A DNA stretch of 64,000 nucleotides from an uncultured Kiloniellaceae bacterium (GTDB lineage: Bacteria; Pseudomonadota; Alphaproteobacteria; Kiloniellales; Kiloniellaceae): positions 868,001 to 932,000 of the forward strand of contig CANLSF010000001.1 in assembly GCA_947493695.1 (NCBI GenBank), read 5' to 3'. Positions within the stretch are counted from its first letter, which is position 1. The number at the start of each line of letters is the position of its first letter. Below, piece by piece: positions 1-64,000 of this stretch. The notes below the pieces were generated by a model. The model saw only the letters and a list, made by a program, of their open reading frames with translations, searched no databases and was not told where the DNA came from. The translations under genes were made by a program, and so were the position numbers.

Positions 1-98
1 TCGACGCCGTCTTGCGTGATGGTGCCGTGCGGGCCCGTGAAGTCGCTGAACCCGTTCTGCGGGAAGTCTATGACGTGGTTGGGTTTCTCAGGCCCTAG
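1..98 (+). CDS. trpS: Tryptophanyl-tRNA synthetase, C-terminal end only (5' truncated by window edge)
   Basis: Read in the frame starting at base 3, the first 96 bases give 31 codons ending in TAG at 96-98. They contain GAVRAREVAEPVLREVYDVV followed by GFLRP, the C-terminal signature of bacterial TrpRS (GA..AR.IA.PVL..V...VGF). TrpRS charges tRNA-Trp in the cytosol. The body of the gene is outside the window. Placement before usp and a NifU-type gene matches the order often seen in alphaproteobacteria (murJ-trpS-usp-nifU), which supports the call. Confidence 0.85.
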   Translation, partial: DAVLRDGAVRAREVAEPVLREVYDVVGFLRP

Positions 99-374
99 CC
101 TGATGCTGCTGTCAATGCACCGTGACTTGGATTCCTGACTTACGGCGCTTTTGGTGCGGAAAGACCGCATTTTCGCGTGAATTAAGTGGTTTCGACTGCG
201 TTTTTTCCACTTCAATCAATAAAGCTGCCCAAAGCATTGGCGTTCTGACGAAAACCAAGTAGGTTTATAGAGATACAGGGCGGCTGTGCGGTCGCATGGA
301 TTCATCAATTCCTATTTCAGTTTAAAGCGCCGCTATGCCGCGATCGCTCCGCCTAGTTTCAGTTTTGTAAAGCG

Positions 375-1286
375 ATGCAGGTATACCTCCCGATCGCCGA
401 GATTTCTGTGGATGCTCTCCTGTTGCTTGGGCTGGGCGGAATTATCGGCTTTCTGTCCGGTTTATTCGGGGTCGGCGGCGGCTTTCTGATGACTCCGATG
501 CTGATTTTCATCGGCATCCCGCCGGTGGTTGCTGTTGCGACCCAGGCCAATAACGTTATTGCTTCTTCTGTGTCGGGCGTTTTTGCGCACTGGCGGCGTG
601 GCAATGTCGATTTCAAGATGGGCTGGGTTTTGCTCGCCGGCGGGTTTGCGGGCTCGACGGTTGGCGTCGGCTTGTTTTCCCTATTGCGCAGCCTGGGTCA
701 GATCGATCTGGTGATCAACCTCAGTTATGTCGTTTTCCTGGGGACCATCGGGGCCCTGATGATGGTCGAGGGCACCCGGGCGATGATGCGCCGTCGTCGG
801 AAAGCCGCGCCCCGCAAGCTGCATCAGCACTCCTGGCTCCATGGGCTTCCGCTGAAGACCCGTTTCCGCAAGTCCCGTCTCTATATCTCGGCGCTTGTTC
901 CGCTCGCCATCGGCTTCGGCGTCGGTGTGCTCTCGGCGATCATGGGCGTCGGCGGCGGCTTCATTCTGGTGCCGGCGATGATCTACCTGCTCGGGATGCC
1001 GACTGCGATGGTGATCGGAACCTCGCTGTTCCAGATCATCTTTGTGGCCGCAAACGTCACCTTCCTGCAGGCCGCGCAGAATCAGACCGTGGATGTGGTT
1101 CTGGCGATGCTGTTGCTGGTGGGCAGTGTGGTAGGCGCCCAGGTCGGCACCCGGATCGGCAGCCGCCTTCAAGGTGATTGGCTCAGATTGCTGCTAGGAA
1201 TTCTGGTTGTCGCGGTCTGTTCGAAGCTCTTTGTCGATCTCTTTACGCCTCCGGTCGATATCTACACGCTGGGGGTCCCGCTATGA
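375..1286 (+). CDS. TauE/SafE family sulfite/anion exporter
   Basis: A 303-residue integral membrane protein. It has the two-fold repeat of the TauE/SafE family: FGVGGGFLMTP at residues 31-41 and MGVGGGFILVP at 190-200, each in a predicted membrane segment. A basic cytoplasmic loop (about residues 137-168, rich in Arg/Lys) separates the two halves. The family exports sulfite, sulfoacetate or related small anions; the substrate here is unknown. The stop overlaps the start of the next gene (ATGA), so the two are translationally coupled. This two-gene unit sits between trpS and the universal stress gene, which are often direct neighbours in related genomes. Confidence 0.88.
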   Translation: MQVYLPIAEISVDALLLLGLGGIIGFLSGLFGVGGGFLMTPMLIFIGIPPVVAVATQANNVIASSVSGVFAHWRRGNVDFKMGWVLLAGGFAGSTVGVGLFSLLRSLGQIDLVINLSYVVFLGTIGALMMVEGTRAMMRRRRKAAPRKLHQHSWLHGLPLKTRFRKSRLYISALVPLAIGFGVGVLSAIMGVGGGFILVPAMIYLLGMPTAMVIGTSLFQIIFVAANVTFLQAAQNQTVDVVLAMLLLVGSVVGAQVGTRIGSRLQGDWLRLLLGILVVAVCSKLFVDLFTPPVDIYTLGVPL

Positions 1287-2074
1287 GCTTGCGCCGAAGT
1301 CCCTCGCGAACCCGCAAAGTCCTGATTGGAACGGCAGCGCTGTTTCTGATCGTGGTCCTTGCGGCCGGCACGCTTTATCGCGTCCTTCCCGCCCGCGCCG
1401 CCCTGGTGGCAGATCTATCGGATCATCTGATTGCCATCACAACCGGCTTTTCCGGGGCCAGTGTGCTGTTGTTCGGCGCCACGGAACAGGCCGGCGATAT
1501 CGTCGTCATCGTGCGCGGACCGAGCCAACCGGTGCTCATGCACCGAAAGAGCCGGGTTGCGGGGGTCTGGATCAACACGGCTTCCATGACCATTGAAAAT
1601 GTGCCGGGTTTTTACGCCGTCGCGTCATCGCGCCCTCTTGAGGATGTCGCGAGTGAATCCATTCGCAGGCGGCACCAAATGGGGGTCGAATACCTGCCGA
1701 TTGCGCCACCATTGACCAAGGCCTCGCCGAATATTGCTGAGCAGTGGAAAGCGGGCCTGATTCGCAACCAGCAACGCAGCGGGCTTTTCCCCAGGGTAAC
1801 CGGCAGGGTGAATTTCCTGGGGGAACGCCTGTTCCGGACCCGTCTTGAACTCCCCGCCAATGTCCCAACCGGCACCTACCGTGTCGAGGTGTTTCATCTT
1901 CGCGAAGGGCGTGTTGTCGGGGCGCAGACAACGCCTCTTTCCGTCAGCAAGGTCGGTCTGGAGGCGGAAGTCTTTGATTTTGCACAGAACCGCTCCGCTT
2001 TGTATGGATTGATTGCGATCCTTGTTGCACTAGTGGCAGGATGGATTGGACATATTGTGTTCCGAAAAGGTTGA
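1283..2074 (+). CDS. TIGR02186-type membrane-anchored protein, partner of TauE exporter
   Basis: A 263-residue protein with an N-terminal membrane segment or signal (about residues 12-38), a beta-rich periplasmic body, and a C-terminal membrane segment (about 243-259) followed by FRKG. The start ATG at 1283 overlaps the stop of the upstream exporter by 4 bases, so I prefer it to an upstream start in the exporter gene. Composition and context match the TIGR02186 family of alphaproteobacterial proteins, which is usually coupled to a TauE/SafE gene; the biochemical role is not known. I infer it is an accessory or periplasmic-facing subunit of the exporter. Confidence 0.8.
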   Translation: MSLRRSPSRTRKVLIGTAALFLIVVLAAGTLYRVLPARAALVADLSDHLIAITTGFSGASVLLFGATEQAGDIVVIVRGPSQPVLMHRKSRVAGVWINTASMTIENVPGFYAVASSRPLEDVASESIRRRHQMGVEYLPIAPPLTKASPNIAEQWKAGLIRNQQRSGLFPRVTGRVNFLGERLFRTRLELPANVPTGTYRVEVFHLREGRVVGAQTTPLSVSKVGLEAEVFDFAQNRSALYGLIAILVALVAGWIGHIVFRKG

Positions 2075-2083
2075 GTGCAGCCG

Positions 2084-2602
2084 ATGAGCGATGGCGTTAA
2101 TTACCCGAGTTCCGATCAACCTGAAGGAAGTGCAGCGCATTCAAAGCGCATTTTCCTGGTTGTGGTCGACGAATCTGAAGAAATGCAGCACGCCCTGCGT
2201 TTCGCCTGCCGCCGCGCAAAAAACACTGACGGACGGGTGGCTTTGCTGCACGTGATCGAACCTTCCGACTTTCAGCATTGGATGGCGGTTGGCGATCTGA
2301 TGCGTGAAGAAGCGCGTACGGAGGCTGAACAGCTCCTGCAGAAGCTCGCCGCCGGGGTTCATGAGATGGCGGGAAGTATGCCCGTTCTCTATGTCCGCGA
2401 AGGGGATTGCCGGGATGAGCTCTTCAAGCTCCTGGACGAGGAACCGCAGGTCTCAATTCTGGTGCTGGGCGCGAAAACCGGTTCCGGCGGGCCTGGACCG
2501 CTTGTTGCGGCACTGACCGGCAAGTTTCTCGGGAAGTTACGGGTGCCGATCACGCTTGTGCCGGATAATCTCGACAACGAGACGATCGACAGCATCAGCT
2601 GA
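2084..2602 (+). CDS. Universal stress protein (UspA family)
   Basis: A protein of about 172 residues with one Usp domain. The first strand reads RIFLVVVDESEE, followed by the amphipathic helix with HALRFACRRA, and later VSILVLGAKTGSGGPGPLVA, which resembles the ATP-binding G-2x-G-9x-G(S/T) pattern of ATP-binding Usp proteins. Start: ATG at 2084, or an in-frame GTG at 2075 directly after the upstream stop; an AAAAGG at 2065-2070 fits the GTG better by spacing, so the start is uncertain by three codons. It probably acts in stress or energy-state sensing in the cytosol. It follows the TIGR02186-type gene with almost no gap. Confidence 0.88.
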   Translation: MSDGVNYPSSDQPEGSAAHSKRIFLVVVDESEEMQHALRFACRRAKNTDGRVALLHVIEPSDFQHWMAVGDLMREEARTEAEQLLQKLAAGVHEMAGSMPVLYVREGDCRDELFKLLDEEPQVSILVLGAKTGSGGPGPLVAALTGKFLGKLRVPITLVPDNLDNETIDSIS

Positions 2603-2749
2603 ACTCGGCGCGGGTGCCTGCGGTTTGGAGAAGGCCTCCGATGGGTCCTCATCGTTCCCAGCTTGAATTTTAGGTGAGTATCGACCACATTCAGGACAGA
2701 TACGCGCTGCAGCCCCTGCCGCAGCGTACTGCTGCTTGGAGCAAATGCC

Positions 2750-3307
2750 GTGTTTATCCAGACTGAACAAACGCCAAACCCCGCAACCCTGAAGTTTCTT
2801 CCCGGTAGACCGGTTGTGGAATCCGGGACGGCTAATTTCCCCGAAGCTTCGACGGCTTCGCGCTCGCCGCTGGCGCAGCGTCTGTTTGATGTCGTCGGGA
2901 TCACCGGCGTGTTCTTTGGCAGCGACTTTATCACCATCACCAAAGATGAAGACCGCGAGTGGTATCTGCTCAAACCGGCCATTCTTGGCGTGATCATGGA
3001 GCATTTCACTGCAGGACGGCCTGTCCTTCTGCTGGATGAGGCACCGGATCTTTCCGCCGAGGAAGAGGGTGAGCCCGATGAAGTGGTTTCCCAGATCAAG
3101 GAGCTGCTGGATACGCGCGTCCGCCCTGCGGTTGCTCAGGATGGCGGTGATATCGTGTTTCACGGCTTCGAAGGTGGGGTGGTTTTCCTGCATATGCAGG
3201 GTGCCTGCGCCGGTTGCCCCAGTTCCACTGCGACCCTGAAGATGGGGATCGAGAACATGCTCCGGCACTACATTCCTGAAGTTCAGGAAGTCCGGGCAAT
3301 CGCGTAA
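2750..3307 (+). CDS. NifU family Fe-S cluster carrier (NfuA/Nfu type)
   Basis: A 185-residue protein with an N-terminal Nfu_N domain (starts MFIQTEQTPNPATLKFLPG, about residues 1-88) and a C-terminal NifU-like domain (about 108-180) carrying the cluster-binding CxxC at Cys153 and Cys156 (GACAGCPS). Such proteins receive or hold a 4Fe-4S cluster and pass it to apo-proteins. The start is GTG at 2750. It lies 147 bases after the usp gene on the same strand, a conserved alphaproteobacterial pairing. Confidence 0.93.
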   Translation: MFIQTEQTPNPATLKFLPGRPVVESGTANFPEASTASRSPLAQRLFDVVGITGVFFGSDFITITKDEDREWYLLKPAILGVIMEHFTAGRPVLLLDEAPDLSAEEEGEPDEVVSQIKELLDTRVRPAVAQDGGDIVFHGFEGGVVFLHMQGACAGCPSSTATLKMGIENMLRHYIPEVQEVRAIA

Positions 3308-3394
3308 CCTCAGGCCCCGTGGCGGGTTCAGGCCCGTAAATCTCCCGATGACATACTGAGTCCGATGACACTATAGAACCGTCAGGGATTGCAT

Positions 3395-4441
3395 ATGACA
3401 GTACGGACCTACGCAGCCCGCGTCTTCAGTGCTTCCGGGCCCCGGCGCAGACTCTTCGCTGGACTGGCTCTGAGTACAATTGCCGGAGTGGGTCTTACGC
3501 TCACCATTCTTCTGTCCGGCCTTCCCGTTGCTGGCTTGTTCTCTGCGGACTCTGACGTGGTTCAGCAGGCCTGGCGTCCAGCGCCTGGCTCGCTGGCAGG
3601 ATCCAAGGTCATCCGGCCTGTTACCGCTGAGCATTTCGAGACACTGCTCAAGCAGGCCGACTTCGACCTTGAAGCGATCCGCGCCGATACCGCTGCCGTT
3701 CCCAGAATCTATGTTCGCCGTCTCCCAGGGGATCTGGTGGAGGTTGAAGACACACTGCGCCGGAAAAAGCTGTTTTTTGGCGCGTTGCTGCCTTTGATCC
3801 TGATGGCAAATGAGGAACTGCGGGTGGAGCGGGCCCACGTACTGGCCCTGCAGGCGCGCTATCCGGAGGTTACAAAGGACAGCGGATTGGACGAGCTCGC
3901 GGATGTCGACCGTTATTGGCTTGAAGGGCTCCATGCGCGCTACGGGACCGAACCCGGCGATTGGCGCGCCCTGTTGCTACGACTGGATGAAATTCCGGTC
4001 AGTCTGATGATGGCGCAGGCGATCCAGGAAAGTGGGTGGGGAACCTCGCGGTTTGCGAGGGACGGGAACGCACTCTTCGGACAGCGGACCTGGAACGCGG
4101 ACGAGGACGGGATCGTGCCTGACTTGCGTTCAAAGGGGCAAACCTACCGGGTAAAAAGCTTTCCGGACCTTATGGCGGCCGTCCGGTCTTACATGCAGAA
4201 CCTGAACACCCATGACGCCTACGCGGATCTCCGAAAGCAGCGCGCGCGGCTCAAGCAGCAGCCTTCATCTGCGCCGGGAAAAGCGCTTGCGGCGACCCTG
4301 ACCCGCTATTCGGAAGAGAGTGGCGGTTATGTGAAGGCCTTGAGCGGATTGATCCGAGACAACGACTTGAGCGCGCTGAATGCGGCCCGTCTCCGCCCCT
4401 CGCCCGATCTGGTGGCTTCGCGCGGTGCAGAGGATTCTTAG
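3395..4441 (+). CDS. Glucosaminidase-domain protein, Bax-like
   Basis: A 348-residue protein with an N-terminal membrane anchor (about residues 20-45) and a C-terminal glucosaminidase/Bax-like domain. The catalytic-region motif is MMAQAIQESGWGTSRFA followed by GNALFGQ (about residues 200-230), typical of the lysozyme-like GH73-related fold; a later SYMQNLNTH segment is also usual. It should cut peptidoglycan glycan strands at the periplasmic face of the inner membrane. ATG at 3395 is preceded by AGGGA with good spacing; a TTG two codons earlier is possible. The gene converges on a deacetylase gene 37 bases away. Confidence 0.85.
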   Translation: MTVRTYAARVFSASGPRRRLFAGLALSTIAGVGLTLTILLSGLPVAGLFSADSDVVQQAWRPAPGSLAGSKVIRPVTAEHFETLLKQADFDLEAIRADTAAVPRIYVRRLPGDLVEVEDTLRRKKLFFGALLPLILMANEELRVERAHVLALQARYPEVTKDSGLDELADVDRYWLEGLHARYGTEPGDWRALLLRLDEIPVSLMMAQAIQESGWGTSRFARDGNALFGQRTWNADEDGIVPDLRSKGQTYRVKSFPDLMAAVRSYMQNLNTHDAYADLRKQRARLKQQPSSAPGKALAATLTRYSEESGGYVKALSGLIRDNDLSALNAARLRPSPDLVASRGAEDS

Positions 4442-4478
4442 ACCAAGGTCTCCCGGTGCAACGCAGGTCAGTTATTCG

Positions 4479-5597
4479 TTACGAACGCGGAATGTAAAAC
4501 TGCTTACCCAGCCAGCGCCAGCGCCGGTCGGGTCCGGGCAGTGTGCAGTTGATCCGCCGCCGGCCCGATTTAAGGGGGCTGTCGATGCGCACCTCGACCC
4601 GATCCTGACCCAGCTGCTCGACAACGACCTCGTGGTTTCCGGTATAGCATTGCAGGCCGTTGAGTGATTGCACCTCTGCCGTGACCGTAAAGCCATAGGC
4701 CGGTGGATTTGTGTCAGTGTTCAACAGCAGGTCGCCAGGTGTCACGTCGGTGACCGGTAAAGGCAGGGAGTTCACGGTCAGACGGAAGCGGTCCAGGCCG
4801 CCGTATGTCTCGCTCAAAGGAAATCGCGGCAGGGTAAAAAGATCTTCGGTGCGCCCGATTGCGCCGGATTGCTGGCCGACTGCAGCCTCAAAGCCGGCGT
4901 CGCGCGCGACCTCTACCAGATCCGTCCCGTATTCGCCGTAGGGATAGGCGAAAATTGTTGCGGCAAAGCCGAGTTCTTCCTGCAGCCGCTGTGCGGACCG
5001 CTTGATCTTGGCGAGATTTGCATCGGGTGAGGATTCGATCATATGCCCGTGTTTAGAGCCGTGCAGCCCCATTGTGACAGTCGGCTGCGCGGCCAGTTCG
5101 CGGAGTTGATCCCAGGTCATGAAATCCGGGTAGCCCTGATCGATGACGTCGCTTGAAACAAAGAGCGTGAATGGCAGGTTTGCAGCCTGCAGCCGCGGCC
5201 AGGCTTCCCGGAACACCGAAGCATAGGCATCGTCGATGGTCAGGACCACGCTGCGGTCCGGCAGTGTGCGTCCCTCACGCAGGGCACTGACCACTTCAGC
5301 CAGAGGCAGAACATTGTAGTTGCCGGACTGCAGCTCCGTGATATGGGCTTCGAACTGGGCGAGCGTGATGTTGGTTGCGGGAAACCCGCTCTCGCCGAAC
5401 CTTTGGTACATGACGGCAACCGCGCCGTTGTCTGCGGCAGGTTTGACACCGTCCTGCGTGGCGAGGCCCGGTACCGTGGTCGCGTGCGCTGCACTGAAAG
5501 GCGAAAAAGCCAAGGGGTTTGAGCCCAAAACCAACGCCAGGGCAAGGATCCGACAGGCTTTTCTGATCGGAGAAGAGGTATATTCGGGGGATGTCAC
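4479..5597 (-). CDS. Polysaccharide deacetylase family protein
   Basis: A 372-residue exported protein. The signal segment spans about residues 14-38. The NodB-type domain shows TIDDAY with the catalytic/metal Asp pair at 122-123, and the metal-binding HGSKHGH at residues 179-185, then FAYPYGEYG. The C-terminal about 100 residues form an extra beta domain. Members remove N-acetyl or other acyl groups from glycans. The start is GTG at 5597: on the mRNA an AAGGA lies about 9 bases upstream, and no in-frame ATG exists nearby. The substrate cannot be told from sequence. Confidence 0.9.
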   Translation of the reverse strand: MTSPEYTSSPIRKACRILALALVLGSNPLAFSPFSAAHATTVPGLATQDGVKPAADNGAVAVMYQRFGESGFPATNITLAQFEAHITELQSGNYNVLPLAEVVSALREGRTLPDRSVVLTIDDAYASVFREAWPRLQAANLPFTLFVSSDVIDQGYPDFMTWDQLRELAAQPTVTMGLHGSKHGHMIESSPDANLAKIKRSAQRLQEELGFAATIFAYPYGEYGTDLVEVARDAGFEAAVGQQSGAIGRTEDLFTLPRFPLSETYGGLDRFRLTVNSLPLPVTDVTPGDLLLNTDTNPPAYGFTVTAEVQSLNGLQCYTGNHEVVVEQLGQDRVEVRIDSPLKSGRRRINCTLPGPDRRWRWLGKQFYIPRS

Positions 5598-5854
5598 GCC
5601 AACCCATCCTTTTGATCTAAAACGATTTCTCTCCCTTTGCCAGCATGTCTTGCAACAACGGGATGTTTTTCCACAGAATTTGGTACCACAAGAATGGTTA
5701 TCGCATTCTAAACCTTAATATTTTGCGCCGCTTTCGCTCTCACGCTGACCGGTCTATTCTCTGGTCGCGGGACAAGAGGAATTCGCTCGGTCGGGAGCAG
5801 TTTGAATTTCCGGCGCTTTCGTCAGACGGAACCATCTCTGGAGGGGAACGAATC

Positions 5855-6445
5855 TTGAGCAATATCTTAAGCGATGCCGATCTGGGCATTCTATTCCGTG
5901 ATGCCAGAACCTACTCTGCATGGCTGGACAAAGAAGTCAGTCCGATCCTGCTCGAGGCGATCTACGATCTGGCGAAGATGGGACCGACCAGTTTGAACTG
6001 TAACCCGCTTCGCGTTGTCTATCTGACGACACGGGAATCACGCGAGCGGCTGCGACCTATGCTGTCTAAGGGGAACCTCGAGAAAACAATGTTGGCGCCG
6101 GTAACGGCGATTCTGGCCTGGGATACGCAGTTCTATGATCTGCTGCCCAAGCTCTTTCCCCACAGCGACGCCCGCGCCTCTTTCGAAGGTAAGCCCGACC
6201 ACAGCGAAACCACCGGGTTCCGGAACAGTTCCCTACAGGGGGCTTATTTCGTGATCGCCGCGCGCGCGGTCGGTCTGGATTGTGGCCCTATGTCGGGTTT
6301 CGACAACGCAAAGCTTGATGCCGAGTTCTTTCCTGATGGCCGCTTCAAGTCGAATTTCCTGTGCAACCTGGGCTATGGCGACGCCACAAACCTGCGCCCG
6401 CGTTCGCCTCGCCCGGATTTCGACGAAGCCTGTCAGATTCTGTAA
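5855..6445 (+). CDS. RutE-like nitroreductase family protein (malonic semialdehyde reductase-like)
   Basis: A 196-residue flavoprotein of the RutE/HadB branch: SDADLGILFRDARTYSAW at the N-terminus, then GPTSLNCNPLRVVYLTT and LAPVTAILAWDTQFYDLLPKL. Length equals that of typical RutE. These FMN/NAD(P)H enzymes reduce malonic semialdehyde to 3-hydroxypropionate or act on related substrates. No other rut genes are nearby, so a role in pyrimidine degradation is not supported by context. The start TTG at 5855 is preceded by GGAGGGG with good spacing; the open frame continues upstream to 5645 but that part does not resemble the family. Confidence 0.85.
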   Translation: MSNILSDADLGILFRDARTYSAWLDKEVSPILLEAIYDLAKMGPTSLNCNPLRVVYLTTRESRERLRPMLSKGNLEKTMLAPVTAILAWDTQFYDLLPKLFPHSDARASFEGKPDHSETTGFRNSSLQGAYFVIAARAVGLDCGPMSGFDNAKLDAEFFPDGRFKSNFLCNLGYGDATNLRPRSPRPDFDEACQIL

Positions 6446-6477
6446 TCCTGATCTGGCTGGACAAGTTTTAACTTCCT

Positions 6478-7044
6478 TCAGCCGGGTATCGACATCATCG
6501 GCTGAGGCGCATCGCGGTCATGCAGCAAGGGATAGTTTTCCCGGTCGAAGAGGTGGTAATGCCACCACTCGTCCTCATACCAATCCCATCCGGCAGCGGT
6601 CATGAGGCCCAGGAGTGTAATTCGGTTCTGCTGCTGCTCGACGCTAATGCTCTGTGCCCCATGGCGGGAATGCGGTGTGAAGTCATCGAAGCCTGTGCCC
6701 ATGTCGAGTTCCGTGGCGTCGTCTCTGCGGATAAGCGTCAGGTCGATGGCGACTCCCCGCGCATGCGGAGACCCGATCCGCGGATCGGCGACAAAGGCAG
6801 GATCGGGGAATTTGGACCAGAGCCGCTCCTGAGCTTCGCGTGGCCGGAAGGCATCGAAGATCTTCAGCCGGTACCCGAGCGGCTTTGCCAGTTCGACCGC
6901 TTGGCGGAGATGCCGCGCCGCGTCCGGATGTAAAAAACAGTGGGCCTGCGCGTAAATTGCAGCTCCTGAGATATTCTCGGCCGTCGCATAGGCAAGTGTA
7001 ATCTCGACGTCGAATTCTTCTTGCGTGATGGCAACCAGTGTCAT
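6478..7044 (-). CDS. ddpX: D-alanyl-D-alanine dipeptidase (VanX/DdpX family)
   Basis: A 188-residue zinc dipeptidase. The M15D motifs are present: SPHARGVAIDLTLI, giving the zinc ligands His94 and Asp101, and EWWHYHL, giving catalytic Glu159 and zinc ligand His162. FDAFRPREAQ (about 63-72) holds the conserved substrate-binding Arg. There is no signal peptide, so it should act in the cytosol, releasing D-Ala from D-Ala-D-Ala. It is divergent from tsaB, and there are no van regulatory genes around, so a housekeeping or peptide-salvage role is more likely than glycopeptide resistance (inference). Confidence 0.92.
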   Translation of the reverse strand: MTLVAITQEEFDVEITLAYATAENISGAAIYAQAHCFLHPDAARHLRQAVELAKPLGYRLKIFDAFRPREAQERLWSKFPDPAFVADPRIGSPHARGVAIDLTLIRRDDATELDMGTGFDDFTPHSRHGAQSISVEQQQNRITLLGLMTAAGWDWYEDEWWHYHLFDRENYPLLHDRDAPQPMMSIPG

Positions 7045-7133
7045 TTATGAGGGCCTGATACGAAGATTATTGGTGTGATCGCCGTCGCACTGCCATGGCG
7101 CACGCGATGGCGGGCTTGCTATCTATAGGAAAT

Positions 7134-7910
7134 ATGGAACGTCCTGAAAACATATTGGCTCTGGATGCCGCCGGTGCCGCCTGTTCCTGTGCCGTCTGGC
7201 ACGAGGGGCGCGTTGCGGCCCGTTGCTTCGAGGCTATGTCACGCGGACAGTCTGAACGGCTGGTGCCTATGGCCAACGAGGTCATGGCGCAGGCCGGTCT
7301 CGACTACGCGGATCTCGACGCGCTGGCCGTGACCTTGGGACCCGGCGGTTTTACCGGCGTCCGGATCGGCCTGGCAACCGCGCGGGCTTTTGCTCTCGCT
7401 CTGGATCTGCCGGTGATCGGCATCAGCAATTTTGAAGCGGTGGCTGCTGCAGCCACGCCAGAAGAATGCGCGGGTCGTAACCTGGTCGTTGTGCTCGAAG
7501 CCAAGCGCGCCGATCTCTATGTTCAGGCCTTCGCCCTTCTCGCTCAAACTGAGTCTGAGGGACCTGTTGCAGGCCGCTTCGAAGCCTTGGGAGAGCCTGC
7601 AGCCCTTCTACCTGAGGCACTTGATGCCGCCCTGCCCGACGGTCCTTTGCTGCTGATCGGCGATGCCATCGTCGCTGCTTGCGGAGCCCTTCGTGACGCT
7701 GGCCGGTCGGTTGAGGTCTCAGGGGATAAGGGATTCGCTGATGCCGCTCTTGTCGCAGCTTTGGCAGCGGCAAGGCGAATGCCTGACGAAAACGACGACA
7801 TTCCCAGGCCGCTGTATCTTCGGGCACCTGACGTAACACTACCTGGCGGGCGACCGTTCGGGGCGCGCCCGGGTGCTGTTCGTGCCAAAGAGCCTCCGCG
7901 TGCCAAATAG
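7134..7910 (+). CDS. tsaB: tRNA N6-threonylcarbamoyladenosine biosynthesis protein TsaB
   Basis: About 258 residues, ASKHA fold. The N-terminus ILALDAAGAACSCAVW and the segment DALAVTLGPGGFTGVRIGLATARAFAL are diagnostic of TsaB, the non-catalytic partner of TsaD/TsaE in making t6A37 in ANN-decoding tRNAs. I start at ATG 7134, which begins the conserved strand almost at once; an in-frame ATG at 7095 would add 13 residues. It is followed by rimI, the usual TsaB-RimI pairing. Confidence 0.92.
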   Translation: MERPENILALDAAGAACSCAVWHEGRVAARCFEAMSRGQSERLVPMANEVMAQAGLDYADLDALAVTLGPGGFTGVRIGLATARAFALALDLPVIGISNFEAVAAAATPEECAGRNLVVVLEAKRADLYVQAFALLAQTESEGPVAGRFEALGEPAALLPEALDAALPDGPLLLIGDAIVAACGALRDAGRSVEVSGDKGFADAALVAALAAARRMPDENDDIPRPLYLRAPDVTLPGGRPFGARPGAVRAKEPPRAK

Positions 7911-8009
7911 CTTTTGATTGAGCGCGTATTGCGTTTTTCTTGAAGCGACTAAAACGCAAAATGCATTAGAACGACGCAAAAGGGCTTCCAATTGCATTTC
8001 GGGCGTAAC

Positions 8010-8465
8010 ATGTCGATCCGCAACCTTCATCTGACTGATTCCGTTCTGACCGCTGCACTGCATGCATCCTGCTTTGTCGACGATCCCTGGCCGGCTTCGG
8101 CTTTCTCCGATTTGCTGGCGATTCCCGGAACCTTTGGTTTTCTGGCTTTCGAGGCAGACGCACCCCTTGGTCTTTTGCTGTGTCGTGTGGCTGCCGACGA
8201 GTGTGAGATCCTGACGCTCGCTGTCCTGGAGACCGCGCAGCGCCAGGGCATTGGCCGATCACTACTAACGCAGGGTATAACACGGGCAGGAAATTCAGGG
8301 GCGCGGCGCGTGTTTCTCGAAGTTGCTGTCGATAATACTGCGGCAATAGGTCTCTACCGGCATGCCGGCTTTGCGCAGACCGCCGTCAGACCTGGTTATT
8401 ATCGGCGTAATAACCCTTCTCAACGGGTCGATGCGGCGGTGATGTCATTGGTCTTGAGCGACTGA
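8010..8465 (+). CDS. rimI: Ribosomal protein-alanine N-acetyltransferase RimI (GNAT)
   Basis: About 151 residues with a single GNAT domain. The acetyl-CoA loop reads RQGIGRSLL, followed by FLEVAVDNTAAIGLYRHAGF, the typical RimI motif. RimI acetylates the N-terminal alanine of ribosomal protein S18, and related proteins act on other N-termini. The start ATG at 8010 is preceded by a weak GGGCG; a TTG at 7992 is an alternative. It follows tsaB by about 100 bases, a widely conserved order. Confidence 0.87.
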   Translation: MSIRNLHLTDSVLTAALHASCFVDDPWPASAFSDLLAIPGTFGFLAFEADAPLGLLLCRVAADECEILTLAVLETAQRQGIGRSLLTQGITRAGNSGARRVFLEVAVDNTAAIGLYRHAGFAQTAVRPGYYRRNNPSQRVDAAVMSLVLSD

Positions 8466-8606
8466 TCGGGCCCCACAGCCTAACTCGTGTTACGAGAGTC
8501 ACCGCCAAGACCGCTTTAATCTTTCAACGCTGCCTCACCCGTGTTTGACCGATATTAGCGCAAATGGACCCTAACTAAAAACCGCATCCTTTTGATAAAT
8601 AATACA

Positions 8607-8669
8607 TGTGGACAAAACAAACACGGTTGATTTATATGAAGCCAAGATCAAAAAAATCTAGTGTCCACA
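8607..8669. promoter_or_regulatory. Inverted repeat in AT-rich leader upstream of mucR
   Basis: TGTGGACA at 8607-8614 and TGTCCACA at 8662-8669 are perfect inverted arms 47 bases apart, inside the AT-rich stretch just before mucR. The position suggests an operator or a looping site, perhaps for MucR autoregulation; MucR family members bind AT-rich, degenerate targets. This is seen as sequence symmetry only. Confidence 0.3.
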
Positions 8670-8687
8670 AACGAGTAAGAAAAAATA

Positions 8688-9104
8688 ATGTCTGAAGAAG
8701 CCCAATCGGACGAGCTTTTGGAGCTGACGGCTCAGGTTGTTGCCGCGCATGTTTCGAACAACTCAATCCCTGTAAATGATCTTCCACAACTTATTCGGGA
8801 AATTTATCAAACAATGGCCAGCGTCGGCTCTGCCGAGGGTCGGATGGCGGAACGCCCGAATCCCGCTGTCCCGGTCAAGAAATCTGTGACGCCTGACTAC
8901 ATTGTATGTCTTGAAGACGGCAAGAAACTCAAGATGCTCAAACGGCACCTCAAAACGGCCTATGACATGTCGCCGGAGGACTACCGTGAGCGTTGGAACC
9001 TACCTTCGGACTACCCCATGGTTGCACCCAATTACGCGAAACAGCGAAGCCGGCTTGCGAAACAAATCGGACTCGGAACGAAATCCCGCCGTGGGAAGCG
9101 CTAG
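8688..9104 (+). CDS. MucR/Ros family transcriptional regulator
   Basis: A 138-residue protein with the alphaproteobacterial Ros/MucR layout: an N-terminal oligomerisation region (about 10-50) and a C-terminal zinc-finger-like DNA-binding domain containing YIVCLEDGKKLKMLKRHL, YRERWNLPSDYPMVAPNYA and a basic tail ending SRRGKR. MucR proteins act as global, H-NS-like silencers of AT-rich promoters, affecting exopolysaccharide, motility and virulence genes. Only one Cys (in VCLED) is visible in the finger, so this looks like the variant with a single conserved cysteine. A strong terminator follows. Confidence 0.92.
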   Translation: MSEEAQSDELLELTAQVVAAHVSNNSIPVNDLPQLIREIYQTMASVGSAEGRMAERPNPAVPVKKSVTPDYIVCLEDGKKLKMLKRHLKTAYDMSPEDYRERWNLPSDYPMVAPNYAKQRSRLAKQIGLGTKSRRGKR

Positions 9105-9177
9105 CTTGCAGAGCCCTATCATCGTGATTTTGCACGCTTGTGCCGGGTCTTGAAGTGACCCTTGCGATAATACGTTT

Positions 9178-9215
9178 AAAAAGCGCTGCTCTGCATTGGC
9201 CGGGCGGCGCTTTTT
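9178..9215 (+). terminator. Rho-independent terminator after mucR
   Basis: The 5' arm AAAAAGCGCTGC (from 9178) pairs with the 3' arm GCGGCGCTTTTT (to 9215), with one G-T wobble. The T-tract is part of the 3' arm and the A-tract part of the 5' arm, so it could also work in the reverse direction. It separates mucR from fur. Confidence 0.75.
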
Positions 9216-9258
9216 ACGTTATAGTCCTCCGCGATAGGTTCCATTTTACGGCAGAATC

Positions 9259-9678
9259 ATGACGTCACGCCTCGAACAGTTGTGTATAGACAAGGGATTA
9301 AAGATGACCGAGCAGCGTCGCGTCATCGCCCAGGTGCTTTCCGAGTCAACAGATCATCCTGATGTTGAGCAGGTGTATCAGCGCGCTTCCAAACATGATC
9401 AGAGAATCTCGATTGCTACGGTTTACCGCACAGTCAAACTCTTTGAAGAGGCCAATATTCTCGATCGTCATGATTTCGGTGACGGGCGCGCCCGCTATGA
9501 GGAAGTGCCGACCGAACACCATGATCATCTTATCGATGTAAACAGCGGCGATGTCATCGAATTCAGCAACGAGACCATTGAGAAAATACAGCAGCAGATC
9601 GCTGACTCTCTGGGGTACAAACTGGTTGGTCATCGTCTTGAACTCTATGCAGTCCGCCAGAGTGAAGAGTCTCATTAA
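9259..9678 (+). CDS. fur: Fur family metal-responsive repressor (Fur/Mur type)
   Basis: A 139-residue protein. The winged helix has KMTEQRRVIAQVL and ISIATVYRTVKLFEE; the metal site includes EHHDHLID (residues 86-93). The C-terminal CxxC zinc pairs found in enterobacterial Fur are absent; the only cysteine is Cys9. This pattern is typical of alphaproteobacterial Fur/Mur proteins, which often answer to manganese as well as iron. A second Fur-family gene, irr, lies near 41.8 kb, so the usual division of labour (Irr for iron/haem status, Fur/Mur for manganese) is likely here (inference). Confidence 0.88.
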   Translation: MTSRLEQLCIDKGLKMTEQRRVIAQVLSESTDHPDVEQVYQRASKHDQRISIATVYRTVKLFEEANILDRHDFGDGRARYEEVPTEHHDHLIDVNSGDVIEFSNETIEKIQQQIADSLGYKLVGHRLELYAVRQSEESH

Positions 9679-9816
9679 GTTCGCGGAACCGCATTGGAAG
9701 GCGCCTGCGGACGCTGCGTTGTTCCAATCTCTATATCGTTCCGGTCGAGCGGAGCGCTTGATAAGGGACTGTGTATCAAGTGACGCCAGTGACGCGATCG
9801 TGAAGGGAAAGCCTTG

Positions 9817-10713
9817 ATGGTACTGCTGGATACGACTGAGGGTCGCCCGATCGAGGAACGATCGAACAACATCGTACTTCGTCTTGCTGAATCCGCGGCT
9901 GAAGTCCGGGCGGCGCAGGCTTTGCGCTATCGGATCTTCTATCGTGACATGGCCGCGAAACCCTCCGCCGAGGTCGCGGCTCTTGAGCGCGATTTCGACG
10001 AGTTCGATGATTATTGCGATCATCTTCTGATGTTGGACCAGACCCGCGGCAACGGACCTGAGTCCGTGATCGGGACCTATCGTCTTATGCGGCGCGAAGC
10101 TGCTGCGCGATGCGGGCGGTTTTACTCGGCCGACGAATATGACATTTCCAATTTGCTCAATCATCCCGGTGAAATTTTGGAACTGGGCCGTTCCTGCATC
10201 GATCCGGAGTACCGCAAGGGTTGGGCGATGCAGCTTCTATGGAAGGGTATCGTCGCCTACGTTATGGCCTATGACGTCGAGTTGATGTTCGGCTGCGCCA
10301 GTTTGCCCGGAACCGATCCTCAGGCGCTGGCTCTGCCGCTTTCCTATCTCTATCGCCATCATCTTGCGCCCGAAGGTCTCAGGCCCAGGGCGGTCGCCAG
10401 CCGTTATCAGGCGATGGATCTGGCGCAGGAGGAAGACATACTGCCGCGACAGGCGCTCCGCGAGATGCCGCCTTTGATCAAGGGATATCTGCGGCTTGGC
10501 GGTTATGTCGGCGATGGGGCCGTTGTGGATCACGAGTTTGGAACCACTGATGTCTGTGTGGTTGTTCAGATGGCTTCTGTGACCGGAAAGTATCGCCGCC
10601 ATTATATCGGTGAAGAGACGAAGCGGCCCGAAGATGTGGCGCAGGTGGACCCGCGCTCAGATTCTGTCGCTGCGGATGATCAGTCCCCGTCTCGAGAGCA
10701 GGACGACGGCTAG
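9817..10713 (+). CDS. olsB: L-ornithine N-alpha-acyltransferase (OlsB-type GNAT)
   Basis: About 298 residues. The acyltransferase core shows RYRIFYRDM, DDYCDHLLMLD, VIGTYRLMRRE, and LELGRSCIDPEYRKG, all characteristic of OlsB. It transfers a 3-hydroxyacyl chain from ACP to ornithine, the first step of ornithine-lipid synthesis. The start ATG at 9817 follows AAGGGA at a good distance. The next gene, olsA, follows at once, so both steps of the pathway are encoded together. Ornithine lipids replace phospholipids under phosphate limitation in many alphaproteobacteria. Confidence 0.9.
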   Translation: MVLLDTTEGRPIEERSNNIVLRLAESAAEVRAAQALRYRIFYRDMAAKPSAEVAALERDFDEFDDYCDHLLMLDQTRGNGPESVIGTYRLMRREAAARCGRFYSADEYDISNLLNHPGEILELGRSCIDPEYRKGWAMQLLWKGIVAYVMAYDVELMFGCASLPGTDPQALALPLSYLYRHHLAPEGLRPRAVASRYQAMDLAQEEDILPRQALREMPPLIKGYLRLGGYVGDGAVVDHEFGTTDVCVVVQMASVTGKYRRHYIGEETKRPEDVAQVDPRSDSVAADDQSPSREQDDG

Positions 10714-10714
10714 T

Positions 10715-11710
10715 ATGGATGCGGTCGATGTGATGGATCCGCGGCGGGAGTCCATGGATCCCAATCCCGGGTCATTCCTGCGGTCACTTTGCCGGATCCT
10801 GGTCTACGTCACCTTCACGGTCATATTGATACCCGTTCAATATATAGCTGTGCGGACCGGGTCCTCACTGCAAAGCAGTCTGCCGCGCTGGTATCACCGG
10901 CAATGCTGCAGAATTCTGGGGTTTCGGGTTGAGCGGCGCGGGCGCCAATCGCGTACGCACCCCACCCTCTATGTCGCCAATCATTCCTCCTATATCGACA
11001 TCATGGTCCTTGGGTCTTTGCTTCAGGCCTCCTTCATCGCAAAGTCCGAGGTCGCCGGCTGGCCGTTTTTCGGGTGGCTCGCAAAGCTGCAGCGCTCGGT
11101 CTTTGTCGAACGACGCCGGCATAAGTCCGGTGAGGGCCGGGACGAAATGACGATGCGCCTTCAGGCGGGTGATGATCTGCTGCTGTTCCCGGAAGGTACA
11201 TCCAACGACGGCAACACGGTGTTGCCTTTCAAATCTGCGCTCTTCGCAGCAGCGAAAACCGAGTTCGATGGCCAGCCGATAACGGTGCAGCCTGTGTCCG
11301 TTGCCTATACAAGACTCGACGGCGTGCCAATGGGGCGTTATCTAAGGCCCTTCTTCGCCTGGTATGGCGATATGGAACTGGCGAGCCATATATGGCGTGC
11401 GGTCGGTTTGGGATGGGTGACGGTGGTGGTCGATTTCCATCCGCCAGTCACACTTGACGAGTTTAACTCGCGCAAAGCTATGAGCGATCATTGTTATCGT
11501 CAGGTGTCGATTGGTGTCGCGGCGGCCTTGTCGGGGCGTCCGCGCAAGCGGGTGGAACAACTTGTTGCAGCGCGTGAACTGGCCCGATTGACTGACGAAC
11601 GTCCGCTGGAAGAGCGGCGAAAAGCGGATCGGCGGACGATTGCGGCTGAGGTCGAGCAAGAGCCGGAAGCCCCAGCAACCCCGCCGCTTGTGAGTTCGCC
11701 GAAGGAATGA
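10715..11710 (+). CDS. olsA: Lyso-ornithine lipid O-acyltransferase (OlsA; PlsC family)
   Basis: About 331 residues with an N-terminal membrane segment (about 24-45) and the PlsC acyltransferase motifs: NHSSYID (His90-x4-Asp95), FVERRR, and FPEGTSNDG. It acylates lyso-ornithine lipid, or lysophosphatidate, at the inner membrane. Placement right after olsB favours the ornithine-lipid role. The start is taken as ATG 10715, just after the olsB stop; ATGs at 10733 or 10754 are possible. The acidic, proline-rich C-terminus (ending EAPATPPLVSSPKE) is probably disordered. Confidence 0.88.
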   Translation: MDAVDVMDPRRESMDPNPGSFLRSLCRILVYVTFTVILIPVQYIAVRTGSSLQSSLPRWYHRQCCRILGFRVERRGRQSRTHPTLYVANHSSYIDIMVLGSLLQASFIAKSEVAGWPFFGWLAKLQRSVFVERRRHKSGEGRDEMTMRLQAGDDLLLFPEGTSNDGNTVLPFKSALFAAAKTEFDGQPITVQPVSVAYTRLDGVPMGRYLRPFFAWYGDMELASHIWRAVGLGWVTVVVDFHPPVTLDEFNSRKAMSDHCYRQVSIGVAAALSGRPRKRVEQLVAARELARLTDERPLEERRKADRRTIAAEVEQEPEAPATPPLVSSPKE

Positions 11711-11795
11711 ACGAAACGTCTCGGTAGAGCCGGTCTGCGGTTGATTTGTATAACCGCACTGATTGGGTGGTCCGAGCATGCTGGTGTAACGAAAA

Positions 11796-13247
11796 GTGTC
11801 AAAGAAGCTTTTTATCAAGACCTACGGCTGCCAGATGAACGTCTACGATTCGACGCGGATGTCCGATGTTCTGGCGCCGCTGGGGTATCTGCCGACGGAT
11901 CAGCCCGACGGTGCGGACATGATCATTCTCAACACCTGCCATATTCGGGAGAAGGCTTCCGAGAAGGTGTTTTCGGAGCTTGGCCGCTTAAAGCAGATGA
12001 AGCTGGAAAAGAGCGCGGACGGCGGGCGTATGATCCTGGCGGTGGCCGGGTGCGTCGCGCAGGCTGAAGGCGATGAGATCCTGCGGCGTGCGCCCCAGGT
12101 GGACTTGGTGTTCGGTCCGCAGACTTATCATCGCCTCCCTGAACTGGTGACGCGCACCTTGCGTGACGAAGACGCCGGTGGGGTTCTGGATATCGATTTC
12201 CCGCTCGAGTCCAAATTTGATGCTCTGCCGGATGATTCGGTGGTTGAGGGCGCATCCGCCTTCCTCTCGATCCAGGAAGGTTGCGATAAGTTCTGCACGT
12301 TTTGTGTCGTGCCTTATACCCGGGGGGCGGAGTTCTCACGCCCTGCGGCGGATATCTTTGCCGAGGCGCAGCGCCTGGTGGCTGCCGGTGCCCGTGAGAT
12401 CACGCTGCTCGGCCAGAACGTAAACGCCTATCACGGCGACGCGCCTTCGCTTGTTTTTGGGGGGGCGGCAGATGCCGCCGCTTCGTCGACCTGGGGATTA
12501 GGCCGCCTGCTGCGCTATCTCGCTGAAATCGACGGTCTGGAGCGGTTGCGTTACACCACATCCCATCCCCGGGATATGGACGATGAGCTGATTGCGGTTC
12601 ACGGCGATGAGCCGAAGGTCATGCCCTATTTGCATTTGCCGGTGCAATCCGGGTCGGATCGGATTCTTGAGGCGATGAACCGTCGTCACACGGCGGATGA
12701 CTATCGGCGGATTGTCGATCGTTTGCGCGATGCCTGTCCGCAGATTGCGCTGTCTTCCGACTTTATCGTCGGCTTCCCGGGCGAACGCGATGAGGATTTC
12801 GCGGATACGCTGCGACTGATCACCGACGTCGGTTACGCGCAGGCCTACTCCTTTAAATACAGTCCGAGGCCGGGCACGCCCGCTGAGGCAATCGAGCAGC
12901 AGATCGACGAGGCGGTCAAAAGCGAGCGCCTGGAGACTCTGCAGAACCTGCTCTCGGCACAGCAGATCGCCTTCAACCAATCGGCGGTTGGCCAGACCAT
13001 GCGGGTTCTGATGGAAAAGGCCGGACGCCGGGATCATCAGCTCTCGGGCAGGAGTCCCTTTATGCAGTCGGTGTTCGTCGAGGCAAACGGTCGTCTCCTG
13101 GGTAAAGTCGTGGAGGTTCGTATCGAAAAGGCCCATGCCCGCAGCCTGGAGGGGACGGTCGTGACCGGCACCTATAGCGGTGTGGCGGGCGTGGCAACGC
13201 AGCCTTCGAATCATAGTGGTGGCCCGAGCATGGAGGCTGCGTCTTGA
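11796..13247 (+). CDS. miaB: tRNA-2-methylthio-N6-dimethylallyladenosine synthase MiaB
   Basis: 483 residues with the full MiaB layout. The UPF0004 domain cysteines are Cys12 (YGCQMN), Cys48 (NTCHIRE) and Cys86 (AGCVAQ), which bind the sacrificial 4Fe-4S cluster. The radical-SAM motif CDKFCTFC gives Cys163, Cys167 and Cys170. A TRAM domain is at the C-terminus ([13 protein letters not shown] onward). It adds the methylthio group to i6A37 of tRNAs. Start is GTG at 11796. Its stop overlaps the phoH start. Confidence 0.96.
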
Positions 13248-14248
13248 GTCCTTCGTCTGGAAAAGGCTCTGATGGGCCTGCCGTGATCGAATTTGACGAC
13301 AATGCACTTCTTCCTTTGCTGTACGGCGAGCATGATCAGAATCTCGTGCGCCTGGAGGAACGGCTTGGTGTTCGTGTTGCGTCGCGTGGAAACCGGCTGT
13401 CGATTTCGGGACCGCCGGAACAGGTGAAGGCCGCAAGTGATGCGGTTTCCGCGCTCTATGAACGTTTGCGCAAGGGGATGGACGTGGGCGAAGGAGAGAT
13501 CGACGCGGCCGCGCGGCTGGTCCAGACCGATCCGCAGGAGCCCAACAAAAAGGGTGCAGTGGAATCCATGCATGGCGACGATCTGACCATCGTCACCCGC
13601 CGCCGGAAACTCACGCCGCGCTCTGCGGGACAAGCACGTTACATCTCTGCTCTGCTGGATCATGAGCTGGTTTTTGGATTGGGGCCAGCGGGCACCGGCA
13701 AGACCTATCTTGCAGTTGCCGTTGCGACCTCGATGTTGATCACGGGCCGTGTCGAGCGGATCATCCTGTCGCGTCCGGCGGTCGAAGCCGGCGAGCGCCT
13801 CGGGTTCCTGCCGGGTGATATGCGCGACAAGGTGGATCCTTACCTGCGGCCTCTCTATGACGCGCTGCATGACATGCTGCCTGCGGAACAGATCGCGGGT
13901 CGCCTGGAAAGCGGCGAAATCGAGATCGCGCCGCTCGCCTTTATGCGGGGCCGGACCCTGAGCAACGCCTTTGTGATTCTGGACGAAGCTCAGAATACGA
14001 CACCCGTGCAAATGAAGATGTTTCTGACCCGTCTGGGAGAAAACGGTCGCATGGCGATTACCGGTGATCTGTCTCAGGTCGATCTGCCAAAAGGACAACT
14101 CTCCGGACTTCAGGACGCCTTCGACACCCTGCGGAACATGAAAGAACTCTCCTTTGTCGAGTTCACCAATGCCGATATCGTGCGACATGATCTTGTGACC
14201 AAGATTGTGAAGGCCTACGAAGCGCGTGACAAATCCTCGGGCTCTTGA
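13244..14248 (+). CDS. PhoH family ATPase (YbeZ-like)
   Basis: 334 residues: an N-terminal RNA-binding-like region ([22 protein letters not shown]-like) and a P-loop ATPase domain with GPAGTGKT at residues 147-154 and VILDEAQN for Walker B. It belongs to the PhoH/YbeZ group that works with the RNase YbeY, whose gene follows. Start is TTG at 13244, overlapping the miaB stop (TTGA), so the two are translationally coupled. Confidence 0.93.
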
Positions 14249-14438
14249 CAAGATCAGCGCAGACAAAGCGCGAGCTGCACTTTGGGTTTGGCCAGTTTAA
14301 GTCGTGAGACCAAGTATTGCTGGTGTATAGTTTTTTGACGTTGAGGGACGAGTGCGCGGCCGTTCAATCGGAAACGCTCCTGGTCCAGATGTGCATGTGT
14401 AACCATTTCGTCGATATGACGGCAGTTCGCTTGAGAAG

Positions 14439-15065
14439 ATGAACGACGACCCTGACAGTACCGGCTTGAGCATGGAAATCGCGATTCTCGATTCCTGCTG
14501 GCATGAGATTCTCCCGGATTTACCTCCGTCGGACACTGCGTCCGATAACCCGGCCGATGAGGCCGGCCAAGAGATTGTGGCGTCTGACGGTCTGATCCAG
14601 CGTGCTGCTGCTGCGGCCTTTGCGGATGCAGCCCCGGAGCCTCTACGGGACAATCCGGTGGAGCTCAGCCTGGTACTGGTGGATGATGCCCACATCCGGG
14701 TTCTCAATAATGATTATCGCGGTTTTGACAAGCCGACCAACGTCCTGTCGTTCGCGGCGCTGGATGATGACGATGCTCTGCCTGCAGGGACTCCCGTCCT
14801 GCTCGGCGATGTCATCCTGGCCCGGGAGACGATTCTGCGCGAGGCCGCCGACCAGGGTAAGGCTGTGACGAGCCATGTCAGTCATCTGGTCGTTCACGGG
14901 GTGCTTCATCTTCTCGGGTTTGACCACGAGACCGACGAGGATGCTGAAGAGATGGAAGGGCGTGAGATTGCCATTCTCGAAAGGCTGAAAATTGCCAACC
15001 CCTATCACAATATATCGGGTGGTGAACTTCATTCCGATCACGAAACGATGACGGGTTTGCAATGA
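14439..15065 (+). CDS. ybeY: Endoribonuclease YbeY (rRNA maturation)
   Basis: Up to 208 residues. The metalloprotein signature HLVVHGVLHLLGFDH gives zinc ligands His153, His157 and His163. FDKPTNVLSFA is the conserved substrate region. YbeY acts in 16S rRNA 3' maturation and ribosome quality control. The first about 70 residues are longer and more acidic than in many homologues; ATG at 14472 (MEIAIL) is an alternative start. The stop overlaps the next gene's start (ATGA). A 190-base gap separates it from phoH and may hold its own promoter. Confidence 0.94.
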   Translation: MNDDPDSTGLSMEIAILDSCWHEILPDLPPSDTASDNPADEAGQEIVASDGLIQRAAAAAFADAAPEPLRDNPVELSLVLVDDAHIRVLNNDYRGFDKPTNVLSFAALDDDDALPAGTPVLLGDVILARETILREAADQGKAVTSHVSHLVVHGVLHLLGFDHETDEDAEEMEGREIAILERLKIANPYHNISGGELHSDHETMTGLQ

Positions 15066-15997
15066 GCGAAGCGGCGGGAAACGAGAAATCGGCCAGATCC
15101 GGTGAGGCTTCCGTCTTTGGCGGATTGAGAACCTGGCTGACAGGATTGTTCAAGTCGCGCAACGGTGATTCGCAACTGCGCGAGACGATCGAAGAGATCA
15201 TCGTCGAAATCCAGGAGAATGAGGACGAGAGCGAGGCGGCGACGCCGATCAGCACAGACGAGCGGATGATGCTCGGCAATATCCTCAAACTCCGTCATCT
15301 GACGACCTACGACGTTATGGTTCCGCGTGCGGATATCGTTGCGGTTGACATCAATACGCCCATCGACGAACTGATTGAGGTTATGAGCCGCGCGGGACAC
15401 TCCCGTTTGCCGGTGTTCCGCGGAACCCTGGATGATGTCGTCGGGATCGTTCATATCAAGGATCTACTCGAGCACACGAAGCAGCAGAAGCCCTTCAAGC
15501 TGGCGGATATCGTTCGCAAGGTCCTGATCATTGCACCTTCGATGCGGGTTCTGGATCTGTTGCTGGAAATGCGCCTTTCCCGTGTTCACCTGGCGCTCGT
15601 TGTTGACGAATTTGGTGGTATCGATGGTCTTCTGACCACCGAAGACCTGCTGGAAGAGATCGTTGGCGAGATCGAGGACGAGCATGACGTGGAAGAAGGC
15701 CCCAAGCTTGTCGAGCGCTCTGATGGCCTGTTGGCCGCGGACGCCCGCGCGACCGTCGAGGAATTTGAAGAACTGGTGGGACCGATTTTGTCCGACGAGG
15801 AACGCGACGAGGACATCGACACGCTTGGCGGTCTGGTGTTCTTCCTGGCCGGACGCGTCCCTGCCCGCGGCGAGCTGATTGTGCATCCAACGAGCGGTGT
15901 CTGCTTTGAAATTCTCGAGGCTGACCCCCGGCGTGTGAAGCGACTGCGCATTCGTCAGCTCCCGGAGCGTGCTGAGTCCGAAGCCGCGAATGATTAA
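15062..15997 (+). CDS. corC: CorC/HlyC-type transporter-associated CBS protein
   Basis: 311 residues without membrane segments. After a charged N-terminus come two CBS domains (about residues 90-210: MVPRADIVAVDINTPIDELI, HSRLPVFRG, VVGIVHIKDLL) and a C-terminal CorC_HlyC domain (about 225-300: DIDTLGGLVFFLAGRVPARG). It is placed between ybeY and lnt as in many proteobacteria. CorC proteins modulate magnesium/cobalt efflux, but direct function is not well settled. Confidence 0.93.
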   Translation: MSEAAGNEKSARSGEASVFGGLRTWLTGLFKSRNGDSQLRETIEEIIVEIQENEDESEAATPISTDERMMLGNILKLRHLTTYDVMVPRADIVAVDINTPIDELIEVMSRAGHSRLPVFRGTLDDVVGIVHIKDLLEHTKQQKPFKLADIVRKVLIIAPSMRVLDLLLEMRLSRVHLALVVDEFGGIDGLLTTEDLLEEIVGEIEDEHDVEEGPKLVERSDGLLAADARATVEEFEELVGPILSDEERDEDIDTLGGLVFFLAGRVPARGELIVHPTSGVCFEILEADPRRVKRLRIRQLPERAESEAAND

Positions 15998-17591
15998 AGC
16001 CTCTCTCGGGCCTATTGCCCATTATTGCGCAGAGCTTGAGGGCTGGCGGCGACTTACTGCGGCAGCAATTTGCGGTGCTCTCGCCGCATTGGCTTTGCCA
16101 CCCATTCATCTTTTCCCTCTGCTGATACCCGCGTTTTGCGGTCTGCTCTGGTTGCTGGATGGTGTTGAGCGGCCACGGCAGGCCGCATACCTGGGCTGGA
16201 GCTTCGGCTTCGGTCACGGCGTGGTCGGGCTTTACTGGGTGGGACATGCCTTCCTGGTTGATGCCGCGCAGTATGGTTTTCTCATGCCTTTCGCGGTTGC
16301 GGGGCTCGCAGCCCTGCTCGCTTTTTTTCCGGCCCTTGCCATCTACGGCGTCGCCCGTCTGGCCTGGAAGGGTGTCGCACGTGGCGTTGCCCTGGCGGTT
16401 TTCTGGGTGCTGACGGAATGGCTGCGATCCTGGATATTTACCGGGTTCCCATGGAATCTCATGGGCAGTGTCTGGACTTTCGCGCCGGAGATGCTCCAGC
16501 TCGCCTCACTGACCGGCGTATGGGGATTGTCTTTCATGACCCTCCTCGCCGCGGCGGCGCCTGCTGCTTTGGCTGGACGGGCCGCCATATCCGGCGGAGC
16601 TGCACGGACTGCCGCCGTGATTTTCCTGATTTTGCCGGTTCTTGCCTGGGCCGGAGGCGCTCTTCGGCTTGCCTCGGCGCCGGACCCTGAAACGCATGTT
16701 GTGGCCGATGTTACGCTGCGGCTGGTTCAACCCAATGTGCAGCAGTCGCTGAAATGGCGTTCGGAGCTTCGGAACGGACACGTCAACGATATTATCCGAC
16801 TGAGCCGGGCGCCGGGCTTCGAAAAGGTGACGCACGTCGTTTGGCCTGAGACCGCCATTCCTTTCCTGCTGTCCAATGACGCCCGGGATGCGCAGCTGCG
16901 CAGCGTGATTGCGGCGGCGGCGCCGGCGAATGGCTTGTTGCTGACCGGTGTGCCGCGCATGGGCGAGGGGCAACCCGGTGCTACGAAGCGACCGGTCGAG
17001 GGCAGGTCCCTTACCTGGAACAGCTTCCAGGCCTTCGATGCCTCCGGAGCGGCAAGAGCCACTTATGACAAGTTCCACCTGGTCCCCTTTGGCGAGTACG
17101 TTCCCTTCCGCGGGCTCCTGTCCTTTTCGAAGCTGACAGCCGGGCGAGGAGATTTTTCCTCCGGACCCGGCCCCACGACGCTTTCCCTTCCCGGTCTTCC
17201 TCCAGCAAGTCCGCTGATCTGCTATGAGATTATCTTTCCAGGGCAGGTCGTTGATCCCGACAATCGGCCGGGCTGGATTCTCAACGTTACAAACGATGCA
17301 TGGTTCGGTGATTCTTCAGGGCCAAGGCAGCATTTTGCGTCGGCCCGATTACGAGCAGCCGAAGAGGGGATTCCCGTAATTCGGGTGGCGAACACTGGAA
17401 TATCCGGTGTGATCGATGGATACGGTCGCGTTTTAAGCCGGATTGAGCTTGGGACAGCGGGTGTTCTTGATGTTTCGCTCCCAAAACCGGTGGCGAATCA
17501 GGAAATCTATTCAATTTCAAGTGATTGGAAACTTATCACACAGATGATTCTTTTCGTTTTCCTGGGATTCGGGCTAAGAAATTTCAGCTAA
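15990..17591 (+). CDS. lnt: Apolipoprotein N-acyltransferase
   Basis: About 533 residues, with several N-terminal membrane segments (about residues 25-200) and a C-terminal nitrilase domain. The catalytic triad regions are visible: VWPETAIPF (Glu), DKFHLVPFGEYVPF (Lys) and ICYEIIFPG (Cys). It adds the third acyl chain to lipoproteins at the periplasmic face of the inner membrane. ATG 15990 overlaps the end of corC by 8 bases. The sequence ends with a last membrane segment (MILFVFLGFGLRNFS). Confidence 0.95.
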   Translation: MIKASLGPIAHYCAELEGWRRLTAAAICGALAALALPPIHLFPLLIPAFCGLLWLLDGVERPRQAAYLGWSFGFGHGVVGLYWVGHAFLVDAAQYGFLMPFAVAGLAALLAFFPALAIYGVARLAWKGVARGVALAVFWVLTEWLRSWIFTGFPWNLMGSVWTFAPEMLQLASLTGVWGLSFMTLLAAAAPAALAGRAAISGGAARTAAVIFLILPVLAWAGGALRLASAPDPETHVVADVTLRLVQPNVQQSLKWRSELRNGHVNDIIRLSRAPGFEKVTHVVWPETAIPFLLSNDARDAQLRSVIAAAAPANGLLLTGVPRMGEGQPGATKRPVEGRSLTWNSFQAFDASGAARATYDKFHLVPFGEYVPFRGLLSFSKLTAGRGDFSSGPGPTTLSLPGLPPASPLICYEIIFPGQVVDPDNRPGWILNVTNDAWFGDSSGPRQHFASARLRAAEEGIPVIRVANTGISGVIDGYGRVLSRIELGTAGVLDVSLPKPVANQEIYSISSDWKLITQMILFVFLGFGLRNFS

Positions 17592-17639
17592 AACTTGAAT
17601 AGGTTGGGTATTAACCTGACATAAAGTCGCGAAAAAGCG

Positions 17640-17668
17640 TTGACCGCATACAGTAGTATGCTTATAAC
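17640..17668 (+). promoter_or_regulatory. Promoter with operator dyad in its spacer, upstream of PraR-like gene
   Basis: A -35 box TTGACC (17640-17645), a 17-base spacer and a -10 box TATAAC (17663-17668). The spacer holds the perfect dyad GCATAC-AGTA-GTATGC (17646-17661). A dyad here would block RNA polymerase when bound. The nearest candidate ligand is the HTH protein encoded 42 bases downstream, which would make this an autoregulated promoter (inference). Confidence 0.6.
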
Positions 17669-17709
17669 AGTGAATAGTAATAGTGGATAAGCTTAAGGAT
17701 AATTCGACG

Positions 17710-18171
17710 ATGAGTGGCGTTCAGGAAATGCAGCCGGTGCGCGGAAAGGGTAAGCCAAACCCCATCGATGTTCATGTCGGTAGCCGCATCAGGCTTCGCC
17801 GTACCCTCCTCGGTATGAGCCAGGAAAAGTTGGGCGAAGCGATCGGCTTGACGTTCCAGCAAGTTCAAAAATACGAGCGTGGAGCAAACCGTGTCGGTGC
17901 GAGTCGTCTTTACGATTTGTCGCGCGTGCTCGACGTTTCAATTGGTTATTTCTTCGCGGAAATGCCTGACACGGTTGCGGCGCAGTCTCCTGTGCAGATC
18001 CGTGACATGGGTGTAACCGACGAAGAGATGTACACTCACGAACCAGATCCGATGGCGAAGCGCGAGACCCTCGAATTGGTGCGGGCGTACTACAAGATTT
18101 CGGACCCGCAGGTGCGCAAGCGCTTGTTCGAGATGACGAAAGCACTTGGCGCTGCGTCTGACGGCGAGTAG
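17710..18171 (+). CDS. HTH (XRE) transcriptional regulator, PraR/PhrR-like
   Basis: About 153 residues: an N-terminal HTH_XRE domain ([20 protein letters not shown], then [20 protein letters not shown]) and a C-terminal helical region. Sequence and position between lnt and metK match the conserved alphaproteobacterial regulator known in rhizobia as PraR or PhrR, which affects biofilm and quorum-sensing genes. ATG 17710 has AAGGA about 10 bases upstream. A GTG at 17683 would add nine residues. The target genes in this organism are unknown. Confidence 0.88.
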
Positions 18172-18476
18172 CAGGCTTTACCACGCAGGTTTATCGGGGA
18201 TCAGTGTTTCCCGGCCTTCGTGCTGCCTTTACCCTGCGGCGTTCAAACGCCAAGCAAGCGGCTGTGTTTTTTTTGGACGTAGCCGTTGATTTCAGCTGGA
18301 TAACGCGATCAACCTTCTAGGTTGGTCGCGTTTGTTCTTGACCTTTCGCGTGCATTTTGTTTCTAGAAGCACCAGTTGTTTGCGGAATTAACATTCTGGC
18401 GGGCGGCTGGATTTTTTTGTAAACACTCCGACCACCTTATACCGAATTACAGTCTGTGCTGATGGGGGACCTAATA
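18172..18476. other. Intergenic region between praR-like gene and metK
   Basis: 305 bases with no gene. It holds the terminator at 18304-18338 and a small hairpin GGCGTT-CA-AACGCC near 18238-18251. The last 100 bases should hold the metK promoter and leader. I looked for the SAM-II and SAM/SAH riboswitch cores sometimes found before metK and did not recognise either. Confidence 0.5.
18304..18338 (+). terminator. Rho-independent terminator after PraR-like gene
   Basis: CGCGATCAACC (18304-18314) pairs with GGTTGGTCGCG (18320-18330) with a single wobble and a 5-base loop, followed by the T-rich TTTGTTCTT. It would isolate the regulator from metK. Confidence 0.75.
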
Positions 18477-19649
18477 GTGCACGAAGAGAGCTTTCTGTTT
18501 ACCAGTGAATCTGTCTCTGAGGGTCACCCGGATAAGGTCTGCGACCGAATCTCGGACGCGGTGGTCGATACTTTCCTGAGTCATGATCCCGAAGCGCGCG
18601 TCGCGGTTGAAACACTTGCGACCACGAACCGGATCGTTCTGGCCGGCGAAGTCCGCGGACCTGCTGACGTCAATGCCGACCTTCTTGAGCAGGTCGCGCG
18701 CCATGCGGTCAAGGACATCGGTTACGAGCAGGACGGCTTTCATTGGGAAGCCATGGAAGTGAACAACCACATCCACGAACAGTCCGTGGATATTGCGGTT
18801 GGTGTCGATGCCGCCGGCAACAAGGATGAGGGTGCCGGTGATCAGGGCATCATGTTCGGTTATGCCTGCCGTGAGACCGAGACTCTGATGCCTGCGCCAA
18901 TCTTTTTGGCCCATAACATCCTGCGTTCGCTCGCTGAAGCCCGTCATTCCGGTGCCGAGCCCGGCCTTGGTCCCGATGCAAAAAGTCAGGTCACGCTGGA
19001 GTACCGGGACGAGATGCCGGTGCGGGCAACCTCCGTCGTGGTGTCGACGCAGCACGCTGAAGGTCTTGACCAGGATGCTATTCGCGAAATCGTTCGCCCG
19101 CATGTCGTCAATGTTCTGCCCGAGGGCTGGATGTGCGACGAGCATGAGTTCTACGTAAACCCGACCGGGCGCTTCGTGATTGGTGGACCGGACGGCGATG
19201 CCGGGCTGACCGGACGTAAAATTATCGTGGATACCTATGGTGGTGCAGCGCCACACGGTGGCGGTGCGTTCTCCGGTAAAGACCCGACAAAAGTCGACCG
19301 CTCGGCAGCCTACGCCGCGCGCTATCTTGCCAAGAACGTGGTTGCTGCGGAATTGGCGGATCGCTGCACGATTCAGCTCTCCTACGCGATCGGTGTTGCC
19401 AAGCCTCTTTCGGTCTATGTGAATACGCACGGGACCGAAAAAGTGGACTTTACCCGTCTGCCAACTCTCTTGAGTCAGAACATGGATCTCTCGCCACGCG
19501 GTATTCGCGAGCACCTTGGTCTGAACAAGCCGATTTATGCGCGGACCGCGGCCTACGGTCACTTCGGCCGGGCGCCTGATGCCGACGGTGGATTTTCCTG
19601 GGAGCGGACCGATCTGGTGCCGGCTTTGAAGGCAGCGTTCGGCGCTTAA
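18477..19649 (+). CDS. metK: S-adenosylmethionine synthetase
   Basis: 390 residues with all MetK signatures: [20 protein letters not shown] at the N-terminus, [12 protein letters not shown] in the middle and [19 protein letters not shown] near residue 265. It makes SAM from methionine and ATP. The start GTG at 18477 is chosen because GGGGGA sits 7 bases upstream and the resulting N-terminus ([12 protein letters not shown]) fits the family; GTG 18456 and ATG 18462 are upstream in-frame alternatives. Confidence 0.97.
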
Positions 19650-19746
19650 GACTTTTGTGCCCGCGGCGTTGTGCAGATGTGTGATTCTGCGGGTCTAAGT
19701 CTTTCTTTGTCCTGGGTTTAAGTTGTTGAGAGCCGGAATCCGGAAC

Positions 19747-20490
19747 ATGTCGAAACCCTCTCATATTTCAGAGCGGCAGTTTTATGGCCGCCGGCATGGC
19801 CGTCCATTGCGGGCCAAGCTGCAGTCGCTGGTCGAGACACTCCTGCCGAAACTCCGTGTGGACTTGCCGGAAAAGACCGGGGAGAGGCTCAACCTTACGG
19901 CCCTTTTCCCGGGTCAATCTGCCTCAGAATCGCAGGCTGAAGTCTCCGAAAAATCGGAGTTTTGGCTGGAAATCGGGTTCGGCGGCGGTGAGCATCTCGC
20001 CTGGCAGGCGGCGCATAATCCAAAGGTCGGCTTCCTCGGGGCCGAGTATTTTTTCAATGGGATCGCCAGCCTGCTTCGACACATCGATGACCGGCGGCTT
20101 GAAAATCTACGGATTTACGACGGGGATGTCCGAGACCTTTTGCCGAGGTTGTCCGACGCGTCGCTCGCCCGAGTGTTTATTCTCTTCCCCGACCCCTGGC
20201 CGAAATCCCGGCACAATAAGCGGCGCCTGATCCAGGATGACACGCTGGAGGAATTGGCGCGGGTGGTGAAAGATGGCGGCGAGTTGCGGATCGCAACCGA
20301 CGATCCGGACTATCTGCGCTGGTCGCTTGAACATCTGATGCGCTGTCGGGATTTCGCCTGGACGGCAGAAAGTGCAGCGGACTGGAGGTCCCGGCCGGAA
20401 GACTGGACCGAGACCCGTTACGAGCGTAAGGCGATCGAAGCCGGACGGACGCCTGCTTACCTCTCTTTTCGGCGTCTCGACAGGCCTTAG
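19747..20490 (+). CDS. trmB: tRNA (guanine-N7)-methyltransferase
   Basis: About 247 residues. The SAM-binding motif reads WLEIGFGGGEHLAW, followed by FLGAEYFFNGIASLL, and the TrmB-specific motif FPDPWPKSRHNKRRL. It methylates G46 in tRNAs. The position directly after metK is conserved in alphaproteobacteria. ATG 19747 gives the usual basic start SKPSHISERQFYGRRHG; an upstream TTG (19723) would add eight residues. Confidence 0.95.
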   Translation: MSKPSHISERQFYGRRHGRPLRAKLQSLVETLLPKLRVDLPEKTGERLNLTALFPGQSASESQAEVSEKSEFWLEIGFGGGEHLAWQAAHNPKVGFLGAEYFFNGIASLLRHIDDRRLENLRIYDGDVRDLLPRLSDASLARVFILFPDPWPKSRHNKRRLIQDDTLEELARVVKDGGELRIATDDPDYLRWSLEHLMRCRDFAWTAESAADWRSRPEDWTETRYERKAIEAGRTPAYLSFRRLDRP

Positions 20491-20668
20491 CTGCTGTTCC
20501 CGGCCGTCTGATTCGCCGGATGAAAGATTGAGTGTGCTCAGGTGCTTTTAAAGACGCTGCTGCTGACGAGAAAAATCTTGCGGTCCCGCAGGTTCCGGCG
20601 TTAGATTGCCGCCGTTATATGAGTTTGATGCAGTTTGGTTGGTTCGACTGCACTAAGCTACTGAACAG

Positions 20669-20691
20669 GTGGGCCTCCGGCCCACTTTTTT
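20669..20691 (+). terminator. Leader terminator/attenuator upstream of rimP
   Basis: GTGGGCC (20669-20675), a 3-base loop and GGCCCAC (20679-20685), followed by six T. It lies 31 bases before the rimP start, inside the 231-base gap after trmB. It could simply end the metK-trmB transcript. It could also be an attenuator of the rimP-nusA-infB operon: a rimP leader class with a terminator-like hairpin has been proposed from comparative work. Confidence 0.7.
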
Positions 20692-20721
20692 GTTAGATGT
20701 TCTCGAATTGGAGTTCGGTGC

Positions 20722-21258
20722 TTGAACGATGCCCCTGAAACGGCAGTGATGAAGCTCGCCAAGACCAGTGAAGGGCTTGCGGCCCGGGTCGAAGAGCTGA
20801 TCGCGCCTACGCTGAACGATATGGACTATGATATTGTCCGTGTCAGGTTGGGCGGTGATCGGCGTGTCGTTCTGCAGATTATGGCCGAACGTCGGGATGC
20901 TGCGGCGATGACTGTCGAGGATTGCGCGGATATCAGCCGTGCAGCTGCCGCAATACTTGATGTTGAAGACCCGATCTCCGAGGCTTACGAACTTGAGGTC
21001 AGTTCCCCGGGACTTGACCGGCCCCTGACCCGTCTTGCGGACTTTGAGCGTTTCGCCGGGTTTGAGGCGAAAGTCGAAACCTCGATGCCACGGGATGGCC
21101 GTCGCCGTTTCTCCGGGCGTCTGCTCGGTGCAGAGGGCGTGAATGTAAAGCTGACGGTGGATGGCCAGGAGGTGATCCTGCCGTTTGAGGATATTGCCAA
21201 GGCGAAATTGGTGTTGACCGACGAATTGATTGCCGCGCATCAGGACGCGCAAAACTGA
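20722..21258 (+). CDS. rimP: Ribosome maturation factor RimP
   Basis: 178 residues. The N-terminal domain has IVRVRLGGDRRVVLQIMAER and the acidic VEDCADISRAAAAILDVED, then the diagnostic YELEVSSPGLDRPLT, and a C-terminal SH3-like domain. RimP assists 30S assembly. The TTG at 20722 has GGAG at 20710-20713 upstream and gives a family-like N-terminus; ATG 20749 is a later option. First gene of the conserved rimP-nusA-ylxR-infB-rbfA-truB operon. Confidence 0.95.
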   Translation: MNDAPETAVMKLAKTSEGLAARVEELIAPTLNDMDYDIVRVRLGGDRRVVLQIMAERRDAAAMTVEDCADISRAAAAILDVEDPISEAYELEVSSPGLDRPLTRLADFERFAGFEAKVETSMPRDGRRRFSGRLLGAEGVNVKLTVDGQEVILPFEDIAKAKLVLTDELIAAHQDAQN

Positions 21259-21341
21259 CCACATCCGGTGGGTCGGGGTCTGAGGATCCCAGATGATGCG
21301 AAGCGTTGTGCGGTAGCGACGAAATCAGGAAACGAGTGATC

Positions 21342-22925
21342 ATGGAAACGAGCGTTCTTTACAAAACCGAGCTTTTGCAAGTCGCGGATGCGGTTGCCAG
21401 GGAAAAGTCTATCGAGCGGGATGAAGTTCTCGACGCGATGGAGCAGGCAATCTCGAAAGCAGGACGTGCGAAGTATGGTCACGAGCACGACATTCGCGCC
21501 GAGATCGACCGCAAATCCGGCGAAGTGCACCTGCGCCGCTACGTTGAGGCGGTCGAGGAAATCGAGAACGAGCAGACCCAGATGATCCTGAAGGACGCGC
21601 AGATGCGTCAGCCGGGCATCGAGCTGGGCGAGCACATCATCGAAGATCTTCCGCCAATCGATCTGGGTCGGATCGCCGCGCAGACCGCGAAACAGGTGAT
21701 CGTGCAAAAGGTCCGTGAAGCCGAGCGCTCCAGGCAGTTCAAGGAATATCAGGATCGCGTCGGCGAAGTGATCAACGGCATCGTCAAGCGGAACGAATTC
21801 GGCAATGTGACTGTCGATCTGGGCCGGGCGGAAGCCATGATGCGCCGCGACGAGACCCTGCCGCGGGAATCCTTCCGCACGGGTGACCGGGTCCGGGCTT
21901 ATATCTATGACGTTCGTGAAGAGCAGCGTGGGCCGCAGATTTTCGTTTCCCGCAGCCATCCGCAGTTTATGGCCAAGCTCTTCTCTCAGGAAGTGCCGGA
22001 AATCTATGACGGTATTATCGAGATCAAGGCGGTTGCACGGGATCCCGGCAGCCGGGCCAAGATTGCCGTGATCTCGAATGACTCCTCGATCGATCCGGTC
22101 GGTGCCTGTGTGGGTATGCGCGGCAGCCGTGTTCAGGCCGTGGTCAGCGAACTGCAGGGCGAAAAGATCGACATCATCCCCTGGTCCCCGGATACGGCGA
22201 CCTTTGTGGTCAACGCCCTTGCCCCGGCTGAAGTTTCCAAAGTTGTTCTGGATGAAGAAGCCGGACGTATCGAAGTTGTTGTGCCTGACGAGCAGCTTTC
22301 GCTCGCGATTGGCCGTCGTGGACAGAATGTCCGCCTGGCGTCGATTCTGAGCGGTTGGGACATCGACATCATGACGGAAGAGGAAGAGTCCCGGCGCCGT
22401 CAGGAAGAAATCAAGCAGCGTTCCCAGATGTTTATGGATGCGCTCGATGTCGATGATGTTATTGCGCATCTCCTGGTGGCTGAAGGCTTTACCTCTATCG
22501 AACAGGTCGGCTTCGTGCCGATCGACGAGATGGCGTCCATCGAAGGCTTTGATGAAGACGTGGCGGAAGAGCTGCGTGCAAGGGCCCGGGGTTTCCTCGA
22601 AGAACAGAATCGTCAGTTCGAGGAAGGCCGCCGCGAGCTCGGTGTCGATGATGCTATTGCCGCACTCACCGGCGTTACGCCGGCGATGCTGATCAAGCTT
22701 GGTGAATCCGAGGTCAAGACACTTGATGACCTTGCCGATCTCGCTGGTGACGAACTGGTTGAGCTGCTGGGTGATCTGGCGCCAAGCCTGGACGAAGCCA
22801 ATGCGGTCATCATGGCTGCGCGGGCTCATTGGTTCGATGACGAAGACGCCCCGGCCGCACCTGCAGATGCCCCAAGCGGCGACACCACCTCTGATGCTCC
22901 TTCCGAGCCTCAGGCAGAAGCCTGA
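21342..22925 (+). CDS. nusA: Transcription termination/antitermination factor NusA
   Basis: About 527 residues. Domains in order: N-terminal RNA polymerase-binding domain (about 1-125), S1 (about 135-200, TGDRVRAYIYDVREEQRGPQ), KH1 and KH2 (about 230-345, VGACVGMRGSRVQAV and LAIGRRGQNVRLAS) and two C-terminal helix-hairpin acidic repeats (about 365-500), then an Ala/Pro tail. It modulates pausing, termination and antitermination. ATG 21342 gives the normal start METSVLYKTELLQVADAVA. Confidence 0.97.
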   Translation: METSVLYKTELLQVADAVAREKSIERDEVLDAMEQAISKAGRAKYGHEHDIRAEIDRKSGEVHLRRYVEAVEEIENEQTQMILKDAQMRQPGIELGEHIIEDLPPIDLGRIAAQTAKQVIVQKVREAERSRQFKEYQDRVGEVINGIVKRNEFGNVTVDLGRAEAMMRRDETLPRESFRTGDRVRAYIYDVREEQRGPQIFVSRSHPQFMAKLFSQEVPEIYDGIIEIKAVARDPGSRAKIAVISNDSSIDPVGACVGMRGSRVQAVVSELQGEKIDIIPWSPDTATFVVNALAPAEVSKVVLDEEAGRIEVVVPDEQLSLAIGRRGQNVRLASILSGWDIDIMTEEEESRRRQEEIKQRSQMFMDALDVDDVIAHLLVAEGFTSIEQVGFVPIDEMASIEGFDEDVAEELRARARGFLEEQNRQFEEGRRELGVDDAIAALTGVTPAMLIKLGESEVKTLDDLADLAGDELVELLGDLAPSLDEANAVIMAARAHWFDDEDAPAAPADAPSGDTTSDAPSEPQAEA

Positions 22926-22950
22926 GTCAGGGCAGTGGTAGGGATCGCAC

Positions 22951-23658
22951 ATGATGAAGGGGGCAGATAGCGCGCAGTCAGCTGATACAGGCTCGAAAGA
23001 GTCTGATGCAGTGGAATCACGCCGTTCTGCCAAGGAAACCCTGCGCCGCTGCATCGTCAGCGGTGAGCGCCACCCGCCCGCTGAGCTCCTGCGTTTTGTC
23101 GTCGGGCCGGACGGAACTCTGGTTCCGGATCTTGCCGGCAAGCTGCCAGGACGCGGATTGTGGTTGTCTCCGCGCCGAGATATGATAGACAAGGCCCGTA
23201 CCCGCAATCTTTTCGCCAGGGCGGCGAAGTCGGCTGTGCACGTACCGGAAGATTTGGTCGCGCTGGTCGAGCGATTGCTTGGCGCTCGGTGTCTTGAGCT
23301 TATCAGTCTAGCAAAGCGTGCCGGACAATTGGTCGCCGGTCACGATAAGGTTAAGTCGTGGCTAGCGGCGGGTAAGGTGGGTCTCTTGATCCAGGCTGCA
23401 GATGCAGCCGAAGACGGGCGCGGGAAGCTGCGCGCACTGGGACAGGCGGTAACGCCTGGATTGCCAGTGCTGGAACTGTTTGATGCTGAGCAACTGGGGC
23501 GTACACTCGGTCGTCCGGCGTCGGTGCATATCGCCGTCGCGCCGGGCGGTTTCGCTGATCGTATTGCTGCTGAAGCGGCAAGATTAGCGGGTGTTCGGCA
23601 TGGCGAATTAGAAGCTCCGGTCGGGACAGTCCCGAACGGACGACGACCTGGAAAGTGA
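22951..23658 (+). CDS. YlxR/DUF448 RNA-binding protein fused to ribosomal-L7Ae-like domain
   Basis: 235 residues. The N-terminal YlxR domain (about residues 25-105) has [20 protein letters not shown] and [14 protein letters not shown]-terminal segment (about 115-205: [18 protein letters not shown], then [19 protein letters not shown]) resembles the L7Ae/YlxQ-type RNA-binding fold. This fused form is usual in alphaproteobacteria between nusA and infB. It probably binds RNA or nucleoid; molecular role not established. Confidence 0.9.
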
Positions 23659-23671
23659 GTGCCGGGAACAG

Positions 23672-26308
23672 ATGACGACGAGCAACGAAAAAGAAACCAA
23701 AAAGCCGCTGAAGTTGAGTCGGCCGGGCACTCTCGAGCTCAAGAAGACGATCGAGACGGGTCAGGTCAGGCAGAGCTTCAGCCATGGACGCTCCAAGGCC
23801 GTTACCGTCGAGGTCAAGCGCAGCCGGACTTTTGCCCCTGGTAAGGGCGGCAGAATGACCGAGGTGACGCAGAGCCGGGAGGTCGCGGAGAAAGCTTTTG
23901 TCCCCAGTGGCGAAACGCCGGCTGTGGAAGCAGCTGAAGAGCAGGCTGCCGCTGCTGCGGTCGCCAAGGATCTGTCGCATCTGACGCAGGATGAGCGCGC
24001 CAAGCGTATCAAGGTGCTTGAAGCTGCCAAACTGGAAGACGAACAGCGTAAGCTGCAGGAGGCGGAAGAGAAACGCCTGCAGGCCGAAGAGGATCTTCGC
24101 CGCGCGGCTGAGGAAGAAGAAGCCCGCAAGCAGGCTGAAGAAGAAGCCAAGCGTCTGGCTGAGGAAGAAGCCAAGCGTGCTGCTGAGGCGCCTCCTGCTC
24201 AAGAGACTCCTGCTGCTGTTGAAGAGCCTGTTGCCAAGGCAGCGCCGGCGGTGAAACCAGCTGCTCCTGCTGCTAAAGAACCTGCGAAAGCTGATGATGC
24301 ACCGTCACGAAAGGGTGGTATCAAGCTGGAAGAGGATCTTGGTGGTCGGATCAAACGTAAAACTGCGACCCCTGCTCCGAAAACGCCTAGCCGTCGCGAA
24401 GCCGACCAGCGCCGCCGTCATGGCAAGCTGACCATCAGTCAGGCCCTGGAAGGTCGTGAAGGCCGCCAGCGTTCCCTGGCGTCGGTGAAACGTCAGCGCG
24501 AAAAGATGAAGGCGTTGGAGCGTGGCGGCAACGCCCAGCTTCCACACAAGGTTATTCGCGAAGTTGTCGTGCCCGAGACCATTACGGTCCAGGAACTGGC
24601 AAACCGGATGGCCGAGCGTGGCGTTGAGGTGGTCAAGACCCTCATGAAACTGGGTGTCATGGCGACGATCAACCAGACCATTGATGCAGACACAGCGGAA
24701 CTTGTGACGGAGGAGTTCGGCCACAAGATCAAGCGTGTGACGGCGGCTGACGTAGAAATTGGTATGCGTGGTGATGATGACGATGAAGGCAGCCTGCAGC
24801 CGCGGCCGCCTGTGGTCACCATCATGGGCCATGTCGATCATGGTAAAACATCGCTGCTTGATGCCATGCGTTCGACCGATGTTGCAGGTCGTGAAGCCGG
24901 TGGTATCACACAGCATATCGGCGCTTATCAGGTAACGGTTGAGTCGGGTGACAAGGTCACCTTTATCGATACCCCTGGTCACGCGGCCTTTACCGAGATG
25001 CGCTCACGTGGCGCCAATGTCACCGACATTGTTATTCTGGTCGTGGCAGCCGACGACGGCATTATGGAACAGACGGTCGAGGCGATTAATCACGCCAAGG
25101 CTGCCGAGGTTCCGATTATCGTTGCGATCAACAAGATTGACCGGCCTGACTCCGATCCTAACCGGGTCAAGACCGAGCTTCTACAACATGAACTTGTTGT
25201 CGAGGACATGGGCGGCGACATCCTCGCAATCGAAGTGTCGGCCAAGGAGCGGACGAACCTCGATAAACTGATCGAGGCGATTCTGTTGCAGTCGGAGCTT
25301 CTGGAACTGACAGCCAATCCGGACCGTGCGGCACAGGGTGTTGTGATCGAAGCCAAGCTGGAGCGTGGTCGCGGGCCGGTTGCAACGGTTCTGGTTCAGC
25401 GCGGAACCCTGAAAATCGGCGACATTTTTGTCTCCGGTTCCGAATGGGGCCGCGTGCGCGCAATGATCAACGAGCACGGCAAATCGATCGAAGAAGCCGG
25501 TCCGGCGATTCCTGTCGAGGTTCTCGGCTTGAACGGTGCACCGCTCGCCGGTGACGACTTCATTGTGGTTGAACATGAGGCCCGGGCGCGCGAGATCGCC
25601 GAGTTCCGTGGTCAGACCAAGCGTGAAAAAGAGATGGCGGCTTCCGGTCGCGGCACGCTTGAGCAGATGCTCGACAAGATCAAGGAAGGCGAAGCTTCCG
25701 AGCTGCCGGTTGTGATCAAGTCGGACGTTCAGGGCTCGCTAGAAGCGATTGTCTCCAGTCTTGAAAAGCTGGGCACCGACGAAGTGAAGGCACGGGTTCT
25801 GCATGCTGGTGTCGGCGGTATCAACGAGTCCGATACTACGCTGGCCCGCTCCACCGGTGCGATGATCATTGCGTTCAACGTGCGTGCCAATCCGCAGGCT
25901 CGTGACATGGCGCGTCGTGACGGTGTGGATATCCGTTACTACTCGATCATCTACAACGTAGTCGACGACATCAAAGCAGCCATGAGCGGCATGCTGTCAC
26001 CGACGCAGCGTGAAAACTTCCTGGGCTACGCTGAAATCCGTGAGGTCTTCAGCAACTCCAAGGTTGGTAAGGTCGCGGGTTGTATGATCACCGAAGGTAT
26101 CGTCAAGCGCGGTGCCAAGGTCCGTCTGCTGCGCGACTCTGTCGTTATTCACGACGGCACTCTGAAGACACTCCGGCGCTTCAAGGATGAGGTGAAGGAA
26201 GTCAGGGACGGTTACGAATGCGGTATGGCGTTCGAGAACTACACTGACATTCAGGTTAAAGATCAAATCGAATGTTATGAGGTTGAGGAGATCGCCCGCG
26301 AGCTTTAG
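23672..26308 (+). CDS. infB: Translation initiation factor IF-2
   Basis: 878 residues. The N-terminal region is long and charged, with Glu/Ala/Lys-rich coiled-coil repeats (about residues 100-215). The GTPase domain starts near residue 380 with [13 protein letters not shown] (G1), DTPGHAAF (G3) and NKID (G4), followed by the domains that bind fMet-tRNA. It brings initiator tRNA to the 30S subunit. Start ATG 23672 is 13 bases after the ylxR stop. Confidence 0.97.
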
Positions 26309-26438
26309 CCCGCGAGCCGGCTTCTCGGTTCGGACAACAGCGCCGGACTCTTGTGAAGCCTGATACTCTGAGACTCCTGAGATTAGACGGTCGGGTTGCG
26401 AAGCCCGGTCGTCCTAATCGGGATACTAAGGAACGATC

Positions 26439-26879
26439 ATGAAACGAAGCCGGAGCCGGGCTCCGAGCCAGCGGCAACTTCGCGTGGGCGAGGAGCTGCG
26501 GCATGTTTTGTCCGAGATTATTTCTCGTGGCGGGCTTTCCGACCCTGCCCTTGCGGAAGCAAATCTGACGGTTACCGAAGTGCGTTTGAGTCCCGATCTG
26601 CGCAATGCCACGGTCTTTGTGATTCCCCTTGGCGGTGCCGGACTGGAAGACAAGGTCGAGGCGCTTAATCGCGCATCGAGCTACTTCCGCGGCCAGGTCG
26701 CCCGGTCCGTCGACCTGCGCAACTCTCCGCGCCTGAGCTTCGCAGCCGACCGTTCCTTCGACGAGGCCAACAAGATCGATGCCCTGTTGAGAAACCCCGG
26801 GGTCAAACGCGATCTTGCAAGCACTCTTGAGCAAGACGACTCTCAACTGGATCAAGGCGAAGAGGACCATGGCGCGTAA
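26439..26879 (+). CDS. rbfA: Ribosome-binding factor A
   Basis: 146 residues with the RbfA KH-like fold: RQLRVGEELRHVLSEII at the start, LTVTEVRLSPDLRNATVFV in the middle and SPRLSFAADRSFDEANKIDALL near the end. It assists late 16S rRNA maturation and cold adaptation. Its last codons overlap the truB start by 11 bases. Confidence 0.96.
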   Translation: MKRSRSRAPSQRQLRVGEELRHVLSEIISRGGLSDPALAEANLTVTEVRLSPDLRNATVFVIPLGGAGLEDKVEALNRASSYFRGQVARSVDLRNSPRLSFAADRSFDEANKIDALLRNPGVKRDLASTLEQDDSQLDQGEEDHGA

Positions 26880-27798
26880 GCGCAAGGGCCGCCCGATCCA
26901 TGGCTGGCTGATCGTTGATAAGCCACTTGGAGTCACCTCGACCCAGATTGTCGGGCGGGTACGGCGCGCCCTGGATGCTCAAAAAATCGGCCATGGCGGT
27001 ACACTCGACCCCCTGGCGACAGGAGTTTTGCCGCTCGCTCTGGGGGAAGCGACCAAGACCGTGTCTTACGCTATGGATGGCCGCAAAACCTATCGTTTCC
27101 AGGTGCGTTGGGGAGAGGCCACTTCGACGGATGACCGTGAAGGCGAGGTTATCGAAATCTCTGAACGGCGGCCGAACCGGGCTGAAATCGAAGCCGCGTT
27201 GCCTGCCTTTTGCGGCAGTATTCAGCAAATTCCCCCTCGGTTTTCCGCAATCAAACTCCAGGGTGAACGCGCTTACGACCTTGCTCGGGATAATCAGGAA
27301 TTCGAGCTGGCGGCGAGAACTGTGCAAATTGACCGTTTTGAACTGGATGAGCCGGACGGTGACGAGGATTACGCCTGGTTCGAAGTCGACTGCGGAAAAG
27401 GTACCTACGTCAGGTCTCTGGCACGTGATTTAGCGCAGAAACTGGGCAGTTGCGGCCATGTCAGTGCCCTGAGAAGGCTTTCGGTCGGGCCTTTCCGGGA
27501 AGAGGACGCGATTTCGCTGGAATCTCTTGAAGCCTTAGGGCATAGTCCCGCCGCCTTGGAGCTTTTGCTCCCGGTAGAGACCGCGCTGGACGACATCCCG
27601 GCGCTGGCCTTATCCGAGACCGAGGCGGCGAGATTGCGATCCGGTCAGTCGGTGTCCATGTTGGCCCGCAGCCGAAGCAATCAGGTTCGCACGCTCAATA
27701 GCGGATCAATTGTTTTTGCCAAGACCGGCGATACTCCGGTGGCCTTGGCACGTTATGAAGCGGGCGATATCCACCCGGTCCGAGTACTTAACCTCTAG
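26869..27798 (+). CDS. truB: tRNA pseudouridine(55) synthase
   Basis: 309 residues. HGWLIVDKPLGVTSTQ at the N-terminus and GHGGTLDPLATGVLP with the catalytic Asp are diagnostic of TruB; the C-terminal PUA-like part ends at VRVLNL. It makes psi55 in the T-loop of tRNAs. ATG 26869 overlaps rbfA, as in many operons of this type. Confidence 0.96.
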   Translation: MARKRKGRPIHGWLIVDKPLGVTSTQIVGRVRRALDAQKIGHGGTLDPLATGVLPLALGEATKTVSYAMDGRKTYRFQVRWGEATSTDDREGEVIEISERRPNRAEIEAALPAFCGSIQQIPPRFSAIKLQGERAYDLARDNQEFELAARTVQIDRFELDEPDGDEDYAWFEVDCGKGTYVRSLARDLAQKLGSCGHVSALRRLSVGPFREEDAISLESLEALGHSPAALELLLPVETALDDIPALALSETEAARLRSGQSVSMLARSRSNQVRTLNSGSIVFAKTGDTPVALARYEAGDIHPVRVLNL

Positions 27799-27924
27799 AG
27801 AGCGGCCAAATCTGATTAAGTCATCATGGTGCCGGGCGTTTTCTAACCTGAAGAACAAGAGACTGTTGCGCGATCCTTTGTAAAAAGTGACGCATACAGC
27901 CTCTCATGAAATGAGGATACTGCG

Positions 27925-28194
27925 ATGTCGATTACGGCTGAGCGAAAGAACGAACTTGTAAAAGAATTTGCCACGCATGAGGGCGACACCGGGTCACCGG
28001 AAGTCCAGGTTGCGATCCTGACCGAACGGATCATCAATCTGACTGAGCATCTCAAGACGCATAAAAAGGATTTCCACTCGCGCCGCGGACTTCTGATCAT
28101 GGTTGGTCAGCGTCGTCGCCTGCTGGATTATCTGAAGCGCAAAGAACAGAGCCGTTATGAGGCCCTGATTCAGCGCTTAGGCCTTCGCCGCTAG
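27925..28194 (+). CDS. rpsO: 30S ribosomal protein S15
   Basis: 89 residues with the S15 signature: [23 protein letters not shown] and [22 protein letters not shown]. It binds the central domain of 16S rRNA. ATG 27925 follows a GAGGAT ribosome site. It precedes pnp, as in most bacteria. Confidence 0.97.
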
Positions 28195-28346
28195 GCGCAG
28201 GGCAATCGCCATGAGGCTCCGCCTTCGATACCCTTCTCTCCCGGTTCTGGCCACGGTCGGAAATCGGATTGGGATCGGGGCGGGCCAATTGCGGTATTAT
28301 CAATGAAAACGGTATTGCGGGTACGTCGGCGCGATATGCGATATGT

Positions 28347-28429
28347 GCCGGGCCAACGTAAAGGACGTTGCGGGATTGGGTGTGCTTTGCCCTCCGAATC
28401 GTCCTTTACGTGGGTCCGGCGTTTTTTTT
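28347..28429 (+). promoter_or_regulatory. Long leader hairpin between rpsO and pnp (possible RNase III / PNPase autoregulation site)
   Basis: The arms 28347-28367 and 28400-28420 pair over 21 positions, 19 of them Watson-Crick: the inner 11 bp (CGTAAAGGACG with CGTCCTTTACG) are perfect, the outer part has one G-T wobble and one mismatch. Eight T follow (28422-28429). It can act as an rpsO terminator, and its long duplex resembles the E. coli pnp leader, where RNase III cuts a stem and PNPase then represses its own mRNA. The autoregulation role is inference. Confidence 0.7.
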
Positions 28430-28462
28430 GATTCCGACGTGAATCTAAGGATCTGAAATAAG

Positions 28463-30571
28463 ATGTTTGAAGTACATACAAAAGAAATCGAATGGGGCGG
28501 ACGCACCCTTAAACTGGAGACGGGCCGCGTTGCCCGTCAGGCCGATGGCGCTGTCATCGCAACTTACGGCGACACCGTCGTGCTCTGCACGGCTGTCGGC
28601 CAGAAATCACCCAAGCCGGGCATCGACTTCTTCCCGCTGACGGTGAACTACCAGGAAAAGACCTTTGCCGCAGGCAAGATCCCCGGCGGTTTTTTCAAGC
28701 GTGAAGGTCGTCCAAGCGAGAAAGAGACGCTGACGTCGCGTCTGATCGACCGTCCGCTACGTCCGCTCTTTGCCAAAGGCTATAAGAACGAGACCCAGGT
28801 GATCTGTACTGTGATCAGTCATGATCTCGAGAACGATCCCGACATCGTTGCTATGGTCGGCGCTTCGGCTGCCCTGACCATTTCCGGCCTGCCCTTCATG
28901 GGCCCGATCGGTGGCGCCCGCGTCGGCTATAAAGACGGCGAGTACATCCTCAACCCGCGTATGGATGAGATGGATGAGTCGGATCTCGATCTGGTTCTTG
29001 CCGGCACCAGCGAAGGTGTTCTCATGGTCGAGTCCCAGGCACAGGAGCTGCCTGAAGATGTCATGCTCGGCGCTGTGAACTTCGGTCACGAAGCCATGAT
29101 GCCTGTCATCAAGGCGATCATCGACTTGGCGGAGCGTTGCGCGCGTGAGCCACGCGACGTACCGCCACCACCTCCCGAAGTCGAAGCGCTGCGCGAGAAG
29201 CTGCTGGCAGGTGGCATTTCTGCCAAGCTGACCGAAGCTTACGGCGAAGCCGACAAGATGCTGCGTCAGGACAAGATTGCTGCGGTTAAAACCGACGCGA
29301 TTGCTGAGCTGAGTGAAGAAGAGCTGCCGATGGTTGGCGGTCTCTTCAAGTCCCTGGAAAGCGACGTGGTTCGTGGCAACATCCTGAAGGGTGAGCCCCG
29401 TATTGATGGCCGGACCACCAAGGATGTCCGTGCGATTGACTGTCAGGTCGGCGTTTTGCCGCTGACCCACGGTTCCGCCCTCTTCACCCGTGGTGAGACG
29501 CAGGCGCTGGTTACGACCACCCTGGGCACCGGTCAAGACGAGCAGATCATCGATCAGCTCGAAGGCAGCTATCGCGAGCACTTCATGCTGCACTATAACT
29601 TCCCGCCCTACTCGGTCGGTGAAGCCAGCTTCCTGAAGTCTCCGGGCCGCCGCGAAATCGGTCATGGTAAGCTCGCCTGGCGCGCTTCCCGTCCTCTGCT
29701 GCCCGCGAAGGAGGATTTCCCTTACACCATCCGCGTTGTTTCCGAGATCACCGAGTCCAACGGCTCGTCCTCGATGGCGTCGGTCTGTGGTGCGTCTCTC
29801 TCCATGATGGATGCCGGTGTTCCGCTCAAGAGCCCGGTTGCGGGTATCGCCATGGGTCTGATCAAGGAAGGCGACGACTTCGCAGTCATCTCCGATATCC
29901 TCGGCGACGAAGATCATCTCGGTGACATGGACTTCAAGGTTGCCGGTACCGACAGCGGTATCACCGCGCTGCAGATGGACATCAAGATCACTTCGATCAC
30001 CAAGGAGATCATGGAGATCGCTCTGGGTCAGGCGCGCGAAGGCCGTCTGCATATCCTGGGTGAAATGTCCAAGGCTCTGACCGACGCCCGTGACGGTGTG
30101 TCGGATCACGCGCCGCGCATCACCACCTTCCAGATCCCCAAGGATAAGATCCGTGAAGTGATCGGTACGGGCGGTAAGGTCATCCGCGAGATCTGCGAGA
30201 CCACTGGCGCGAAGGTCGACATCGAAGACGATGGCACGATCAAGGTTGCTGCGGTCGACCAGGAGCAGGGCGACGCTGCGATCAACTGGATCAAGTCCAT
30301 CACGGCTGAGCCTGAAGTGGGTGTGATCTATGACGGTAAAGTCGTCAAGATCATGGACTTCGGCGCTTTCGTGAACTTCATGGGCCCCCGCGACGGTCTG
30401 GTTCACATCAGTGAACTTGCCAAGGAGCGGGTTGGTGCTGTTGGTGACGTTGTCAAGGAAGGCGACCAGGTTAAGGTCAAGTGCATCGGCTTGGAGCGCG
30501 GCAAGGTCAAGCTCTCCATGAAACGCGTCGATCAGGAAACCGGTGCCGATCTGGAAGCTTCCGACGACTGA
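28463..30571 (+). CDS. pnp: Polyribonucleotide nucleotidyltransferase (PNPase)
   Basis: 702 residues. Two RNase PH domains (about residues 10-230 and 310-550), a KH domain (about 555-615, [17 protein letters not shown]) and an S1 domain (about 622-692, [20 protein letters not shown]). [20 protein letters not shown] and the second-core [17 protein letters not shown] are typical. It degrades RNA 3' to 5' using phosphate. The strong codon bias agrees with high expression. Confidence 0.98.
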
Positions 30572-30595
30572 AAAGTCTGAAGCTTATCGTGATTG

Positions 30596-30627
30596 AAAGG
30601 GCGGGTGCATATTGCATCCGCTCTTTT
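30596..30627 (+). terminator. Rho-independent terminator after pnp
   Basis: GGGCGGGTGCA pairs with TGCATCCGCTC around a short loop, followed by seven T. It lies 25 bases after the pnp stop and ends the operon. Confidence 0.85.
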
Positions 30628-30776
30628 TTTGAGTTTTGTCTATGCCCCTGACGGGTGATTCATTAAAACGAGTGGCGCTCATTCAATCGTTTTCAGAGCG
30701 CCTCAAATTTGGTCAGTGTCTGATGCGCAGTTTTCCCGGGTTCAGTGGAAGGCGGTCAGGTTCCAGGGAGAAGCTT

Positions 30777-31520
30777 GTGTCAGGGATAGTGTCTCTTCCC
30801 CGGATTATGGGACATCGCGGTGCGGCGGCCTCGGCGCCTGAGAATACCCTGGTGGGCATTCGCAAAGCCGCTGCTTACGGAGCGACCTGGGTTGAGTTCG
30901 ATGTAAAGCTGACGGCGGACGGCATCCCGGTTCTGATGCATGACGACTCGCTCAAGCGCACCACCGGGCAAGACGTCCCGGCGTCCGAGCTGAGCCTTTC
31001 GGAGATGAAGAGATTAGACGCCGGTGGCTGGTTCGCGCCTGAATTTGCAGGTGAAACTGTCCCCACGCTGGAAGAGACTCTCACACTGCTGCACGCGCTT
31101 GGCATGTCGGCGAACATCGAAATCAAGCCATCGCCAGGTGAAGACGTCGATACGGTGACCCGGACCATAGCGGCCCTGGAGCGCAGCTGGCCTGCGTCCG
31201 CGCCGGCACCGCTGATGAGCAGCTTCTCCCGTAAAAGCCTGGAAGCACTGCAAAAACAGGCCCCTGACCTGCCGCGCGGCTATCTGGTTGAGGAGCTCCC
31301 CGAAGATTGGGCAGCGACCGCCGAAGCCCTCGGCTGCGCGACGATCCATCACTATGCGAAGGTGGTCACCGCGGCTCAGGTCGCGGAAACCAAGGCGGCG
31401 GGCTATGGCCTCGCGACCTATACGGTGAACGATCCGGAGCAGGCACGCCAGCTGATCGATTGGGGCATCGACTGCCTGATCACTGACGCGCCGGATGTCA
31501 TCGCGCAGGCGATTGCCTGA
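30777..31520 (+). CDS. Glycerophosphodiester phosphodiesterase
   Basis: About 247 residues. The GDPD domain starts with GHRGAAASAPENTLVGIRKA (catalytic His and metal Glu region), then EFDVKLTADGIPVLMHDDSLKRTT and later IEIKPSPGED. It splits glycerophosphodiesters to glycerol-3-phosphate and an alcohol; no signal peptide, so likely cytosolic. I start at GTG 30777, preceded by AGGGAG 6 bases upstream; the frame is open from 30636, but that part does not match the family. A RidA gene follows on the same strand. Confidence 0.9.
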   Translation: MSGIVSLPRIMGHRGAAASAPENTLVGIRKAAAYGATWVEFDVKLTADGIPVLMHDDSLKRTTGQDVPASELSLSEMKRLDAGGWFAPEFAGETVPTLEETLTLLHALGMSANIEIKPSPGEDVDTVTRTIAALERSWPASAPAPLMSSFSRKSLEALQKQAPDLPRGYLVEELPEDWAATAEALGCATIHHYAKVVTAAQVAETKAAGYGLATYTVNDPEQARQLIDWGIDCLITDAPDVIAQAIA

Positions 31521-31609
31521 CGCGTTTTGGGGGATAAGGGCGCTGATTCGGGGCTTTGGCTTTTCGAAATGTCTTACTTTTGTCACAGCAAATGCATTGA
31601 GGGTTACAG

Positions 31610-32020
31610 ATGAGCACAGCCGTAACGAAATTCATTACGCCGGAGGGCATCGCCGCCCCGGCTTCGAATTACAGTCACGGTGCTCTCGTGACCGGATCGC
31701 CGCGCCGGCTGCTGGTCTCCGGCCAGATCGGCCTTAATCCGGATGGGAGTCTTGCAGGGGGCAAGCCCGGCGATATGGCCGCCCAGATGGAACGCTGCTG
31801 GCAGAATTTATTCGCGATCCTTGAATCCGAAAACATGACCAAGAAAGACCTGATCAAAGTCACGGTCTATGTTACGCAAAGCGATGCGACGGCGCTTTAT
31901 CGCGACATCCGGGACCGGATGCTCGACGGCCATGCCCCCGCCGCGACCTACGTCGTGGTTGCCGGTCTGGCGAGCCCGGATTTTCTGGTCGAAATCGAGG
32001 GTGAAGCGGTCGCCGCCTGA
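31610..32020 (+). CDS. RidA family protein (enamine/imine deaminase type)
   Basis: 136 residues. The YjgF/RidA core shows LLVSGQIGLNPDGSL, MAAQMERCWQNLFAILES and KVTVYVTQSD; GHAPAATYVVVAGLASPDFLVEIEGEAVA is the C-terminal signature, although the catalytic Arg position reads Pro-Ala-Ala-Thr-Tyr here, where many true RidA deaminases carry Arg two residues after the Pro. It may therefore belong to a non-deaminase RidA subfamily. It lies 89 bases after the GDPD gene. Confidence 0.85.
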   Translation: MSTAVTKFITPEGIAAPASNYSHGALVTGSPRRLLVSGQIGLNPDGSLAGGKPGDMAAQMERCWQNLFAILESENMTKKDLIKVTVYVTQSDATALYRDIRDRMLDGHAPAATYVVVAGLASPDFLVEIEGEAVAA

Positions 32021-32513
32021 CAATCGGATTGCTGAAACACGGCGGTCGCGCAAGGCGGCACGAAAAAAAGGAAGCGGCGGCCCCCCGAGGGTATCCAAGG
32101 ACCGCCGCTTCGCGTGCCGTCAGTTCCAAGAGACCGTGCGGTTCTTACATAATCTGTGAGACGCGATCAGTCCCTCATTTGCGTGGGTAGAGGGTATTAC
32201 AGCTCCGTTGCTATGCCACACAACGTATAGCCTTGATGGCTGAGTCTGAAGAGGCAGTCGCCTGCCGGATCGGCCACTACCAATACCGCTCTACTGACGG
32301 CGCAGGTTCTGGCGCGTATCGCGTTTCATTGCATTCTCGGGCTCATGACCTCGAATACATCTGTTCGCTCGAACGCGACACGCTCTATTTGAATTGATGT
32401 GACGACTCGTCTGATTGCTGCAATCCCCCCCAATGCGGCCTCTGGGTTATTGCTAAATGCAGGCGCGATCACTGTCCAATGCTATGAATGTATCATCTGA
32501 TACAGAAACTATA
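32021..32513. other. Intergenic region between ridA-type and lysR genes
   Basis: 493 bases with no convincing gene. It holds the minus-strand terminator at 32063-32111 and a short dyad GTATCA-TC-TGATAC at 32489-32502. I looked for a tRNA around 32180-32290 and found none. Confidence 0.5.
32063..32111 (-). terminator. Rho-independent terminator, minus-strand direction
   Basis: GAAGCGGCGG (32071-32080) and CCGCCGCTTC (32102-32111) form a perfect 10-bp stem. The A-run at 32063-32069 becomes the U-tract when read on the minus strand, so it should end transcripts coming from the lysR-tct side, about 400 bases after the lysR stop. On the plus strand it may still block read-through from the ridA-type gene, but lacks a T-tract there. 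Confidence 0.65.
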
Positions 32514-33422
32514 TCAGGCCCTGCGCGCGTCGGCGTAGAAGCGGTCGTGCAAGGCCTGATGGACCTTGTCGGTAAGCGGATTCGACGAAGCCGTTTTACT
32601 GCGCGCCATGTAGTACTCGGTTGTGGACTGTTTCGGCATCCGGATGGGCTTCAGCACAACATTCGGAAAGATTGAGCCCCGCACGCATTCGGGCACCAGG
32701 GCAATCCCCTCGCCCGCGTTCACGAGTGAGAGGATCGTCAGGCTTTGCCCGATGAGCTGTACGATGTTCGGGCGGATGTTCCGCGCCGCAAAGACTTTGT
32801 TGAGAATCTGGTAGCCGTAGGCGCCGTCCCCGGGCGAGTACATGATGAAGTCCTGCCCGTTCAGATCCTGAAGACTAAACTCTTCCTGTTCCGCCAGGGG
32901 GTGTTCACGGGGAAGCGCGACGACGAAGGGAACACGGAATATGCGTGTCAGCTTCAGGAGCCGCTGATCGCCCGGTACGCGCATGATGCCAAGATCGATG
33001 CGTCCGGCGGGAAGCGCTTCGACCTGTTCGATGGTCTGCATCTCCTGCATCACAAGGTCGATGCCCGGCAGCGTCTCGCGCAGGGCTTTTACGATCAGCG
33101 GGATGAGCCCGACCGCGGCGATCGGAATGAAGCCGATCACAATGCTGCCTTCCGTTGCGCTCTCCGCCCGCCGTGCTGCCAGCGCCGCCGCCTCGGCTCG
33201 GCGGAGAAGGTCCTCTGCTTCGATCAGAAAGCGCTGTCCGGCCAGGGTAAGGCGTATTGCGCGCTCCGACCGGTCGAAGAGCTCTACGCCCAGTTCCCGT
33301 TCCAGAAGCTGTATCTGACGCGTCAGAGGTGGCTGGGTCATGTTCAGCGCCTTGGCGGCGCGGCGGAAGTTCATCTCGCCCGCGATGGTGATGAAGCTGC
33401 GCACCTGATTCAAATCGTACAT
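32514..33422 (-). CDS. LysR family transcriptional regulator
   Basis: 302 residues. N-terminal winged HTH (MYDLNQVRSFITIAGEMNFRRAAKALNM, then TQPPLTRQIQLLERELGVELF) and C-terminal effector-binding domain (about 90-295). It lies 106 bases downstream of tctA on the same strand, so it is likely the regulator of the tctCBA carboxylate transporter. The ligand is unknown but could be the transported carboxylate. Confidence 0.93.
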   Translation of the reverse strand: MYDLNQVRSFITIAGEMNFRRAAKALNMTQPPLTRQIQLLERELGVELFDRSERAIRLTLAGQRFLIEAEDLLRRAEAAALAARRAESATEGSIVIGFIPIAAVGLIPLIVKALRETLPGIDLVMQEMQTIEQVEALPAGRIDLGIMRVPGDQRLLKLTRIFRVPFVVALPREHPLAEQEEFSLQDLNGQDFIMYSPGDGAYGYQILNKVFAARNIRPNIVQLIGQSLTILSLVNAGEGIALVPECVRGSIFPNVVLKPIRMPKQSTTEYYMARSKTASSNPLTDKVHQALHDRFYADARRA

Positions 33423-33528
33423 AAGGGTGACCGGTCCTGCGTGATCGGTTTAGCGTGAAAGATCGTTCTGGTTCATGACGTAGACCCCTGGACTATAGAC
33501 TCGTTGGTCGATGGGCTACAGCCCCGCT

Positions 33529-35010
33529 TTAGCTCCGGCGGAGTGTTCGCCAGAGCGTCGCCGCGACATAGGCGATCGCGAGTGTGAGAAAAAAGGCGGA
33601 AACCGGCCGCTCGAAGAAGGGCAGGAACGAGCCGCGCGTTGTCATGAGGGCGCTTCTCATATTCTGCTCGATCATCGGACCGAGAATGAAGCCCAGGATC
33701 AGGGGCGGAAAAGGGTACTGGAACTTGAGCATGACATAGCCGAACGCACCGAAGGCGATCAGGGTATAGACGTCGAACATGCGGTTGTTCAGGGCAAAGG
33801 ACCCGATCACACACATGACCATGACGATCGGAAGAAGATACTGCCTGGGAACAGCCAGAAGCTTCACGAACTGCCGGATACCAAAGTAGCCGAGGAGCAA
33901 CATCATCACGTTCGCAACCAGCAACGCCACGAAGATCGCGTACACCAGCTCGCCGTTGATCTGAAACAGCAGGGGGCCGGGTTGGATGCCGTGGATCAGA
34001 AAGCCCCCAAGCAACATAGCGGTGACTGTATCGCCCGGAATGCCGAGCGTGATCAGCGGGATCATGGCCGCGCCGACACCGGCGTTGTTCGAGGACTCGC
34101 TTGCGACCAGTCCGTCGGCGATTCCCGTGCCGAAGGCTTCGGGTGTCTTGGAGCTGTTCTTAGCCGCGAGGTACGCCAGCAGGTTGGAAGTGCCGCTGCC
34201 GACGCCCGGCAGCAGGCCGATGCCGATGCCGATTGCGCTGGAACGGATCAGGTTGACGCCCTGGGATGTGAACGCGCGCCAGCTCATAGCAAAGAGGCGG
34301 GGCATGGCGAAAGCGGCAGGCGGCGTTTTCTTTTCGCGGCAAAGATTCTCGGCTTCCTTGAGGATTTCCGAGACAGCGAAGAGGCCGAGCAAAACCGGCA
34401 GGAGCGCCAGACCGGCGTCGAAATCAGGAATACCGAGGGTAAAGCGTTTGGTCCCGTCGATGGGGGCAATGCCGATCATCGCGAGCAGCAGGCCCAGAGC
34501 CGCGCTGGCCAAACCCTTGATCAGGCTTGTCCCGGCGAGACCGGCGACCAGAGTCAGAGCGAAGACGGATATCGAGAAGTACTCAAAGGTTCCAAAGCCC
34601 AGGGCCAGGTCCGCCAATGGCGGCGCCAGAAAGAAAAGTGCCAGACATCCAAGGACGGCGCCCAGAAACGAGAACAGCACGCCGATGCGCAGGGCCTGTC
34701 CCGCCTCGCCCCGTTGCGTCATGGGGTAACCGTCGAAGGTCGTGGCGATGGAGGAGGCTGTACCGGGAATATTGATGAGAATGGCGGGAATCAGACCACC
34801 GGATATCCCGCCGACGAAAAGCGCAACAAGTAGCGCCAGCGCCATGACGGGATCCAGGCCAAAGGTCATGGGCAGGAAGAGGGCAATGGCCATTGTGGCG
34901 CTCATACCCGGGATCGCACCGAATACCATGCCGACGCAGACGCCGGAGAAAATAAGCGCGAGCGCCAGCGGCGTGAGTATCAGATCAAAGCCGAGGGACC
35001 AGAGTTCCAT
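33529..35010 (-). CDS. tctA: Tripartite tricarboxylate transporter, large permease TctA
   Basis: About 493 residues, very hydrophobic with about 12 membrane segments. Signatures: GVCVGMVFGAIPGMSATMAI at the N-terminus, GGISGGLIPAILINIPGTASS, and GLLPGVGSGTSNLLAY in the second half; all typical for TctA. It is the transport channel of a TTT system driven by ion gradients. ATG 35010 is used; an upstream frame extension to 35061 lies within tctB and is not family-like. Stop-to-start gap with tctB is 10 bases. Confidence 0.94.
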   Translation of the reverse strand: MELWSLGFDLILTPLALALIFSGVCVGMVFGAIPGMSATMAIALFLPMTFGLDPVMALALLVALFVGGISGGLIPAILINIPGTASSIATTFDGYPMTQRGEAGQALRIGVLFSFLGAVLGCLALFFLAPPLADLALGFGTFEYFSISVFALTLVAGLAGTSLIKGLASAALGLLLAMIGIAPIDGTKRFTLGIPDFDAGLALLPVLLGLFAVSEILKEAENLCREKKTPPAAFAMPRLFAMSWRAFTSQGVNLIRSSAIGIGIGLLPGVGSGTSNLLAYLAAKNSSKTPEAFGTGIADGLVASESSNNAGVGAAMIPLITLGIPGDTVTAMLLGGFLIHGIQPGPLLFQINGELVYAIFVALLVANVMMLLLGYFGIRQFVKLLAVPRQYLLPIVMVMCVIGSFALNNRMFDVYTLIAFGAFGYVMLKFQYPFPPLILGFILGPMIEQNMRSALMTTRGSFLPFFERPVSAFFLTLAIAYVAATLWRTLRRS

Positions 35011-35020
35011 AAACTGCGCC

Positions 35021-35488
35021 TTACCAGATACCGGTGCTAGGCAGGACCAGCCCGAAGGCAAAGGTGAAGAGCGCGTAGACTGAAATCGTGGTGATTACCG
35101 ATATCGCGCCGGCCATTTTCCAGCTGCGTTCAGCGTTCGGAGAGAGCAGATAAATCTGCAACGTCAGGAAGACGAGCGTGGCGGGAAGAAAGCCGACCAG
35201 TGAAAGCCCCGCGCAGTATCCGAGGATCAATGCCAATGTGAATCCCACCCGGGAAGACACAGGAGCGTTTGTGTCTTCTTCAGGCCGGTCTTTTCCACTG
35301 CGCCGAACTCCCTGATAGATGATGATTGCGGCGAGCCCCCCAAGTGCCGTTGTCACGACCTCGGGAAGAAACCCGGAATCGACGCCGATTGGAAACCTGG
35401 CCGGGATCGCGCGTGCTGTCAGGTAGAGCACGATAGCCAGAAGAAGCAGGAAAAGGCCTGAGGCTATATCTCTGAAAGCCGCGCGCAC
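35021..35488 (-). CDS. tctB: Tripartite tricarboxylate transporter, small permease TctB
   Basis: 155 residues with four predicted membrane segments (about 10-27, 40-60, 84-120, 130-150). GFLPEVVTTALGGLAAIIIY is the usual TctB start region. It is the small membrane subunit of the TTT system between tctC and tctA. The middle loop (about residues 65-80) is charged. Confidence 0.9.
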   Translation of the reverse strand: MRAAFRDIASGLFLLLLAIVLYLTARAIPARFPIGVDSGFLPEVVTTALGGLAAIIIYQGVRRSGKDRPEEDTNAPVSSRVGFTLALILGYCAGLSLVGFLPATLVFLTLQIYLLSPNAERSWKMAGAISVITTISVYALFTFAFGLVLPSTGIW

Positions 35489-35544
35489 ATCATTCCTCTC
35501 CTCTCTTCGCTTAAAGCCGGTGTCCGGTCAAACACCGCGCGTGA

Positions 35545-36501
35545 TCAAAACTTGAAACTGTTGATGGTCTTTTCTTCCCGGCTCAGAAACGATCCGGCTT
35601 CTTCACTGCAGAGGTAGAAAGGTTCCTGCCGATAGGTATCTCTCAGTTCCTGTGCATAGGCCTTGTTTTCACCGATGATTTTCCCCGCCGTGCTGGAGAG
35701 TTTGGCAACGACATCGGGATCAGTACCCTTGGGAAAGGCCATGAAGTAGACGGATTGAAACTTTACGTCGGCGTAGCCTGCGTCGAGGAATGTGGGAATA
35801 CCGGGCAACGCCTCATTTTTTTCCGAGGCAAGCGTGGCGAGTGCTCTCAGTTTCCCTGACTCGAGATAAGGTAAGACCTGCCCGAGAGGGTTTTGGGATA
35901 CGTCTACATTTCCGCCCAGAACCGCTGTCAGGCGGTTCGAAGAGCCGCCTACATCGACAAAATTAAATCCGCCTCCTGCCGCTTTGTTGATCATCGAGCC
36001 AACAAGATAGGTGGTCGCGCCGATGTTGGTGGTCAGGTCGATTGATCCAGGCTTGGCCGAGGAGGCCGCCATCAGTTCTTCGATCGATTTCCAGGGGGCG
36101 TCGTCTTTCACCACGATCACCCCACCCGGCTCGCGGCCGACGATGGCGGCAAGTGTCATATCGCGAAATGAAAACTCAGCCAGGCCGGTCGCCGTATTCA
36201 CCAGCATCGCGGAATGAAAGAAAAGAAGGGTCTGGCCATCCGGTCTGGCATTAAACACCTGCCGGGCGCCGATGCTGCCGCCGGCACCGGCAACATTGAT
36301 GATCGGCAGGGAGACACCGAGTTCGGGCTCGAGGTATTTCGCCAGCAGGCGCGCGTTGAAGTCCGTATCGCCGCCTGCCTTGAAGGGCACAATAATTTTG
36401 ACCGGCTTCTGTGGCCAGTCCGCAGCCTGTGTTGCACCCGTTATGAACGCGGCAACGGCGAGGAAAACCATGGGCACGGAGAGCTTCAGATGGCGAAACA
36501 T
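35545..36501 (-). CDS. tctC: Tripartite tricarboxylate transporter, substrate-binding protein (TctC/Bug family)
   Basis: 318 residues with an N-terminal signal peptide (about 1-26, cut likely after TQA). Mature part begins WPQKPVKIIVPFKAGGDTDFNARLL, the Bug-family start; GAGGSIGARQV follows. The protein would bind a carboxylate in the periplasm and deliver it to TctAB. GDTDFN replaces the more usual GGxxDxxAR pattern only slightly. The substrate is not predictable. First gene of the tctCBA-lysR run. Confidence 0.93.
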   Translation of the reverse strand: MFRHLKLSVPMVFLAVAAFITGATQAADWPQKPVKIIVPFKAGGDTDFNARLLAKYLEPELGVSLPIINVAGAGGSIGARQVFNARPDGQTLLFFHSAMLVNTATGLAEFSFRDMTLAAIVGREPGGVIVVKDDAPWKSIEELMAASSAKPGSIDLTTNIGATTYLVGSMINKAAGGGFNFVDVGGSSNRLTAVLGGNVDVSQNPLGQVLPYLESGKLRALATLASEKNEALPGIPTFLDAGYADVKFQSVYFMAFPKGTDPDVVAKLSSTAGKIIGENKAYAQELRDTYRQEPFYLCSEEAGSFLSREEKTINSFKF

Positions 36502-37029
36502 GGCGTTCTCACAATTGATGGCCGTACCGGAGGTTCCAGTACGCTCAGATTGAATCAGGCGCGGTTTTTATCCAGTGCATACCGCGCTTTGCTCTTTAAA
36601 CGCGACCCCGGAGTATCGGTCGAATAGTCGGGTTCGATGGCAGACGACACACACCAAATGCGGGTAGATCAGATAACTAACGCGATTTCGCTGCATCGTC
36701 TAGCAGTGTACGGACAAAAAACCTTGAGCATCAGAAGCGCCACCGCATTCTGCCTGGATAAAACCTTCAAATTCACGGCTCTGTATCGTCCAGTGTGGAT
36801 CAATTGATACATTTTTTATATCAAATGATCCAAATCTAATATTGGACAAAAATCACACCCGTAAATATCAATACACAAACAATCTCTCGAAGATGAATCG
36901 TAAACGGCGGCAACTATGTTCTCGTCGCGAACGTCCGAGCCATCAACTGGTGAGGCCCGTCATGCGCAGGGCGTCACCTCGAAAATTCCTGCTGTTCCGA
37001 TCTTTCCGTGATTAAACTGGAGTAAAGCG
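36502..37029. other. Divergent intergenic region, tctC promoter side
   Basis: 528 bases with no gene, AT-rich between about 36770 and 36900. It must hold the promoters of tctC (leftward) and of the His/Cys-dyad gene (rightward). The clearest element is the dyad at 36798-36830. Confidence 0.5.
36798..36830. promoter_or_regulatory. Candidate operator: 12-bp dyad with 9-base spacer
   Basis: GATCAATTGATA (36798-36809) and TATCAAATGATC (36819-36830) are inverted copies with one mismatch, around an AT-only-but-one spacer. It lies about 300 bases before tctC and 200 before the rightward gene. The size fits a dimeric regulator, and the LysR protein of this locus is one candidate. Confidence 0.4.
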
Positions 37030-37680
37030 GTGCCCAATAAAGCCCTCATCTTCATGCCCTATGATCCCAACGACGAAGCCTATTTTGCGATCAGGCACGA
37101 ATACGCCGACAATGGAAAATTCGAGAAAAACAAGAAGGTCAAGGAGTACCTCCTCGGCAAGGGATACTCTGTCAACATCGCCTGGTACAGCGGGAAGAAA
37201 CTTCCTGACGTGTCGAGTTTTAACAACGGTGAGATTTACATTCGCGGCCATGGCATGGCGGGTGAACCCACAATCAAGGGTGCAAAATCATTCGCTGAGG
37301 AAGTTGACTACAAAACCGTTCTGAAGCGTCTGAAAGAATCCGGTCTCTCGCAAAGCTATCAGGGTGAGATCCACTGTTTTAACTGCCATAGTGCTGAACA
37401 TAGCTCCGATAAAAAAGGAGAGCCCTACGCGGTGTTGTTCGGCGACCACATGTTTACCGAGGGCTTTCGCGCCTGCAGTTACTATGGTTATCTCGGTTCA
37501 TTGGACTCCTTCGCAAAGGAGGGGAGTGCAGGCACAAATATCTACGCGCGGACGCACTCCGCCCATGAGTTGGGCACCTGGGACCAGGCCAGAGTCAGGG
37601 TCTATCCGAAGGTCAAGCTCAGAAGCAACTTTCAGCGCTTCAAGTCGTACGTCCGGAAAAAGTCCAGTCGCTACATGTGA
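37030..37680 (+). CDS. Uncharacterised protein with a His/Cys dyad (possible caspase-fold / clan CD-like)
   Basis: 216 residues, no signal peptide or membrane segment. I do not recognise a family. Visible pattern: a strand-like EIYIRGHG (His74) followed after about 40 residues by a strand-like GEIHCFNCHS (Cys116, Cys119), then FRACSYYGYLGSL. His-Gly and a later Cys after hydrophobic strands is the layout of clan CD cysteine peptidases (caspases, C11, C80). The N-terminal ALIFMPYDPNDEAYF could be the first strand. The C-terminus is strongly basic (RSNFQRFKSYVRKKSSRYM). GTG start with GGAG 8 bases upstream. Function is open; the dyad could also be structural. Confidence 0.65.
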   Translation: MPNKALIFMPYDPNDEAYFAIRHEYADNGKFEKNKKVKEYLLGKGYSVNIAWYSGKKLPDVSSFNNGEIYIRGHGMAGEPTIKGAKSFAEEVDYKTVLKRLKESGLSQSYQGEIHCFNCHSAEHSSDKKGEPYAVLFGDHMFTEGFRACSYYGYLGSLDSFAKEGSAGTNIYARTHSAHELGTWDQARVRVYPKVKLRSNFQRFKSYVRKKSSRYM

Positions 37681-37705
37681 GCTGGCGGTTTCGGCGGGAA
37701 ACCAG

Positions 37706-37734
37706 CGCAGGCTGGCCCAAGATACCAGCCTGCG
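37706..37734. terminator. Hairpin between convergent genes
   Basis: CGCAGGCTGG (37706-37715) and CCAGCCTGCG (37725-37734) form a perfect 10-bp stem with a 9-base loop, 25 bases after the plus-strand stop and 42 before the minus-strand stop. The T-content after it (TGTTCTGT) is weak. Likely a transcript-end hairpin for one or both genes. Confidence 0.5.
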
Positions 37735-37776
37735 TGTTCTGTCAGATGTGCCGACGCATCGTGCAATGCTCAGACC

Positions 37777-38646
37777 CTACTGGGAAATTTCGGAGAGAAG
37801 ATCCTTGTTGTATACGAGGTTCCTGACCCCGTGCGCGTAACTTTCATCAAAGACATTGTCCCCTAACCAGGCGGCGACGGTCCGGATGTTCACCTTGGCG
37901 ACCTGCGGGCGGACACTCCAGGTGACCTGCAGGGGAGATCCCTTTTCGTTGTAGCTGGGGCCCGTCGTCGAGCCCGCATACTGAATAGGCGTTCCCGTGT
38001 CTGAGGGAATGTTGATGGCCTGATTGAGGCCGTCCACGACGGCGATTTCCGCCATGTCGGTAAAGTCCAGCGCAGCCTCGTCATTCACCAGAACCAAAAC
38101 CTGTGTCTCGACACGCAGCTGCGGATTCATGATGGCTTCGCTCAGGCAGGCGCCCAGGGTCGGCCCCGGTTTGACCTTTGCGGAAGAGTGGACGTAGTGC
38201 ACTTCGATGGTATCGCCGGGCACGAGATCACCGTGTTTGCTCTCGCCAACCTTGATATCGAGCGGCGCCAGCTCGGCCGCAGTCAGTTCGCCGCTGTATT
38301 TAAAGCCCGTGCCATAGCCATGGCCGTCGCCATTGCCGGCAAACTTGGTAAAGTCGCCGCCCTTGTGTTCCGCGTTCTCATGGAAGTGAATGTTGCAGAG
38401 GTTCATCTCCGTAAAGGCGGGGGCGGCCTCAAAGCTGCGGCCGTTGGTGCCTGCGATGGAGTTGAGGTCACGCGGAGATTGAGGACCGAAGCCGACGCCA
38501 TCGGTGTTCGCGGCAAGCTTTTGCCGCTGCTCTGCAATGACCTCGTCCGCGACCTGGGCCTTTGAATGGCCATCGGCAATCGCCGCACTGCTTAACACGA
38601 GAATTGAGGATGCCGTCGCCGCGAGTGTTAAAACCGCCTTGTTCAT
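37777..38646 (-). CDS. Delta-class carbonic anhydrase, exported
   Basis: 289 residues with a signal peptide (about 1-24, AAIADG). The core shows MNLCNIHFHENAEHKGGDFTKF (split here as Cys84, His87, His89, His94) and IEVHYVHSS (His150, His153), then GACLSEAI with a second Cys (167). This His/Cys pattern fits the delta carbonic anhydrases first known from marine phytoplankton, where three His bind zinc and two Cys can form a disulfide. It should hydrate CO2 in the periplasm. The AGGAG ribosome site lies 6 bases before ATG but inside a strong hairpin. Confidence 0.8.
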   Translation of the reverse strand: MNKAVLTLAATASSILVLSSAAIADGHSKAQVADEVIAEQRQKLAANTDGVGFGPQSPRDLNSIAGTNGRSFEAAPAFTEMNLCNIHFHENAEHKGGDFTKFAGNGDGHGYGTGFKYSGELTAAELAPLDIKVGESKHGDLVPGDTIEVHYVHSSAKVKPGPTLGACLSEAIMNPQLRVETQVLVLVNDEAALDFTDMAEIAVVDGLNQAINIPSDTGTPIQYAGSTTGPSYNEKGSPLQVTWSVRPQVAKVNIRTVAAWLGDNVFDESYAHGVRNLVYNKDLLSEISQ

Positions 38647-38652
38647 CTGCTT

Positions 38653-38682
38653 CTCCTGAGCTTGGTTTCTTAAGCTCAGGAG
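38653..38682 (-). promoter_or_regulatory. SD-sequestering hairpin in leader of delta-carbonic anhydrase mRNA
   Basis: On the minus strand CTCCTGAGCTT, an 8-base loop AAGAAACC, and AAGCTCAGGAG form a perfect 11-bp stem. The 3' arm ends in the Shine-Dalgarno AGGAG, which is 6 bases before the ATG at 38646. The ribosome site is therefore paired with CUCCU of the 5' arm. This is the geometry of a translational switch or RNA thermometer. Confidence 0.7.
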
Positions 38683-38683
38683 A

Positions 38684-38703
38684 TAGGGCTTCGTCGCCCT
38701 ATT
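38684..38703 (-). promoter_or_regulatory. Second leader hairpin upstream of delta-carbonic anhydrase
   Basis: ATAGGGC and GCCCTAT form a perfect 7-bp stem around a 6-base loop, one base upstream of the SD-sequestering hairpin on the same mRNA. The two stems together occupy 51 bases and may stack as one structured leader. Confidence 0.55.
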
Positions 38704-38733
38704 TCAATTCAGCAGCGTGTTATCTAGGGTTGA

Positions 38734-39543
38734 TCAGGCCGGTTTCTCATCCCGCACCGGTGAGGGAATGCCGATCACGTTGTAACCCGCGTCGACATGA
38801 TGGATTTCGCCGGTGACGCCGGAGGAGAGATCCGACAGCAGATAGAGGCCGGCCGAGCCGACTTCCTCAAGCAGGACGTTGCGCTTCAAAGGGGCGTTGT
38901 CGCGGTTGAAGCGGAAGGTATGGCGGGCGTCGGCAATCGCCGAGCCGGCCAGGGTGCGCATCGGCCCCGCCGAGATGGCGTTGACCCGGATGCCCTGTGG
39001 GCCGAGGTCTGCGGCCAGATAGCGGACGCTGGCTTCCAGCGCGGCCTTGGCCACACCCATGACGTTGTAATTCGGTGTCACACGCTCCGCGCCCAGATAG
39101 GACAGTGTCAAAAGACTGCCGCCGTCGGTCATCAGTTCAGAGGCATGCTGGGCAATGGCGGTAAAGGAATGACAGGAGATAGCCATGGTCCGCCGGAAAT
39201 TGCCCCGGGTCGTGTCAAGGTAACGGCCCTTAAGTTCTTCCTTGTCGGAATAGGCAATGGCGTGCACGACGAAATCCAGGCTGCCCCAGGCGTCTTTCAG
39301 GGAACTGAAGACCTTTGCCACGTCGTCTTCGTTCTCGACATCGCAGGGCAGCAGCAGGTTCGATCCAACTGATTCCGCCAGCGGGCCGACGCGTTTGTGA
39401 AAGGCTTCACCCTGATAGGTGAAAGCAAGGCTTGCGCCCTGGTTATGTAGCGATTTTGCAATGCCCCAGGCGATCGAATGATCGTTGGCAACCCCCATTA
39501 CGAGGCCGCGCTTGCCCGTCATTAATGATGACTTGGCCGTCAC
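38734..39543 (-). CDS. fabI: Enoyl-ACP reductase FabI (NADH)
   Basis: 269 residues, SDR fold. N-terminal GVANDHSIAWGIAKSL binds NADH; the catalytic pair is Tyr159 and Lys166 (PNYNVMGVAKAAL) with the second conserved Tyr149 in TLSYLGAE. It does the last reduction in each fatty-acid elongation cycle. The start GTG 39543 follows GGAAG on the mRNA; ATG at 39522 is a later option. Downstream of fabA-fabB, a conserved alphaproteobacterial arrangement. Confidence 0.95.
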   Translation of the reverse strand: MTAKSSLMTGKRGLVMGVANDHSIAWGIAKSLHNQGASLAFTYQGEAFHKRVGPLAESVGSNLLLPCDVENEDDVAKVFSSLKDAWGSLDFVVHAIAYSDKEELKGRYLDTTRGNFRRTMAISCHSFTAIAQHASELMTDGGSLLTLSYLGAERVTPNYNVMGVAKAALEASVRYLAADLGPQGIRVNAISAGPMRTLAGSAIADARHTFRFNRDNAPLKRNVLLEEVGSAGLYLLSDLSSGVTGEIHHVDAGYNVIGIPSPVRDEKPA

Positions 39544-39649
39544 GTTTTATCTTCCTCAATTTGCTTCGCGTACTCACCCTGCCCGGCTAGCGCCATCACG
39601 AGGTGCAACGCGTTCTTGCTGCCCGAAATCTGCTCCCTGTTGCCGGGAG

Positions 39650-40870
39650 TCAGTCACTATAGCGTTGGAATGCCAGCGAAGCGTTGGTGCCCCCAAAGCC
39701 GAAGCTGTTGGACATCACACAGTTGATTTGCTTGCTCTCGTCCAGTTCCCGTACGATCGGATATCCTTCGGCGCCGGGATCGAGGTTTTCGATATTGGCC
39801 GAGGCGCAAAGGAAATTGTTGTCCATCATCAGAAGCGAATAGATGATTTCATGCACGCCGGTCGCCCCCTGGGAGTGACCGGTTAGAGACTTTGTCGAGG
39901 AGACCATCGGCATGTCGGCCCCGAAGACCTCCCGGATGGATTCCAGTTCGATGATGTCGCCGACCGGTGTCGAGGTGCCGTGCGCGTTGATGTAATCGAC
40001 CGGCGTATTGCCGAGGCCGGCCATGGCCAGCTTCATGCAGCGCATGCCGCCCTCACCCGAGGGTGCAACCATATCCACGCCGTCAGAGGTCGCGCCGTAG
40101 CCGACCACTTCACCGTAGATCTTTGCGCCGCGCGCCTTGGCATGCTCCAGCTCTTCCAGCACGACCACACCGCCGCCACCGGAGATCACGAAGCCGTCCC
40201 GGTTTGCGTCGTAGGCCCGTGAGGCCCGCTCCGGCGTGTCGTTGTACTTGCTCGAAAGCGCGCCCATGGCATCGAAAAGAACCGTCAGACTCCAGTGCAG
40301 CTCTTCGCCGCCGCCGGCAAAGACAATGTCCTGCTTGCCCATCTGGATCAGCTCGGCGCCGTTGCCGACGCAGTGCGCCGAGGTCGAGCAGGCCGAAGAG
40401 ATGGAATAGGACAGGCCCTTGATCTTGTAGGCGGTCGAAAGGTTCGCCGAGTTGGTGCTCGACATGCAGCGCGGCACCATATAGGGGCCGATCCGTTTCG
40501 GGCCCTTCTCGCGGGTGATGTCCGCGGCTGCGACCTGATTCGAGGTCGAAGGCCCGCCGGATCCCATGACCAGACCCGTCCGCTCGTGGGAAATCTCGGC
40601 GTCGGTCAGGCCGGCGTCCGCGATGGCTTCCTGCATGGCCACATAGTTATAGGCCGAGCCGTCGCCCATGAAGCGGCGGACCTTGCGGTCGATCGCGGCA
40701 TCAAGGTCGATGTTGATCGAACCGTGAACGTGGGAACGGAAGTTCATTTCGGCATAGGTATCGCAGAATTCGATGCCCGACCGGCCCTCACGCAGGGACT
40801 GGGTGACTTCCTGTTTGTTATTTCCGATGCTGGAAACGATGCCCAGCCCGGTAACGACGACTCGTCGCAT
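39650..40870 (-). CDS. fabB: 3-oxoacyl-ACP synthase I FabB
   Basis: About 406 residues. Thiolase-fold condensing enzyme: [16 protein letters not shown] start, active-site Cys in [16 protein letters not shown], and the two His in [13 protein letters not shown] and [13 protein letters not shown]. Together with FabA it makes unsaturated fatty acids. ATG 40870 is chosen over the upstream in-frame ATG at 40897 because it gives the family N-terminus. Confidence 0.96.
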
Positions 40871-40913
40871 GATCTGCCTCTCAGAAGCCGCAATCAAAAA
40901 TTAGGCGGTGTTC

Positions 40914-41441
40914 TTACGCCGGTGCTTCGCTGGTGAAAACGCCAACCCGCAGGTCTTTGACCTCGCAGGCGTTCTCGCCGTCGACCTTCACCACACCATC
41001 GGCCACGCCCATTACCAGCTTGCGCATAATGACGCGCCTCAGATTTATATGGTACGTGACTTTCTTTGCGGTAGGCAAAATCATGCTTCTCATTCTGACT
41101 TCGCCGACGCCCAGCGCGCGGCCGCGTCCAGGCGCGCCCTTCCAGCCGAGGAAGAAGCCGACCAACTGCCAGAGGGCATCCAGGCCCAGGCAGCCGGGCA
41201 TGACCGGATCGCCTTCGAAGTGACACTTGAAGAACCAGAGGTCCGGGTTGATGTCGAACTCAGCGGTGATTTCGCCCTTGCCGAACTCCCCACCCTCGTC
41301 GGTGATGTTGGTGATGCGGTCGAACATCAACATCGGCGGCATGGGCAGCTGCGCGTTTCCGGGCCCAAAGAGTTCGCCCTGGGCGCACTTGATGAGATCT
41401 TCGTATGAGAAGCTATTTGGTCGTTCGGTCAAAGGCCTCAA
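40914..41441 (-). CDS. fabA: 3-hydroxydecanoyl-ACP dehydratase/isomerase FabA
   Basis: 175 residues, hot-dog fold. The active-site sequence [22 protein letters not shown] places His74 and Asp88, equal to His70 and Asp84 of E. coli FabA. It introduces the cis double bond at the C10 stage. The start TTG at 41441 is uncertain because no clear ribosome site is visible, but the N-terminus [13 protein letters not shown] fits the family. First gene of the fabA-fabB-fabI run, divergent from irr. Confidence 0.95.
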
Positions 41442-41812
41442 TCCAACAAACTAGTACTTTTAAGCATACACTCAGAGACAGGTCCGCGTGCAGAACACTT
41501 TCGAACCATGGCCCCGAACGCCATTCCTGCCGGAAACCGAGAGCACATTCCCGAAGATTCCCCCGAATTCACGGTGCCGACTATAGCACAGCGCATTAAC
41601 AGAAAAACCATAGCAAACTCAAGGCCCCAATGAAAAACGCAAAAAGACGTGAACGTGTGTCCGCAATTGGACATATGGCGGTGACCTGTACAGGAGCAAC
41701 AGCCTGTTTCCACAAAGCATTTGCACCTGCAGCTTATAGTCATTCCAAAAAAATGGGCAGCGGGCTGTTCTAAATCCTTTTATTCTTCACATAAGTCGCT
41801 ATATTGGAAAGC
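41442..41812. other. Divergent intergenic region between fabA and irr
   Basis: 371 bases with no gene. It must contain the fabA and irr promoters. I saw no convincing consensus -35/-10 pair and no clean Irr-box dyad in it. Confidence 0.45.
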
Positions 41813-42235
41813 ATGACCACAAAACGTTCTTATAGTGTCCTGATCGATCAGCTCAAGGACGCCGGCCTGCGGCCCACGCGACAGCGTCTGGCGCTGGCTA
41901 AGCTGTTGTTCGAAGGTGGCAATCGTCACTTCACGGCGGAGCAACTGCATGCCGAGGCCATGGGCGCCGAGGTGCGGGTGTCGCTGGCAACCGTGTACAA
42001 CACCCTTCATCAGTTCAACGATGTCGGCCTGCTGCGCGAAGTTGTGGTCGAGGCGGGCCGTTCCTACTTCGATACCAATATGGACGATCATCACCACTTC
42101 TATATCGAAGGCTCTGGAGAGCTGCGCGATGTGAAGCGGGATGAGGTGGTTCTCTCCGCTTTGCCCGAGGCACCCGAAGGCATGAAAGTGTCGCGGGTCG
42201 ATGTCATCATTCGCCTCGATGAAGCGAAGGCTTAG
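41813..42235 (+). CDS. irr: Iron response regulator Irr (Fur family)
   Basis: 140 residues. Winged helix with GLRPTRQRLALAKLLF and VSLATVYNTLHQF; the metal/haem-linked DDHHHFYIEG places three His at 93-95, as in Irr. No N-terminal haem regulatory motif (Cys-Pro) is seen, so haem response would rely on the His site. Irr controls iron and haem genes in alphaproteobacteria and is stable under low iron. Position beside fabA-fabB is the known conserved context. ATG 41813 follows TTGGAAAG. Confidence 0.92.
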   Translation: MTTKRSYSVLIDQLKDAGLRPTRQRLALAKLLFEGGNRHFTAEQLHAEAMGAEVRVSLATVYNTLHQFNDVGLLREVVVEAGRSYFDTNMDDHHHFYIEGSGELRDVKRDEVVLSALPEAPEGMKVSRVDVIIRLDEAKA

Positions 42236-42304
42236 CCTCTAAATCCCAACGCAGCTTGCGTAAGGCCTGATGTAGATAAGCTGCCCTTTCGTTAGAGCGC
42301 GCGA

Positions 42305-42458
42305 CTGATTCACGCTTTTGATATTGCTAATCAAAAGCGATCAGACCTTGGAGCACGATCGTTCTTGATGCTTAGGATCAAGAACGTGAATCGTCCTCCA
42401 GCTTTATATGGAGAGGCTGATTCACGCTTTTGATATTGCTAATCAAAAGCGATCAGAC
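42305..42458. repeat. REP/BIME-like palindromic repeat: two direct copies and one inverted copy
   Basis: A 42-base unit is repeated exactly at 42305-42346 and 42417-42458. Each contains a perfect 10-bp hairpin (CGCTTTTGAT / ATCAAAAGCG, 7-base loop). Between them, 42357-42392 is a third unit in inverted orientation with arms CGTTCTTGAT / ATCAAGAACG; it differs at two stem positions, and both changes are compensated on the other arm. All share GATTCACG at one side and CGATC at the other. The array fills the gap after irr. Confidence 0.85.
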
Positions 42459-42477
42459 TCTACCGGATATAAATCTT

Positions 42478-42494
42478 TCTAGAACCATTCTAAC
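42478..42494. promoter_or_regulatory. Candidate Irr box (ICE-like dyad) upstream of rubrerythrin promoter
   Basis: TCTAGAA-CCA-TTCTAAC matches the iron control element pattern (TTTAGAA-N3-TTCTAAA) at 12 of 14 arm positions. It lies 4 bases upstream of the -35 box. The irr gene ends 240 bases before it. Confidence 0.6.
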
Positions 42495-42498
42495 CGAA

Positions 42499-42527
42499 TT
42501 GACAGCTCCGCTCTTAGATCGTATTAA
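42499..42527 (+). promoter_or_regulatory. Near-consensus sigma-70 promoter of rubrerythrin cluster
   Basis: TTGACA at 42499-42504, a 17-base spacer, and TATTAA at 42522-42527. Transcription would start near 42534, giving a leader of about 165 bases. Confidence 0.7.
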
Positions 42528-42535
42528 CCTTCCCC

Positions 42536-42582
42536 GGGACTGATCGTCTGGCCTTGGGTTTCAGGCAGGCGGGAATCAGTCC
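42536..42582 (+). promoter_or_regulatory. Hairpin at start of rubrerythrin leader
   Basis: GGACTGAT (42537-42544) and ATCAGTCC (42575-42582) are perfect inverted arms 30 bases apart, beginning about where the transcript should start. A 5'-end stem of this kind may protect the mRNA or form part of a structured leader. No known riboswitch is recognised. Confidence 0.4.
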
Positions 42583-42698
42583 TGCGTATATCGGGATGGG
42601 GTTTAATCGCGGCCATGGGTTTATTCCGGAGATGGACGGAATTCGGCCGGTAGTCGATGCAGCTTCATCCCTCACCCGCATTCTGGAGGGAGAATACT

Positions 42699-43112
42699 AT
42701 GTCGCTTAAGGGTTCAAAAACCGAAGGCAATCTGAAAGACGCTTTTGCCGGTGAAAGCCAGGCAAACCGCCGCTATCTCTATTTCGCGCAAAAAGCCGAC
42801 GTCGAAGGCTACAACGATGTCGCATCCGTATTCCGCTCGACCGCGGAAGGCGAGACCGGCCATGCCCACGGGCACCTGCAGTTCCTCGAGGAAGTCGGCG
42901 ACCCCGCAACAGGTGAGCCCATCGGCGAAACCTCACTGAACCTGAAAGCTGCAATCGCTGGCGAAACCCACGAATACACCGACATGTATCCCGGGATGGC
43001 CCGCACCGCGCGTGAAGAAGGCTTCGACGAGATCGCCGACTGGTTCGAAACTCTGGCGAAAGCCGAGAAGAGCCACGCCGGACGCTTCCAGAAAGCGCTC
43101 GACACCATGTAA
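42699..43112 (+). CDS. Rubrerythrin-family diiron protein without rubredoxin domain
   Basis: 137 residues, all helical. Two ExxH-type halves carry the diiron ligands: [16 protein letters not shown] plus [11 protein letters not shown] in the first half, and [10 protein letters not shown] plus [11 protein letters not shown] in the second. The C-terminal rubredoxin part is absent, so it is a short erythrin-type protein that needs an external electron donor. It likely removes peroxide. GGAGGG lies 8 bases before ATG 42699. The next two genes form a recurrent cluster with it. Confidence 0.9.
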
Positions 43113-43587
43113 GGCCTTTGCGGTCCCACTGTCCTGGCGCACTCCGGCGCGGGAGCCCTGCGTGCTCTCTGCCGGGCCTGCCTGACGGACCGGGATCGCG
43201 ATGGGGTCGCGTTTTTCCTGACAATTTGAGCTCGCCCGCCGGTGGAGTGGTGCCGGTCGTGATGTGTGGCTGTCAGGCAAAAGCGTTATTTCGAGGGTTG
43301 CCGCCGCCGCGTTCTTTGAGCGCCGCGCGGCGGCAACCTCTCGATCCAATCCAATCGCGCTGATTTAAGTTTCATCGAAGCTTCGCAGAACGAAGTGAAG
43401 GGGCGTCCCGTCTATGTCGGGCGAAGACGAGGTCCGGAGTACGGCAGCGCTTCGGGGTGTTTCCCCGGAAGCTGTGGAACGCCTCCTGCGCGATTGAAAT
43501 CTCTTGAGGAAACCCAGCGGCGGTTTCGCAACAGCTGTGGTTCCGATTGAAGATGAGCCGGTCAAGAGTGCTGAGAGGGGAACATCC
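43113..43587. other. Intergenic region between rubrerythrin and Fe-S protein genes
   Basis: 475 bases without a gene that I can support. It holds an imperfect GC-rich hairpin at 43292-43343. The region is too long for tight coupling, so the downstream gene may have its own promoter. Confidence 0.45.
43292..43343 (+). other. Long GC-rich hairpin downstream of rubrerythrin
   Basis: CGAGGGTTGCCGCCG and CGGCGGCAACCTCTCG pair with a single bulged base; inner GC-rich bases can extend the stem. No T-tract follows, so it is not a standard terminator. It may be a processing or stability element for the upstream mRNA. Confidence 0.45.
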
Positions 43588-44928
43588 ATGAGTGAAGGCA
43601 GTTTGGACGCGCCGGTCCGTTACGCGATCGACTGGAACGATCCTGATTTCTACGATTTCGACAAGATCAACGCCGAGCTGGAGCGCGTGTTCGACATCTG
43701 TCACGGCTGCCGGCGTTGCTTTAATCTCTGCGAATCCTTTCCGATGCTCTTCGATCTGATCGATGATTCGGAAAGCGGCGAGCTGGATACGGTCGATGTT
43801 GCAGACTACAAGCCGGTCGTCGACGCCTGCACGCTCTGCGACATGTGTTTCATGGTGACCTGCCCTTACGTTCCGCCCCACGAGTTCAACCTGGACTTCC
43901 CGCATCTGATGCTGCGCTACCGCGCGGCGGAGCTGAAGGCCGGCAAAGCCGACAAGGCGCTGCAGCAGCTGACCAAGACTGACCGCAACGGCAAGCTGGC
44001 GGGCATGATGCCCGGCCTGGCCAACTGGGCCAGCGACACCGGGAACAATCTGACCCGGCCGATCCTGGAAAAGACCATGGGGGTCGACAAAGAGGCTGCT
44101 TTGCCGAAGTTCCACGGCAAGACCTTCGCCCTGCGCGCCAAGAGCGACGGCGTGACCCCGAACAAGGACGCGCCCGGCTACGGCCGCAAGGTCGCGCTCT
44201 ATGCCACCTGCTTCGTGAACTACAACAATCCGGCGATCGGCGAGTCGGCCCGCGCGGTGCTCGCCCATAACGGTGTCGAGACCGAGGTGGTTTATCCCTC
44301 CTGCTGCGGAATGCCGCAGTTCGAACAGGGTGACATTCCAAAGGTTGCCGAGTCCGCAAAACGCGTCGCCGCCGTGATGTCGGTCTGGATCGACAAGGGC
44401 TACGACATCGTCGCCCTCACCCCTTCCTGCGCGCTGATGCTGAAGTTCGAATGGCCGCTGATCCTGCCGGAGGACGAGAGCGTCAAGAAGCTCTCCGCCG
44501 CGACCTCCGACATCACCGAGTACGTGGTGGATATCGCCAAGAAGGAAGGCCTGGCCGATGGCCTCACGGCGCTGGACGGCGGTGTTGCCCTGCATATGGC
44601 CTGCCACGCGCGGGCGCAGAACATGGGGGCCAAGGCCGCCGAGATGCTGCGCTTCGTGCCCGAGGCCGATATCAAGGTGATCGAGCGCTGTTCCGGTCAC
44701 GGCGGCAGCTGGGGCTGCATGAAGGACAACTTCGAAAAAGCCATCAAGGTCGGACGCACCGCCGCGCGCCAGACCGCCAGCAGCGGCAAGACCTACGTGG
44801 CGTCGGAATGTCCGCTCGCGGGCACGCATATCCTGCAGGGTATCGAGCGCCTGAAGATGGAGGACAAGCCGCAGATCGAGGAAGCGCAGCATCCCATCGA
44901 ACTGATGGCCCGCGCTTACGGACTTTAA
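43588..44928 (+). CDS. Heterodisulfide reductase-related Fe-S protein (GlpC/HdrD-like)
   Basis: 446 residues. Two 4Fe-4S motifs near the N-terminus: CHGCRRCFNLC (about residues 37-47) and CTLCDMCFMVTCP (about 81-93). The C-terminal half has CCG-type segments (YPSCCGMPQ and ERCSGHGGSWG) as in GlpC and HdrD. It should pass electrons between a reduced donor and a partner, here probably the rubrerythrin next door (inference). ATG 43588 is preceded by GAGGGGAA. DUF3501 follows 98 bases later. Confidence 0.88.
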   Translation: MSEGSLDAPVRYAIDWNDPDFYDFDKINAELERVFDICHGCRRCFNLCESFPMLFDLIDDSESGELDTVDVADYKPVVDACTLCDMCFMVTCPYVPPHEFNLDFPHLMLRYRAAELKAGKADKALQQLTKTDRNGKLAGMMPGLANWASDTGNNLTRPILEKTMGVDKEAALPKFHGKTFALRAKSDGVTPNKDAPGYGRKVALYATCFVNYNNPAIGESARAVLAHNGVETEVVYPSCCGMPQFEQGDIPKVAESAKRVAAVMSVWIDKGYDIVALTPSCALMLKFEWPLILPEDESVKKLSAATSDITEYVVDIAKKEGLADGLTALDGGVALHMACHARAQNMGAKAAEMLRFVPEADIKVIERCSGHGGSWGCMKDNFEKAIKVGRTAARQTASSGKTYVASECPLAGTHILQGIERLKMEDKPQIEEAQHPIELMARAYGL

Positions 44929-45026
44929 CAGGCTTGCGGCCTTTAATCACCGGCGATCGGCTCTAGGTAAGAGGGTCTGATCGCGCGTAAGTGCCGACAG
45001 GTCCCAAATCAGAGACGAGAAGATAA

Positions 45027-45641
45027 ATGTCAGTTTCAGGAGACACCGCCATGGCGGACAAGCGCATGATTACGGCCGACGACATCCTGCCCATGGAGGT
45101 TTATGCCGCCGACCGCAAAGCCCGGCGCAAGGCCCTGGTCGACGTGAAGCGGCACCGCCGTATCGAGGTCGGTCCGGTCTGCACCTTCTACTTCGAGAAC
45201 TACGAGACCATGTGGTCCCAGGTTCAGGAGATGCTCTACATCGAGAAGGGCGGCGACGAGCAGCTGAAGGACGAGCTGGAAGCCTACAATCCGCTGATCC
45301 CCCAGGGCAGCGAACTGGTGGCCACGGTGATGTTCGAAATCGACGAGCCGGTGCGCCGCGCAACCTTCCTTTCCAAGCTGGGAGGTGTCGAGGAGACGGC
45401 CTTCTTCCAGTTCGACGGCGAGACCGTGGAGAGCACGCCCGAGCAAGATGTTGACCGCACGACCGCAGACGGCAAGGCCTCGGCGGTGCAGTTTATGCAC
45501 TTTCATTTCACAGCCGATCAGGTGGCCAAGTTTCGCGCCGAAAACCAGCAGGTGATCCTGGGCTTCAAGCACAAGGCCTACAGCCACATGGTGGTTCTGC
45601 CCGAAGACGTTCGCGCGGCGTTGGCAGCGGATTTCGCTTAA
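45027..45641 (+). CDS. DUF3501 family protein
   Basis: 204 residues, soluble. The N-terminal ITADDILPMEVYAADRKARR and the middle FYFENYETMWSQVQEMLYIEKGG are the family signature; FMHFHFTADQ and HKAYSHMVVLPEDVR close the domain. No catalytic function is known. DUF3501 genes recur with a rubrerythrin and a GlpC-like Fe-S gene, exactly as here. Start ATG 45027 has a GAGAAG upstream; ATG 45051 is an alternative that would lose eight residues. Confidence 0.88.
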   Translation: MSVSGDTAMADKRMITADDILPMEVYAADRKARRKALVDVKRHRRIEVGPVCTFYFENYETMWSQVQEMLYIEKGGDEQLKDELEAYNPLIPQGSELVATVMFEIDEPVRRATFLSKLGGVEETAFFQFDGETVESTPEQDVDRTTADGKASAVQFMHFHFTADQVAKFRAENQQVILGFKHKAYSHMVVLPEDVRAALAADFA

Positions 45642-45693
45642 GATCCGACAGGGTCAGTGGCCGAGATTTTTTCCGTGCTCGGCACTCAAAGAA

Positions 45694-45738
45694 AATCAGC
45701 CTCTACATTTATTGATGTAGAGGCTGATTGTTTTTTTT
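45694..45738. terminator. Strong bidirectional terminator
   Basis: AATCAGCCTCTACAT and ATGTAGAGGCTGATT form a perfect 15-bp stem (45694-45708 and 45715-45729) with a 6-base loop, then eight T at 45731-45738. An A-rich run before the stem gives a U-rich tract for the minus strand too. It ends the DUF3501 transcript and may serve the convergent PEP-CTERM gene. Confidence 0.9.
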
Positions 45739-45779
45739 AGTCAGTGGATGAAGACCTGAGGGGCTTCACGTTCATGAGG

Positions 45780-46463
45780 TCAGGCGGTTTTCTTTTTCCG
45801 CCGCCTTGCTACGATTCCCAGGCCGGATAGTCCCAAAGCAAGTAAAGCAATGCTTGCAGGCTCCGGAACACTGCGCGGCGCGGCGAAGAGTTCGGGCCCA
45901 TGTGAAGCGGTTTCCACTGGTCCGAATGAGGCACCGAAACCGGGTGCGGGAATGCAGCACTGATTTATCAAAAGGATGTCGAGCGGACCGAAGACCGCGA
46001 GCAGCACGGGATCGACGGTGAAGCTGTTGGAAATGAATTGCACACCACCAGTCGGCTCCGCAAAGCCGTTCAAGAAGGAATCAAGGTTTCCCGAAAATAC
46101 GATTGTGCCCGGTGCGATACCAAGCGTAGCGCTGCCGCCAATCAGAGAGAAGGAGCCGCCGGAAAAGACCCCGGCCCCATCAATTGTTGCCTGCAGCGTG
46201 AAGCTGCCGACAAAGTCGTTGGAGATTTGGTTCCCTCCTGAATAGGCATCGTAGAAATCGTATGGCGAGTCTCCGCCACCGAATGTCTGATCGAGGGTAA
46301 AGCTGTCTGTTACCGCGTTGTAAGCGACGATCGAAGGATTGACCGATGTAATAGCCGTGAAAGTCGGTGAGAGATCGTCAGGATTGAGATATGCGGCTTG
46401 GGATGGGGTGTGGAGGAAAAGAATAAAAACCGAACATAACGCGCTAAAAAATTTACTTCGCAT
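45780..46463 (-). CDS. PEP-CTERM sorting-domain protein
   Basis: 227 residues. Signal peptide at residues about 1-23 (ends PSQA). The body is Gly/Ser/Phe-rich beta sequence with no enzyme motif. The C-terminus has the full sorting tripartite signal: VPEPAS, a hydrophobic segment IALLALGLSGLGIVA and a basic RRRKKK tail. Such proteins are cut and exported by an exosortase (EpsH/XrtA type) to the surface or matrix. No exosortase gene is in the window. Confidence 0.88.
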   Translation of the reverse strand: MRSKFFSALCSVFILFLHTPSQAAYLNPDDLSPTFTAITSVNPSIVAYNAVTDSFTLDQTFGGGDSPYDFYDAYSGGNQISNDFVGSFTLQATIDGAGVFSGGSFSLIGGSATLGIAPGTIVFSGNLDSFLNGFAEPTGGVQFISNSFTVDPVLLAVFGPLDILLINQCCIPAPGFGASFGPVETASHGPELFAAPRSVPEPASIALLALGLSGLGIVARRRKKKTA

Positions 46464-47250
46464 TATAATAACCTTTCTGGAAGTTCATTCACATAAAAGG
46501 CCCCCGCCGTCGGGCAAACATGGTTAACGCAAAAACCGGGCCATTTAATTAAAATGTTTAAATTCAGAGAGTTAAGGCTCTTTCTAATTTGCAGTGGCTT
46601 GAGGTTGTTAAGAATTCTGACAGTGTTTTGAGACTTAAACAGAGTTTTTCGCGCCAATATATATACGCTAAAACAATAGTTTGCCCCTCTACACTGCAGA
46701 AACTCTGCGTTTTTATGTTCACTCTGGGTTGTAAGATTCCCCGACGGTCATGGTTTTACGGACAGCCTGGACGCTCCAGGCAGCGAGAATGCGGAATTTT
46801 TTTAACCTGCGCGATATCAGTTCCACAAACGAGCGCTCGATTTTTTTTTCGAAAGGATGAGGTCACGATTGTGGCTCTTAATCAGGTGTCTTGCCGGTTA
46901 CGGTCGTCGGGACTATACCCGCCAGCGCGCTCGTCCGGGTCTTACTATATTTCTGAACGCTGATGCCTTCTGGTGAGATAAAAAAGTAATATGTCCCTTT
47001 AAAAAAATTAAGACGGCCTGCAATACCTCCGTCGCCATGGGAAAAGGGTCGTGAAAAAATTCTCTATCGAAATTCGAGTGATGTGCGTGAATTTCAGAAT
47101 ACAAAAAAACCGACTAAAAACATATGATGTCCCGAAAATAAGACAAACGGTTATCGCGAATGGATATGACCATAGGAGAGATTTCCGTGCAGTATTGTTT
47201 GTCAAAGTTGAGGTGTTCGGCGATCCTGTCCCTGAACGCGCGCGGTGTCT
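46464..47250. other. Long AT-rich region with no recognised gene
   Basis: 787 bases, lower in GC than the neighbours, with several runs of T and A. Short open frames on both strands (up to 124 codons) look random in composition and none has a ribosome site with a family-like product. It must contain the PEP-CTERM gene's promoter at its left end. It marks the left side of the accessory region. Confidence 0.5.
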
Positions 47251-47868
47251 TTACGGCGTGAGACAGGTTTGAATCGCCGGTCGCGCACACACCAGCTCGT
47301 GACAGTTCCGGATCGACGGGTAGGCTGCCAGCAAATCCTCGACCGGTTTGAACCAGGTCACCAGCATGGTCATGTAGATATCGGCGATGGAGAATTGATC
47401 GCCGAGATGATAGGGACCGTTTTCACTTAAGTGCGCATCGACCGGCTGCCAGCACTGCATCAGGGCCTCGACCGCTTTCGTCTTGATTTTGGGGGCGTCG
47501 AAGGGATCGGTGGAAAAGCGCTGCGGATAGTAAAAGCGCTTGTAGGTGTCCTGTACATTGTTGGAGAGATAAAAGAGTGAGCGGAGAAAGAGAGCGCGTT
47601 GCGGATGACCCGGCGGCGGCATCAGGTTGTCCAGGCCGTGTTCCTCGCAAAGATAGAACATGATGGCGGTGGCTTCGTAGAGGACCTCGCCGTTGGGCAG
47701 GCGCATCGCCGGGACCTTGGCGAGAGGGCTGATCGCGCGGTATGCCGCCCCGTAGTTTTCACCGGCGGCAAGATCGACCGGGATCAGCTCGTGCGGCAGT
47801 CCGGCTTCCTCCAAAACGGCCTGTGGCCCGAAGCTTGCGGTGTCGAATGCCCAGTAGAGTTTGTACAT
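47251..47868 (-). CDS. Glutathione S-transferase family protein
   Basis: 205 residues. Thioredoxin-like N-domain (about 1-80: YKLYWAFDTASFGPQAVLEEAG, split by a Ser-type motif; KVPAMRLPNGEVLYEATAIMFYL with the glutathione cis-Pro) and an all-helical C-domain (about 88-200, with FSIADIYMTML as the N-capping motif). Substrate unknown. It lies next to a fragment of a lysE-type 3' end. Confidence 0.88.
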   Translation of the reverse strand: MYKLYWAFDTASFGPQAVLEEAGLPHELIPVDLAAGENYGAAYRAISPLAKVPAMRLPNGEVLYEATAIMFYLCEEHGLDNLMPPPGHPQRALFLRSLFYLSNNVQDTYKRFYYPQRFSTDPFDAPKIKTKAVEALMQCWQPVDAHLSENGPYHLGDQFSIADIYMTMLVTWFKPVEDLLAAYPSIRNCHELVCARPAIQTCLTP

Positions 47869-48315
47869 GCCTTTGTCTCAGTCCTTTTCCGTGCGTCCGT
47901 TGTTTCCACCTTTGCATTGAAGTCATTCTCCAGCAATCCACTGGGTGATCAAGCTGTTTGCCGACCGAGGGCGCTAAAGCTGTGCAGCCCCCATGAGCGA
48001 TACCGGACATCCGACTGAGATCGTGGGGTAACTGTTCCATGACCAACTGAGGCGCTAGCTGCAGTGCGACAGACGGTCGGATTGGGCGGATAGCGGAAGT
48101 TCGCTGTAAGTGCGAAGGCATCGCGTGCCAGTGGAAGGAGCGGACGTTCAGGCATTGATTGCGCTATGACTGATTCGACCCGTCGTGCAAGGTGGGACGC
48201 GAGAGGTGCTGCACTATTTGCAAAGGTTTGCTAAGCAGACCAATATGCGAAACTTGCTGGGCGGAGTAGGACCCGCGTCAGTAAATCCACGACTTCTTCG
48301 AATTGGGCATGACGC
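47869..48315. other. Intergenic region between GST and reverse transcriptase genes
   Basis: 447 bases. It holds the lysE-tail remnant at about 47933-47978 and otherwise degenerate sequence. If the reverse transcriptase uses a structured RNA, its gene could lie in this stretch, but I cannot identify one by eye. Confidence 0.45.
47949..47978 (-). pseudogene. Remnant of a lysE-family 3' end
   Basis: On the minus strand the last codons FSALGRQTA and stop match the C-terminus of the LysE at 54675 (FTALGRQTA and stop). At DNA level 47933-47963 and 54659-54689 agree at 27 of 31 bases, all four differences being transitions, and the match runs past the stop codon into the downstream sequence. Upstream of this fragment no further LysE coding is seen. 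Confidence 0.6.
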
Positions 48316-50403
48316 TTGACTGATCTGTCTCGAGTCTTTGATCTGGCAAACCTCCGGCGGGCTTATCGTTGGACGCTGTCCAATCCTGATGCCGTCTACA
48401 AATCGTATTTTCGCGACTCGTATGATTCTTTCGCCATCGCCTCTGACACCCATCTCAAATGGATCAAGGCTGAAGGCTTGAAGGATCGCTACGAGGCCTC
48501 CCACGCTTCGAAAGTGCTGATGCCCAAGCCTTCCGGCGTTCTCAGGCCGATAGCGTTGCTGAAGGTTGAAGACCAAATCGTCTATCAGGCGATAGTCAAT
48601 CTGATCGCGGAAGAGCTGAAGAAGCGGACAAAGCAACGTTATGAGAAGCGCGTATTTGCGCATCTCTATGCAGGCAAAACCTCGAAGTTTTTTAATATCA
48701 AGTGGCAGAAAAGCTATCGGAAATTTGCGGATCGGCTGCGCCACTGCCATTCACGCGGCTATGATCACATTGCCAGTTTTGACCTGACGTCGTTCTATGA
48801 TTCGATTGATCACCATGTTCTGGTTCACTTCCTGAAAGAGCTTAAGGTCGACGAAGACACCATTGAGTATTTGATGTTTTGCCTTCGCAAATGGACGTCT
48901 GCTACATGGAGCAATGGTCCGGCAAACATCTATCACGAGCACGGGATACCGCAGGGGCCACTCGCCTCGGGAATGCTCTCGGAAGCTGTTCTGCAACATC
49001 TCGACAAGGCCGGAGAACAGGGCGGACGGCGCACCATTTACCTGCGCTATGTCGACGACATCAAGATCCTTGCCAAGACGGAGGAAGACCTTCGGGCAAA
49101 GCTGATAAAGCTGGATATAGCCTCTAAGGAAATCGGACTTTTTCCGCAGACGGCCAAGATCAATATCCGCAAAGTCAGCGATCCTGAAGACGAGATCAAA
49201 TCCGTCAGTCGCCCTCCTGAGCCTTCGCTTATTCTTGGCATTGATCAGAAGAAGCTCACGGCACGCATTCTTGAGCTTTGTCGCCGTGGGCGCGTCGCAT
49301 CACCAGACTCTACGCGCTTCAGATACCTTCTGGCCAAGGTGAACCCCAGCCACCGGTTGAACACGCGGCTGATCAAGGTTCTTCAATCCCATCCGGAATA
49401 CGCACCCCAGATCGCATCCTACATTTCCAGATACGCTCAGGTTCCTGCAGGCATGGCCGCCGATATCAAGGCCTATCTTGACAGTCAAGAGCTCTACCAT
49501 TCCGTTCTGGCCGTCATTCTTGATGCTTGTCTGAAACGGCTTCCACCGCAATACGAGAATGACATCGGGGATGCCGCCGCAGATCGGCTTCTACGACCGA
49601 AAGCGGGGGCATTGCCGCTTCAGCCGACATACAAAGCATCCTTGATTGCCTGGGCCTTGTCTGCACGAAAGCTCACATATGCGGAATATGACGGACTCGT
49701 CTCAGGTGAGCCTGACTGGTGGATCAAGAAACGCTCGGTCATCGCGCTTACCTCGGACACTTACGGTGTGCCGAGCTACGAAGCCTTTATGAATGCACGC
49801 ATGCGAGAAAACGGGTCTGAGGTGGCTAGAATATGCGCCGCCAGACTGGTCGAAGGTTCCCACAAGCTCACGAAACCTTACGGAACTGTCGAAACAACAG
49901 CCAAACATGTCCTTAGGGCCGCAAAACTCATACGCGTTGTTGGCGCGCCGGACAGCCGTATACCCGAGATCATCGCCTATATTCTGAACCGAAAGCGCAC
50001 AACATTTGACTGGAAGGCTTTGTTTGGCCCCGGGCACAAACATGCGGAGCGCATGATGATCATGCTCAAACGGGACAGAGAAGCCAATATCGAGAAATTC
50101 CTCGTGCACCTTGATAGCTGGTGCGACCTTCTTCTCTCGGAGGTTTATGGACGGCTTAAGCCTGGAAAGACTTATCCTGCCTATGGATCGGCATTGAATG
50201 ATGCCAGTCTAGCCGCTGCCCTACCAACTGCTATACCAACCTTGAAAGGCCTTCATGCCTTAAGGCTGGAATCCAGTGTGGCTCACCCGAGAAGCCAGAA
50301 GACTGGAAAGCCCACCAGACGGTTGAAACATCACGATTTTTACAAGATGCGAAAGCAGCTCGTTCCTGCCTTTGACGAAATGGAGCGCGTTATTGTTCCA
50401 TAA
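48316..50403 (+). CDS. Reverse transcriptase, Abi/unknown-group (DRT-like) type
   Basis: 695 residues. RT motifs in order: RPIALLKVEDQIVYQAI (about 77-93), SFDLTSFYDSIDHHVL (154-169, first catalytic Asp156), GIPQGPLASGML (210-221), and YLRYVDDIKIL (242-252, Asp247 and Asp248). After residue 300 come about 400 residues of helical sequence without a maturase/HNH domain, unlike group II intron RTs; it is also too long for a retron RT. This matches Abi and UG RTs, several of which are proven phage-defence proteins. The exact group is not determined. Start is TTG 48316 directly after an in-frame stop, with a weak ribosome site. Confidence 0.85.
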   Translation: MTDLSRVFDLANLRRAYRWTLSNPDAVYKSYFRDSYDSFAIASDTHLKWIKAEGLKDRYEASHASKVLMPKPSGVLRPIALLKVEDQIVYQAIVNLIAEELKKRTKQRYEKRVFAHLYAGKTSKFFNIKWQKSYRKFADRLRHCHSRGYDHIASFDLTSFYDSIDHHVLVHFLKELKVDEDTIEYLMFCLRKWTSATWSNGPANIYHEHGIPQGPLASGMLSEAVLQHLDKAGEQGGRRTIYLRYVDDIKILAKTEEDLRAKLIKLDIASKEIGLFPQTAKINIRKVSDPEDEIKSVSRPPEPSLILGIDQKKLTARILELCRRGRVASPDSTRFRYLLAKVNPSHRLNTRLIKVLQSHPEYAPQIASYISRYAQVPAGMAADIKAYLDSQELYHSVLAVILDACLKRLPPQYENDIGDAAADRLLRPKAGALPLQPTYKASLIAWALSARKLTYAEYDGLVSGEPDWWIKKRSVIALTSDTYGVPSYEAFMNARMRENGSEVARICAARLVEGSHKLTKPYGTVETTAKHVLRAAKLIRVVGAPDSRIPEIIAYILNRKRTTFDWKALFGPGHKHAERMMIMLKRDREANIEKFLVHLDSWCDLLLSEVYGRLKPGKTYPAYGSALNDASLAAALPTAIPTLKGLHALRLESSVAHPRSQKTGKPTRRLKHHDFYKMRKQLVPAFDEMERVIVP

Positions 50404-50856
50404 GGCCCTAAAGATCAATGCACTAGGTACTCGGTCAGGACGGCAGTTTTGACGTGCCGCATCGCAGCATGAACATGGGTAAGTGTATGTCAGGTGTGGG
50501 CCGTTCTCGACACTCTGGACTGGAGTTTTCTGGCGAGGTGTCACAGTGCAGGAAATGACCGGAACGAGCCCTTCCACGACATTGGTTAAGCGGTGTGATC
50601 GCAGACACCTATTGAGTAAATCTGCGGTCAGCGAAACACTTTACAACGTGTGTGCGAAATGCCATCTCTTCGCTTTGTTCGAACCGAACACTGCCCCGAT
50701 CTCTCTAATGGATCCGGTAACAGGGTTGAGCCACGGGATTGTGGTCATTAATCTGCGCAGGGATATTCTGAAATGAGGAATGCTGATTTTTGTATGACGC
50801 ATCGCGATAGGGTGATCGCGTAGCAACTCCCCCTGTGCATCCGAAGAGACTACGCA
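50404..50856. other. Intergenic region downstream of reverse transcriptase
   Basis: 453 bases, no gene supported. It contains the first 75-base direct-repeat copy (50497-50571). Confidence 0.5.
50497..50571 (+). repeat. 75-base direct repeat, copy 1
   Basis: Begins TGGGCCGTTCTCGACACTCT and ends ACCGGAACGAGCCC. It matches 53083-53157 at 72 of 75 bases, same orientation, and similarity stops sharply at both ends. The two copies enclose the coupled gene pair at 50857-52731. Confidence 0.9.
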
Positions 50857-51501
50857 ATGTCGAATGAAAGCCGCGGATTTCTGGCGCATCCTCTGTTTGT
50901 CGCTGTTGTAGTCGTGTGTCTTGGCGCCGCCGGGTTTCTGTTGCAACGGTACTATTTCGACGCTGACCGAAGCGCGGTTCGGCTCGAAGTTCAAGCACTG
51001 GAGCAGGTCACGGAGCTGATCGGCGATCTTCCAAATGCAGATGGAACGACCGTCTACTGTGACACAATGCGCCTTAAGCTTCTGGTTGCGCATAATGGCG
51101 AAGGGAACTCCCGCGTTTCGGTTCTGCGTTTGGGTGTTCGGCATGAGATAGCCAACGAGACAGTGGATTTGACTGGCTGTCGGATAGACCCACTGGCTGG
51201 GCGTCCTCACGGTATTGTCGGTGCGGAAAGTTACAAGATTCATTTCAGGAGAAATGGGGTTGACGCGAGGCACTTCGTCTCACAAACGAACTCTAGCGTG
51301 ATCGATCCGGCTAACCTAATCACCAAGCAGAGCGGCCCTGCATTCATTTCAATCGCACGAGACGACGCTCCGGTCGTGTTCGACATCATAGTCACCAACG
51401 TGCGCAAAGATTTACTCTCTATCACTTTCGTCGCAGAGACTGATGTCGAGGACCAACAGCCAACAAGCACCTCTCCATTCTTGATCGCGGGGGCTCGGTG
51501 A
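50857..51501 (+). CDS. Uncharacterised single-pass membrane protein
   Basis: 214 residues. One membrane segment near the N-terminus (about 11-30, PLFVAVVVVCLGAAGFLLQ) with a large, beta-rich outer part containing Cys66 and Cys109, which could form a disulfide. I recognise no family; the strand pattern suggests an Ig-like or similar sandwich. The stop is directly followed by the next gene's ATG, so the two should be translated together. Flanked by the 75-base direct repeats. Confidence 0.75.
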   Translation: MSNESRGFLAHPLFVAVVVVCLGAAGFLLQRYYFDADRSAVRLEVQALEQVTELIGDLPNADGTTVYCDTMRLKLLVAHNGEGNSRVSVLRLGVRHEIANETVDLTGCRIDPLAGRPHGIVGAESYKIHFRRNGVDARHFVSQTNSSVIDPANLITKQSGPAFISIARDDAPVVFDIIVTNVRKDLLSITFVAETDVEDQQPTSTSPFLIAGAR

Positions 51502-52731
51502 ATGCCCGCACAGTCGCTACGGGCCGTGGGCGCCGCACTACTTCTAGGCCTAGCTCTGTCACCTGCGCTAGCAGAGGACACGTCTAAAACTGACGCGTTC
51601 ATGAGGTCAGTCCAGGATGGATTTCGGTCGACGACCGAGTTGAAAGAGGTCGACGCCCTAGTCGCCGACGAGAAGTTCGAAGAGGCTTTCGTTGCAGTCA
51701 CAGAGGTCATCGAGCAGGCTTCTAAATCGGCACCGTCCTCAAGACGCGCGCGGTTCGTCGGAGCTGAGGCGCTTATGCGCCGCGCCGAGATCCGACAGAA
51801 GCTGCTCCATGACAACCTGAAGATCATAGCTGACGAAAACGCGGCCGCCGAATTGGGTTCAGTCCGCGCAATGTACCACTATGCGTCTCGGATCATCCTA
51901 TTGCATTCGCCCGGAGAGCAACAAGGTATCGACATTGGCCTGCTGCCACCAATCGCGGCGGCTAAGGAGATGTACCGGCGCGCCGCTTTTTTGGGTGACC
52001 TTACGTCGGCCGACCTGCTAACGGCGACACTCGTTATGCCTCATGAATTTCTAGAGAAGAACTACTGGGGCTTTCTGCAACGCGTGAACGCCGACCTCAA
52101 AAAGTTCGCGTCAGTCCATAAGGATTTTGAGGACGTTCTGACGCCCCGCGATTTCACTCTGCTCAGGGCGGCGGTAGATCGTTACGGTTTGAGCGAGATC
52201 GATGGACTGGTGACAACGCCTTCGTTACCAGGCCGGTCTGTGTTCGTCGCATATCAGAATGATTACTGGCTGAGACGAAGGTTAGCCTTCGCATGGAGGG
52301 CATTTTTTGCTGAGAACCAGCCTTCTTCCATGTTCACCATTGCCGATACATTCGACGCGGAGCGATCGGTTGTAGCAGTCGAGGGCTTGAGCGATCTCTA
52401 CCTGATTGTGCCTGGCGCGGCAGGTACCGTTCTTCCGAATCTTGTAGTGATCGAACGAGAGGCGACGGCGGATGCGATTTCAGCTGGCGACGAGATAATG
52501 GTTCGATGCGGGTCTGACGACCACAAAGCAACTGTATGGTCGGTAGATCGGGAAAAGCGCATAGTTCATATTGTCGACCCGTTCTATGAGTTCTGGAAAC
52601 CGGACCAAACACCGTGCACGCCCAGCTTCGATTTAATTGAGTTCACCTCAGCTCGCCAATTGATAAAGCTTGACCTAGACGAGGTAGTGCCGATGGTGTT
52701 GGCGATCTTCACGCTAAGAGATCCATTGTAA
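51502..52731 (+). CDS. Uncharacterised secreted helical-repeat protein
   Basis: 409 residues with a signal peptide (about 1-24, ending ALA). Residues 30-190 are helical with TPR/Sel1-like spacing (YHYASRIILLHSPGEQQG, AAKEMYRRAAFLGDLTSADLL). The C-terminal part (about 230-400) is a mixed domain containing DDHKATVWSVDREKRIVHIV followed by DPFYEFW; His/Asp residues there recall papain-like or transglutaminase folds, but the catalytic Cys is not obvious. No family recognised. Starts with ATG immediately after the upstream stop; likely acts in the periplasm with the upstream membrane protein. Confidence 0.75.
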   Translation: MPAQSLRAVGAALLLGLALSPALAEDTSKTDAFMRSVQDGFRSTTELKEVDALVADEKFEEAFVAVTEVIEQASKSAPSSRRARFVGAEALMRRAEIRQKLLHDNLKIIADENAAAELGSVRAMYHYASRIILLHSPGEQQGIDIGLLPPIAAAKEMYRRAAFLGDLTSADLLTATLVMPHEFLEKNYWGFLQRVNADLKKFASVHKDFEDVLTPRDFTLLRAAVDRYGLSEIDGLVTTPSLPGRSVFVAYQNDYWLRRRLAFAWRAFFAENQPSSMFTIADTFDAERSVVAVEGLSDLYLIVPGAAGTVLPNLVVIEREATADAISAGDEIMVRCGSDDHKATVWSVDREKRIVHIVDPFYEFWKPDQTPCTPSFDLIEFTSARQLIKLDLDEVVPMVLAIFTLRDPL

Positions 52732-53082
52732 CAACCCAAGCCTGTCCATCGCGGATTCGGTGGCCCCCTCTTATGAAACGGATCCACGCCTAATGTTGAC
52801 TTCCTTAACAAGGAGCATCCGTGCCTGGGAAGAAGGACAAGTCCGCATAAATCGTCGCTAAGCCGTGGCAAGCCTTTTCCCCATCGTCTCTTCCGTTTCC
52901 GATTGGCCTAGCCAGTGCTGGTCTGAAGAAGATCTGAAAATGATTGTAAGCCTCGCAAGTCGGAACGGCAGGTTTGTCCCGCGGAGCCGACCTAAAGCCA
53001 TTGTTCGACTTTGCACTCGCTGCGAATGACAGCTTTTGGGAACGCAGCTGCAAAATCTGAAGCCTGGTACGAACGGCTGCTA

Positions 53083-53157
53083 TGGGCCGTTCTCGACACT
53101 CTGGACTGCAGTCTTCTGGCGAGGTGTCGCAGTGCAGGAAATGACCGGAACGAGCCC
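53083..53157 (+). repeat. 75-base direct repeat, copy 2
   Basis: Same orientation as 50497-50571 with three substitutions. Flanking bases on both sides differ from those of copy 1. Confidence 0.9.
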
Positions 53158-53282
53158 AATGTGCTAGTTGCTGCATGATGCGCGAATGTCATCTTATGGT
53201 GGGTTGGCCAAAAAAAGGAGTTTTGCCGAGATTTTACCGTACAAGATAAGTCATTGATTGTGTTCTCAATGCCATCAATTAC

Positions 53283-53315
53283 AAAAAAGACCGTTTTTGA
53301 TCGGTAGGTTTTTTG
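53283..53315 (-). terminator. Weak terminator-like hairpin for the minus-strand gene
   Basis: Read on the minus strand, ACCG and CGGT pair around ATCAAAAA, followed by C and six T. The short stem is weak, but it lies 34 bases after the stop of the 282-residue protein gene. Confidence 0.35.
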
Positions 53316-53338
53316 TTCCCTAGCGGTCACTTGCCTCG

Positions 53339-54187
53339 TTAATTGGAAGCTTTGGCCTGTTCGGCATCAGTTTCCGCCAAGGCTTCTTGAAGTCTGTCCG
53401 CTGCCTGTCCAGGCTTAAGCTGCCGCGTTAGTATGTGACCTAAAACACCTCCGGCCCCTAACCCTACAGGCCCGGCGATTAGCGAACCAAGCGAGGAACA
53501 TGTAAGAATGATGCTCGTCGGAATTGTGGCGCTGGCAATATTCTCCGGAGTGAAAGTGTCTACAAAATTCTCGAATAGCGCTGATCTGAATCTCGCTCCC
53601 CAAGATCCAGCCGTCTCCACTTCTGATGGATTGTCCGAAGTGTGGATTTCCTGGCTCTCTTCGACGAGTAACATTAACTCTTCAATGGACTGAAGTTTTT
53701 GTAGTCTCAAATCCTCCGGATCGAAATTGTCACCTCTAACCTGCTCCCGAAGCTCCAAAAGAAGCGAGAGAGATGCTTGGGACACCAGTAGCACCTGTAG
53801 GCGCACAACACTCGTTTCATTTCTATTTTGGACGGCTTGCGATAAGTTGGATGAGCCAGAGCTCATGAAGTGCGCCAATAGCCCGTTGGCGAGCTTTCGC
53901 GTATCTGCGATTTGGCTTAACTCATTCATGTGCGGTGATGTTCTATTTTGGGGATTTCGAAATTTCGGATCGTCGTATATCGGATCGTCGTGTAAGAGAT
54001 GACGGATAATGATCGGTGGGACTCCAGACATCGTTTGAAGCTTCTTCTCATCCAATGACCATTCCAGAATGATGGAGTTCAGTTCTCCTTGAATTTTTCC
54101 ATGTTCATAGCCTTTCTGACTGTCCAAGGCCTCCAATAGACTTTGAAGCCTAATGACTGTTCGCCATGCTGCTTTTACTGCGCTCAT
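53339..54187 (-). CDS. Uncharacterised helical protein with glycine-rich hydrophobic tail
   Basis: 282 residues. The first 220 are helical and charged (SLLLELREQVRGDNF, LRLQKLQSIEELMLLVEESQE suggest coiled-coil). Residues about 222-258 form a hydrophobic Gly-rich stretch (SIILTCSSLGSLIAGPVGLG, then AGGVLGHIL) that could insert in a membrane as a hairpin, before a short charged tail. No family recognised. A helical sensor with a membrane-active end is a known shape among abortive-infection effectors, but here that is only a guess from layout and location. Confidence 0.7.
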   Translation of the reverse strand: MSAVKAAWRTVIRLQSLLEALDSQKGYEHGKIQGELNSIILEWSLDEKKLQTMSGVPPIIIRHLLHDDPIYDDPKFRNPQNRTSPHMNELSQIADTRKLANGLLAHFMSSGSSNLSQAVQNRNETSVVRLQVLLVSQASLSLLLELREQVRGDNFDPEDLRLQKLQSIEELMLLVEESQEIHTSDNPSEVETAGSWGARFRSALFENFVDTFTPENIASATIPTSIILTCSSLGSLIAGPVGLGAGGVLGHILTRQLKPGQAADRLQEALAETDAEQAKASN

Positions 54188-54674
54188 TTGAACTTACTCC
54201 AGAACCCAACTACCATATACCTCTGCGAGAGAAATTGATCTAGCTAGACATGTTAGCGTGCAACGCAAGGCGAATACTAACGGTATCGACCGCGAAATGC
54301 TCTGGTGCGCGAGACATTTGTTAACCGCCGAGGAACTGCTCAAAACTCATACTTTTTTGCCACCGGCATAAAGGCTGTATTTTTGCACGTAATCGAGAGC
54401 GGCCATTAGAGCAGCTGCAGTTAAATTTAGCTTTGTCCGCCATCCGGACCTTTGCTTGCGCGCCTGGTTCGCGAGCGCGGCGAATGTCTGGTTCAGTGTT
54501 CCGTACCTGCTGCACCGACTATGTAAACGACCGGCAGCAAGGGGCCGATTGCAGACCCTCTGCGTGGCAGGTTAACGATTGTGAAGTCTGCGCATCTCGA
54601 TTTCAGCTTTCTTGAAGGTCAGCTATAGACGGGGTTCGCGGCTTGGAGGTTTTTTTCGGCAATCCGCCGGGTGA
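54188..54674. other. Intergenic region, right side of accessory region
   Basis: 487 bases, no gene. The stretch 54400-54490 resembles decayed sequence. The 3' end adjoins the lysE stop and carries the right copy of the lysE-tail repeat (54659-54689). Confidence 0.45.
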
Positions 54675-55301
54675 TCAGGCCGTTTGCCGTCCCAATGCCG
54701 TGAAGGCGCCCGCGCCGATCAGACAGCCTGCGCCGAGCCGGTTCACGAACTTCAGGGTGGTCGGGTTTTTCAGTCCGTCGCGCAGTTTCCCGCAGAGCAG
54801 GACCCAGAGCAGGTTGCTGATCAGCACCATGGCCAGGAAGGTGATCTCGATGGTGATGATCTGGGCCAGCGCCGGTTCGGCGGGATTGATGAACTGCGGC
54901 AGAAAGGCCACGAAGAAGACGATGTCCTTCGGATTGAAGGCCGTCACCAGAAAGGCCTGCCGGAACACGGTGAGCCTGCTTTTGTTTCGGGACGTCGTCT
55001 CCGGCTCCACCGGTTTTGCATCCGTTCGCCACATCTGAATGCCCAGCCAGATCAGATAGGCAGCGCCCAGGACTTTCATGATGGAGAAGAGCGTTGCAGA
55101 GGCGGTCAGGATTGCGCCCGCGCCCATAAGGGAAACCGTCATGGCAGCGAAGTCGCCAAGGACGACACCGGGGATTGCTGCGATGGAGACCGAACGGCCC
55201 TGCCCGAGTGTGTAGCTGAACAGCAGCATGACGACCGGGCCGGGAATGGCGAGCAGCACAGCGCTCGCGGCAACAAAAGCAAGCCAAACTTCGGATGTCA
55301 T
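54675..55301 (-). CDS. LysE family amino-acid/metabolite exporter
   Basis: 208 residues, about six membrane segments. LysE/RhtB signature: LAIPGPVVMLLFSYTLGQGR at the start, KVLGAAYLIWLGIQMWR, and FLVTAFNPKDIVFFVAFLPQF. It exports amino acids or similar small molecules. A divergent LysR regulator lies 170 bases away and probably controls it, as with LysE and LysG. Its last codons are also present as a fragment near 47.95 kb. Confidence 0.92.
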   Translation of the reverse strand: MTSEVWLAFVAASAVLLAIPGPVVMLLFSYTLGQGRSVSIAAIPGVVLGDFAAMTVSLMGAGAILTASATLFSIMKVLGAAYLIWLGIQMWRTDAKPVEPETTSRNKSRLTVFRQAFLVTAFNPKDIVFFVAFLPQFINPAEPALAQIITIEITFLAMVLISNLLWVLLCGKLRDGLKNPTTLKFVNRLGAGCLIGAGAFTALGRQTA

Positions 55302-55471
55302 TTCAGGTCTTCCTTATTTCCGCCGGCAGCGCCGATCGCCATGTTTAAAGCGAAACACGAGCACTGTGATCATAAAAATCCATCGTGTTGGCATAAGGAA
55401 TAGCGGTGTTTTTGCCTTCTGTCAGTTCAGGAATTATGATTAAATCGTAGTTAAACTACGCTATTGGAATT

Positions 55472-56338
55472 ATGGACTGGCGCAAGATACCTTCTCTCGC
55501 GGGGCTTCGGGCCTTTGAGGCGGCGGCCCGGCGCAGGAGCTATTCCGCTGCGGCGCGTGAGCTGAATGTGACCGATGCCGCGATCCGGCAGCATGTACGC
55601 GGACTGGAGGATTTCTTCGGCCTGTCCCTGGCTGTTCGGGATGGGCGCGGCATTGCACTGACGGAAGATGGGGCGAAACTCGCGGCCTCTGTCGAGGCGG
55701 GTTTTCAGATCTTGTCGAGCGGTGCCGAGGCGTTGTTGCAGGATAACGAGGCGCGCCCGCTGAAAATCGCTTTGACCCCTGCCTTTGCCGAGAACTGGCT
55801 GATGCCGCGACTTGGGCAGTTCTGGGTCGACCATCCGGATGTGGAGATCGAACTCTCGCCGAGCCTCAAGACGGTAGACCTGAAAAAGGGCGGGTTCGAT
55901 CTTGCGATCCGCTACGGTCATGGCAACTGGCCGGGCACCCGTTCCGAATTCCTGGCCTCTGCGGAGTATGTGGTCGTTGCGACCGGGGCCTTCATGAAAG
56001 GCCGACGTGCAAACAGCCTCGCCGAGCTGAAAGAGCTGCCCTGGCTTTTTGAGGCCAGCCGGACGGAACATCAGATCTGGGCGGAAGAACGAGGTATCCG
56101 CTTTCATGCGGAGCAGAACCGCTTCTATCCGACGAATTCGCTGGTCCTCTCGGCGGCGCGTGCAGGCTATGGATTGTCTCTGCAGGCGCGGGCGCTGGTC
56201 GAGAGGGATCTCGGCGAAGGCCGCCTGGTCGAGGTCTTCTCGGAAGATCCGGGAAGCCTCGGCTATTACACCCTTACGCAGTCCAATCCCCCGGAAAAGG
56301 TGAAGCTCTTTACCCGCTGGCTGAAGGGAGCTGCGTGA
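55472..56338 (+). CDS. LysR family transcriptional regulator (GcvA-like)
   Basis: 288 residues. The winged HTH is IPSLAGLRAFEAAARRRSYS with AARELNVTDAAIRQHVRGLE; the effector domain spans about 95-285 with FDLAIRYGHGNWPG, the GcvA-like motif. It is transcribed away from the lysE gene, and the 170-base gap is AT-rich, fitting a shared control region. Confidence 0.92.
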   Translation: MDWRKIPSLAGLRAFEAAARRRSYSAAARELNVTDAAIRQHVRGLEDFFGLSLAVRDGRGIALTEDGAKLAASVEAGFQILSSGAEALLQDNEARPLKIALTPAFAENWLMPRLGQFWVDHPDVEIELSPSLKTVDLKKGGFDLAIRYGHGNWPGTRSEFLASAEYVVVATGAFMKGRRANSLAELKELPWLFEASRTEHQIWAEERGIRFHAEQNRFYPTNSLVLSAARAGYGLSLQARALVERDLGEGRLVEVFSEDPGSLGYYTLTQSNPPEKVKLFTRWLKGAA

Positions 56339-56382
56339 TCCCTGTGAAACTTTGAGCGGGGGCCTCGGGAGGCCTGGCCTGA

Positions 56383-57384
56383 TTACTTCCAGACCTGCGC
56401 CGCGATCCGCTTGAAGTTGCCGCCTAGAATGCCGGCGATGTCGGTCTCGGTGAAGCCGGTCTTCGCGAGCTCTCCGGTGACCTCCGGCAGGCGGCGGATG
56501 TCGAGATAGCTGACGCCCTTCTCGTAGCCGGTGCCCGGCGGCCAGTAATAGGGATCGCGGGCGATGGTCTCCGCGATGTCGCTGGTTTCTTTTGCGTCCG
56601 GGCTCTCGGTTTTGGGCGCGTAGTCCAGGCTGATACCGACATGCTGCGGGCCGGTCAGTTCGGCGACATAGGCCGCGTGCCGGGCGACGTTCGCCGGACT
56701 GGCGTCTTTTTCACCCAGAAAGAGGCTCACGCCGTTGATGCCGATGACCCCACCGGTCGCGGCACAGGCCTTGATCTGCTCGTCGGTGATGTTGCGGCCA
56801 TGATCGACCAGGGTCTTCGGGTTGGAGTGGGAGAAGACCACCGGGGCGGAGGAACGTTCCATGGCGGCCATGGTGGTTTTGAACCCGCTGTGGGAGCAGT
56901 CCACCACCATCCCGACCCGGTTCATCTCGTCGATGACCTGGCCGCCGAAATCGGTCAGCCCGCTGTCCTCGTCGTGACAGCCGGAGCCCGCCAGGTTGTT
57001 ACGATTGTAAGCAAAGAGCATGTGGCGGACGCCCAGATCGTAATAGAACTGCACCATGTCGAGGCGGCCATTCAGGGCGTTCATACCCTCGATGTCGAAG
57101 GTCACGGCCATCTTGCCCTCGGCACGGGCGGCGTCGATGTCGGCGACGCTTGAGACCAGCCGGCAGAAGGGCACTTCGAGCGGCAGGCGGCGGCGCAACG
57201 CGGCGATGTTTTCGATGGTGCGGGTCCAGGCCTTGACGTCGAAGCCGACATTGATCGAGAGGTAATCGACCCCGGCTTCGCGCCAGGGCGTGAGCAGCGG
57301 TAAAAGAGGCGCGTCCGGCAGCATTTCGAAGCCGCAGTGATCGTCCCAGATCAGGCTGTCCTTGTAGACGGCGGCAGTATCCAT
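56383..57384 (-). CDS. Membrane dipeptidase (peptidase M19 family)
   Basis: 333 residues, TIM-barrel. The metal-site pieces are DDHCGFE (about residues 14-20, first His), FDIEGMNAL (Glu), DCSHSG (His), and FSHSNPKTL (His); VGISLDYAP holds the late Asp. Microbial M19 enzymes split dipeptides including L-D or D-L forms. HCGF replaces the usual HND at the first site, so one ligand is changed; activity or specificity may differ. 34 bases after the SH3 gene on the same strand. Confidence 0.88.
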   Translation of the reverse strand: MDTAAVYKDSLIWDDHCGFEMLPDAPLLPLLTPWREAGVDYLSINVGFDVKAWTRTIENIAALRRRLPLEVPFCRLVSSVADIDAARAEGKMAVTFDIEGMNALNGRLDMVQFYYDLGVRHMLFAYNRNNLAGSGCHDEDSGLTDFGGQVIDEMNRVGMVVDCSHSGFKTTMAAMERSSAPVVFSHSNPKTLVDHGRNITDEQIKACAATGGVIGINGVSLFLGEKDASPANVARHAAYVAELTGPQHVGISLDYAPKTESPDAKETSDIAETIARDPYYWPPGTGYEKGVSYLDIRRLPEVTGELAKTGFTETDIAGILGGNFKRIAAQVWK

Positions 57385-57418
57385 GATGGCTCTTCTCCGG
57401 CGGGTGTTCGGGCTGTCT

Positions 57419-57997
57419 TTATTTGATGTCTTCGTTCGGATAGACGCCGAAAAAGTCCTGGTTGCGGAGCCAGCCGCTCCGGCCGGCGATCTCGATCCGG
57501 CACCAGGGCCCTGTGCATTCCATCAGGCGTCCGATCACTCCGGCTTCGGCCTGCAGCAGTGCCTGCGCGTTTTCTTCCGGGCCGGCGCGCAAAGTCTTGG
57601 TGCCGTCCTTGATCATGACCGTGCGCTTGCCGCGCAGCATGTTCCGGTGCACCCAGCCCACGGTGCCTTCCCAGTCGCGGACCTGCCGCCAGGTGTCGAA
57701 CTCGGCAATGATCTCGACCGGCATGTCGTCACGCCGATAGACCCACTCGATCGGATACCGCAGGCCCGGCCCCTTGCGCAGGTTGACCTTCGGCTTGGCG
57801 AGCGAGACGTAGCGCGGCAGCGGCAGGCCGCTTTTGCCGACCTTCGCGGCCGGAACCTCTGTCTCTGTGTCCGCTGCCGCAACCGGGGAAGACGCGGGCG
57901 GGAGGATCAGACCCGTGACGAGGATGGAAACAAGGAAACCGGATAACAGAAGCGCGTTCCGGGCTTTCTGGAGGAAATGTGCTGGAAACAGGAACAT
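57419..57997 (-). CDS. SH3-domain protein, exported
   Basis: About 192 residues. An N-terminal signal or anchor (about 12-37) is followed by two SH3b-type segments: KVNLRKGPGLRYPIEWVYRR with GTVGWVHRNML, and KTLRAGPEENAQALLQAEAG with GRSGWLRNQDFFGVYP. Such proteins bind cell-wall peptides or partners in the periplasm. ATG 57997 is chosen; the open frame extends upstream to 58093 but is low-complexity. It is divergent from the dehydrogenase gene, a common alphaproteobacterial pair. Confidence 0.88.
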   Translation of the reverse strand: MFLFPAHFLQKARNALLLSGFLVSILVTGLILPPASSPVAAADTETEVPAAKVGKSGLPLPRYVSLAKPKVNLRKGPGLRYPIEWVYRRDDMPVEIIAEFDTWRQVRDWEGTVGWVHRNMLRGKRTVMIKDGTKTLRAGPEENAQALLQAEAGVIGRLMECTGPWCRIEIAGRSGWLRNQDFFGVYPNEDIK

Positions 57998-58266
57998 GGA
58001 TTTTTCGGCGACTCCCGTCGGCCCCTCAGGGCCTGTTGCTATAGCCAGGGCTGTATTAACAGGGTGCTTTGCAAAACGCGAGGATGATGCCAAAGGCAGA
58101 TGCTCCTGTCGATGGTGAAGGACAGCGGAATTGGCTTTTGGCGCGCTCGGGCCCGTCCGGCAATTTATGGTCGCATCGTGGGGGTGAAACGCGCAGTTGC
58201 GCTGGACAACACCGGCCTGCGCCTGCTATGGCAAAGGCCGTTCAGTCTCCTTATGGATCAGGGCTC

Positions 58267-59253
58267 ATGCCGCAGAAAAAACCCCTCGTTATCGTTACAC
58301 GGCGTCTTCCCGACGTGATCGAAACACGCATGATGGAGCTGTTCGACTGCCGTCTCAATCTGGATGACAAGCCGATGTCGCAGGCCGACCTGATCGCCGC
58401 GATGAAGGAAGCCGACGTCCTGGTGCCGACGGTGACCGACCGGATCGATGCGGGTACCCTGTCTCAGGCGGGTGAGAACCTTCGCCTGATTGCCTCTTTC
58501 GGCACGGGTGTCGATCATATCGATCTGAAAACGGCACGTCAGCGCGGGATCAGCGTGACCAACACGCCGGGTGTCCTGACCGAAGACACTGCCGATATGA
58601 CCATGGCGCTGATGCTCTCCCTGCCCCGCCGCCTGACCGAAGGCGAACGTCTGGTGCGCTCCGGCGACTGGAACGGCTGGAGCCCCACGGGCATGCTGGG
58701 ACACCGGATCTGGGGCAAGCGCCTCGGGATCATCGGGATGGGCCGGATCGGTCAGGCGGTCGCGCGCCGGGCCAAGGGTTTCGGTCTCTCGATCCACTAT
58801 CACAACCGCCGCCGGGTACACCCTGATATCGAGGCGGAGCTGGAGGCGACCTATTGGGAGAGCCTGGATCAGATGCTGTCACGCATGGACATCATCTCGG
58901 TCAACTGCCCCCATACACCCGCGACCTTCCACCTGCTTTCGGCGCGGCGCCTCAAGCTGCTCCACGAGAGCGCCTTTATCGTCAATACCAGCCGTGGCGA
59001 GGTGATCGACGAGAACGCGCTGACCCGGATGCTGACCTCCAAGGAAATTGCCGGCGCCGCTCTCGATGTCTTCGAGCACGAGCCTGCGGTGAACCCCAAG
59101 CTGCTGAAGCTCGACAATGTGGTTCTGCTGCCGCACATGGGCTCCGCGACCATCGAAGGCCGGATCGCCATGGGCGAAAAGGTCATCATCAACATCAAGA
59201 CCTTCGCCGATGGCCACACCGCGCCGGACCGGGTCCTTGAGGCGATGTTCTAG
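58267..59253 (+). CDS. D-2-hydroxyacid dehydrogenase (glyoxylate/hydroxypyruvate reductase type)
   Basis: 328 residues. NAD(P) site GMGRIGQAVARRAKGFG; catalytic Arg in NTSRGEVIDE, Glu in DVFEHEP, and His in LLPHMGSAT. The N-terminal VTRRLPDVIETRMMELFD is typical of D-glycerate dehydrogenases. It interconverts D-glycerate and hydroxypyruvate or glycolate and glyoxylate. ATG 58267 begins the domain; the upstream open frame from 58069 is not family-like. Confidence 0.93.
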   Translation: MPQKKPLVIVTRRLPDVIETRMMELFDCRLNLDDKPMSQADLIAAMKEADVLVPTVTDRIDAGTLSQAGENLRLIASFGTGVDHIDLKTARQRGISVTNTPGVLTEDTADMTMALMLSLPRRLTEGERLVRSGDWNGWSPTGMLGHRIWGKRLGIIGMGRIGQAVARRAKGFGLSIHYHNRRRVHPDIEAELEATYWESLDQMLSRMDIISVNCPHTPATFHLLSARRLKLLHESAFIVNTSRGEVIDENALTRMLTSKEIAGAALDVFEHEPAVNPKLLKLDNVVLLPHMGSATIEGRIAMGEKVIINIKTFADGHTAPDRVLEAMF

Positions 59254-59532
59254 AGGCCTTTTGACTGGAGTTTAATCGGCATCGACCCAGCCGCGTCCCG
59301 CCCCTCATCTTCATTGACGGCCGTTTTTCGGGACGCTCTGCCCCGTTTCTTCGGGTAGGACGTGACGCCGGCGATCCTATCGGCAACCGCCTGCGGAACA
59401 GGCATACCGGGACATATCCTCGTTCCGGCAGACCCTGCAATGAAGCCACGCGCCTTTTATGATTCCAGGTGACCTTGAGTTTGGACGGTGGTTCAGCGAC
59501 AGTGTCCATAGATTCAAAGCCGGGACTTCCAG

Positions 59533-60165
59533 ATGATAGATATTCAGACAATCCTTCTCTTTGGTGCAGCCAGTCTGGCGCTCTGCATAACACCGGGTCC
59601 CGATATGATCCTGGTCGCGGCAAGAAGCGCCGCTCAAGGCCGAAAGGCTGGATTTGTGACGCAGTTCGGTGTCGCCGCCGGATCGGCATTTCACGCGGTT
59701 ATCCTGGCGCTGGGGCTGTCCCAGTTATTCCTGGCGGTGCCATATGCCTATGATCTGGTCCGCTATCTCGGTGCCGCCTACCTGTTGTACCTCGCGTGGC
59801 AGGCGTTTACGGCGCGCGAAGGCTTTTCTTCGCAAACATCTTCCGAGAGGAAACTGTCGCTTTTCGTGATTTTCAAACAGGGTTTTTTCTCCAACCTGCT
59901 GAATCCCAAAGTGGCGCTTTTTTACCTCGCACTTTTCCCGCAGTTTCTGGTCCCGGAAAACGGATCCGTAGGCCTTCAGATCATGGTCCTGGCGATCATC
60001 TTTCAGTTAGTTGATCTGGCCGTTCATGCTGTCGTGATATGGCTGGCCGGAGGTCTGAGGATGCTGTCGGCAAACGGGAAGATCTTTGCCAAGTGGTCAC
60101 GCTACTTCCTCGGGCTTGTTTTTGGCGGACTTGCCGCGAGGCTTATTTTCGACGGCCAGCGATAA
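59533..60165 (+). CDS. LysE family exporter (second copy)
   Basis: 210 residues with six predicted membrane segments. Family marks: LCITPGPDMILVAARSAAQG, LVRYLGAAYLLYLAWQAF and FFSNLLNPKVALFYLALFPQF. It differs clearly from the LysE at 54675, so it is a paralogue, not a recent duplicate. Substrate unknown. No regulator gene is adjacent. Confidence 0.92.
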   Translation: MIDIQTILLFGAASLALCITPGPDMILVAARSAAQGRKAGFVTQFGVAAGSAFHAVILALGLSQLFLAVPYAYDLVRYLGAAYLLYLAWQAFTAREGFSSQTSSERKLSLFVIFKQGFFSNLLNPKVALFYLALFPQFLVPENGSVGLQIMVLAIIFQLVDLAVHAVVIWLAGGLRMLSANGKIFAKWSRYFLGLVFGGLAARLIFDGQR

Positions 60166-60234
60166 TGTTCCCAGAGCAGACATAGATCCCGGGTGAAACA
60201 CACAGCGCGCATTTCATCGCCCCTGTAGCCCGCG

Positions 60235-60651
60235 CTATCCGTCTCGTCCCGGTTCGTCCGGATTGCTGGAGAAGAGTGCGATCTTGTTGCCTTGAGGATC
60301 GCGCAGGTAACCAACATAAAATCGGGGTCCATAGGCGGCACGAAAGCCCGGCGGACCCTCGTCAGAGCCGCCTGCGGCAAGCGCGGCGGCGTGAAGGTCG
60401 CGAACCTGCTTTTGACTGCGGGCCTCGAACGCGATCATCGCCCCGTTCCCGGCCGAGGCCGGCTGTCCATCGAAGGTTGGTTTGACGTAGAAATCCGGCG
60501 GAACGACAGCCTGACCCGGTTGTTCGGGCAGTGTGTAGCTCAGGCCCTCAGGACCTTCCTTCAGCCCGTAATCAAGGGCTGGTAGGAAGGCAGAGTAAAA
60601 GCGTTTCGCACGCGCGATATCATCAGCGCCGACGGTGACGTAGGCAATCAT
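60235..60651 (-). CDS. VOC family protein (glyoxalase/bleomycin-resistance fold)
   Basis: About 138 residues with two beta-alpha-beta-beta-beta units: IAYVTVGADDIARAKRFYSA, FVKPTFDG-like region in the middle, and RAAYGPRFYVGYLRDPQGNK at the end. The usual metal His/Glu sites are only partly visible. ATG 60651 is used; the upstream ATG at 60672 would add seven residues. Function cannot be assigned from sequence. Confidence 0.88.
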   Translation of the reverse strand: MIAYVTVGADDIARAKRFYSAFLPALDYGLKEGPEGLSYTLPEQPGQAVVPPDFYVKPTFDGQPASAGNGAMIAFEARSQKQVRDLHAAALAAGGSDEGPPGFRAAYGPRFYVGYLRDPQGNKIALFSSNPDEPGRDG

Positions 60652-60821
60652 GCTGCGTGTTTCTTTCCGCAAGCTTGGCTATTGCAACGAGATCACTGCA
60701 TTAGGCTAGGCCAAGAGGGAATTCGTCTCAAGAGCTGCTGCGCGAGACGATACATGATCGGTCGTTAAGGCGTGTGGCGACTATGGGCCATGGGCCTGAA
60801 GTGGTCGTTCGGGCTTTTCGG

Positions 60822-61682
60822 CTACTCTTTCGGCTCGGCGCTCAGGGTGCGGAGGATGCCGCGTGACATCTGGGTGCGTTCGGCAAAGTTCGTGGCCTGT
60901 GGTCCGCAGAGTTCGCAAGCGGGGTCGCGCTTGGTCTTGATCTTGCGGAAGGTTGTGGCCAGCGCGTCGTAAAGCAGCAGCGATCCCGAGAGGCTCTCGC
61001 CGACGCCGAGCAATTCCTTGATCACCTCGACCGCCTGCAGGGACCCCATGGTACCGGCCAGTGCGCCAAGCACGCCGACGTCCGCGCAGCTCTGCTTGGG
61101 GTCGCCCTGCTGCGCCCCGAAGAGGCAGCGGTAACAGGGGTGCTCGCCTTCCTCGTGCGCCTTGAAGGTCGCGAGCTGACCGTCGAAGCGCATAATGGCC
61201 GCCGAAACCAGAGTCTTTCCGGCGAGGAAGCTGGCGTCATTGACCAGATAGCGGGTCGTGAAGTTGTCCGAGCCGTCGGCGACCAGGTCGTATTCTTCGA
61301 TCAGGCCGATGGCGTTTTCCGGGGTCAGGCGTTCCTGATGCGCGATCACCCGGACTTCCGGATTGATCTCCGCCAGACGCCGGCGGGCGCTTTCAACCTT
61401 TGGATGGCCGATGGCCGAGGTGTCGTGCAGGATCTGACGCTGAAGATTGGAGAGGTCTACCACGTCATCGTCGATGACGCCGAGAGTGCCGACGCCCGCG
61501 GCTGCCAGATAGCTCAACAAAGGAGAGCCGAGCCCGCCCGCGCCGATCACCAGGACCTTGGATTCGAGCAGTTTTGTCTGTCCTTCGTCACCGATTTCGG
61601 GCAGCACCAGATGGCGTGCGTAACGGTCGATTTGCGCGTCTGAAAAATCCACGGTTGCCTCGTCGGGAAAAGCCTGTCCCAC
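60822..61682 (-). CDS. moeB: MoeB/ThiF/HesA family adenylyltransferase
   Basis: 286 residues. GAGGLGSPLLSYLAAAGVG is the nucleotide site; DDDVVDLSNLQRQILH and the metal-binding pairs CYRC and CELC follow. It adenylates the C-terminal Gly-Gly of a small sulfur carrier (MoaD or ThiS type). No rhodanese domain is present. Placed after cysK on the minus strand, so it may link cysteine sulfur to cofactor synthesis, but no carrier gene is in the window. ThiF or HesA remain possible names. Confidence 0.88.
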   Translation of the reverse strand: MGQAFPDEATVDFSDAQIDRYARHLVLPEIGDEGQTKLLESKVLVIGAGGLGSPLLSYLAAAGVGTLGVIDDDVVDLSNLQRQILHDTSAIGHPKVESARRRLAEINPEVRVIAHQERLTPENAIGLIEEYDLVADGSDNFTTRYLVNDASFLAGKTLVSAAIMRFDGQLATFKAHEEGEHPCYRCLFGAQQGDPKQSCADVGVLGALAGTMGSLQAVEVIKELLGVGESLSGSLLLYDALATTFRKIKTKRDPACELCGPQATNFAERTQMSRGILRTLSAEPKE

Positions 61683-61821
61683 CGATGGACATTGATCTTT
61701 TCGCTTTGGGGTTGTCGTCCCTGATCACCTCAATCAAGAACGAAACTATTCTAACATGTTGAAGCCTTCGAGAGTCCTACTTCGACGACTTCATTTCCTC
61801 ATATAAGGATCCGAGTGCGCG

Positions 61822-62826
61822 TCAGAAACCCTCAAAGAGATCGGTGCTGAGATAACGTTCGGCGAAGGAGGGCAGGATCACGACAATCAGCTTGTCCTTC
61901 ATGTCCGGGCGCGCAGCGATTTCCAGCGCGGCGGCGAGCGCCGCACCGGAGGAAATCCCGACCGGCATACCTTCGATTGCGGCGGCTTCGCGGGCGGTGC
62001 GAAAGGCGGTGTCGTTACCGATCTGCAGAACTTCGTCGATCAGGCTTGTGTCCAGGATGTCGGGCACGAAGCCTGCGCCGATACCCTGGATTTTGTGGGC
62101 GCCCGGTTTTCCTCCAGAGAGGACGGGACTGTCTTCCGGCTCGACCGCAACGATCTTTATGGCGGGATTGCGTTCTTTCAAGGCCCGTCCAACGCCGCTC
62201 AGGGTGCCCCCGGTGCCGACACCCATCACCACCGCGTCGACCTTGCCGTCTGTGTCGCGCCAGATTTCCTCGGCGGTCGCGGTCAGGTGGATCGCCGGGT
62301 TCGCCGGGTTCTTGAACTGTTGCGGGATGACGGCATCCGGAAGCTCCTCGAGAAGCTGTTCGGCCTTGGAGACCGCGCCGCGCATACCCAGCGTGCCGTC
62401 GGTCAGGATCAGTTCCGCGCCCAGGAAGCGTAGCATCTTGCGGCGTTCGACCGACATGGTCTCTGGCATGGTGAGGATCAGCCGGTAACCCTTGGCCGCG
62501 CAGACGAAAGCAAGGGCGATTCCGGTGTTGCCGCTGGTCGGCTCGATAATGGTGGTCTCCGGCCCGATCTTTCCGGCTTTCTCCAGAGCTTCAACCATCG
62601 AGAGGCCGATCCGGTCTTTCACTGAGGTCAGCGGATTGAAGAATTCGCACTTCCCGGCGATCTTCGCCACCGCGCCATGTGCCGCCGCGAGCCGGTGCAT
62701 GCGCACCAGCGGCGTCGCGCCGATGGTTTCCAGAATGTTGTCGTAGATCCGGCCCCGGAACTCAGGTGCGGTTTCGTCGCACTTGGCGTCCAGATCGGCG
62801 GTATGTTCAGGTTTGGGGATGGTCAT
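61822..62826 (-). CDS. cysK: Cysteine synthase A
   Basis: 334 residues. The PLP lysine is in [11 protein letters not shown], the substrate loop is [12 protein letters not shown], and [12 protein letters not shown] binds the PLP phosphate. It makes cysteine from O-acetylserine and sulfide. It follows an Rrf2 gene by 28 bases, a pairing seen in many bacteria where the regulator controls cysteine synthesis. The N-terminal about 25 residues are an acidic extension. Confidence 0.94.
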
Positions 62827-62854
62827 AGGGATTGGTCAGACTGCGTTCTTCGCT

Positions 62855-63322
62855 CTAGATCGAGAAGTCGGGTATATCGGGGCCCTCGGACAGCACTTCA
62901 CGGGGAATGCTTTTTTCGCGCGCCTTGTCGCAGAGCTGTTCGATCGTCGTGTGATCGAAGCGCTCCATGATCTCGCGCTGCATGTCGATCCACAAGGGCC
63001 GCACCACCTTGACGCCTATCTCCGAGCCGTCCGGTTCACTGGCCGGATCGATCGTACCCTCGAGTTGCCGCACGATGCGGATGATTTCGCCAACCGAGAT
63101 ACGTCTGCGTTCCCGGGCCAGACGATAGCCGCCGCGCGGCCCACGCTGCCCGGCAAGAATGCCGTGATGCACGAGTTGCTGAAGGACCTGTTCGAGGTAG
63201 CGCCGGGGAATACCCTGGCGCCGCGAAATGTCGCTCGAGCGCACCGTGCCGCTGCCCGCGTGGTAGGCGATATCGACCACGGCCTCAATCGCGAACAGCA
63301 GTTTCTTGGACAGCCGGAGCAT
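62855..63322 (-). CDS. Rrf2 family transcriptional regulator (cysteine-linked type)
   Basis: 155 residues. Winged HTH with SKKLLFAIEAVVDIAYHAG, VRSSDISRRQGIPRRYLEQV and GPRGGYRLARERRRISVGEI. It lacks the three-Cys Fe-S cluster loop of IscR and has only one Cys (in EQLCDKARE). That resembles CymR-type cysteine regulators rather than IscR. It most likely controls the adjacent cysK and moeB (inference). The gene starts 4 bases after the dut stop. Confidence 0.9.
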   Translation of the reverse strand: MLRLSKKLLFAIEAVVDIAYHAGSGTVRSSDISRRQGIPRRYLEQVLQQLVHHGILAGQRGPRGGYRLARERRRISVGEIIRIVRQLEGTIDPASEPDGSEIGVKVVRPLWIDMQREIMERFDHTTIEQLCDKAREKSIPREVLSEGPDIPDFSI

Positions 63323-63326
63323 GGGT

Positions 63327-63806
63327 TTATCCTCCGGTTGCTTGGACGGCCTGAGGTCCTGTGCCGGTCGAGCCGAAGCCCCCGGTGCCGCGTGCCGAGG
63401 CTTCGAGGTCTTCGCTGACCTGCCAGCTTCCCTGCATGCAGGGTGCGATCACCATCTGGGCGATGCGGCTGCCGCGGGTCACGACGTAGGGTTCCTGACC
63501 GTGGTTGATCAGAATGACCCCGACCTCGCCGCGGTAATCCGCATCGACGGTGCCGGGCGAATTCAAAACCGTTACGCCGTTCTTGAGCGCCAGACCCGAG
63601 CGCGGCCGCACCTGGGCTTCATATCCGCCGGGCAGTGCGATCGCGAGACCGCTGGGGATCAGCTTTCGTTCGCCGGGAGCCAGGGTAACGTCGGCATCCA
63701 CGGCGGCCATGAGATCCATGCCTGCGCTTTGCGCCGTCGCGTAGGCGGGCAGATCGAGGTCTGCGCCATGGGGCAGGCGTTTTACGGCGATGGTAACGGG
63801 GTTCAT
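63327..63806 (-). CDS. dut: Deoxyuridine 5'-triphosphate nucleotidohydrolase
   Basis: 159 residues. All five dUTPase motifs: AGMDLMAA (1), RSGLALKNG (2), [10 protein letters not shown] (3), [10 protein letters not shown] (4) and [10 protein letters not shown] (5). It removes dUTP to keep uracil out of DNA. It follows coaBC on the minus strand, a conserved order. Confidence 0.96.
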
Positions 63807-63869
63807 AGAGGCTCCTGCTGGTTTTTTTCCGATCTGCGTGACCGGGTCTGTTTCATTTTATCGGGTTTA

Positions 63870-64000
63870 TCATAATGGCGCTGGCGCCGGGGCGGTCAGT
63901 CCGCCGTTAAAGTGATCCGCGATGCGTTCGGCCAGGCGTTGTGCCACATCGCTTTTATCCATTCGTGCCCAGCTGTCCACCCCCTGGGCGTCGATGACGT
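63870..64000 (-). CDS. coaBC: CoaBC (phosphopantothenoylcysteine decarboxylase/synthase), C-terminal end only
   Basis: The last 43 codons on the minus strand, ending in TGA at 63872-63870. They read VIDAQGVDSWARMDKSDVA, then QRLAERIADHF and an Ala/Pro tail. This fits the C-terminal end of CoaBC, and the dut gene next to it supports the call. The catalytic domains lie outside the window. Confidence 0.7.
   Translation of the reverse strand, partial: VIDAQGVDSWARMDKSDVAQRLAERIADHFNGGLTAPAPAPL

Follow-up and report, generated by a model that had tools for sequence, protein, structure and literature searches.

A probable antiphage reverse transcriptase of the UG19 group, with a HEPN-like tail, on a small genomic island of an uncultured Kiloniellaceae bacterium

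AbiA of Lactococcus joins a reverse transcriptase (RT) carrying RYVDD to a helical domain and a C-terminal all-helical domain, whose HEPN motif, RNSNPVSH, has the form R-x6-H (PMC11077055, in excerpt). According to the same excerpts, the HEPN domain is required for dimerization and polymerase activity, and substitutions of the motif R and H left defence unaffected against the phages tested, RNase activity not being seen (PMC11077055). The AbiA C-terminal domain is listed, in the available portion of PMC3710099, as RT-fused and in operons with restriction-modification (R-M) genes. AbiK and Abi-P2 likewise combine an RT with a helical domain, and differ from AbiA in having no HEPN domain (PMC11077055, in excerpt). 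As far as excerpts of three further papers go, the Class 1 RTs studied (RT plus alpha-helical repeats, alphaRep) are template-independent, while the Class 2 DRTs studied require a non-coding RNA (ncRNA) (PMC12632851, PMC13174585, PMC13275509). UG19, a rare group, is named a single time in a table of PMC8934634, within the part available; we found no report of a UG19 function, partner or fold in the open-licence literature. The group is already named and, in the literature searched, functionally undescribed.

The window, by which we mean the whole 64,000-nt stretch of DNA analysed, contains an open reading frame that was confirmed as a genuine and intact RT gene. Its conservation was assessed in alignment A5, whose ten rows are the window protein, L077-L083, L084 and L085. 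The gene and its catalytic core are laid out as follows.

48316..50403, plus strand: UG19 reverse transcriptase gene, 695 aa, TTG start (RT_UG19 570 bits, residues 3-692)
48523..49170, plus strand: RT domain RVT_1, residues 70-285 (Pfam)
48778..48813, plus strand: RT motif FDLTSFYDSIDH with catalytic D156, residues 155-166 (D156 invariant in 10/10 rows)
49048..49059, plus strand: YVDD catalytic box, residues 245-248 (invariant in 10/10 rows)

RVT_1 scored 65.9 bits on the protein against a Pfam cut-off of 29.6, the RYVDD box occupies residues 244-248, and D156, D247 and D248 are invariant across all ten rows; the window RT is also the sole RVT_1 match in the source genome at E<=0.001. NCBIfam returned RT models only, all under their cut-offs, Pfam gave no credible domain besides RVT_1, and neither library placed a maturase, endonuclease or integrase domain on the protein at E<=1. 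The TTG start is backed by the alignment, as close relatives start at the equivalent site with TTG or GTG; the RT genes of the prophage relatives begin with ATG. A sequence-only reading of this DNA had claimed the complete RT motifs with YVDD, the want of those three domains and the TTG start, and each of these points was borne out. The gene is under purifying selection, since its dN/dS is 0.056 against L077 and 0.075 against L079 (dS is saturated against L078).

Among the PADLOC profiles, RT_UG19 gave the best and a full-length match (570 bits, residues 3-692, profile positions 2-560 of 562), followed by UG21 with 172 bits over residues 11-296. Nothing tested separates the window RT from UG19, of which it is, on these profile scores, virtually certain to be a member. 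The comparison with HMMs for each UG/Abi group, which the sequence-only reading had proposed as a check, thereby ended in UG19. That reading's overall picture of a large UG/Abi-type RT, probably antiphage, with an alpha-repeat/HEPN tail was upheld, whereas its remark that the subgroup is not evident was mistaken (570 against 172 bits), and its suggestion of a new type found no support because the window RT clearly belongs to a group already named in PADLOC. A new RT type was ruled out by the UG19 profile score. The UG/Abi classification itself is reportedly that of Mestre et al. 2022.

Nine UG19 relatives were found, seven in genomes (L077-L083) and two on IMG/VR contigs (L084, L085); the entries L075/L076 and L100/L101 are duplicates, being the same two IMG/VR records. 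The UG19 profile matches all ten rows of A5 at E<=1e-20. As L082, L084 and L085 are mutually close, and the window RT forms a tight clade with L077, L078 and L079 (84-86% identity), the ten rows amount to about five lineages. By its 16S gene the host resembles an alphaproteobacterium, the plasmid-borne copies listed from Phyllobacterium, Rhizobium and Ensifer being 89-91% identical. Family searches in four genome sets, which overlap one another, recovered the source genome only among 98 relatives and among 398 genomes of the phylum (both at E<=1e-60), the source genome plus one match that is UG21 among 385 genomes of the class (E<=1e-50), and 1/61, the source genome itself, in the order (E<=1e-80). 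In the plasmid and phage collections, 0/708 and 0/8 matching records reached 80% query coverage, and most of the matches listed were RTs of group II introns or of other kinds, with 21-26% identity. Whole-protein patterns yielded two stretches in IMG/VR, neither of them a relative, while loose RT patterns yielded at least 69 loci swamped by other RTs (best E 2e-10), of which 6/69 frames exceed 480 residues and none is evidently AbiA; scanning IMG/VR with the UG19 profile returned only the L084 and L085 records again.

The RT gene lies on an island that is bounded by repeats and shared with three further ORFs.

47980..54670, no strand: strain-specific island of about 6.7 kb that holds the RT (empty in G003; lower GC)
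47933..47966, plus strand: flanking direct repeat, left copy (85% over 34 nt)
54659..54692, plus strand: flanking direct repeat, right copy (overlaps the end of the LysE gene)
50857-51501, plus strand: unclassified island ORF
51502-52731, plus strand: unclassified island ORF
53339-54187, minus strand: unclassified island ORF

Three congeners (G001, G002 and G003) are without a UG19 RT. G003 lacks the entire ~6.7-kb island at this site: the spacing of the GST and LysR genes is 859 nt, compared with 7,604 nt in the window, and blastn located the extra DNA between 47979 and 54671. The neighbourhood in G001 and G002 is organised differently from that of the window. GC content is about 0.46-0.59 in the island against 0.61-0.65 at greater distance (44000-45499 and beyond 55500), and a second low-GC stretch lies outside the island at 46250-47500. 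Both island ends carry the diverged direct repeat (34 nt, 85%), and a 75-nt direct repeat, 96% identical, was found inside it (50497-50571 and 53083-53157), in agreement with the repeat-bounded region described earlier. On this evidence the RT would have been acquired together with the small genomic island. No integrase was recognised there with Pfam, because the three other ORFs have no Pfam match; they have no PADLOC or NCBIfam match at E<=1 either. The 75-nt repeat has only two copies in the source genome, which bracket the ORFs 50857-51501 and 51502-52731 adjoining the RT; the pair may mark a second small insertion, and as a structured RNA it is unsupported (z -0.92). Outside the island, the stretch that contains a PEP-CTERM protein gene (45636-47254) exceeds its G003 counterpart by about 1 kb and has low GC in part, and is perhaps a second strain-specific insertion.

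The neighbourhoods of the relatives point to defence and to mobile DNA. In both L077 and L078 the RT lies 22 nt downstream of a 1137-aa type I HsdR, and HsdR and RT are conserved jointly between the two (74% over 5.6 kb). The gene order is hsdM-hsdS-hsdR-RT in L078, followed by ArdC-like and relaxase genes, and GmrSD, hsdR, RT in L077, with relaxase and NikA/MobC-like genes downstream. An R-M neighbourhood is thus found in 2/9 relatives. In L084 the order by PHROGs is portal, major head, holin, endolysin, RT and integrase; the ORFs of L082 and L085 are arranged likewise, the L082 integrase gene being confirmed by Pfam, and in all three the RT stands 90 nt behind the endolysin gene and 7 nt from the integrase gene. 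Taken together, a defence or prophage setting was seen in 5/9 relatives from two clades. For the remainder, L079-L081 lie on contigs of just 3-6 kb, and the RT of L083 is preceded by a MoeA gene and followed by a PIN-domain gene, its defence context not being clear. The stretch 4469-15362 of L077, with a GmrSD-type enzyme, HsdR, the UG19 RT, a Fic-domain protein, a relaxase and NikA/MobC-like genes, is a compact defence cluster that appears to be mobilizable.

Downstream of the RT core, structure prediction and alignment delimit two further parts.

49351..49920, plus strand: alpha-helical repeat domain, residues about 346-535 (AF2 helices, medium confidence)
49993..50400, plus strand: C-terminal four-helix HEPN-like domain, residues about 560-695 (AF2 of 548-695)
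50263..50286, plus strand: R650-x6-H657 motif RLESSVAH (R and H invariant in 10/10 rows)

Alignments by VIA-align with AbiK over 411 residues (model 12-539) and with Abi-P2 over 343 (model 11-510) reach past the RT into the helical domain, a likeness in RT plus helical domain to both systems. AF2 modelled residues 548-695 alone with a pLDDT of 90.2 and a pTM of 0.85, with helices at 566-590, 592-614, 639-651 and 672-693; helix 2 contains D600 and D604, and R650 closes helix 3, in agreement with the HEPN layout described in the available part of PMC3710099. Invariant residues bunch near the end of the tail (D600, D604, Y620, G624, P637, H647, R650, S653 and H657), the rest of which is mostly poorly conserved. 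From these models the tail probably adopts a HEPN fold, and the earlier guess of alpha-repeat and HEPN structure for residues 300-695 is backed by the predictions and the invariant R-x6-H, with no HEPN profile match. Pfam HEPN profiles detected none of the ten UG19 tails at E<=10, and HEPN_AbiA_CTD matched no UG19 RT in 10 genomes or records at E<=10; its lone weak match, on contig C52 of the genome of L083 (E 0.042, 15.5 bits), falls in a 271-aa frame and so is not the RT, and 5/14 controls also matched below the cut-off. A profile of the tail found no PDB chain at E<=10, and P0001 and the A5 profile recovered RTs including AbiK over the RT part only, with nothing credited over the tail. HEPN structures are absent from the 50 VIA-align rows listed for the full-length model, which fail to test the tail because the RT part fills the list; a viral fold search, returning mostly RTs and viral RNA polymerases at TM about 0.15-0.29 on the query, was uninformative. 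Since no HEPN profile and no PDB chain was matched, and the residue after the motif R is L or Y, we use the term HEPN-like for the tail and keep UG19 apart from AbiA.

As the relatives accompany anti-virus genes or prophages and the tail looks like HEPN, the window RT is probably a virus-defence enzyme with an AbiA-like build. The earlier view of a large UG/Abi RT with a probable antiphage function is upheld by the family score, the neighbouring genes and the presence of relatives in prophages, and we regard such a role as highly likely. The protein falls into three parts: the RT core, then alpha-helical repeats of the type seen in Abi polymerases, and at the C terminus four helices that resemble HEPN and carry R-x6-H. 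By analogy with AbiA, the tail would pair two subunits. The RT core may then synthesise DNA that copies no nucleic acid and starts from a residue of the protein itself, which we consider close to a toss-up; infection would trigger or redirect this DNA synthesis, and phage reproduction would be blocked. The whole reading, namely a stand-alone UG19 antiphage RT, acquired with an island and sharing the three-part plan of AbiA, appears to us evenly poised between right and wrong. Likenesses to AbiA are the RYVDD-bearing RT, the helical domain, the all-helical end with R-x6-H and the R-M neighbourhood, listed for the AbiA C-terminal domain and seen in 2/9 UG19 relatives. In contrast, the PADLOC AbiA model reaches 47.9 bits on the window RT and covers residues 50-176 only, the NCBIfam AbiA model 36.4 bits against a cut-off of 250 (RT part only), the AbiA HEPN profile has no match to UG19, none of the AbiA priming positions holds an invariant tyrosine in UG19, and the motif R is followed by L or Y instead of N. 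Genome searches for AbiA (0/398 at E<=1e-80) and HEPN_AbiA_CTD (0/299 at E<=1e-5) show nothing, because 14 controls also gave no match.

The HEPN-like tail could alternatively be an active RNase effector, with the RT or its DNA product sensing infection and RNA cleavage shutting the infected cell down. R650 and H657 are invariant in 10/10 rows from about five lineages amid a poorly conserved tail, and D600 and D604 sit in predicted helix 2. Random placement of the 18 invariant tail residues produced R-x4-6-H in about 2.4% of trials (a chance of about 0.024), a guide only, as the motif was picked post hoc and kinship was ignored. Against this, L or Y follows the motif R in 10/10 rows, which departs from the polar N, D or H, typical if not universal after a HEPN R according to the excerpt of PMC3710099, and AbiA with R/H substitutions kept its defence against the phages tested and showed no RNase activity (PMC11077055, in excerpt). 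We find the RNase effector rather doubtful beside the AbiA-like, DNA-synthesising enzyme. Going further, one may speculate that UG19 forms a defence lineage of RT-alphaRep-HEPN build that is separate from AbiA and additional to it. It would ride behind type I restriction genes as a back-up, and on failure of restriction the untemplated DNA from its RT core would switch on or hold back an active HEPN RNase within the same polypeptide; this is improbable in our estimation.

Somewhat less plausible than the RNase effector is that UG19 uses an RNA template like the Class 2 DRTs, encoded elsewhere in the genome or in a short unrecognised element. Flanking DNA is unconserved: the 75-79% DNA identity of the window with L077-L079 spans the gene from start codon to stop and goes no further, and L082 and L084, 83% identical overall, are only 50% identical 19-78 nt upstream of the RT. 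There is little space in two kinds of neighbourhood, with just 7 nt between RT and integrase gene in L082/L084, and no synonymous-constraint peak occurs among the four alphaproteobacterial UG19 genes. In the prophage UG19 genes (L082 10001-10105; L084, L085) the first 35 codons have an identity of 0.91, against 0.66-0.84 in other windows. A contrary sign is that L077 and L078, and this pair only, share 65-85 nt 3' of the RT stop. No conserved RNA was seen next to the UG19 genes in the flanks, spacing or synonymous sites of the aligned relatives, which argues against an ncRNA template and sets UG19 apart from the ncRNA-templated DRT2, DRT9 and DRT10; a cis-encoded RNA template is, from these comparisons, probably lacking.

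That the RT belongs to a mobile intron or to a retron, or serves as a domesticated housekeeping enzyme, is barely credible, for although the RT core scores 78.6 bits with group_II_RT_mat and group II-like RTs head the VIA-align list (RT part only), the cut-off of that model is 300, retron_St85 gives 39 bits against 235, Rfam has zero matches at gathering thresholds anywhere in the window, and the distribution is patchy and island- or prophage-borne. A group II intron or retron RT was rejected on the Rfam result and these scores, and neither the intron or retron placement nor the intron structure that the sequence-only reading had set against its own proposal was found.

If UG19 shares the AbiA plan, the contribution of a HEPN tail to an antiphage RT can be tested in another family, distant from the first, and the prophage copies between endolysin and integrase genes, which leave little room for an RNA gene, offer compact constructs for asking whether the single protein suffices. 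For a specialist, the tail and the linkage to R-M genes merit the closest attention.

The next closest group by profile, UG21, was represented by the outgroups L003 and L004, at 23-25% identity. These two proteins differ from UG19 in being shorter (635 and 542 aa), and the UG19 profile ends on them at 476 and 473 of 562. The UG21 RT of L004 (3995-5623) is encoded on the plasmid of a haloarchaeon, next to ArdC-like and helicase genes.
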